Shown here: positions 1 to 24,061 of the stretch, one piece after another
How the letters are laid out: the number at the start of each line of letters is the position of its first letter
Numbering within the stretch: position 1 is the stretch's first letter
IMG/VR virus record: IMGVR_UViG_3300014720_000185
Location: 1-24,061 of that record
From: a virus
Reading direction: 5' to 3' (one strand)
Length of the DNA stretch: 24,061 bases
Made by a program: the position numbers and the translations under genes
The notes under the pieces: generated by a model
Told to the model about the DNA's origin: nothing
The model's database searches: none
What the model saw: the letters and a program-made list of their open reading frames with translations, nothing else

Positions 1-1005
1 TACGATTTGCACCTTACCCGGAGCGGCGGCTGTAATCGTAACTCCAGAGTCTGCCGCATAGGTGACTGATGCAGTTGTATCACGCACAAAGTATTGATGC
101 GCTGCCGATAGACCGGTGTGCGTGTATAGGCGACCGCTGCCTGAATCGTAAATTGCGTTTGATGCTTCGACTTCGGTATTGATTTGCGTTATTACAACGG
201 ACGTCGGGCCCGCTGCCGCTGCGATTGCAGCGCCGCCAAATGTTGCTGAAAGCTGAAATGTGCCAACGCCAGCGTTGACGACAAAATATCGGGTGTTCAC
301 GGCAAAGGTTGAAGCCGCCGTCCATGCCGGACCCGCTTGCGAAGAGATATAGACTTGGTTCCCGTTCACCCAAGGATGACCCGCGACGTTGAACGTTACT
401 GGGGTTCCAAGTGTAGGAGAGCCCGGAAACGTATTTGACGGCGAAAATTGGCCGAGATGGAAAACCGCTTTTTGGTTTGTTCCGGCCGCAATTGGGTATT
501 GAATCGGTATCGGCGACGGCCCAGCCGTGAAATCTGATTGGTCGATGTTATTGACCAAAAATTGACCGGATTGAGTGAAGATTTGCGCCGTGGTCAAATA
601 AATTTTCCAGCCCGTCGTTCCGGGGTTATCGACTACTTTGATCGAACGGAAAGTGTGCGTCGTTGTTCCCGAAATCGGAAGCTGCACGACAATCCGGCCC
701 ACATAGCTTGATGCGCCTGTCGTGAGTGAAAAATTGTAAAGCATGATTGGGTATTGCTGTGCCGTTCCGACCCCCGACCCGATTGCTGTGCCGACCACGA
801 ATAGTCGGTTATTGGTCGTGCAGTAGATGAATCCGTTCGGGGCAATACCGGTATCGGTAACCACGTCGACGTATTTGGTTACGGGTGACCCAAGAACTGG
901 GACGCTGTTAAAAATTTTGTTTTCGATGTTGCCTTGAATCGTCGTTTTAGTTTGATCATATACTGACACAACGTCGGCCAGTAGTTCGGTATCTAAAAGT
1001 TTCAT
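1..1005 (-). CDS. Virion structural protein, tail/fibre type (3' end beyond window)
   Basis: An uninterrupted frame runs from ATG at 1005 off the left edge (335 codons, no stop), so the C-terminus is missing. A good AGGAG ribosome site lies just before the ATG, and the start is 10 bases after the stop of the gene upstream. The product is rich in Thr, Ser, Val, Gly and Ala and reads as all-beta. Roughly residues 208-270 carry the pattern H-x-W-V-N-G-x-x-V-Y then Y-F-V-V-N-A then T-F-Q-L-S-A then G-G-A-A-I. This is the repeat often labelled 'E1 FCCH-like' in phage tail and fibre proteins. The gene uses ACG, TCG, CCG and GCG far more than its AT-leaning neighbours. I infer a tail or appendage protein; the exact role is unknown. 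Confidence 0.75.
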   Translation of the reverse strand, partial: MKLLDTELLADVVSVYDQTKTTIQGNIENKIFNSVPVLGSPVTKYVDVVTDTGIAPNGFIYCTTNNRLFVVGTAIGSGVGTAQQYPIMLYNFSLTTGASSYVGRIVVQLPISGTTTHTFRSIKVVDNPGTTGWKIYLTTAQIFTQSGQFLVNNIDQSDFTAGPSPIPIQYPIAAGTNQKAVFHLGQFSPSNTFPGSPTLGTPVTFNVAGHPWVNGNQVYISSQAGPAWTAASTFAVNTRYFVVNAGVGTFQLSATFGGAAIAAAAGPTSVVITQINTEVEASNAIYDSGSGRLYTHTGLSAAHQYFVRDTTASVTYAADSGVTITAAAPGKVQIV

Positions 1006-1015
1006 TTTATTCTCC

Positions 1016-1261
1016 TCATGGGACTACTGTCCAGTTAACCGCTGAAATCACATATCGGTAGCTTGTGTCCGAATAGGTGAAGGATTTAGTAGCTTTTGCT
1101 GTCGGGCTAATTGATGCCGATGTATATTCAATACTGGTTATTATCTCTTCGCAAGTGCCAGGATTTGAGTAGTTAACTACAGTAACCCTATCGTTAGCAG
1201 CCAGAATACGATCTCTTAAAGGAGGTATAAATGGTGCGAAGGTAGAGCTTACAAATGCCAT
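1016..1261 (-). CDS. Small beta-rich protein, unrecognised (81 aa)
   Basis: ATG at 1261 overlaps the stop of the preceding gene by one base (TGATG), which suggests coupled translation. The 81-residue product has no signal peptide or clear membrane segment. It has alternating polar and hydrophobic stretches rich in Ser, Thr and Val, as in beta-sandwich virion proteins. It lies in a run of three small genes between the tRNA-like element and the partial tail gene. I recognise no family; a minor virion or appendage component is an inference from position. Confidence 0.65.
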   Translation of the reverse strand: MAFVSSTFAPFIPPLRDRILAANDRVTVVNYSNPGTCEEIITSIEYTSASISPTAKATKSFTYSDTSYRYVISAVNWTVVP

Positions 1262-1683
1262 CAGGCGATCTCCAATATTCTTAACTCAGAAGTCTTTCCT
1301 GGTTCACACACTGCGTAAACCTCAACTGCATTCGTGTCTTTGATGTCTAATGCAAGTTCTTCAAGAGTAGTCTTTGGGTAAGCCGTAGCACTTGAGATGA
1401 GCGCATTATGCCCAAAATAAACTGTTTCAGAACCCCATACTCTGATTGAAACAGCATTTCGATTTGCTAGAGGCACCGGAGTGATTTTGCTTGGTACGTC
1501 TGTTACTAAATGAATAGACGCTTTTAGAGCTGTTTTTAAACCTGTTGGCTCAAAGGTGCCTGATACTATTCCACCGAGAAGATTAACGTCAGCAGCGACC
1601 TTATCCCCAATAACAGTCCCAGTTTGAATTTGAGCTAAACTAGGCGATGCGTTCTGTGTGGGATAAAGATCAACTTTTGCCAT
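1261..1683 (-). CDS. Small virion-type protein, unrecognised (140 aa)
   Basis: The start at 1683 overlaps the upstream stop by one base (TAATG), and its own stop overlaps the next start. The 140-residue product has Gly/Ser/Thr-rich strands with a VRVWGSE-like stretch and ends in a short polar tail. No enzyme motif, signal peptide or transmembrane segment is seen. The position between capsid and tail/fibre-type genes suggests a small structural or appendage protein, but I do not recognise the family. Confidence 0.68.
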   Translation of the reverse strand: MAKVDLYPTQNASPSLAQIQTGTVIGDKVAADVNLLGGIVSGTFEPTGLKTALKASIHLVTDVPSKITPVPLANRNAVSIRVWGSETVYFGHNALISSATAYPKTTLEELALDIKDTNAVEVYAVCEPGKTSELRILEIA

Positions 1684-2015
1684 TAACGCCTCTTATCGTA
1701 ACAGAGTGACGCTTCTACCGTTGCCGTTTGTGCTCCGCCCGCCATCGTCCAGTCGATCTTAACGTGAGCTAACGGAGTGGGTACGGTAAGGACACTCTTA
1801 CCTGTAGACGTTAGGGCTACAGTAGCAATTTGAGCGAAGTTAACCCCGTCTGGGCTAGTCAGCACGTTAACCGTAAGTGTCGTCGTGCTGAATGCAGTCA
1901 CGTTTAAGAACAGTACATGATCTACGGTTAATTGCTCTAAGACTACAGAGCTAGAAGAGCCAGAAGCTCCTGAGATTGAACCTAGTGGTAATGCAGACTT
2001 GCTCACTGACGCCAT
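1683..2015 (-). CDS. Small Ser/Thr/Val-rich virion-type protein (110 aa)
   Basis: ATG at 2015 follows a GAGG ribosome site. That site belongs to the 3' flank of the tRNA-like element, immediately after its acceptor stem. The 110-residue protein is almost entirely Ser, Thr, Val, Leu and Ala with beta-strand periodicity (for example TTLTVNVLTSPDG and ATVEASLCYDKRR at the end), typical of small phage decoration or fibre-associated proteins. No catalytic motif is seen. Complementarity between its ribosome site and the tRNA D-arm may affect its translation; see findings. Confidence 0.68.
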   Translation of the reverse strand: MASVSKSALPLGSISGASGSSSSVVLEQLTVDHVLFLNVTAFSTTTLTVNVLTSPDGVNFAQIATVALTSTGKSVLTVPTPLAHVKIDWTMAGGAQTATVEASLCYDKRR

Positions 2016-2030
2016 ATATTTTCCTCAAAG

Positions 2031-2110
2031 GTGGCCCGGATGGGACTTGAACCCATAACCTCTCTTAGATGCCGCATCTATGAGCTACTCTACCTTTGAG
2101 TTACCGGGCC
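2031..2110 (-). tRNA. tRNA-like gene with aberrant anticodon arm
   Basis: Read on the minus strand, the element has a perfect 7-bp acceptor stem (GGCCCGG with CCGGGCC). It also has T8-A9, a 4-bp D-stem (ACTC/GAGT) with an AAAGGTA loop, and a perfect T-arm ATGGG-TTCAAGT-CCCAT, so A- and B-box patterns are intact. Between the D-stem and T-stem lie 30 bases, against about 23 in a class I tRNA. The only reasonable anticodon stem (TAGA/TCTA) leaves the loop TGCGGCA, which gives anticodon CGG but has G instead of U33. The 3' end continues as ACCT, not CCA. It starts 10 bases after the stop of the 111-aa gene. It may be a degenerate or unusual tRNA; the amino acid is not assignable with confidence. 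Confidence 0.62.
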
Positions 2111-2120
2111 TGACCAGCTT

Positions 2121-2456
2121 TTAGTATTCGTCTGCTGCGTCAAAACCTTGAACAACAAGGTGGAAGTCAGCGTCTTGATCTACTCCAGCCGCATCATAGA
2201 TCCGAACAGCTACAGCCGTGGGGCTAGTAGATGCGATCGAAGCGATGATGCCAGCAGCACCGTAGATCACAGCGCAGACAGCCACAGGTTCACGAGCGAA
2301 AGCCTGTTCAAAGGTGACTGTGTATTGTCCTTGAGCCGTACGAGCTACAGAAGCGTCTTTCGACCCAATAAGAAGGGTGGCACTTCCTCCCGTTCCATCT
2401 ACTTTCAAGTGAAGTTGACGAGGAAGGCGTTGAGTCGTTTGAATTGAACGTAACAT
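2121..2456 (-). CDS. Virion-type protein after the major capsid gene (111 aa)
   Basis: ATG at 2456 has a GGAG ribosome site about 9 bases upstream. It is the first gene after the major capsid protein and is separated from it by an intrinsic terminator. The 111-residue product has a basic N-terminus, then a compact beta-type domain (YTVTFEQAFAREPVAVCAV around residues 45-63) and an acidic end. The layout resembles small phage head-decoration or fibre proteins. Because of the terminator, its level is probably lower than that of capsid. The family is unrecognised. Confidence 0.7.
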   Translation of the reverse strand: MLRSIQTTQRLPRQLHLKVDGTGGSATLLIGSKDASVARTAQGQYTVTFEQAFAREPVAVCAVIYGAAGIIASIASTSPTAVAVRIYDAAGVDQDADFHLVVQGFDAADEY

Positions 2457-2490
2457 ATTATTTCTCCGGTTAAACTCGGGTTAACTACAC

Positions 2491-2523
2491 AAAAAAAGGG
2501 GGGCCAGAGCCCGCAGTGCCCCC
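2491..2523 (-). terminator. Intrinsic terminator after the major capsid gene
   Basis: On the minus strand a GGGGGC/GCCCCC stem (2518-2523 with 2499-2504, loop 13 nt) is followed directly by seven T (2497-2491). The longer G and C runs on both sides allow shifted pairings. It lies 25 bases after the capsid stop and before the 111-aa gene, so it would cap or attenuate the capsid transcript. Confidence 0.8.
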
Positions 2524-2548
2524 ACCCCCCAATGATGCAACCCGATCC

Positions 2549-3733
2549 TTAGGTTGCAAGTCCGCTGATCACGCCGTGGAACGGAGGCACGATATAGGCT
2601 TCCAAGTATCCGCCGTAACGGGCTTCGTAAGCGTCGCCCGAAGTACGAAGGAACACGGAGCCGTCATCGTCGAACCATCCAAAGTCCGGCCTATGATAAA
2701 CTGATATCATTGAGTCATTCAGGAAGTACATGCGATCGTCTTCGATGAAACGCTCAGGGAAGACGCCCACAGGACCAGCCGAAGACATGAACTCGACACC
2801 ACGGAACGATACCTTGCCGACAAGCTCAGGAGAGCGAGGCTCGACAATGTATTGCTTCTGATCTTCGAGCACGTTCAAGAGCTTACGGTACTGAGTGAAC
2901 GAGCACATGATGAGGTTAGGCACCTTGCCGCTCTTGCGCTGTACTTCAAGCATGACTTGGTTCATGAGATCAGTCGTAAGACCTGCTCCACCAGCCGCTA
3001 CTTGAGCACCTGCTTGCCAGCGACGGCCAACCGTGATTCCGTACTGCGTACCCGAAACAGCATCCAAGACGCCTTTCAAGCCGCTTGGGTCTGCGTTAAT
3101 CGAGTTTTGCATATAGATGACATCACCAGCCACAGGGGTATAAGAACCCGAGACAGCAGCCAAGGTCACGGTGCGAGTAGCAGGAACGACAGCAGTGATT
3201 TCGAACACAGCCGAAAGAGCACCAGTCAAGTTCACATAATCCTTCTCTTCGAAGTTAGCTTCTTTCCAGGTAGCAGCAGAAATCACAACCTGCCATGGGC
3301 CAGCACCGGAAACGCCACCAGCTTGGATCGTTCCAAGAGCGCCCGATCCGTCGTTAAACAGAGCGCGGCTCATGTTACGCATCCAGGACTCGACACCTTT
3401 TTGAACTGAGTACTTGGTCAGCTCAACGAAAGCGCCTTCGTTCTGGCTAGCAGCTTTGATGGACTCACGATCAATTTGGATGACCGAGTACATTTTTTTG
3501 CTGGTGATGATCGCATCTTCCACAGCAGCGAAGTTAGGAGTCGGGAGAGATCCCGATCCCACGCCACCAGCGAAAGAGGTAGGAACTGCAATGTCCATGC
3601 GCTTCCCGGTGAAGTTGAAATCTTTTTTCACGCGAGCGAGCAGAATATTCGCACTATTGTACGTATTCTCACTGAGCTTTCCGTATTTAATTTTGAAGAG
3701 GTTACTTGCAGTAGTTAAACTGAATTGTGCCAT
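2549..3733 (-). CDS. Major capsid protein
   Basis: This 394-residue protein forms the head shell. It follows the scaffold gene by 19 bases and has the strongest ribosome site in the window (a perfect AGGAGG, 5 bases before the ATG), as expected for the most abundant virion protein. The N-terminus (MAQFSLTTASNLFKIKYG) is followed by a long helical and beta region, a stretch near residues 110-140 with MRNMSRALFNDGSGALG, and a C-terminal part with an acidic DDDG loop. Size, position after portal and scaffold, and sequence style fit an HK97-fold capsid protein without a protease domain. An intrinsic terminator follows. Confident as major capsid from context; the fold is an inference. Confidence 0.9.
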   Translation of the reverse strand: MAQFSLTTASNLFKIKYGKLSENTYNSANILLARVKKDFNFTGKRMDIAVPTSFAGGVGSGSLPTPNFAAVEDAIITSKKMYSVIQIDRESIKAASQNEGAFVELTKYSVQKGVESWMRNMSRALFNDGSGALGTIQAGGVSGAGPWQVVISAATWKEANFEEKDYVNLTGALSAVFEITAVVPATRTVTLAAVSGSYTPVAGDVIYMQNSINADPSGLKGVLDAVSGTQYGITVGRRWQAGAQVAAGGAGLTTDLMNQVMLEVQRKSGKVPNLIMCSFTQYRKLLNVLEDQKQYIVEPRSPELVGKVSFRGVEFMSSAGPVGVFPERFIEDDRMYFLNDSMISVYHRPDFGWFDDDGSVFLRTSGDAYEARYGGYLEAYIVPPFHGVISGLAT

Positions 3734-3752
3734 GATGGCCTCCTGTTAGTTG

Positions 3753-4892
3753 TTAGATATCATCGAAGAACAAAGGATCTGAGCCAGGATTTTTTTGGGC
3801 TCGGGAGCCCTTCTGAGCAGACGCCTTTTGATTCTTCTCGATCTTTGCTGAAAGTTTTTGTTCCGGTGACTTCCCGTAGAGTTGTGCGATGGCCTCTTCG
3901 ATATCTGCGCTTGAAGCGTCAGTTTGAATTGCGAAGGTAGCCAGGCTTTCTACAGCAGCCGTATCTTTTACAAGATCAGGATGAATCGCTGCTAGTTTAG
4001 CTTCGATCGTACTGATCTTTTGTGTGTTAGCGTAATAAGCACCCAGAAACTCAGGTGTAATAGCATCAGCATCATGCCCAAGTTCAGTAAGCTCATCCCA
4101 CGCCTTCACCAGTGCAGCTTTATCCATGCCATGCGTTTGCATGACTTGGTTAACCTGGCCTTCGAGTGCTGCCCTCGATTTGGCCTGTTCTTTCGCTTGA
4201 ACTTCAGCTTCCTTGCGCCCCCTGAACCGAGATACCTCTTGTTCAAGCTCCCGAATCTTCCGTTCTTCGGGCGATAGAGATGACATCTCTTCAAGTTGTT
4301 TCTGTAGGCTTCCTACAGTCTCTTGATAGATCTGGTCCCCATCCACTCCCATTGCCTCGCTAATGTACTCAAGGAACCCGCGCAGATCCTTTTTGTTCAC
4401 AAGCAAGTCTTGAGAGCGTTCCAGAGCCTTACTCATTAAGTCCCGCTGCTTATCAAAACCGTCTTTTTCGGTCTTGTAAGTTTTGTAGAGCTTATCGAGA
4501 TGGCTCTGTTGAGAGTAGCGATTGATCGCCTCCTGTAGCGGGATCTCTATGACTTTACCGTCAACCTTGACGGGGACAAGAGCATCCGGGCTAACATCGA
4601 GCGTTGTCTCGCCATTCTTCAACTTTAATAGTTTGGCAGGAGTAAGAGGTTTTTCAATACCCTCTTCCTTTTTATCCTTAGAATCTTTGGCCTCAACCTT
4701 TTGGTCTTTCTCTTCTTTAGGCTCTTTCTTGGGCTCTTTAGCCTCTTTGGGCTTAGGCTCTGCCTTGGGCTTGGCTGTAACAGCGTCTAGGTCATCCCAG
4801 GATGCAGGAGCGTCCCCTCCTGACATGACAATAGGCTCGGGAGCCTGTGGAGCTTCTGTTGCTTGGATCTGTGGTGCGGCATTCTCTGACAT
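3753..4892 (-). CDS. Head scaffolding protein
   Basis: The 379-residue protein lies between portal and major capsid, the usual place for the scaffold that guides procapsid assembly and is then removed. It begins with an acidic, Pro-rich segment, then a long Lys/Glu/Pro tract (about residues 38-80). A small globular part follows (VDGKVIEIPLQEAINRY), then extended charged helices from about residue 120 to 260 that look coiled-coil. The basic C-terminus ends in DPLFFDDI. A GGAGA ribosome site precedes the ATG at 4892. No protease motif is seen. The assignment rests on order, charge and helicity rather than on a recognised domain. Confidence 0.87.
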   Translation of the reverse strand: MSENAAPQIQATEAPQAPEPIVMSGGDAPASWDDLDAVTAKPKAEPKPKEAKEPKKEPKEEKDQKVEAKDSKDKKEEGIEKPLTPAKLLKLKNGETTLDVSPDALVPVKVDGKVIEIPLQEAINRYSQQSHLDKLYKTYKTEKDGFDKQRDLMSKALERSQDLLVNKKDLRGFLEYISEAMGVDGDQIYQETVGSLQKQLEEMSSLSPEERKIRELEQEVSRFRGRKEAEVQAKEQAKSRAALEGQVNQVMQTHGMDKAALVKAWDELTELGHDADAITPEFLGAYYANTQKISTIEAKLAAIHPDLVKDTAAVESLATFAIQTDASSADIEEAIAQLYGKSPEQKLSAKIEKNQKASAQKGSRAQKNPGSDPLFFDDI

Positions 4893-4906
4893 TCTATCTT
4901 GTCTCC

Positions 4907-7123
4907 TTAGACTGCGCTAGTCGGCGCTACTGGTGGGATAGGACCGCCAGCAAGCTGAGTAGTGAGGCTTGGTTGAGGTTCAAGTGTTGGCAGTTGGGCT
5001 TCCCCCCCAACCATAGGGTTTACAGGCAATTCGCCTGGAAGGTTCACAGGAGGCAATGGTCCACCAGCCGGAGGCATTGGAGCCGGAGGGGGGGCCATAG
5101 GAGCTGGCTGTTCAAAGTAGAACATCGGGAACATGGGCAGAGTCTTGAGCTGTTCAGCGAAGGCAGGAGACTTCTTAGCCTGTTCAGTCATCAGGAACTC
5201 GTGCGCCATGACGTGATCTTTGAACCGCTGCTGGATAGCTTGGTCAGTCCTATACTTAAACCTGAACTCCTGCATCTGACGGGTATGGATCTTCCAGTGC
5301 AGGATATGGTTCTCGAACTCGGTAGGAGCCATAGTCTCAGGATCTTCTACCTCATACAGCTTCTCGTTCTCGGCTTCAGCCGTTCGGACTGCAACGGTAG
5401 CAGCGTCGGTGAACTTATCGCTCTGAGCAAGGTCAAGCATATCAATCACTTGCTCGCCCGTAAATTGGTCGGGAAAGCGCTCGGAAAGATCAAGAAGCGT
5501 CTGCGTCCTAGCAGCAACGGACTTAGGAAGCGCCGAGCTGTTCTGGATGCGGATATCGTAATCCTTCTCCAAGGAAGACACCTTGAAGAACTCGGTCATG
5601 TACTCGTTATTCTTACCAAGAACACGGACCATGCGCTCGTCGCTTTCGTCGTAGTAATCACCAGCGACAGCAACGGTCATGTCAGCAATTTGACGGATCA
5701 TCTCGTTCCACTTGAGAACAAGCTCGTTATACCGCTCAGACTCTTGCTCACTTAGGAATTGAAGTGCCACACCTGCTTTAATGCCAGGAGGCGGCTCACC
5801 ACGGCTAACTCCAAACACTCCTGAGATTTGTTGGAACTCTTCCTTCAGCTTGTCGCGGAAGCTGAACAGATCGCCTGGGATGCTCTGCGCAGTAGCTAGG
5901 ACTGGTGGTTGTGGTCCTTTGTATTGAACGATAGTAATATCATTTCCCAACCGATCGAGAGCAACACTGCCAGCAGGTACCATCCACTTAGGATGAGAAA
6001 CCATAACAGCGTTGCGAATAAGCATATTAGTAAGGTTATTGTAGGTGCCAGTAAGACCCTTAATCTGTTCATAGAAGCTCTGGCCGTGAAGCTCGCCAGG
6101 AAGGTCTTGATCGGTGAACCTTACGCATGGGAGCTGTGAGTGGGAGAACGGGAACTCAGTGTTCTCAAGGATCGTATCGTTTGTGAATACGATCTTACGC
6201 CCTTTGTCCATATGCGGGCTACGCTTATGCCAGAACGTGAACTTGAGGGTCTCACGACGAGTAGCGACTAGCTCCATCTTCTCATAGTCGTAAATCTGTA
6301 CGTCCTCGTCCTTAATGAAAGCAGCCTTCTCAGGGTAGAGGATACGGAGCTTATCGGTCGAGACAGGTTCAATCTGAAAGCAGTAGTCTACGTCGTCCCA
6401 CTTCTGTTTCTTTTGCAGGAGAATCTCAGACGCCATGTGGATCATATAGTCCACGTCACCGATCCGTACAGGCTTGTCGATGAAGACCTTGTTGCCTTGC
6501 GGGTCCACGACCTGTTGCCCGTTCTCATCGAGCATGGGGATCTTGCCGTCTTTGGCACCCTTCTTAGCTTCTAGGTAGGCAGGAGATAGATCACCCTTCT
6601 CCTCGTTCCATACAATGAAACAGTACACCTCGCCCATGATCTGAGCGTAGGTAGCGAGCTGGACTTGCATGACTCCTTCGAAGTCGTTCTCGTACCAGAT
6701 ATGATCGAGCAGAGCCTTCGCGCTCTTTGCGGCGAGTTTATCCTCAAGCTCGTCATTAGTCGGCAAGATAGCCACCGCTGGACGGAACTTAACTAAGCGT
6801 GATGCTCTGTTCTTGGTTAGATCGAACAAGTGGTTCGCGACCACTTTGCGCATGAACGAGCTTTTGTCAGCCCCACGGTCACGAGCGTCTACACGAGATT
6901 CTAGCTCTTGATACTGGATACCTTTGTAGAGTGCCAGGTTACGGCGCATGACCCGAATGCGATCACGAGACTCGCTTTCAAGGAAATCACGCTCACCCTT
7001 CAGCCATTCGAGGATATTCTTCTCGTTATCAGGATCATCAAGGTCTAGCGAGTAAAGCGGTTTTGAAGGTCTGACGTAGTTTCCTTCATTATTGAGATCG
7101 TCAAACGAGTAGACTTGATCCAT
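4907..7123 (-). CDS. Portal protein
   Basis: A 738-residue protein directly after the terminase region, as expected for the dodecameric portal through which DNA enters and leaves the head. The body carries portal-like features: an N-terminal helical wing (RDRIRVMRRNLALYKGIQY near residues 53-72), a central stretch with ELHGQSFYEQIKGLTGTYN, and helices near residues 430-490 that would fit the stem/crown. The last 80 or so residues are a Pro/Ala/Met-rich tail, probably flexible. The length is close to that of P22-type portals (about 725 aa). The long reading frame on the opposite strand at 4847-5755 is a shadow. Confidence 0.93.
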   Translation of the reverse strand: MDQVYSFDDLNNEGNYVRPSKPLYSLDLDDPDNEKNILEWLKGERDFLESESRDRIRVMRRNLALYKGIQYQELESRVDARDRGADKSSFMRKVVANHLFDLTKNRASRLVKFRPAVAILPTNDELEDKLAAKSAKALLDHIWYENDFEGVMQVQLATYAQIMGEVYCFIVWNEEKGDLSPAYLEAKKGAKDGKIPMLDENGQQVVDPQGNKVFIDKPVRIGDVDYMIHMASEILLQKKQKWDDVDYCFQIEPVSTDKLRILYPEKAAFIKDEDVQIYDYEKMELVATRRETLKFTFWHKRSPHMDKGRKIVFTNDTILENTEFPFSHSQLPCVRFTDQDLPGELHGQSFYEQIKGLTGTYNNLTNMLIRNAVMVSHPKWMVPAGSVALDRLGNDITIVQYKGPQPPVLATAQSIPGDLFSFRDKLKEEFQQISGVFGVSRGEPPPGIKAGVALQFLSEQESERYNELVLKWNEMIRQIADMTVAVAGDYYDESDERMVRVLGKNNEYMTEFFKVSSLEKDYDIRIQNSSALPKSVAARTQTLLDLSERFPDQFTGEQVIDMLDLAQSDKFTDAATVAVRTAEAENEKLYEVEDPETMAPTEFENHILHWKIHTRQMQEFRFKYRTDQAIQQRFKDHVMAHEFLMTEQAKKSPAFAEQLKTLPMFPMFYFEQPAPMAPPPAPMPPAGGPLPPVNLPGELPVNPMVGGEAQLPTLEPQPSLTTQLAGGPIPPVAPTSAV

Positions 7124-7126
7124 CTG

Positions 7127-7333
7127 TTACCCCACGTTGTCGAATAAATCTTTAGACAGGCTTTGCTTTACTTCGTCTGTCATCTTCTGAAAGCTCTGGT
7201 CTGCTGGAACTAACTGTACTGAGTGAGTACTCTTTTGCATAGCCCGCAACTCCACCAAGCCCCAGAATAGGCCAGCAAGACAGATCATTTGAAGCACTCC
7301 AATAGCGAGTACAAAGGCGGCAATCGTCATCAT
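7127..7333 (-). CDS. Small single-pass membrane protein
   Basis: The preferred start is ATG 7333, one base after the terminase stop, with a GGGGAT ribosome site inside the terminase end. An earlier ATG at 7351 overlaps the terminase and has no such site. The 68-residue product starts MMTIAAFVLAIGV and has one strong hydrophobic segment (about residues 3-30), then a charged, probably helical tail. It sits between TerL and portal. It could be holin- or pinholin-like, or an unrelated small membrane protein; the position inside the packaging operon is atypical for a holin. Function unknown. Confidence 0.68.
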   Translation of the reverse strand: MMTIAAFVLAIGVLQMICLAGLFWGLVELRAMQKSTHSVQLVPADQSFQKMTDEVKQSLSKDLFDNVG

Positions 7334-7334
7334 T

Positions 7335-8729
7335 TCAATATCCCCAATCATCTACTTGTTCGCCCGTCTCCGTAAAGCCAGGAAAATCATCTTCAATTCT
7401 AGCGCCCCTAAACATTGGATCAGCCTCTCTTATGTATTCCGTAGACTCATTTAGACTGTAGTGGGCTGCGCCTAGTAGGTACCTAGAGCAGTCTAAAAGG
7501 TGGTCGTGTTTCTTCACGATCCTGCCCTCGTCGTCCTTCTGATAGTTGTCTGCTTCCCAAAACCATTTAGAGCAATGTTCTGACACAATCCATTTCTGTG
7601 CAAGCATCACGTCTTTGATCAGGGATAGTCCGGTAGTCTTATCGTGTTTAGACTTTTGGGTGGGCTCAAAGGGTAGCTCCCAGTGCTCTAGCATCTCATT
7701 GGCGAACCACGCTTCTGCTTCGTCATAGATAAAGCGCCACTCGCCTTTATGGAGCGCCCGAGTCTTTTGAAGGATACGCCCGCCGATACGCTTAACGGTC
7801 ATCTCCTCTTGGCGCTGCTCATAAATCTCGTCCAGCAGGTAGACTTCACGAGTGTAGGGGTTAATCGCGGCGAACAAGACAGCGAAGGTAGAAGCACCAG
7901 CGGGGTCGGCGATGCAGTACCACTCTAAACGCCTCCGGTCCTTCTCGATGCTTTGGAAGAGTACGCCATGGGGTTTAACCATCTTCTCCGATAGCATCGG
8001 GAAGATGCGTTTCGAGCCGCCGCGCACGAACTCAGCCATGTACTCCCTGAACCATTTGTCCTGCTCACCACGGGCTGTAAGTTCTGCCTGTTTCTTATCA
8101 AGCCAGTCAGCAGAGATATGGGGATTCGAGCTGGTAGGGAACTTGAAGAAAGCTTTGCTTGAATCTTTAGCCCAAGAATGAGCGACCTGATTAAACTGCC
8201 CGTCGAACTCAGGGGGGGTACCGATGACGAAGAGCGGGGTATCGTGTGCAGCTCGGTTAGGGTCGTATGCTTCATAGAACTCAGGACGGAAATCCTTAAA
8301 CTCGTCAAAGACTGTCAGACCCTTTGGCTTAACGCCCCGATAGGCTTCCACGTTGTCTGATCCATCGAGCTTTAGGAATGAGCCGTTAGCGAATGTAATC
8401 CGCATTTCCTGTTCATTGACCTTAGTAATCCATGACTCCGGGCCAAAGGTCTGCACGCGCCTGGACGCCCAGAGGATCTCTCTAGACTGCTTCATGTACG
8501 GCGAGAAATAGTAGTTCTCTGATCCTGGGAAGGTCCATGCCCACCGCCAGAGCAGATAGGAGACTAGCTCGGTCTTGCCGAAGTTACGCCCACACTGAGC
8601 AAATACGTCCTTTTTACGGTCGGCGATGAGCGCCTTACCTATCGTGACCTGAGCCTCATGGGGTTTCCACCGCTCATGAAGCTCCTTTAGGCCACGGGCA
8701 ATACGCTCAATCTCAGGATGATAGGTCAT
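7335..8729 (-). CDS. terL: Terminase large subunit
   Basis: This is the packaging motor: an ATPase that pumps DNA into the procapsid and a nuclease that cuts it. The 464-residue protein shows a Walker A motif GRNFGKT (residues 47-53), a Walker B TVFDE (139-143), and a coupling motif around FVIGTPP (167-173). An RNase H-fold nuclease half contains Asp275 (ADPAG), Asp336 (YDEAEAW) and KHDHLLD (407-413) as candidate metal ligands. ATG at 8729 overlaps the small subunit stop in ATGA. The length is normal for a TerL and nothing appears missing. Confidence 0.96.
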   Translation of the reverse strand: MTYHPEIERIARGLKELHERWKPHEAQVTIGKALIADRKKDVFAQCGRNFGKTELVSYLLWRWAWTFPGSENYYFSPYMKQSREILWASRRVQTFGPESWITKVNEQEMRITFANGSFLKLDGSDNVEAYRGVKPKGLTVFDEFKDFRPEFYEAYDPNRAAHDTPLFVIGTPPEFDGQFNQVAHSWAKDSSKAFFKFPTSSNPHISADWLDKKQAELTARGEQDKWFREYMAEFVRGGSKRIFPMLSEKMVKPHGVLFQSIEKDRRRLEWYCIADPAGASTFAVLFAAINPYTREVYLLDEIYEQRQEEMTVKRIGGRILQKTRALHKGEWRFIYDEAEAWFANEMLEHWELPFEPTQKSKHDKTTGLSLIKDVMLAQKWIVSEHCSKWFWEADNYQKDDEGRIVKKHDHLLDCSRYLLGAAHYSLNESTEYIREADPMFRGARIEDDFPGFTETGEQVDDWGY

Positions 8730-9079
8730 TCAGCCTTCTGAGTAATGAACGGATCGTTGCTCAGTACGTTTTCAATCTCTTTAGGGGAAAGCGTTTTAAC
8801 CTCTAGGTTTTGTTTCTGCTCAATCTTGTCAGACATACCCAATTCGTTTTTAGATAACCAGATCAGGATAGTGACATTGCCATTTAGGGCAAGCTCCCAC
8901 ATTTTCCTTCTCAGGCTCATTTTACCTTCGTTCCGAGCGTCTTTTATTTGTTCCGCAAAACGCCTATGCAGGGTGTCAACTGACACCCCAAGGACCGAAG
9001 ACATTTCCTCTTGATTGCAGTGAATGGCGGCTAGTTTACGAAGCAGGTTCTCGTCTACGGGTTTAAGCGGTCTGGCCAT
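8726..9079 (-). CDS. terS: Terminase small subunit
   Basis: A 117-residue DNA-binding protein that would recognise the packaging start site and hand DNA to TerL. An N-terminal helix-turn-helix-like region (KLAAIHCNQEEMSSVLGVS, about residues 15-33) is followed by THLRRF-like recognition-helix residues, a central basic helix (MSLRRKMWELAL) and a polar C-terminal tail. It overlaps the methyltransferase gene by 17 bases upstream and TerL by 4 bases downstream, so all three are likely co-translated. Assignment is from the domain pattern and direct adjacency to TerL. Confidence 0.9.
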   Translation of the reverse strand: MARPLKPVDENLLRKLAAIHCNQEEMSSVLGVSVDTLHRRFAEQIKDARNEGKMSLRRKMWELALNGNVTILIWLSKNELGMSDKIEQKQNLEVKTLSPKEIENVLSNDPFITQKAE

Positions 9080-10352
9080 GCGTCACCCCTGCCTTAATCT
9101 CATCCCACGCCACGCCGTCTTCACGGTGCGCTTTTTTGCCCGTATACTTCTGCCAGCGGTCGAGAATCACGCCGCAGTAATGCGGGTCAAACTCCATTCC
9201 ATAAGCCGATCTGTTTGATTTTTCTGCGGCTATAATGGTTGTTCCACTACCGATAAAAAGATCTAAAACTTTTTGATTTGGTTTTGTACTGTTTAAAATA
9301 GCCTCTTCCACAAGCTCGACGGGCTTCATCGTTGGGTGCAAATCATTTCTTAGAGGCTTCGGGAAATCCCAAACGCTGGTCTTTTTTTGACCATCTCCAA
9401 AAAACTCATGCGTTCCGTTTTGTTTCCAACCGTACAGCATTGGCTCGTGTTTATAGTGGTAATCGCATCGACCTAAGACGTGATTGTTTTTTACCCAAAT
9501 AAGCATGTGCTTTAACTGAAAACCGGAACGGATTATGCTCATCATCATCATCATCATCATCATCATCAAGTCCCCACCCTGCGGGCTTGCGATGTAATAG
9601 CTAGATTTTTCTGTCATTACTAAATGCGCGTTTGAAAGAAACGTAAACCAAAACTCGTTCATTTCTTCGGGCGATCGATGATCGTTCTCAATGGGCTTGG
9701 TAAGCCTATGGCCTGTCCCAAGCCCATTGAGATATTTGTTTTTATCTGTGTAAGAGACCCCGTAGGGCGGGTCTGTCCAAAGTAAATCCGCCTTTTCCCC
9801 ATCCATCAGCCGCTCAACGTCAGTGATCGCAGTCGAATCCCCACACATAAGACGATGCTTCCCAAGGATATAGACTTCACCCTTGACGACTTTAGGCTCT
9901 GGGAGTGCATCGGGCACTTCGTCCTCATCACACTGAGGCTCTATCTTTTCGATTGGCTCAATGACGAAGTCTTTAATCCCTAACAAGTCGATATCGAAGT
10001 CAGGCCCAAGGTCGAGCATATCGGAGTTAATCCCTGATAGGTCGAGCTCACTCCACGACGCAATGGCATTATCAGCGGTTAGGTCTGCGTACTCCTGCGC
10101 CTCGTCGGTGTAGTCTTGAAAGCTGACTGGTACTTCTTTGAGCTTGAGTAGCTTTGCAGCCTCGAGACGCCCGTGCCCAGAAGTAATAAAGCCCGACCGC
10201 TTGCTGACCTTAATCGGGTACCGCCATCCCTGATAATCAAGGATCTTAGCAAGCCTCTCGATCTGTTCTTTCGGGTGGCTGTTTCTGTTCTGTGGATTGG
10301 GTTTCAGATCCTTAATCGCGACTAAGCCATCATGAGCGCAGTGGACAATCAT
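9063..10352 (-). CDS. ParB-domain DNA adenine/cytosine-amino methyltransferase
   Basis: The 429-residue protein combines two modules. Residues about 10-100 form a ParB/Srx-like domain with the GHGR motif (59-62) and a downstream ADNA helix. Residues about 155-405 form an N6-A/N4-C methyltransferase with DPPY (194-197) before FIGSGT (366-371), the beta-class motif order. No endonuclease partner is seen nearby. The start overlaps the upstream stop (ATGA) and the end overlaps TerS by 17 bases, which ties methylation to packaging genes. A run of nine consecutive Met (263-271), encoded by a CAT/ATG microsatellite, sits between the two catalytic motifs. The target site is unknown; protection from host restriction or marking of the packaging site are possible roles. 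Confidence 0.92.
   Translation of the reverse strand: MIVHCAHDGLVAIKDLKPNPQNRNSHPKEQIERLAKILDYQGWRYPIKVSKRSGFITSGHGRLEAAKLLKLKEVPVSFQDYTDEAQEYADLTADNAIASWSELDLSGINSDMLDLGPDFDIDLLGIKDFVIEPIEKIEPQCDEDEVPDALPEPKVVKGEVYILGKHRLMCGDSTAITDVERLMDGEKADLLWTDPPYGVSYTDKNKYLNGLGTGHRLTKPIENDHRSPEEMNEFWFTFLSNAHLVMTEKSSYYIASPQGGDLMMMMMMMMMSIIRSGFQLKHMLIWVKNNHVLGRCDYHYKHEPMLYGWKQNGTHEFFGDGQKKTSVWDFPKPLRNDLHPTMKPVELVEEAILNSTKPNQKVLDLFIGSGTTIIAAEKSNRSAYGMEFDPHYCGVILDRWQKYTGKKAHREDGVAWDEIKAGVTHGQTA
9540..9566 (-). repeat. Trinucleotide microsatellite (CAT)9 / (ATG)9
   Basis: Nine perfect tandem CAT units on the plus strand read in frame as nine Met codons of the methyltransferase. Length changes by slippage would add or remove residues without shifting the frame. 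Confidence 0.95.
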
Positions 10353-10621
10353 TGTGCTTGCTTCCGAGCTTTTCTGTCAGCTTTACCCTCAGCCTCGATC
10401 TTCTGCTCAATCGTCTCAGCAAGGAGAATAAGGTCAGCGACGGTCCAGTCCTTGAAACGCTCGTGATAGTATCGCTGAATCTTATCGTCCACTAGGCTAT
10501 CTACCTGATCTTTGAGCCTTACGAGATTGATCTCGGAGTTAAACATTTGACTAACGTAGTCTGATGCTGCCTTAATCTCATTTAGGCAAATGTCGTGAGT
10601 CTTCTTAACAAAGTAGGTCAT
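10349..10621 (-). CDS. Unrecognised helical charged protein (90 aa), first gene of packaging operon
   Basis: The ATG at 10621 is preferred over a TTG codon at 10639. Neither has a clear Shine-Dalgarno site. The 90-residue product (MTYFVKKTHDICLN...) is predicted mostly helical: a middle part with VRLKDQVDSLVDDKIQRYY, then a basic Lys/Arg/Ala tail. Its stop overlaps the methyltransferase start in ATGA, so it heads the leftward methyltransferase-terminase run. No domain is recognised; the basic tail and context allow a DNA-binding or packaging-associated role, but that is only inference. Confidence 0.62.
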   Translation of the reverse strand: MTYFVKKTHDICLNEIKAASDYVSQMFNSEINLVRLKDQVDSLVDDKIQRYYHERFKDWTVADLILLAETIEQKIEAEGKADRKARKQAQ

Positions 10622-10623
10622 AA

Positions 10624-10634
10624 TAACAGTGTTA
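10624..10634. promoter_or_regulatory. Small inverted repeat between divergent starts
   Basis: The arms TAACA and TGTTA flank a single G, centred in the 18-base gap between the leftward start at 10621 and the rightward start at 10640. It overlaps a GTTAAC palindrome. The position would suit an operator acting on both translation starts or transcripts, but the repeat is short and could be chance. Confidence 0.25.
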
Positions 10635-10639
10635 ACCAA

Positions 10640-10876
10640 ATGTTAGACGACGAGCAACTAAAATACTACAAGGACCCTCAAATGCGGGGCTGGAAGTCGT
10701 TTAAAACAGCTCCTGGGAAGAACTGCTACACCGTTCGCTGTTACGCTCGCGCTGATTATGAATTGTTAAGGAACAGCGCAACCCTAAGCCGTCGTGAACT
10801 GCTCTGCTCAAGGTGTCTAAAGAATAGACAGCGAGCTTTAGGGCTAGTTGAGATAGTGCACCCTGAAAAAGAATAA
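10640..10876 (+). CDS. Small Cys-containing basic protein, unrecognised (78 aa)
   Basis: The likely start is ATG 10640; the frame also opens at 10595, but that would overlap the divergent gene. No Shine-Dalgarno site is visible. The 78-residue product starts MLDDEQLKYYKDPQM and contains a CSRCLKNRQR motif near residues 56-65 and Cys at about 29 and 34, so a small zinc-binding fold is possible. Sequence character is protein-like and basic. The stop is followed immediately by a hairpin (10874-10910). Function unknown. Confidence 0.55.
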   Translation: MLDDEQLKYYKDPQMRGWKSFKTAPGKNCYTVRCYARADYELLRNSATLSRRELLCSRCLKNRQRALGLVEIVHPEKE

Positions 10877-10910
10877 CCCCGGTCTTTACTTTGCGTATCA
10901 ACCAGGGTTA
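10874..10910 (+). repeat. Hairpin 1 of a similar pair (TAACCC/GGGTTA)
   Basis: TAACCC, then a C/A mismatch, then GGT pair with ACC and GGGTTA: nine pairs and one mismatch, loop 17 nt. It begins in the stop codon of the 78-aa gene. There is no T-tract, so a canonical intrinsic terminator is unlikely. A related hairpin lies at 10988-11013. Confidence 0.55.
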
Positions 10911-10987
10911 CTAAGAATTTGCGTACTCTTGTCCTCATTTCTGCCTCTTCTGGCAAATGTTTACAAGCGAAAAGTAGCAACAGGATT

Positions 10988-11013
10988 TAACCCTAGCTGT
11001 TAAAACAGGGTTA
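10988..11013 (+). repeat. Hairpin 2 of the pair (TAACCCT/AGGGTTA)
   Basis: A perfect 7-bp stem with a 12-nt loop. The 3' arm and flank read CAGGGTTAC(A)AAG, nearly the same as hairpin 1 (CAGGGTTACTAAG). The pair brackets a stretch of about 80 bases with no gene. It could be a protein-binding, replication or RNA-processing site; nothing decisive is seen. Confidence 0.5.
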
Positions 11014-11020
11014 CAAGGTC

Positions 11021-11400
11021 AACGCCGGGACCGATGATTGAAAGATCATCATAACCGACAGGATTAGCTTAAGTTGCCAAGCCAGAGTGAACAGATTCGG
11101 TCAGATTGACCTCTTCACTTTAAGCACCGCTCGTTAACGGTAGGACGCCAATAATTGCGGGCAGGGGAAAATGGGTGCAGCGAGCTTAGGTACTGATCCG
11201 GGAGTAGAACGAACTTGATACGAGCTGGAAACGCCTATCGTCTGGGACTAGCCATACCAGTAGACAGTGACAGGGGAATACCTGAGAGCTTGAGCAGTCG
11301 AGCTTTGAGTTAGCCCCCTGGACAGGCAGTAAGTATCGGGACGAACATAGCCTTTAATGCTTGCTAGCTATCATCCGTGGTAGGTAGGGGAATTGGCTAC
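11021..11400 (+). ncRNA. Candidate large structured RNA or structured leader
   Basis: No credible coding frame covers this stretch on either strand. Read on the plus strand it can form an orderly set of helices. These are 11033-11038 with 11045-11050; nested 11067-11072 with 11120-11125, 11086-11091 with 11114-11119 and 11099-11103 with 11107-11111; then directly adjacent 11126-11129 with 11138-11141. Further on are 11240-11245 with 11257-11265 (bulged); 11271-11276 with 11315-11320 enclosing the 7-bp hairpin 11287-11304; and 11347-11351 with 11367-11371. A possible closing helix pairs 11030-11038 with 11370-11378 (8 of 9). I could not match it to tmRNA, RNase P, group I intron, TPP or cobalamin consensus by eye. 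Strand is inferred from the gene and terminator downstream. Confidence 0.5.
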
Positions 11401-11438
11401 TATTGTCTTTGCTCGACGAAATGTTAATCTTAGGCTCG

Positions 11439-11443
11439 GAGGA
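11439..11443 (+). promoter_or_regulatory. Ribosome binding site deciding the 11451 start
   Basis: The GGAGG core of CGGAGGA lies 7 bases before ATG 11451. The same frame opens earlier at 11403 without such a site, so the shorter protein is preferred. Confidence 0.7.
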
Positions 11444-11450
11444 CTCCAAA

Positions 11451-11645
11451 ATGAAAGAATCAGGATACGGAAGCCAGGCGGCTTCAATGAAGTCAAAAGG
11501 TGGTGGCGGTAAAGACGCCGCTGCTTATTCAGAGAAAGCAGGCGCTCAAGCTGGTGCAGCTCGTAAAGGTGCAAAGCTCGACAGTGCAGGCGGTGTTGCG
11601 AAGAAAGATGAAGCGCAGTACAAAGAAGCCTGTAAGGACGAGTAG
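11451..11645 (+). CDS. Small low-complexity Ala/Gly/Lys protein (64 aa)
   Basis: The start at 11451 has a strong GGAGG site 7 bases upstream. The 64-residue product is built from Lys, Ala, Gly, Ser and Asp/Glu, with a GGGG run and recurring AGA/KGA units (for example KAGAQAGAARKGAK near residues 29-42), and ends in an acidic CKDE. No hydrophobic core or membrane segment is visible, so it is probably flexible or binds a partner such as DNA or RNA. It stands alone: about 380 bases of structured leader lie upstream and a strong terminator lies directly after it. Function unknown. Confidence 0.68.
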   Translation: MKESGYGSQAASMKSKGGGGKDAAAYSEKAGAQAGAARKGAKLDSAGGVAKKDEAQYKEACKDE

Positions 11646-11670
11646 TTCTTACTAAGCTGTGTTCTCTCTC

Positions 11671-11706
11671 AAGGGGTTAGAGGTATTTTACTTCTATCCC
11701 CTTTTT
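11671..11706 (+). terminator. Strong intrinsic terminator
   Basis: A 15-step stem (AAGGGGTTAGAGGTA with TACTTCTATCCCCTT, one T/T mismatch and one G/T pair) with a 3-nt loop ends in five T (11702-11706). It isolates the structured region and the 64-aa gene from the genes that follow. Confidence 0.88.
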
Positions 11707-11710
11707 CTCA

Positions 11711-11737
11711 TAGACAATGTATTACACTCATTATAAC
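11711..11737 (+). promoter_or_regulatory. Possible promoter for the rightward operon
   Basis: TAGACA (11711-11716) and TATAAC (11732-11737) resemble sigma-70 boxes with a short 15-base spacer, placed right after the terminator. Transcription would begin near 11744, only a few bases before ATG 11748, which would make the mRNA nearly leaderless. The spacer is shorter than ideal, so this is tentative. Confidence 0.4.
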
Positions 11738-11747
11738 TCACCGTTAT

Positions 11748-12140
11748 ATGAACACAGTCATTAAAATTACCAAGGTACACTCGATAGAACCTCATCCCGA
11801 GTACAATGAAAAGTGGATTGCAGCTATCCAGACCGAAGGATCTGACAAGGCTATTAACTACTGGATCTCTCATAAGCAGATGACGAGCCTTCAGAAGAAC
11901 CTAGATAGACCTAGCCTCTATGCAGCCTTCGATACCTCAAAGCGGTTCCCTCGTTTCATCTGGGCGGGTAGCGATAAACTCTGGCTCACTAGCACCTTCT
12001 GTAAGGACCCCATTCAAGACGCCATAGATGCCCCTAAGAGCTTCGAAGAGGCTCAATCGCACCTGACCGCAATTAAGAAGAAAGTAACAGCACCACAAGC
12101 CCCTGAGCGCGAATGGGACGAAGCTGATCTACCGTTCTGA
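11748..12140 (+). CDS. SSB-like protein with acidic DLPF tip (130 aa)
   Basis: The 130-residue protein has a compact N-terminal domain of about 100 residues (IKITKVHSIEPHPEYNEKW, then NYWISHKQMTSLQK). A linker follows, and the end EWDEADLPF matches the acidic tip by which bacterial and phage single-strand DNA binding proteins recruit partners. The body is not an obvious OB-fold by eye, so it may be an SSB analogue or a protein that copies the tip. It heads a run with a ribbon-helix-helix-like gene and a RecT-like annealing protein, which supports a role at single-stranded DNA. No Shine-Dalgarno site precedes the ATG. Confidence 0.68.
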   Translation: MNTVIKITKVHSIEPHPEYNEKWIAAIQTEGSDKAINYWISHKQMTSLQKNLDRPSLYAAFDTSKRFPRFIWAGSDKLWLTSTFCKDPIQDAIDAPKSFEEAQSHLTAIKKKVTAPQAPEREWDEADLPF

Positions 12141-12147
12141 GGATAAG

Positions 12148-12345
12148 ATGAAACTAGACGTAAACCTAAAGCAGCTAACCACGACAGAAGTAAACGATAA
12201 GACGATCTGCCTCCGTATCCCACAAGAGGACTTTGAAGACCTCAAGGCCATTAACGGCAACATCTCTCAGGTAGTCCGTGGGCTAATCGAACAGTTCCTA
12301 GAACAGTACAAACAGGAGAACCGTAAATGGACACGAAACAAGTAG
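12148..12345 (+). CDS. Ribbon-helix-helix-like small protein (65 aa)
   Basis: ATG 12148 follows GAGG at a normal distance and lies 7 bases after the previous stop. The 65-residue product has a short strand (KTICLRIP, about residues 19-26), then a helix (EDFEDLKAI), an Asn-Gly turn and a longer helix (ISQVVRGLIEQFLEQY). This order is typical of ribbon-helix-helix DNA-binding proteins such as Arc or CopG types. The end overlaps the RecT-like gene by 19 bases. It is a plausible transcription regulator of the early block; its target is unknown. Confidence 0.6.
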   Translation: MKLDVNLKQLTTTEVNDKTICLRIPQEDFEDLKAINGNISQVVRGLIEQFLEQYKQENRKWTRNK

Positions 12346-13109
12346 CACTCCCTCAACACTTTGGAGTCGATCAAATCGAGCGCATGGCCGTAGCCTTCGC
12401 TAAAAGTGGGTTGTTCGGCATTAAGACCCCTGAGCAGGGCGTCGCTTTAATGCTCATCGCTCAAGCCGAAGGAATGCACCCTGCTATTGCAGCTAGAGAT
12501 TATCACGTCATTCAAGGTCGTCCTGCACTGAAAGCAGACGCAATGCTAGCTCGCTTTCAAGCAGCGGGCGGAAAGGTAGTTTGGAATGCGTACTCCGACC
12601 AAGAAGTTACAGGAACCTTTTCTCACCCATCAGGAGGCGCTGCCACAGTCTCTTGGACGATCACTCAAGCTAAAGCGGCAGGACTCACAGGCAAAGACGT
12701 GTGGAAGCAGTATCCTAGAGCAATGCTTCGCGCTCGCGTCATCTCAGAAGGAATTCGGACGGTCTATCCTGGCGTTTCTGTCGGGGTTTATACGCCAGAA
12801 GAACTTCAAGACTTCGATGCCAAGCCAGCAGCTAAAGACGTTGAGGCCCTACCAGTACAGGAACGTGAAGTTCAAGCCACCCCTGCCCCTGCCTTAACCA
12901 AAAGTGAGGAAGACCCTCGTCCCATGCTTATGAAACGGCTGGCTAAATCCTCATGGAAGAAAGACGATCTCAAGTACTACTGTGGCTCAGTCTTCCATAT
13001 CGAAGCATCTAAAGACCTATCAATAGATCAGCTTAAAGCCTTCGTTAATGCGGTTGAGACCTCTACCTTTGAAGAGGCTATGAACAAGTATCAAGATGAA
13101 TCACTGTAA
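12327..13109 (+). CDS. RecT-like single-strand annealing protein
   Basis: The 260-residue protein carries an N-terminal segment typical of phage RecT-like proteins. This is a helix ending in AKSGLFGIKTPEQGVALML (about 23-41), then AEGMHPAIAARDYHVIQGRPALKADAMLARFQ split over about 45-75 and an AKAAGLTGK segment near 108-116. The region PRAMLRARVISEGIRTVYPG (about 126-145) also fits that family. The C-terminal 100 residues are a Pro/Ala/Glu linker and a small helical domain. Such proteins pair complementary strands in recombination-dependent replication. An AGGAG site precedes the ATG inside the upstream gene. No RecE- or Exo-type partner is visible; the VRR-NUC gene is the closest nuclease. 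Confidence 0.72.
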   Translation: MDTKQVALPQHFGVDQIERMAVAFAKSGLFGIKTPEQGVALMLIAQAEGMHPAIAARDYHVIQGRPALKADAMLARFQAAGGKVVWNAYSDQEVTGTFSHPSGGAATVSWTITQAKAAGLTGKDVWKQYPRAMLRARVISEGIRTVYPGVSVGVYTPEELQDFDAKPAAKDVEALPVQEREVQATPAPALTKSEEDPRPMLMKRLAKSSWKKDDLKYYCGSVFHIEASKDLSIDQLKAFVNAVETSTFEEAMNKYQDESL

Positions 13110-13314
13110 TGCGTGTTCAGGGTCAGGCATGACGCTAGACCCTGTTCTCTTTCGACGGGGTGTGTGTGGGGTATGTCATGGCAAAAATGATCAACTGTCC
13201 AATGTGTGCGACGATCAAAGCGTTCAATCAAGAATTGATGAGGGTCAAGGGCGTGTACCAGAGCTACGATCCAAGGTCCTGCAACTCGTGTGGAGGCTCT
13301 GGAAGGGTCCCTGA
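13096..13314 (+). CDS. Small zinc-finger protein (72 aa) or 5' half of a frameshifted gene
   Basis: The frame starts inside the end of the RecT-like gene (14-base overlap), without a clear ribosome site. The first 30 residues look real: CNACSGSG (residues 4-11) and CGVCHGK (24-30) are CxxC zinc-binding pairs of the DnaJ type. After the AAAAA run at 13182-13186 the frame loses zinc-finger character, while the +1 frame takes it up (CPMC, CNSCGGSG) and continues to 13429. Either two overlapping genes exist, or one protein was split by a homopolymer error or is joined by ribosomal frameshifting. Confidence 0.45.
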   Translation: MNHCNACSGSGMTLDPVLFRRGVCGVCHGKNDQLSNVCDDQSVQSRIDEGQGRVPELRSKVLQLVWRLWKGP

Positions 13315-13429
13315 AGTGCCTAAGTCCTATCGCAAACGACGAAAGGACCTGTCAGGGACCGAGTGGACTGAGCGCGAGCAAGAAGATGAGTGGAACCATT
13401 ACATAACCTTTGAAAGGAGCATCGACTAA
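13178..13429 (+). CDS. Small zinc-finger protein (84 aa)
   Basis: ATG 13178 follows a GGGG stretch by about 6 bases; the same frame also opens at 13160. The 84-residue product has CPMC near residues 7-10 and CNSCGGSG near 34-41, paired Cys motifs that probably hold one zinc. A basic segment (KSYRKRRK) and an acidic Trp-containing end follow. Its stop overlaps the next start (TAATG). The zinc motif and basic patch suggest nucleic-acid binding. It may be the second half of a longer protein that starts at 13096. Confidence 0.66.
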   Translation: MAKMINCPMCATIKAFNQELMRVKGVYQSYDPRSCNSCGGSGRVPEVPKSYRKRRKDLSGTEWTEREQEDEWNHYITFERSID

Positions 13430-13668
13430 TGGACAAAACTTATCCTAGACCTCCAGGTAAAACATATAAACAGAGAGAAAAACTTTCTGCTGAAATCGAT
13501 GCTCTTCAAAAAGAAGTTAACAAACTAGAAATACTTTTGAACCGCGCAGAGAAAAAACTGGAACTCAGAGAACAGAAGCTCGGCTATCTGAAAGGTGAGG
13601 TTAACTTGTGGTTAACTCTCTACTTTATGAAAGAAACATCGAATGAGGGATCATTAGAAAATGGATAA
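13429..13668 (+). CDS. Coiled-coil protein, unrecognised (79 aa)
   Basis: ATG 13429 overlaps the preceding stop (TAATG). After a short basic N-terminus (MDKTYPRPPGKTYKQR), residues about 17-57 form a heptad-like Leu/Ile pattern (IDALQKEVNKLEILLNRAEKK), so the protein should dimerise. The end overlaps the next gene by 8 bases. No enzymatic motif is seen. Position suggests a helper or regulator in the early block; function unknown. Confidence 0.68.
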   Translation: MDKTYPRPPGKTYKQREKLSAEIDALQKEVNKLEILLNRAEKKLELREQKLGYLKGEVNLWLTLYFMKETSNEGSLENG

Positions 13669-13897
13669 GACAATTGAAACGCAAGGCATCCAAGTAAGCC
13701 GATTCATCGAAGTAGATCCTGATAAACTCATCGAACTGGGCCATAGGCTCAAGGCTGCGGCCTTTGATACCTGCTACCCAGGGCAATCGGTGACCGCTTC
13801 ACTGACGACAGAGATCACGCTCTATTATCATCCCGATAAAGAGTACTGTAAGCCCATCCATAAGGTAGGAGATCAGGCTCCAAGGTTAGACTCATGA
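13661..13897 (+). CDS. Unrecognised small protein (78 aa)
   Basis: The 78-residue product (MDKTIETQGIQVSRFIEVD...) contains alternating strand and helix patterns, one Cys pair far apart, and no signal peptide. It overlaps the gene before by 8 bases, and its TGA stop overlaps the ATG of the next small gene (ATGA). It is probably soluble. The family is not recognised and the role is unknown. Confidence 0.65.
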   Translation: MDKTIETQGIQVSRFIEVDPDKLIELGHRLKAAAFDTCYPGQSVTASLTTEITLYYHPDKEYCKPIHKVGDQAPRLDS

Positions 13898-13980
13898 ATG
13901 AACATGTTGGGTGGGTGTGGGTAATAGGAGCAATTTTAGCCTTCCTCTTTATCCGAGGGGTAGATCGGTGCGATGATTAG
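13894..13980 (+). CDS. Tiny single-pass membrane peptide (28 aa)
   Basis: ATG 13894 overlaps the preceding stop in ATGA. Of its 28 residues, about 5-20 (VGWVWVIGAILAFLFI) form one strong hydrophobic helix, followed by RGVDRCDD. The charge pattern would put the C-terminus in the cytoplasm or exposed at the inner face. Such tiny phage membrane peptides often modulate host functions, but no specific role can be given. The tight junction and clean hydrophobic design support a real gene. Confidence 0.5.
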   Translation: MNEHVGWVWVIGAILAFLFIRGVDRCDD

Positions 13981-13998
13981 GCATCCTAAGGGGGGATT

Positions 13999-14157
13999 AT
14001 GCCATTGAAAAAAGGGTATTCTGATAAATCGGTAAGCGCCAACATTTCTGAGCTGATGAAAAGCGGTAAGCCTCAGAAGCAGTCAATCGCTATCGCTCTG
14101 GACGCTAAACGGGAGGCTTTAAAATCGTGGAAGAAAAAGAAGTCGTCCGAAAAGTAA
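13999..14157 (+). CDS. Small basic protein with KPQKQSIAIAL motif (52 aa)
   Basis: A run of six G (13990-13995) serves as a strong ribosome site just before ATG 13999. The 52-residue product starts MPLKKGYSDKSVSANISEL and has the segment GKPQKQSIAIALDAKREA, a pattern I know from many small phage proteins of unknown function. Its C-terminus is very basic (KKKKSSEK). It overlaps the next gene by 31 bases. It probably binds nucleic acid or another phage protein; no function is established. Confidence 0.72.
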   Translation: MPLKKGYSDKSVSANISELMKSGKPQKQSIAIALDAKREALKSWKKKKSSEK

Positions 14158-14366
14158 AGAAGCGCGGCGGGCATAGCGTACCTATCAACTGTATGAAATG
14201 CGGTACGCTTACCCCTCTTAATGCTTACGAGCTTTGCGCTGAGTGCAGAAAGAGAACGTGTAAGGACTGTAAGACCGTCTTTAATCTCAGCAAAAGTCTG
14301 TTTGACCGCTGTTCTCCATGCCAGTTAGCGCGTCGAAACCGTTTAAAACATCATCAAGACTTCTGA
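14127..14366 (+). CDS. Four-CxxC zinc-ribbon protein (79 aa, GTG start)
   Basis: GTG 14127 is preceded by GGGAGG at 14111-14116. The 79-residue product carries four CxxC pairs (CMKC, CAEC, CKDC, CSPC), enough to bind two zinc ions, with basic residues between and a basic C-terminus (RRNRLKHH). It probably binds nucleic acid. Its last 80 bases run head-on over the 3' end of the VRR-NUC gene on the other strand. It is the last rightward gene, and no terminator is visible after it. Confidence 0.68.
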   Translation: MEEKEVVRKVKKRGGHSVPINCMKCGTLTPLNAYELCAECRKRTCKDCKTVFNLSKSLFDRCSPCQLARRNRLKHHQDF

Positions 14367-14733
14367 CTAGCATGCTGATTGCTCCGAGATTAGCCATTTC
14401 CTGAAGGAATTGCTTCTGCTCAGGAGTCGCCCTACCCTTGGCGCTCTTTACCTCTATGCAGATCATCCGGCCATTCCAGATGCCGATAATGTCAGAAGTA
14501 CCCTTCTGTGAGAACGGATCATTCGAGCGTCTGAAAGCCTTACGAACTGGATCGTAAGTGCCCATGCTCTTATTCTTCCAAGCCTTTGTCTTAGGCTGAT
14601 AGTTAAGCCACGCTAGAATCGAGCGTTCAATTTCTCGTTCGGAGGGAGTCGATCTTACTCTCGATGCGCTCAAGCCTGCGCTGTAGCTCTGTTTGTCGCT
14701 CCCTACTGATCTCTTTCGTTTCAAATGTTTCAT
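14287..14733 (-). CDS. VRR-NUC family nuclease
   Basis: The 148-residue protein has a basic N-terminus (MKHLKRKRS) and then a VRR-NUC core of the PD-(D/E)xK type. Glu34/36 lie in SEREIERSIL, GTSDII puts Asp at 81, IEVKSAKG has Glu94 and Lys96, and TPEQKQFL follows. It is a stand-alone nuclease of about the usual phage size that could resolve branched DNA or trim ends, and it may work with the RecT-like protein. The start overlaps the 65-aa membrane gene by 107 bases, a large overlap; no closer start with a better ribosome site is visible. The 3' end overlaps the convergent zinc-ribbon gene. Confidence 0.85.
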   Translation of the reverse strand: MKHLKRKRSVGSDKQSYSAGLSASRVRSTPSEREIERSILAWLNYQPKTKAWKNKSMGTYDPVRKAFRRSNDPFSQKGTSDIIGIWNGRMICIEVKSAKGRATPEQKQFLQEMANLGAISMLVRSLDDVLNGFDALTGMENSGQTDFC

Positions 14734-14824
14734 AGCTCCATGAGACTAGAGCCATACTGGAGGCAATCAAAGCAGAAAGAGCACCGACAATACCACCTAC
14801 CCCTTTAACCAGTTCATCGCTCAT
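14627..14824 (-). CDS. Small membrane protein with coiled-coil tail, candidate holin or i-spanin
   Basis: The 65-residue product has one hydrophobic segment (about residues 9-30: GGIVGALSALIASSMALVSW), then a charged, probably coiled-coil tail (LQRRLERIESKID). One membrane helix plus a coiled-coil tail fits an inner-membrane spanin or a small holin, and the next gene upstream encodes a lipoprotein, as in spanin pairs. The start overlaps that gene's stop (ATGA). Which lysis role applies cannot be decided from sequence alone. Confidence 0.6.
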   Translation of the reverse strand: MSDELVKGVGGIVGALSALIASSMALVSWSYETFETKEISRERQTELQRRLERIESKIDSLRTRN

Positions 14825-15057
14825 CTGCTACACCTCTTCTTCATGTAGTTTAGCAGAAGCTCAAAATCTGTGGGAGATAGGCAGACATAATTAGTAGCGT
14901 CAGGCAATGGAATAATAGACGTTAACCCATCAGCCGTGGAGCACTGTAGTTCCTGTCTATCTGAATCAAGTAAGCAGACAGTAACAGCAGGGCCGCTGCC
15001 TCTACACGAGACAAGGCTAAAGACGCTTAATAAGAGCAGCAATCTTTTGAGCAGCAT
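14821..15057 (-). CDS. Small lipoprotein, candidate outer-membrane spanin
   Basis: ATG 15057 gives a short lipoprotein signal (MLLKRLLLLLSVFSLVSC, lipobox L-V-S-C with Cys18). A GTG 30 bases earlier would extend it unhelpfully. The mature part has about 60 residues with three further Cys and a segment TNYVCLSPTDFELLLNYMKK before the end. It probably attaches to the outer membrane. It is paired with a small inner-membrane coiled-coil protein in a lysis cassette, which suggests an o-spanin-like role, although no Pro-rich spanin signature is visible. The start overlaps the upstream gene by 41 bases. Confidence 0.66.
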   Translation of the reverse strand: MLLKRLLLLLSVFSLVSCRGSGPAVTVCLLDSDRQELQCSTADGLTSIIPLPDATNYVCLSPTDFELLLNYMKKRCSR

Positions 15058-15238
15058 CGGTTCTGTCTTTCGGTGTTTTAGCTTCACGGGCCTGCTTGAA
15101 TGCTTCGGCTGAGTCGATTAAGAATCGCTCTGGATTATCGCCAAAGGTAGACTTCATCCAAGCCACGATCTCAGTGATGAGGCTCACCATGGCGGGGACC
15201 GCTTTAAGGAGGGTAAAGAGACCCGTGAAGAATTGCAT
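15017..15238 (-). CDS. Small amphipathic protein in lysis cassette (73 aa)
   Basis: ATG 15238 is chosen over a TTG at 15265. The 73-residue product begins with a hydrophobic, aromatic segment (MQFFTGLFTLLKAVPAMVSL, then ITEIVAWM), which could lie in or on the membrane. A soluble helical tail follows, rich in Lys, Ala and Asp. It starts just after the stop of the 58-aa gene. It may be a holin partner or regulator; the family is not recognised. Confidence 0.58.
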   Translation of the reverse strand: MQFFTGLFTLLKAVPAMVSLITEIVAWMKSTFGDNPERFLIDSAEAFKQAREAKTPKDRTDAAQKIAALIKRL

Positions 15239-15242
15239 GACC

Positions 15243-15419
15243 TTACTTGCGCGAGAACTTGGCAAGGAAGTCTATAACGCCCTTCAAAGCCTTTTCAGGC
15301 TGCTCCCCTGGGATTAAAAGAGAGATCGCAACAACACCAGAGAGAACACCCATAACGCCCGACACAACATCAGGGCCGTGAGAAACTAACCACTTACCTA
15401 CCTCAAGTAACTTTTCCAT
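15243..15419 (-). CDS. Candidate small holin (58 aa)
   Basis: ATG 15419 has a GGGGGAAAG ribosome site inside the end of the lysozyme gene, which it overlaps by 17 bases. The 58-residue protein has an amphipathic N-terminus (MEKLLEVGKWLVSHG), one hydrophobic segment (VVSGVMGVLSGVVAISLLI, about 18-36) and a basic end (LAKFSRK). Size, one membrane helix, charged C-terminus and adjacency to an SLT lysozyme suggest a holin or pinholin. The 73-aa gene starts 4 bases beyond its stop. The role is inferred from context. Confidence 0.6.
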   Translation of the reverse strand: MEKLLEVGKWLVSHGPDVVSGVMGVLSGVVAISLLIPGEQPEKALKGVIDFLAKFSRK

Positions 15420-15921
15420 CTTTCCCCCCCAGGGCTAATTCAATAGCCGATAAATGCAGCCTTACCTTGTCAACGTACTGTTGGTTCTTGTAGACCCCGT
15501 TAAGGTTCTTAATAGGGCTACCAGCATTATAGGCCGCAATAATATCGTCGCGCTCTTTGTACTTAGAGGCAAGACGCTTTAAAAACTTAGCAGCGTACTC
15601 AATGTTAGTCTTCTCATCGAATGCCTGGAAGATCGGACCCTTTAAGCCAAGCTCACGGAGCAGAGCCCCCATAAGCTGGCAGAGCCCAAAGCTAGTCATT
15701 TGAAAGACTGTCTCAGTAGCCTCAGTAATGCCGTTAGCAGCCGCATTCTCTTTCGTCTTGTACAGCCATTTGTAATGGGGCTCGAAGCGTACCGCCCACT
15801 TATTGTTAGAACTCTCAGTCTGAATAATGGCAGCAAGCAAGTTCTTAGGTACGTTCTGCTCGTCTGAAACGTCCTCAATAATAGACCAAGGAAGACGCAT
15901 TACCCAGGCGTTCTGGCTCAT
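15403..15921 (-). CDS. SLT-type lytic transglycosylase / endolysin
   Basis: The 172-residue protein carries the soluble lytic transglycosylase pattern. Catalytic Glu36 lies in AIIQTESSNN, SFGLCQLMG is at 77-85 and AAYNAGS at 129-135. It cleaves the glycan strand of peptidoglycan. No signal peptide is seen. Placed directly before holin- and spanin-like genes it is probably the endolysin. It also follows an ejection-type gene by a 4-base overlap (ATGA), so a virion-associated role in DNA entry is possible. Length and active-site spacing look complete. Confidence 0.9.
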   Translation of the reverse strand: MSQNAWVMRLPWSIIEDVSDEQNVPKNLLAAIIQTESSNNKWAVRFEPHYKWLYKTKENAAANGITEATETVFQMTSFGLCQLMGALLRELGLKGPIFQAFDEKTNIEYAAKFLKRLASKYKERDDIIAAYNAGSPIKNLNGVYKNQQYVDKVRLHLSAIELALGGKDGKVT

Positions 15922-18536
15922 TTGGTTTCCTCAAGTTTCTTTAAGATATCAGGTCGATCTTCTTTAAGATCAGGCTGCTTAATAGCCCGAACAGCAAGTG
16001 GTGGTTTAGCCTTCTTCCCCATCATAATCTCAGCGATATCGCTTGAGCTGATAGGCTTGCCTTTACCTACTGCGCTCATCATTTGAGCCTTTTTTACCGA
16101 CGAAAGATCAGAACTAGAGATATCCTTCATCATGCTAGGCACTTGATCAGGACTAACGGTAATCTCTTCAGGCTGAGATACCGATATAGACCTGATAAGG
16201 TCAGTCTTTAGTTGAGAGATTACCTCTTTCGGTAACCCTGCGTAGACCTGTTCAATCTTCTTAATGGTCGGGATACCTTCGATCTTTAAGTATCCATCAA
16301 GAACCTTCTGAGTCATGCGTGGACCGAAACGATCGACAAGACCGCCGAACCCACCGCCAAGACCAGCGATAACAAGTGATGACGCTAAATCACCAGTCAG
16401 TGAAAATGCAGCCGCACCAGATCCTAGAGCCCACATATTCACGTTTCTACCACCAATTCTAAACTCTTTACCGAAGTCTTGAGCAAGCCTAAGATCGTCG
16501 ATAAACCGAGAGAAGTCTTGCCCACTCATTTGAGTTAGGTTCTTAAGATATTTAAGATACTCAGGGTTTCTTTCGCTCACAGCCGTTTGAATTGCACTAA
16601 TGTTCGTCGATGGACGAGCAAAAGGACCAATCTCGGTAATCTTTTGCCGCACTCCTTCGATCATCGCTTGACGGGCAGCTAGTTGTTTCTCTGCTTCAGT
16701 AACAGCCATGGCTCTAGGTCCTGCAAGGATGGGAGCAAGCGCAGCTTCTTTAGCTCCAGGCATCTGCATTCCTTTGAGAGTAGCCTCAGTAGTCCTAGCC
16801 TCTTGCCCGAGTGGACCCGCCATCACACGAGCTTCCACCCCACCTAATTTTAGCGCACTCTGAGCGGTCTGGATATCTTGTATAGATTGCTCAAATGGTC
16901 GGTTAACGGCCTTACCAAGATTAAGCAGAAGCTGTCTCTCTTGATCCATTTGAGGAAGATCAATTCTCGCCACGCGAGTCGCAGCCTTCTCAAGTGTTCC
17001 GAAGGATTTATTAGCTCTACCCAAAAGATCAGTGTTTGATGCTAACTGATCCATAAGTTCTGCATACTCTGGAATATCTTTAAGCTGCTCATCAAATGCG
17101 CGACGGATCGAGCGAAGTGCCTGTTGAGCCGAAGAGGTAAAGTCACCAGCACCTAAAGCAGCCTGCCAGTCTTGATCAAGCTGTTGAATCTTCTTTTTGG
17201 CATCACTTGTAGAAAGGATATTCTTATACCGTTTAAGGTCTTTAAGGTATCCTTCAATCTGCTTGTAGGCTTGCGCAGAAGCACCAGCAACAGGCGGTTT
17301 GCCTTGGATCTTAAGTGAATCAAGAGCCTCTTGAGCAGCTTGCTTTGCTGGCTCTACCGATACAACACGCCCAGACTTCTCAAGGATCTTATAGCTTTCA
17401 GCAGACTGCTTCCTAACTGTATCTTTTAAGTTTTCAACAGCAAGGACCGCCTGATCACGGATACCTTTTTTACCCGCAGTCATGACAGCTTCAGTATCCG
17501 CCTTAGCAGTCTTGATAGCGTCATTCAGCCTAGCTTGAGCATTTTTCTTCGCTTCACCAGCGTTAAACTTAGCAGTAGCAAACTCAGAAGCACGATCCCT
17601 CACTTCTGAATCAAGAGCATTTTTTGCGGCAGTCAACGCCTCTTGTGCCTGCTCCGCACCCACCTTACCGTCTTCAACTGCCTTATTAAGCTGGTCAACA
17701 TAGCCATCAAGGGCTTCTTTAATCTGAGCAGGACTCTTTGCTCTAAAGACCGCTTGAGGATCTTTTAGATATTGCTCAATAGAATCGACGTTCACTCCAC
17801 CGAGAGCAGCTAGAACCTTTTTTGACCCACCAGGCATCGCAGCGATACCTTTAGCAGCCGACGTTAATCCACCACCCAAAACTCCACCGAACTTAGCCGC
17901 ACCAAGAACGTCAAACTCTTCTGGAGCAGCCGCCCCAGTAGGTACTTGGATTGCTCCTTTAAGGGCTTCTGCACCACCAGCACCCACCGCACCACGAACA
18001 GCGGCCTGACCTATAGCCGTAGGAACTTTAGCACCAGCAAGACTCGCCAGTGCCTCAGTAGCGCGAACAGGAGCAGTCAACACTTTAGCAGCCTGAGCAC
18101 CGCGAGCAGCCTGAGCACCGCGAGCAGCCGTAGCAAGACCGCCAGATGCTAAACCAGAAAGGACACCACCAGCTATCTCAGCGGGAAGTGCAATCTCTGG
18201 AAGTTTAGCTTCAAGACCTTTACGTCTAGCAATATCCTTTTGATATTCCTGCTTAATCGCCTCACCGCTAACAGCCTGCTTTGCGAACTCACCGATAGTC
18301 TCAGCATCAAAGCCAGCGTCAATTAAATTGCTAACCACAGCATTAAGACCAGCGATCACAGGCTCAGACGCACCTAAAGTAATACCTTCAAGCGCAGACC
18401 TTCCAGCAGTTTCAATCTTCTCAGACATTGGAACAGTAGGTTCTTCGATCACTTCAAAAGGTTTTGAAGGATCAAAGGCGGGCTTTGCTTTTACAGGTTC
18501 AAACGGCTGAGATGGGTCGAAAGCTGGTTTTGCCAT
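15918..18536 (-). CDS. Large internal virion / DNA-ejection-type protein (872 aa)
   Basis: The 872-residue protein is Ala/Lys/Gln-rich with long helical, coiled-coil stretches. The N-terminus holds two near-identical motifs (AFDPSQPFEPV then AFDPSKPFEVI) before an amphipathic Ala/Gly-rich region (about 80-240) that could insert in membranes. A hydrophobic Gly-rich patch (ALGSGAAAFSLTGDLASSL) lies at about 700-720. No lysozyme domain is visible; the next gene supplies one. Size, composition and order fit podovirus proteins that leave the virion to form a channel for DNA. An 18-bp tandem repeat lies inside. The ribosome site is weak, so translation is probably coupled to the upstream gene. Confidence 0.8.
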   Translation of the reverse strand: MAKPAFDPSQPFEPVKAKPAFDPSKPFEVIEEPTVPMSEKIETAGRSALEGITLGASEPVIAGLNAVVSNLIDAGFDAETIGEFAKQAVSGEAIKQEYQKDIARRKGLEAKLPEIALPAEIAGGVLSGLASGGLATAARGAQAARGAQAAKVLTAPVRATEALASLAGAKVPTAIGQAAVRGAVGAGGAEALKGAIQVPTGAAAPEEFDVLGAAKFGGVLGGGLTSAAKGIAAMPGGSKKVLAALGGVNVDSIEQYLKDPQAVFRAKSPAQIKEALDGYVDQLNKAVEDGKVGAEQAQEALTAAKNALDSEVRDRASEFATAKFNAGEAKKNAQARLNDAIKTAKADTEAVMTAGKKGIRDQAVLAVENLKDTVRKQSAESYKILEKSGRVVSVEPAKQAAQEALDSLKIQGKPPVAGASAQAYKQIEGYLKDLKRYKNILSTSDAKKKIQQLDQDWQAALGAGDFTSSAQQALRSIRRAFDEQLKDIPEYAELMDQLASNTDLLGRANKSFGTLEKAATRVARIDLPQMDQERQLLLNLGKAVNRPFEQSIQDIQTAQSALKLGGVEARVMAGPLGQEARTTEATLKGMQMPGAKEAALAPILAGPRAMAVTEAEKQLAARQAMIEGVRQKITEIGPFARPSTNISAIQTAVSERNPEYLKYLKNLTQMSGQDFSRFIDDLRLAQDFGKEFRIGGRNVNMWALGSGAAAFSLTGDLASSLVIAGLGGGFGGLVDRFGPRMTQKVLDGYLKIEGIPTIKKIEQVYAGLPKEVISQLKTDLIRSISVSQPEEITVSPDQVPSMMKDISSSDLSSVKKAQMMSAVGKGKPISSSDIAEIMMGKKAKPPLAVRAIKQPDLKEDRPDILKKLEETK
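18091..18126 (-). repeat. 18-bp tandem repeat, two exact copies
   Basis: Two identical 18-base units encode part of the repeated peptide ARGAQAARGAQAA in the 872-aa protein, in its Ala-rich N-terminal third. It is in frame and probably a recent slippage or duplication event. Confidence 0.9.
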
Positions 18537-18539
18537 AGT

Positions 18540-19769
18540 TTACTCGTATTGTCCTGTAGCGGGGTTAAGAGTGTACTCAATTCCATTTTGCATGATTCGC
18601 TTAGGCTTAGGAGCAGCTTGGGCTTCTTTTATCTGTCCTGGCAGTGTAACCCCACGCGTCTTCACCGCTGGAGCAGACTGTGGGGGTTGAGGAGTAGCAA
18701 GCCTAGATACGTCATACCCACCCGCCCCGAGCGTTGAAAGTTGAGAGGCTTGTTCTGTCGCTAAAAGCTCTCGCACGATACCCACTTTTGCTCGTGCTAC
18801 TTCAGGCGTATCAGTAAGGTTTGGAAGCATTTGTCTATATCGAGCAATATCCTCGTCAGTCAGCTTGCCGCCCTCTAATGCGACACCGATTTTTTGTGCG
18901 GCTAGTTTCATGCGAGCATCAAAGGCAAGGGTCTCTGTTGCGTAAGGGCTCTTTCCGAAAAGTCTACCCAGAGCAGGACCCATGAAATCGGCATTTTTAT
19001 CGATTTCTCTTTCAATGCCATTCAATTGGTCTTCTGAGCTTTTAAAACCAGCCAAAAGTTTAGTCTGTTCTCCGGTAAGAATCTTTCCTTTATCTGAGTC
19101 TTGAGCCTTTTTACCCGCTTCGCGCTCTTGAGCAATGACTCCGCGCTCTTTAAGCTCAAGTTCTTTCTCTTTGAAACCCTCTTCTCTCGCCGCTTTTTGG
19201 ATATCTTTTTGAGATTTTAAAAGCTCTAACCCGATCTTTAACTTTCTCTCTTCTTCTTTTTCTTTAGATTCTTTCTGTGCTTTCTCAAGTTCTGCTGCTG
19301 TTTTTAAAGTCTCTTTAGATGCTTCTGCACCAGCGATACCACCGAGTGATCCTCCAAGACCATACCCAACAAGAGCAGGAGCAAGAGCGATAAGAGAGCG
19401 AGCAAAGATTTCTCCAGCGCTCATTGATTTATCTTTACTTGCTTTCAACTGCTCTTGAGCGAGAGCAAGTTTAGTCTCTGCATCTGCTTCAGCGTAAGTA
19501 GGGTCTGCTTCAAGTTTAGTCTGAAGTTTTGCGAATACTGGTGACGCCTCTTTAGCAAGAGAAGGAGAAATATCGCCTTGTTTTAGAGCAGCTAGTTGAA
19601 AACCCTGCGCCTTTTTAAGTTGTTTATCGTCTGCAAAATAATCTTTAAGAAGCGTAGGAGACTCAGCAACAGTCTTAATTTGCTCTTTTGAGTCTGCTTC
19701 CATAGCCATAAGATTTTCAAGAATACGGCTCTGATTGGACTTGTTAGGATCTTCGATATCAATAGCCAT
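18540..19769 (-). CDS. Internal virion / ejection-type protein (409 aa)
   Basis: The 409-residue protein has an acidic helical N-terminus and a Gly-rich hydrophobic segment (ALAPALVGYGLGGSLGGIAG, about 132-151). A long Lys/Glu coiled coil follows (about 160-225), then a globular part with AAQKIGVALEGGKLTDEDIARY near 290-311, as seen in ejection or tail-associated proteins. The end is Pro-rich, then IMQNGIEYTLNPATGQYE. Its start overlaps the 346-aa gene by 11 bases and it stops 3 bases before the 872-aa start. It probably enters the cell envelope with the DNA; this is inference from composition and order. Confidence 0.78.
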   Translation of the reverse strand: MAIDIEDPNKSNQSRILENLMAMEADSKEQIKTVAESPTLLKDYFADDKQLKKAQGFQLAALKQGDISPSLAKEASPVFAKLQTKLEADPTYAEADAETKLALAQEQLKASKDKSMSAGEIFARSLIALAPALVGYGLGGSLGGIAGAEASKETLKTAAELEKAQKESKEKEEERKLKIGLELLKSQKDIQKAAREEGFKEKELELKERGVIAQEREAGKKAQDSDKGKILTGEQTKLLAGFKSSEDQLNGIEREIDKNADFMGPALGRLFGKSPYATETLAFDARMKLAAQKIGVALEGGKLTDEDIARYRQMLPNLTDTPEVARAKVGIVRELLATEQASQLSTLGAGGYDVSRLATPQPPQSAPAVKTRGVTLPGQIKEAQAAPKPKRIMQNGIEYTLNPATGQYE

Positions 19770-20799
19770 GAGCCACCTTCTTAGCTTTCAGCTTACCGAT
19801 GAGCCGACAGACTGGAAGTCCTACAAGCATCATAATCTTGCCGACTAAGTTAGGCTTAGACCCTACGCCCATTTCATAGGCCATCTGTTTGGCCCAAGGA
19901 GTAGCGATAATGCAGGTAATATAAGTAACCGTCGGGCTCGCTTTCATCCAACCGACAACAGTCTGAGCCCAAGCATGATATCCGGCCATGACTTCAGGGT
20001 CTTGAAGTTTTCCGAAAGCCTGGTCAGCTTCATAGATTGTCTTGTCCATAAGACCCTGTTGGTAAAGCTCTGTGCAGATAATTTTACCACCAGCTTCAGC
20101 CGCTTCTTTTTGGCCTTGGGCGTAAGTCTCAGCCTCTTGCTGTTGAGCCTCAAGAGCAAGTTGAGCTTGATAAGCCTGTTCAGCAGCAAGTTTAGCAGAC
20201 AGTTCTTGAAACTGTCGTTCCTGCTCATTTTGATAAGCAGTCTGCACAGCGCCTTCGTACTCACCCAGAGCTTCGCGTTGACGCTGCGCTTGTCTCAGCA
20301 TCATCTCCTGATCCATTGCGCCTTTTTCTTGATACGCACGTTGAGCCATTTGAGCTTGAAGGGCAGCAGCCGCACCGCCTTGAACTCCGCGCTGTGCAAG
20401 AGCAGCTTGAAGCGCACGTTCACGCTGTTGCTGTCCCGCCTGTTGACCAGCCGCCATCTGAGCTTGCATCGCTGCAAGTTCAGGAGCGTTGTAGCCCTCA
20501 AGCGCAGACTTTCGTTTAGCAAGGGTTTCTTGCTGCTCTATCGAACCAGTCGTTGCGACAGATGCGATCTGTTCAGGAGTATAGCCCTCAAAACGCTTCT
20601 GAGTCTCTTCAAGCATCAGCGCCTTGCGCTCTTTTTCGGCCTGGGCAGCAGCAGCATCCTCCTGCGCTTTTCTCTGCTTTTCTGCTTCACTTTCGGCCTT
20701 TTGCTTTTGTTCAAACTCCCATTGAGAGTAGGAACCCGTCCCCCTCTCATAAGGGTTTTGACCTGCCGAGCTTGTACTTGTTCTGGTACCCATACTCAC
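19759..20799 (-). CDS. Gln/Ala-rich virion protein with C-terminal globular domain (346 aa)
   Basis: Residues 1-230 are a Gln/Ala/Glu-rich, almost continuous helix with repeats such as AQRGVQGGAAAALQAQMAQ. Residues about 238-346 are a compact domain with IICTELYQQGLMDKTIYEAD and GYHAWAQTVVGWMKASP. I know this C-terminal pattern from many phage virion proteins of the tail/ejection region. It belongs to a set of three large helical proteins that probably travel in the head or tail and help DNA entry. The start overlaps the upstream stop (ATGA). The long open frame on the other strand (19975-20955) is a shadow of its biased codons. Confidence 0.78.
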   Translation of the reverse strand: MSMGTRTSTSSAGQNPYERGTGSYSQWEFEQKQKAESEAEKQRKAQEDAAAAQAEKERKALMLEETQKRFEGYTPEQIASVATTGSIEQQETLAKRKSALEGYNAPELAAMQAQMAAGQQAGQQQRERALQAALAQRGVQGGAAAALQAQMAQRAYQEKGAMDQEMMLRQAQRQREALGEYEGAVQTAYQNEQERQFQELSAKLAAEQAYQAQLALEAQQQEAETYAQGQKEAAEAGGKIICTELYQQGLMDKTIYEADQAFGKLQDPEVMAGYHAWAQTVVGWMKASPTVTYITCIIATPWAKQMAYEMGVGSKPNLVGKIMMLVGLPVCRLIGKLKAKKVAHGY

Positions 20800-21143
20800 C
20801 TCATTAGAATAATCGTCGCGGTTATCGTCGAACCGCCCGAGTTTCTGAAATACACTACTGTATCAGTCCAAGGGGTTGAGCTGTCATCTATTGTGGAGCC
20901 AGATGCACGAACGATCAACCGCTTGGATGGAATTACCCCTAGATTATGTGGATAAGGCACTGTTGCGCCAGCAGGAAGCGTAACCTCAAGGATCTGAGTC
21001 TCAAAGTTGTCCTCAAACTTGAGCTTCAGTAACCCTGCCTGTAACTCCCTAAGACTTAAAGACAGCCCGACAGTAAGGTATTGTATCACCTCTTCGATCG
21101 TCTGAGCCGTCTTTAATGTCCTAAACCCGCTAAACTTAGCCAT
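20796..21143 (-). CDS. Virion-type beta protein (115 aa)
   Basis: The 115-residue product has a basic, helical N-terminus (TLKTAQTIEEVIQYLTVGLS) and then a beta domain with VPYPHNLGVIPSKRLIVRAS, a pattern seen in small podovirus proteins next to tail-nozzle genes. It overlaps the nozzle-like gene by one base (TAATG) and the 346-aa gene by four. It is probably a minor tail or head-tail component. The family has no function I can name. Confidence 0.72.
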   Translation of the reverse strand: MAKFSGFRTLKTAQTIEEVIQYLTVGLSLSLRELQAGLLKLKFEDNFETQILEVTLPAGATVPYPHNLGVIPSKRLIVRASGSTIDDSSTPWTDTVVYFRNSGGSTITATIILMR

Positions 21144-23689
21144 TAGCGTTTAAACCCAGGCGCATACGGCGCATTGATCTCAAGCTCGTACCCAGTCACG
21201 GCAATGTTAGCCTGTGGCTCGTCATTACGCAGGATCACTCGAAGAGAGGTAGCGCGGCCATTAGATAGCTTATGTTTTAGTCCAACAGTTCCAGGAGAAC
21301 CGTAAGGATCAACCCCATATTCCATCGTCCCGTATCCGATACCCTCAAACGTAATCGAGCACTCAGAGATAATCCCGTCTGCGTTGAAGTCTTTTTCTGT
21401 TTGAATGTCGATCGTGAAATCAGAATCTACGGGCTCTGAGCTGTAAATCTTGATCCGCTGAAAGTTCTTTAACACAGCAGGATCTCCCATGAACTCCCAC
21501 GGGCTTTTGTAGATTAGCTCAATCGCATTATCGTGATCCTGATAATCAAGAAACGTGCCAGTATTCTGAAAGCGGTACAGATAGCTTTGAATAGACGTAG
21601 ACCCACTACCAGCTGCAGAGTCTCTTCGCTCAACAAAGTAAATTTCTCTGCTACTGTCTTCAGCGGTAATCCCGCCAGTCATATCGAGGTTAGACCAGAT
21701 CACCCAAGCGTCACGAGTGTAGTCGTAAACAAGCGTCTTGCTATTACTATTCGTGTACCGCTCAGCGCCCTCAGTAGTCTCTGTAGGCAAAAAGACAATG
21801 TACCGCTCACCGATACGATCATTAAACCCAACAGCTCGTTTAATCGAGAAACTCTCTGTAGAGCTTAGACCACGCCTAAAGAACAGAGGGTCTAACCTGC
21901 TATTGAGCTGGTTAGTGGGATCACTACCAAGTCCTTTGGGCAAGGCCGCTCCCGTCATAACTCTCGGACCTACGTTTGACAGGAAACAGATCGTTCCTCG
22001 GACATCCTGAATCGTCGCATGAGCAGCACAGCCGACGTCTTGCGTGAGCACGTCTACCCTGAACGATTGATTAGGAACGTCACCCGTGACGGCGTGAATT
22101 GCCCTACTTTGAAAAATTAAGAAACTCTCAGCACTCGGATGAATGCCCGTAATAATATCGCCTTGAAGATTCGTAACCGTGAATTGGTTAGATACCAGTG
22201 GGAAGTACTCAGGATTACCGATATCAGAGAAGCTAACCTGATTTGGTAGGCTTATGTTACCCGCCGTCACCATGATATTCTGATAAGCTGAAATGTACTT
22301 TCCGTTAACAGGGGGGGATCTGTCAGTCACAGGTTCAAGGAATTGAGCAGCAAGACTAGCGTCAGCCAAATTATCAACAAAGGTCTGGCTTGAGACAAAA
22401 GAGTTATTTGGGATCTCAACAAGCTCGAAAAACAGCGTAGGAGTGACGCCTGTGTTTTTGTTGCGAAGAATCCTGATTCTCAGGTTATTTGAGATTACGT
22501 TCCGGCTGTTAGTCGTCGAGCTTGTGTACCCGATCGAGTTATCGACAGTAACAGTCGTGGCCCCTACAGATACCACCTCACGAGTCACATAGGCAGCAGT
22601 TACCGTGTCCCAAAGATACGCAGTATCTCCGGCCTTAATGGTATGGCCTGCGCTGACAGGAATAGCAGTCCCCGTAGCGGTAGCCGTAATTAAAGCGCAA
22701 TTCGTGTTAAACCCAGAGCCAGCCTGGATGCTAGTGACCGTAACGGTAGCAGGATTAACCGAAGGTTGAGTAAATAGATACTCAGAGCTGTAAACGGTAT
22801 TTCCTTCAATCTGATTGCCGTTAGCGTCTATTTGTACGAACTGCTCACGCCAGACATAAAGGTTAGCACCAGCCGTACCCGTAGCAGACACAGTGAAAGT
22901 TCCTGTAGACCCATCGGTCGCAGGAGGAAGTCCAGCACGGTAAACATTCTGCCCATCGTACTTGAGAACTGGATCATAGCCGTTTGAAAAGTAGATACAG
23001 TTTTGAACCTGAACAGAGCTTACGTTCTCAAAGTTAACCGCATTCTTATTAGTCTCAGATCCCTGTAACGGACCAGCCTTACCAGCCTGAGCAATGACGT
23101 TAAGGTTCTCCCAATACTTAGCTACGCAAGATATCGGGCTACTCACGATTGAGGTAAGCGGTATTGTCTTAATGAACGAAGCAGGAGTGTTGACGTTGCC
23201 AGTTAGAACAGCAGTAAATCCGGTAAGAGCATTGATCGCAGTCGTCAAACTGTTGACGCTGTAAGGCCCCCCCACGTCTACACCTAGACCTAAGCCTTGG
23301 TTAAGAACCTCGGTAGTTCCTTCCTCAATGATCATCCGGTACTGATCCGTAGCAACATCGAATCCAACTTGAATGTTACAGACCGAGTTAGAGCCAGAGT
23401 AGGTAATGACGATCTTTGCTTCTGCTAACCGCTGTACTGTGTTTGAGACGCCCAAAACTTCCGGCTGTTCGACCCCGTTAGAGTCGATTCGGTTATAGGT
23501 GAATATCCCGTACTTAGCACCCGGCTCAGAATGAGGCTGATAACCACGGCGTTTCTCAATACTTCCCGTAGGAGTAAACTGCACATTTTGAATCTCAGTA
23601 GCAAAGTTCTCGGGGAATTGTAGGTCATTAGACTTAAAGTCCACCCCGTAGAAGTTCTGGTATCTCTTAATGTGCTGATACTGTGGCAT
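21143..23689 (-). CDS. Tail nozzle / tubular tail protein B-like (848 aa)
   Basis: The 848-residue protein starts MPQYQHIKRYQNFYGVDFKS and soon reaches VQFTPTGSIEKRRGYQPHS. An N-terminal segment that marks chosen parameters and a repeating beta-strand body is characteristic of podovirus nozzle (gp12/TTPB-type) and related proteins. Conserved-looking stretches include NCIYFSNGYDPVLKYDGQN (about 228-246) and the region from 490 to 620 with SFSDIGNPEYFP and FRVDVLTQDVGCAAH, then VYDYTRDAWVIWSN. It lies between the adaptor-like partial gene and ejection-type genes, as in podoviruses. The length is typical. Confidence 0.83.
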   Translation of the reverse strand: MPQYQHIKRYQNFYGVDFKSNDLQFPENFATEIQNVQFTPTGSIEKRRGYQPHSEPGAKYGIFTYNRIDSNGVEQPEVLGVSNTVQRLAEAKIVITYSGSNSVCNIQVGFDVATDQYRMIIEEGTTEVLNQGLGLGVDVGGPYSVNSLTTAINALTGFTAVLTGNVNTPASFIKTIPLTSIVSSPISCVAKYWENLNVIAQAGKAGPLQGSETNKNAVNFENVSSVQVQNCIYFSNGYDPVLKYDGQNVYRAGLPPATDGSTGTFTVSATGTAGANLYVWREQFVQIDANGNQIEGNTVYSSEYLFTQPSVNPATVTVTSIQAGSGFNTNCALITATATGTAIPVSAGHTIKAGDTAYLWDTVTAAYVTREVVSVGATTVTVDNSIGYTSSTTNSRNVISNNLRIRILRNKNTGVTPTLFFELVEIPNNSFVSSQTFVDNLADASLAAQFLEPVTDRSPPVNGKYISAYQNIMVTAGNISLPNQVSFSDIGNPEYFPLVSNQFTVTNLQGDIITGIHPSAESFLIFQSRAIHAVTGDVPNQSFRVDVLTQDVGCAAHATIQDVRGTICFLSNVGPRVMTGAALPKGLGSDPTNQLNSRLDPLFFRRGLSSTESFSIKRAVGFNDRIGERYIVFLPTETTEGAERYTNSNSKTLVYDYTRDAWVIWSNLDMTGGITAEDSSREIYFVERRDSAAGSGSTSIQSYLYRFQNTGTFLDYQDHDNAIELIYKSPWEFMGDPAVLKNFQRIKIYSSEPVDSDFTIDIQTEKDFNADGIISECSITFEGIGYGTMEYGVDPYGSPGTVGLKHKLSNGRATSLRVILRNDEPQANIAVTGYELEINAPYAPGFKR

Positions 23690-24061
23690 TTAGAAGCTGT
23701 CCCATCCAAGATATTGAGCGTCCAAAACTGGAACGTAATCAGGATCATTGTCAGGTTCAGCAAATGCTGTCTGAAGTGTACCCTCTACTCGGATTAACAC
23801 CTGTCCTACCGCTGCTGAATCTGAGCTTGAGTCTCTTACTAGAATCCTAGCGTTGCAGTACTCTAGCAAGTACTTTTCACAAACGTCTGGAAGCTGGCTA
23901 AACTGAGTGCTTTTCTTTCCACGCAGTACGCAGTCACCAGCCGCGATAGTCTCACCAGTTTGATAGGTAAATCCTGCCGATATGGTTACGACCCCGCTCG
24001 TGGAAATGTCATCAATCGGGATAGACTCCATTTTAACCACGCCATCTTTATCAGTGATTGA
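23690..24061 (-). CDS. Adaptor- or tail-tube-like virion protein, 5' end beyond window
   Basis: The frame stays open to the right edge. The residues before an internal GTG at 24040 (SITDKDG) look protein-like, so the true start is probably outside. About 124 codons are visible. The segment QFSQLPDVCEKYLLEYCNAR is followed by ILVRDSSSD and a beta region ending LDAQYLGWDSF. The stop abuts the nozzle-like gene start with no gap. In podoviruses the gene before the nozzle is usually the tail-tube A / head-tail adaptor; I infer that role with reserve. Confidence 0.62.
   Translation of the reverse strand, partial: SITDKDGVVKMESIPIDDISTSGVVTISAGFTYQTGETIAAGDCVLRGKKSTQFSQLPDVCEKYLLEYCNARILVRDSSSDSAAVGQVLIRVEGTLQTAFAEPDNDPDYVPVLDAQYLGWDSF

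Follow-up and report, generated by a model that had tools for sequence, protein, structure and literature searches.

A covarying structured RNA, about 390 nt long, from a variable slot in uncultured phages, probably a new RNA family

The window, a linear virus record of 24,061 bp (IMG/VR record IMGVR_UViG_3300014720_000185, analysed over its whole length), carries between two small rightward genes a region for which comparative analysis shows a real structured RNA, whose secondary structure is selected as RNA on the + strand. It is probably a large structured phage RNA of a new family, read rightward, acting in trans independently of the 64-aa gene that follows it, and travelling as accessory cargo that may bind a host component. 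The proposal of a new phage noncoding RNA family had been made in an earlier note written from this DNA alone, and it is supported by four sequence variants, covariation on one strand, the lack of a conserved reading frame, and the lack of a match in Rfam. Since folding of the single sequence is modest (z -1.65, with 8 of 100 shuffles equally good), it is the comparison of homologues, as an argument from alignment, that provides the conclusive evidence for the structure.

Genomic setting and distribution

PHROGs matches on the minus strand identified capsid, portal, large terminase, and a ParB-like/DNA methyltransferase protein, and rightward genes start at approximately 10640, among them one at 12327-13109 whose product is RecT-like by a weak Pfam match. 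The RNA region sits between a small rightward gene, which diverges sharply between phages (34-47% amino acid identity), and the 64-aa gene, whose product was searched against Pfam and PHROGs and matched neither (Table 1). The strong terminator seen in the earlier note was recovered as a terminator-like hairpin at 11671-11703 (-18.3 kcal/mol, z -5.1). The only tRNA in the window lies at 2030-2110, approximately 9 kb from the RNA, and neither ARAGORN nor Rfam gave a tmRNA match in the window. The ParB-like/methyltransferase protein (9063-10352) contains a nine-methionine tract corresponding to (CAT)9 on the + strand at 9540-9566; contig 3300013132_000422 has (CAT)7, the sole difference from the window across 12,083 aligned bases. 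At the place of this ParB-methyltransferase fusion, contig L008 carries a TET-associated glycosyltransferase (TAGT) gene (L008:3269-4135) adjoining a ParB-like gene that has no methyltransferase part.

Table 1. Features of the RNA region and its flanks in the window
Feature	Position	Strand	Basis or remark
78-aa gene, 5' of the RNA	10640..10876	+	same ORF has 93 aa when read from GTG at 10595
Fast-evolving hairpins 5' of the core	10874..11016	+	~10874-10910, 10928-10968, 10988-11013
Conserved core, ~392 nt	11017..11408	+	alignment, pair counts, identity profile
H1 hairpin, 11017-11020/11029-11032	11017..11032	+	one double-sided change; paired in all variants
5' domain; the long helix H2 (11054-11077/11180-11205) closes it	11054..11205	+	inner helices H3-H7
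Central domain, H8-H11	11219..11335	+	pair counts; covariance model R1
H8, 11219-11227/11327-11335, closing the central domain	11219..11335	+	pair counts
H10, 11238-11245/11257-11264; H11, 11271-11293/11298-11320	central domain	+	pair counts
3' domain, H12-H14	11339..11408	+	nearly invariant
H12, 11339-11344/11403-11408; H13, 11348-11352/11395-11399; H14, 11358-11371/11377-11390	3' domain	+	pair counts
Promoter-like TTGTCT-16-TAATCT, TG before second hexamer	11403..11430	+	all RNA-bearing phages and L003 (without RNA)
Shine-Dalgarno GGAGG of the 64-aa gene	11438..11442	+	GGAGGACTCCA context kept with or without RNA
64-aa gene, 3' of the RNA	11451..11645	+	homologues in related phages
Terminator-like hairpin 3' of the 64-aa gene, T-rich tail	11671..11706	+	hairpin folding

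Viral contigs were searched with the terminase, the 64-aa protein, a 130-aa protein, and short DNA motifs as queries. Eight contigs, including the window, carry the RNA region at the same place, and they represent four distinct variants with pairwise identities of 78-91% over the aligned region: the window, to which 3300013132_000422 is identical across the RNA region; the L008 group (3300042905_003249, 3300046003_006008, 3300042355_000998, and 3300002277_000003, the last of which ends inside the RNA); L022 (3300037042_003815); and L019 (3300032332_001133). A profile HMM and two covariance models, R1 for the central domain and R2 for the 5' domain, found no further members among approximately 50 related phage contigs, although absence from a contig fragment does not prove absence from the phage. 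R1 gave weak matches on the opposite strand at the same locus (E about 0.01), which reflect palindromic hairpins. The corresponding slot holds protein genes in the five relatives inspected (L003, L046, L052, L062, and L054). Phage and plasmid nucleotide collections searched with the region returned only short chance matches, and in bacterial genome contigs we found neither an exact 22-mer from the region nor terminase relatives. Extra contigs drawn in by scans with the motifs TAGGTAGGGGAATTGG and AATTGCGGGCAGGGG, as well as L020 and L023, drawn in by GACAGGGGAATACCTGA, were chance matches according to the profile search and were discarded. Two relatives have features of their own: the terminase ORF of L003 (3237-5627, + strand) contains an intein (Pfam Intein_splicing), within which a 225-aa HNH_3 endonuclease ORF (4733-5410) lies entirely on the same strand in another frame, a published parallel being an HNH hidden within a phage methylase insertion (PMC11855218), and L022 has long hexanucleotide-like repeats at 1008-1401 that encode, in overlapping frames, low-complexity tracts of Ala/Thr/Pro or Gly/Ser/Tyr.

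Comparative evidence for the fold

RNAalifold on the four sequences gave z=-6.0 on the + strand against column-shuffled alignments (none of 100 as low) and z=-1.0 on the - strand, and an RNA on the minus strand is accordingly not supported. The consensus structure has 112 pairs, with 98.9% of cells paired in the four-variant alignment. Double-sided changes are found at 15 of these pairs against a shuffled mean of 6.8 (0 of 500 shuffles reached 15), and the covariation score is 0.246 compared with 0.164 in shuffles; when the partners were slid by 1-3 columns, pairing fell to 32-45% and 0-2 double changes were left. Because the consensus structure came from the same alignment, single-sequence folds were used as independent predictors. 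The minimum free energy fold of the window alone predicted 22 kept double changes in the other variants where 5.3 were expected, with 35 broken changes against 65 expected, and the L019 fold alone gave 36 kept against 6.9 and 18 broken against 51 (0 of 1000 permutations in each case). These controls model phylogeny incompletely and draw on only four distinct variants; all of them agree, and the view of the earlier note that the region is highly structured is upheld by compensatory changes beyond the controls on one strand.

The helix cells contain 85 G-U pairs and a single A-C, and the + strand is therefore the RNA strand. The same asymmetry, together with the conservation of the structure on the + strand only, makes it hardly credible that the region is instead a DNA element (an origin, a packaging site, or a cruciform), as might be considered for highly conserved intergenic DNA near divergent operons; moreover, it is not found in related phages, which must also replicate and package their DNA. 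The region is also shown, as judged from its reading frames, to encode no protein. Every variant has at least two stops in each frame over approximately 390 nt, in agreement with the earlier view that 11021-11400 holds no credible frame, and a conserved frame, looked for in all variants, was not found, the open stretches being short and differing between variants and frames.

The core consists of one hairpin and three domains. Four double changes each support the inner part of H2 (11068-11075/11183-11190) and H4 (11085-11095/11112-11120). The H3/H6 junction is uncertain because an alternative helix, 11124-11128/11174-11178, also covaries and is incompatible with H3 and with the outer pairs of H6. 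No double-sided change occurs in H12-H14, and since these helices are nearly invariant, the fold of the 3' domain rests mainly on energy. A self-complementary CGUUAACG at 11132-11139 is invariant in the variants, and this palindrome could mediate RNA dimers. The hairpins that precede the core form in both the window and L008, less clearly so in L019; they possibly belong to the transcript or to the exchanged module described below.

Individual helices put forward earlier fared unequally. Helix 11086-11091/11114-11119 pairs in all variants and is part of H4, and 11271-11276/11315-11320 is likewise paired in all variants and never varies. Helix 11067-11072/11120-11125 is paired in three variants, but it has one mismatch in L019 and competes with the far better inner part of H2, while hairpin 11033-11038/11045-11050 is present in two variants, altered in the third, and deleted in L019. 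A helix 11030-11038/11370-11378, supposed to close the whole RNA and to compete with the hairpin at 11033-11050, is refuted by a C-C mismatch in the window and more breaks in the other variants, and the supposed competition falls with it.

CsrB has a similar length and purine-rich loops, and each core carries 9-11 GGA motifs, as a sponge for a CsrA-type protein with many GGA motifs in its hairpins would. Such a role is nevertheless highly improbable, because the number is that expected from composition (8-9), few of the GGA motifs are conserved, and Rfam gave no CsrB or Rsm match.

Conservation, exchange, and the downstream gene

The window and L022 share 30-53% identity in the upstream gene, 67% at 10882-10933, and 96% at 10934-11052; identity stays at 76-96% from 10934 to 11452 and drops to 46% just past the start codon of the 64-aa gene. 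The RNA is thus shown by this alignment to form a sharply bounded island of conservation between diverged small genes, in only some related phages, and its better conservation than that of the adjacent small genes suggests selection on the RNA itself. In L022 (3921-4400), the 5' part of the RNA is window-like and the remainder L008-like, whereas the flanking genes are closest to L019; because RNA and flanks form such a mosaic of variants, the RNA module has been exchanged.

The earlier note had also raised a riboregulator of the 64-aa gene. As a cis-acting leader, the RNA would be a riboswitch- or ribozyme-like 5' UTR controlling this gene or the rightward operon, and its position fits: it lies directly upstream on the same strand with approximately 42 nt from the core end to the start codon, each of the seven contigs reaching beyond the RNA has the same gene family directly after it, and the interval contains no terminator or clear 3' end, the terminator coming after the 64-aa gene. 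Since RNA and gene are not separated by a terminator, read-through into the gene is expected. However, the gene does not depend on the RNA for its presence: L003, L052, and L062 have the gene with its GGAGG context and without the RNA (the GGAGGACTCCA context itself in L003 and L052, a near-identical one in L062), and L046 also has a member of the gene family without the RNA. The RNA is 76-96% conserved, far better than the adjoining gene with approximately 46-63% nucleotide identity (window-L022). In the full-length alifold consensus, the Shine-Dalgarno region is paired to a segment further upstream, but this pairing has mismatches in L019, leaving no well-supported sequestering helix, and Rfam gave no match to a cis element.

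A promoter-like sequence, moreover, intervenes before the gene. Across the four variants and L003 it takes the form TTG[TC]CT, approximately 16 bases, and an AT-rich hexamer whose last two bases are CT or TT, accompanied by a TG element; a generic promoter scan did not score 11403..11430 as a consensus promoter, and no promoter for the RNA itself was recognised. This sequence is only suggestive, but it lowers the likelihood of an obligate cis role. We regard a leader function for the 64-aa gene as unlikely, and as less likely than an independent RNA. Overall, what the earlier note said of a structured RNA without a reading frame stands, its long-range closure is refuted, and its regulator role is not supported.

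Affiliation and proposed role

Rfam, including GOLLD and ROOL, gave no match at the gathering threshold over the window and none for the homologues at E<=1, and at E<=10 the stretch 10880-11720 yielded no intron family and nothing else beyond two chance-level hits. A self-splicing or mobile ribozyme, that is, an intergenic insertion left behind by a group I or group II intron, could account for the large complex fold of comparable size, the patchy distribution, and the invariant AATAATTGCGGGCAGGGG, and AATTGCGGG at 11153 resembles the group I P element. However, AATTGCGGG pairs inside the nested helix H6, a search with it found no other full-length relatives, and the Rfam group I model is unmatched. 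The RNA contains no homing gene and splits no exons, lying between two complete small genes. We therefore rejected the group I assignment from AATTGCGGG and consider an intron origin very improbable.

Among phage-borne RNAs, GOLLD, which is encoded by phages or prophages, is large and elaborate, covaries extensively, and has no known function; it is often longer than 800 nt, occurs near tRNA islands, and is conserved in its 3' region (PMC12286853). ROOL, a large structured RNA likewise encoded by phages or prophages, has no known protein partner; the solved example measures 659 nt, and tRNAs are often nearby (PMC12286853). The present RNA resembles GOLLD in being large, elaborate, phage-encoded, and covarying, and ROOL in being a large structured phage RNA. 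Because the covariance models of both fail, the core is shorter than either, and no tRNA island is near, it belongs to neither and forms a family of its own within this broad kind of RNA. In cyanophages, the manA and wcaG motifs, which are described as apparent regulators of metabolic genes (PMC2864571), are also structured RNAs carried by phages, but here the downstream gene encodes an uncharacterised 64-aa protein and Rfam is unmatched.

In the new family that we favour, the RNA would be made within a rightward early or middle transcript, and once folded it would act in trans, independently of the 64-aa gene, as accessory cargo in a variable slot. It would most likely bind a host protein or ribonucleoprotein and thereby assist host takeover or blunt defence, the weakest step of the proposal. 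We infer trans action on a host component from the patchy distribution, the exchange of the module, and a conservation that does not follow that of the neighbouring gene. More tentatively, the RNA may be a self-sufficient folded particle, possibly homo-oligomeric, or a decoy for a host factor, and thus moron-like cargo exchanged as a unit.

Few large structured phage RNAs are known, and GOLLD and ROOL, for which a homo-oligomeric RNA cage is characteristic, are without an assigned function. The RNA described here is compact, has a fold backed by covariation, and occupies a variable slot in a group of uncultured phages; it is a tractable new case, and the alignment and two covariance models open the way to wider searches and direct structural tests.
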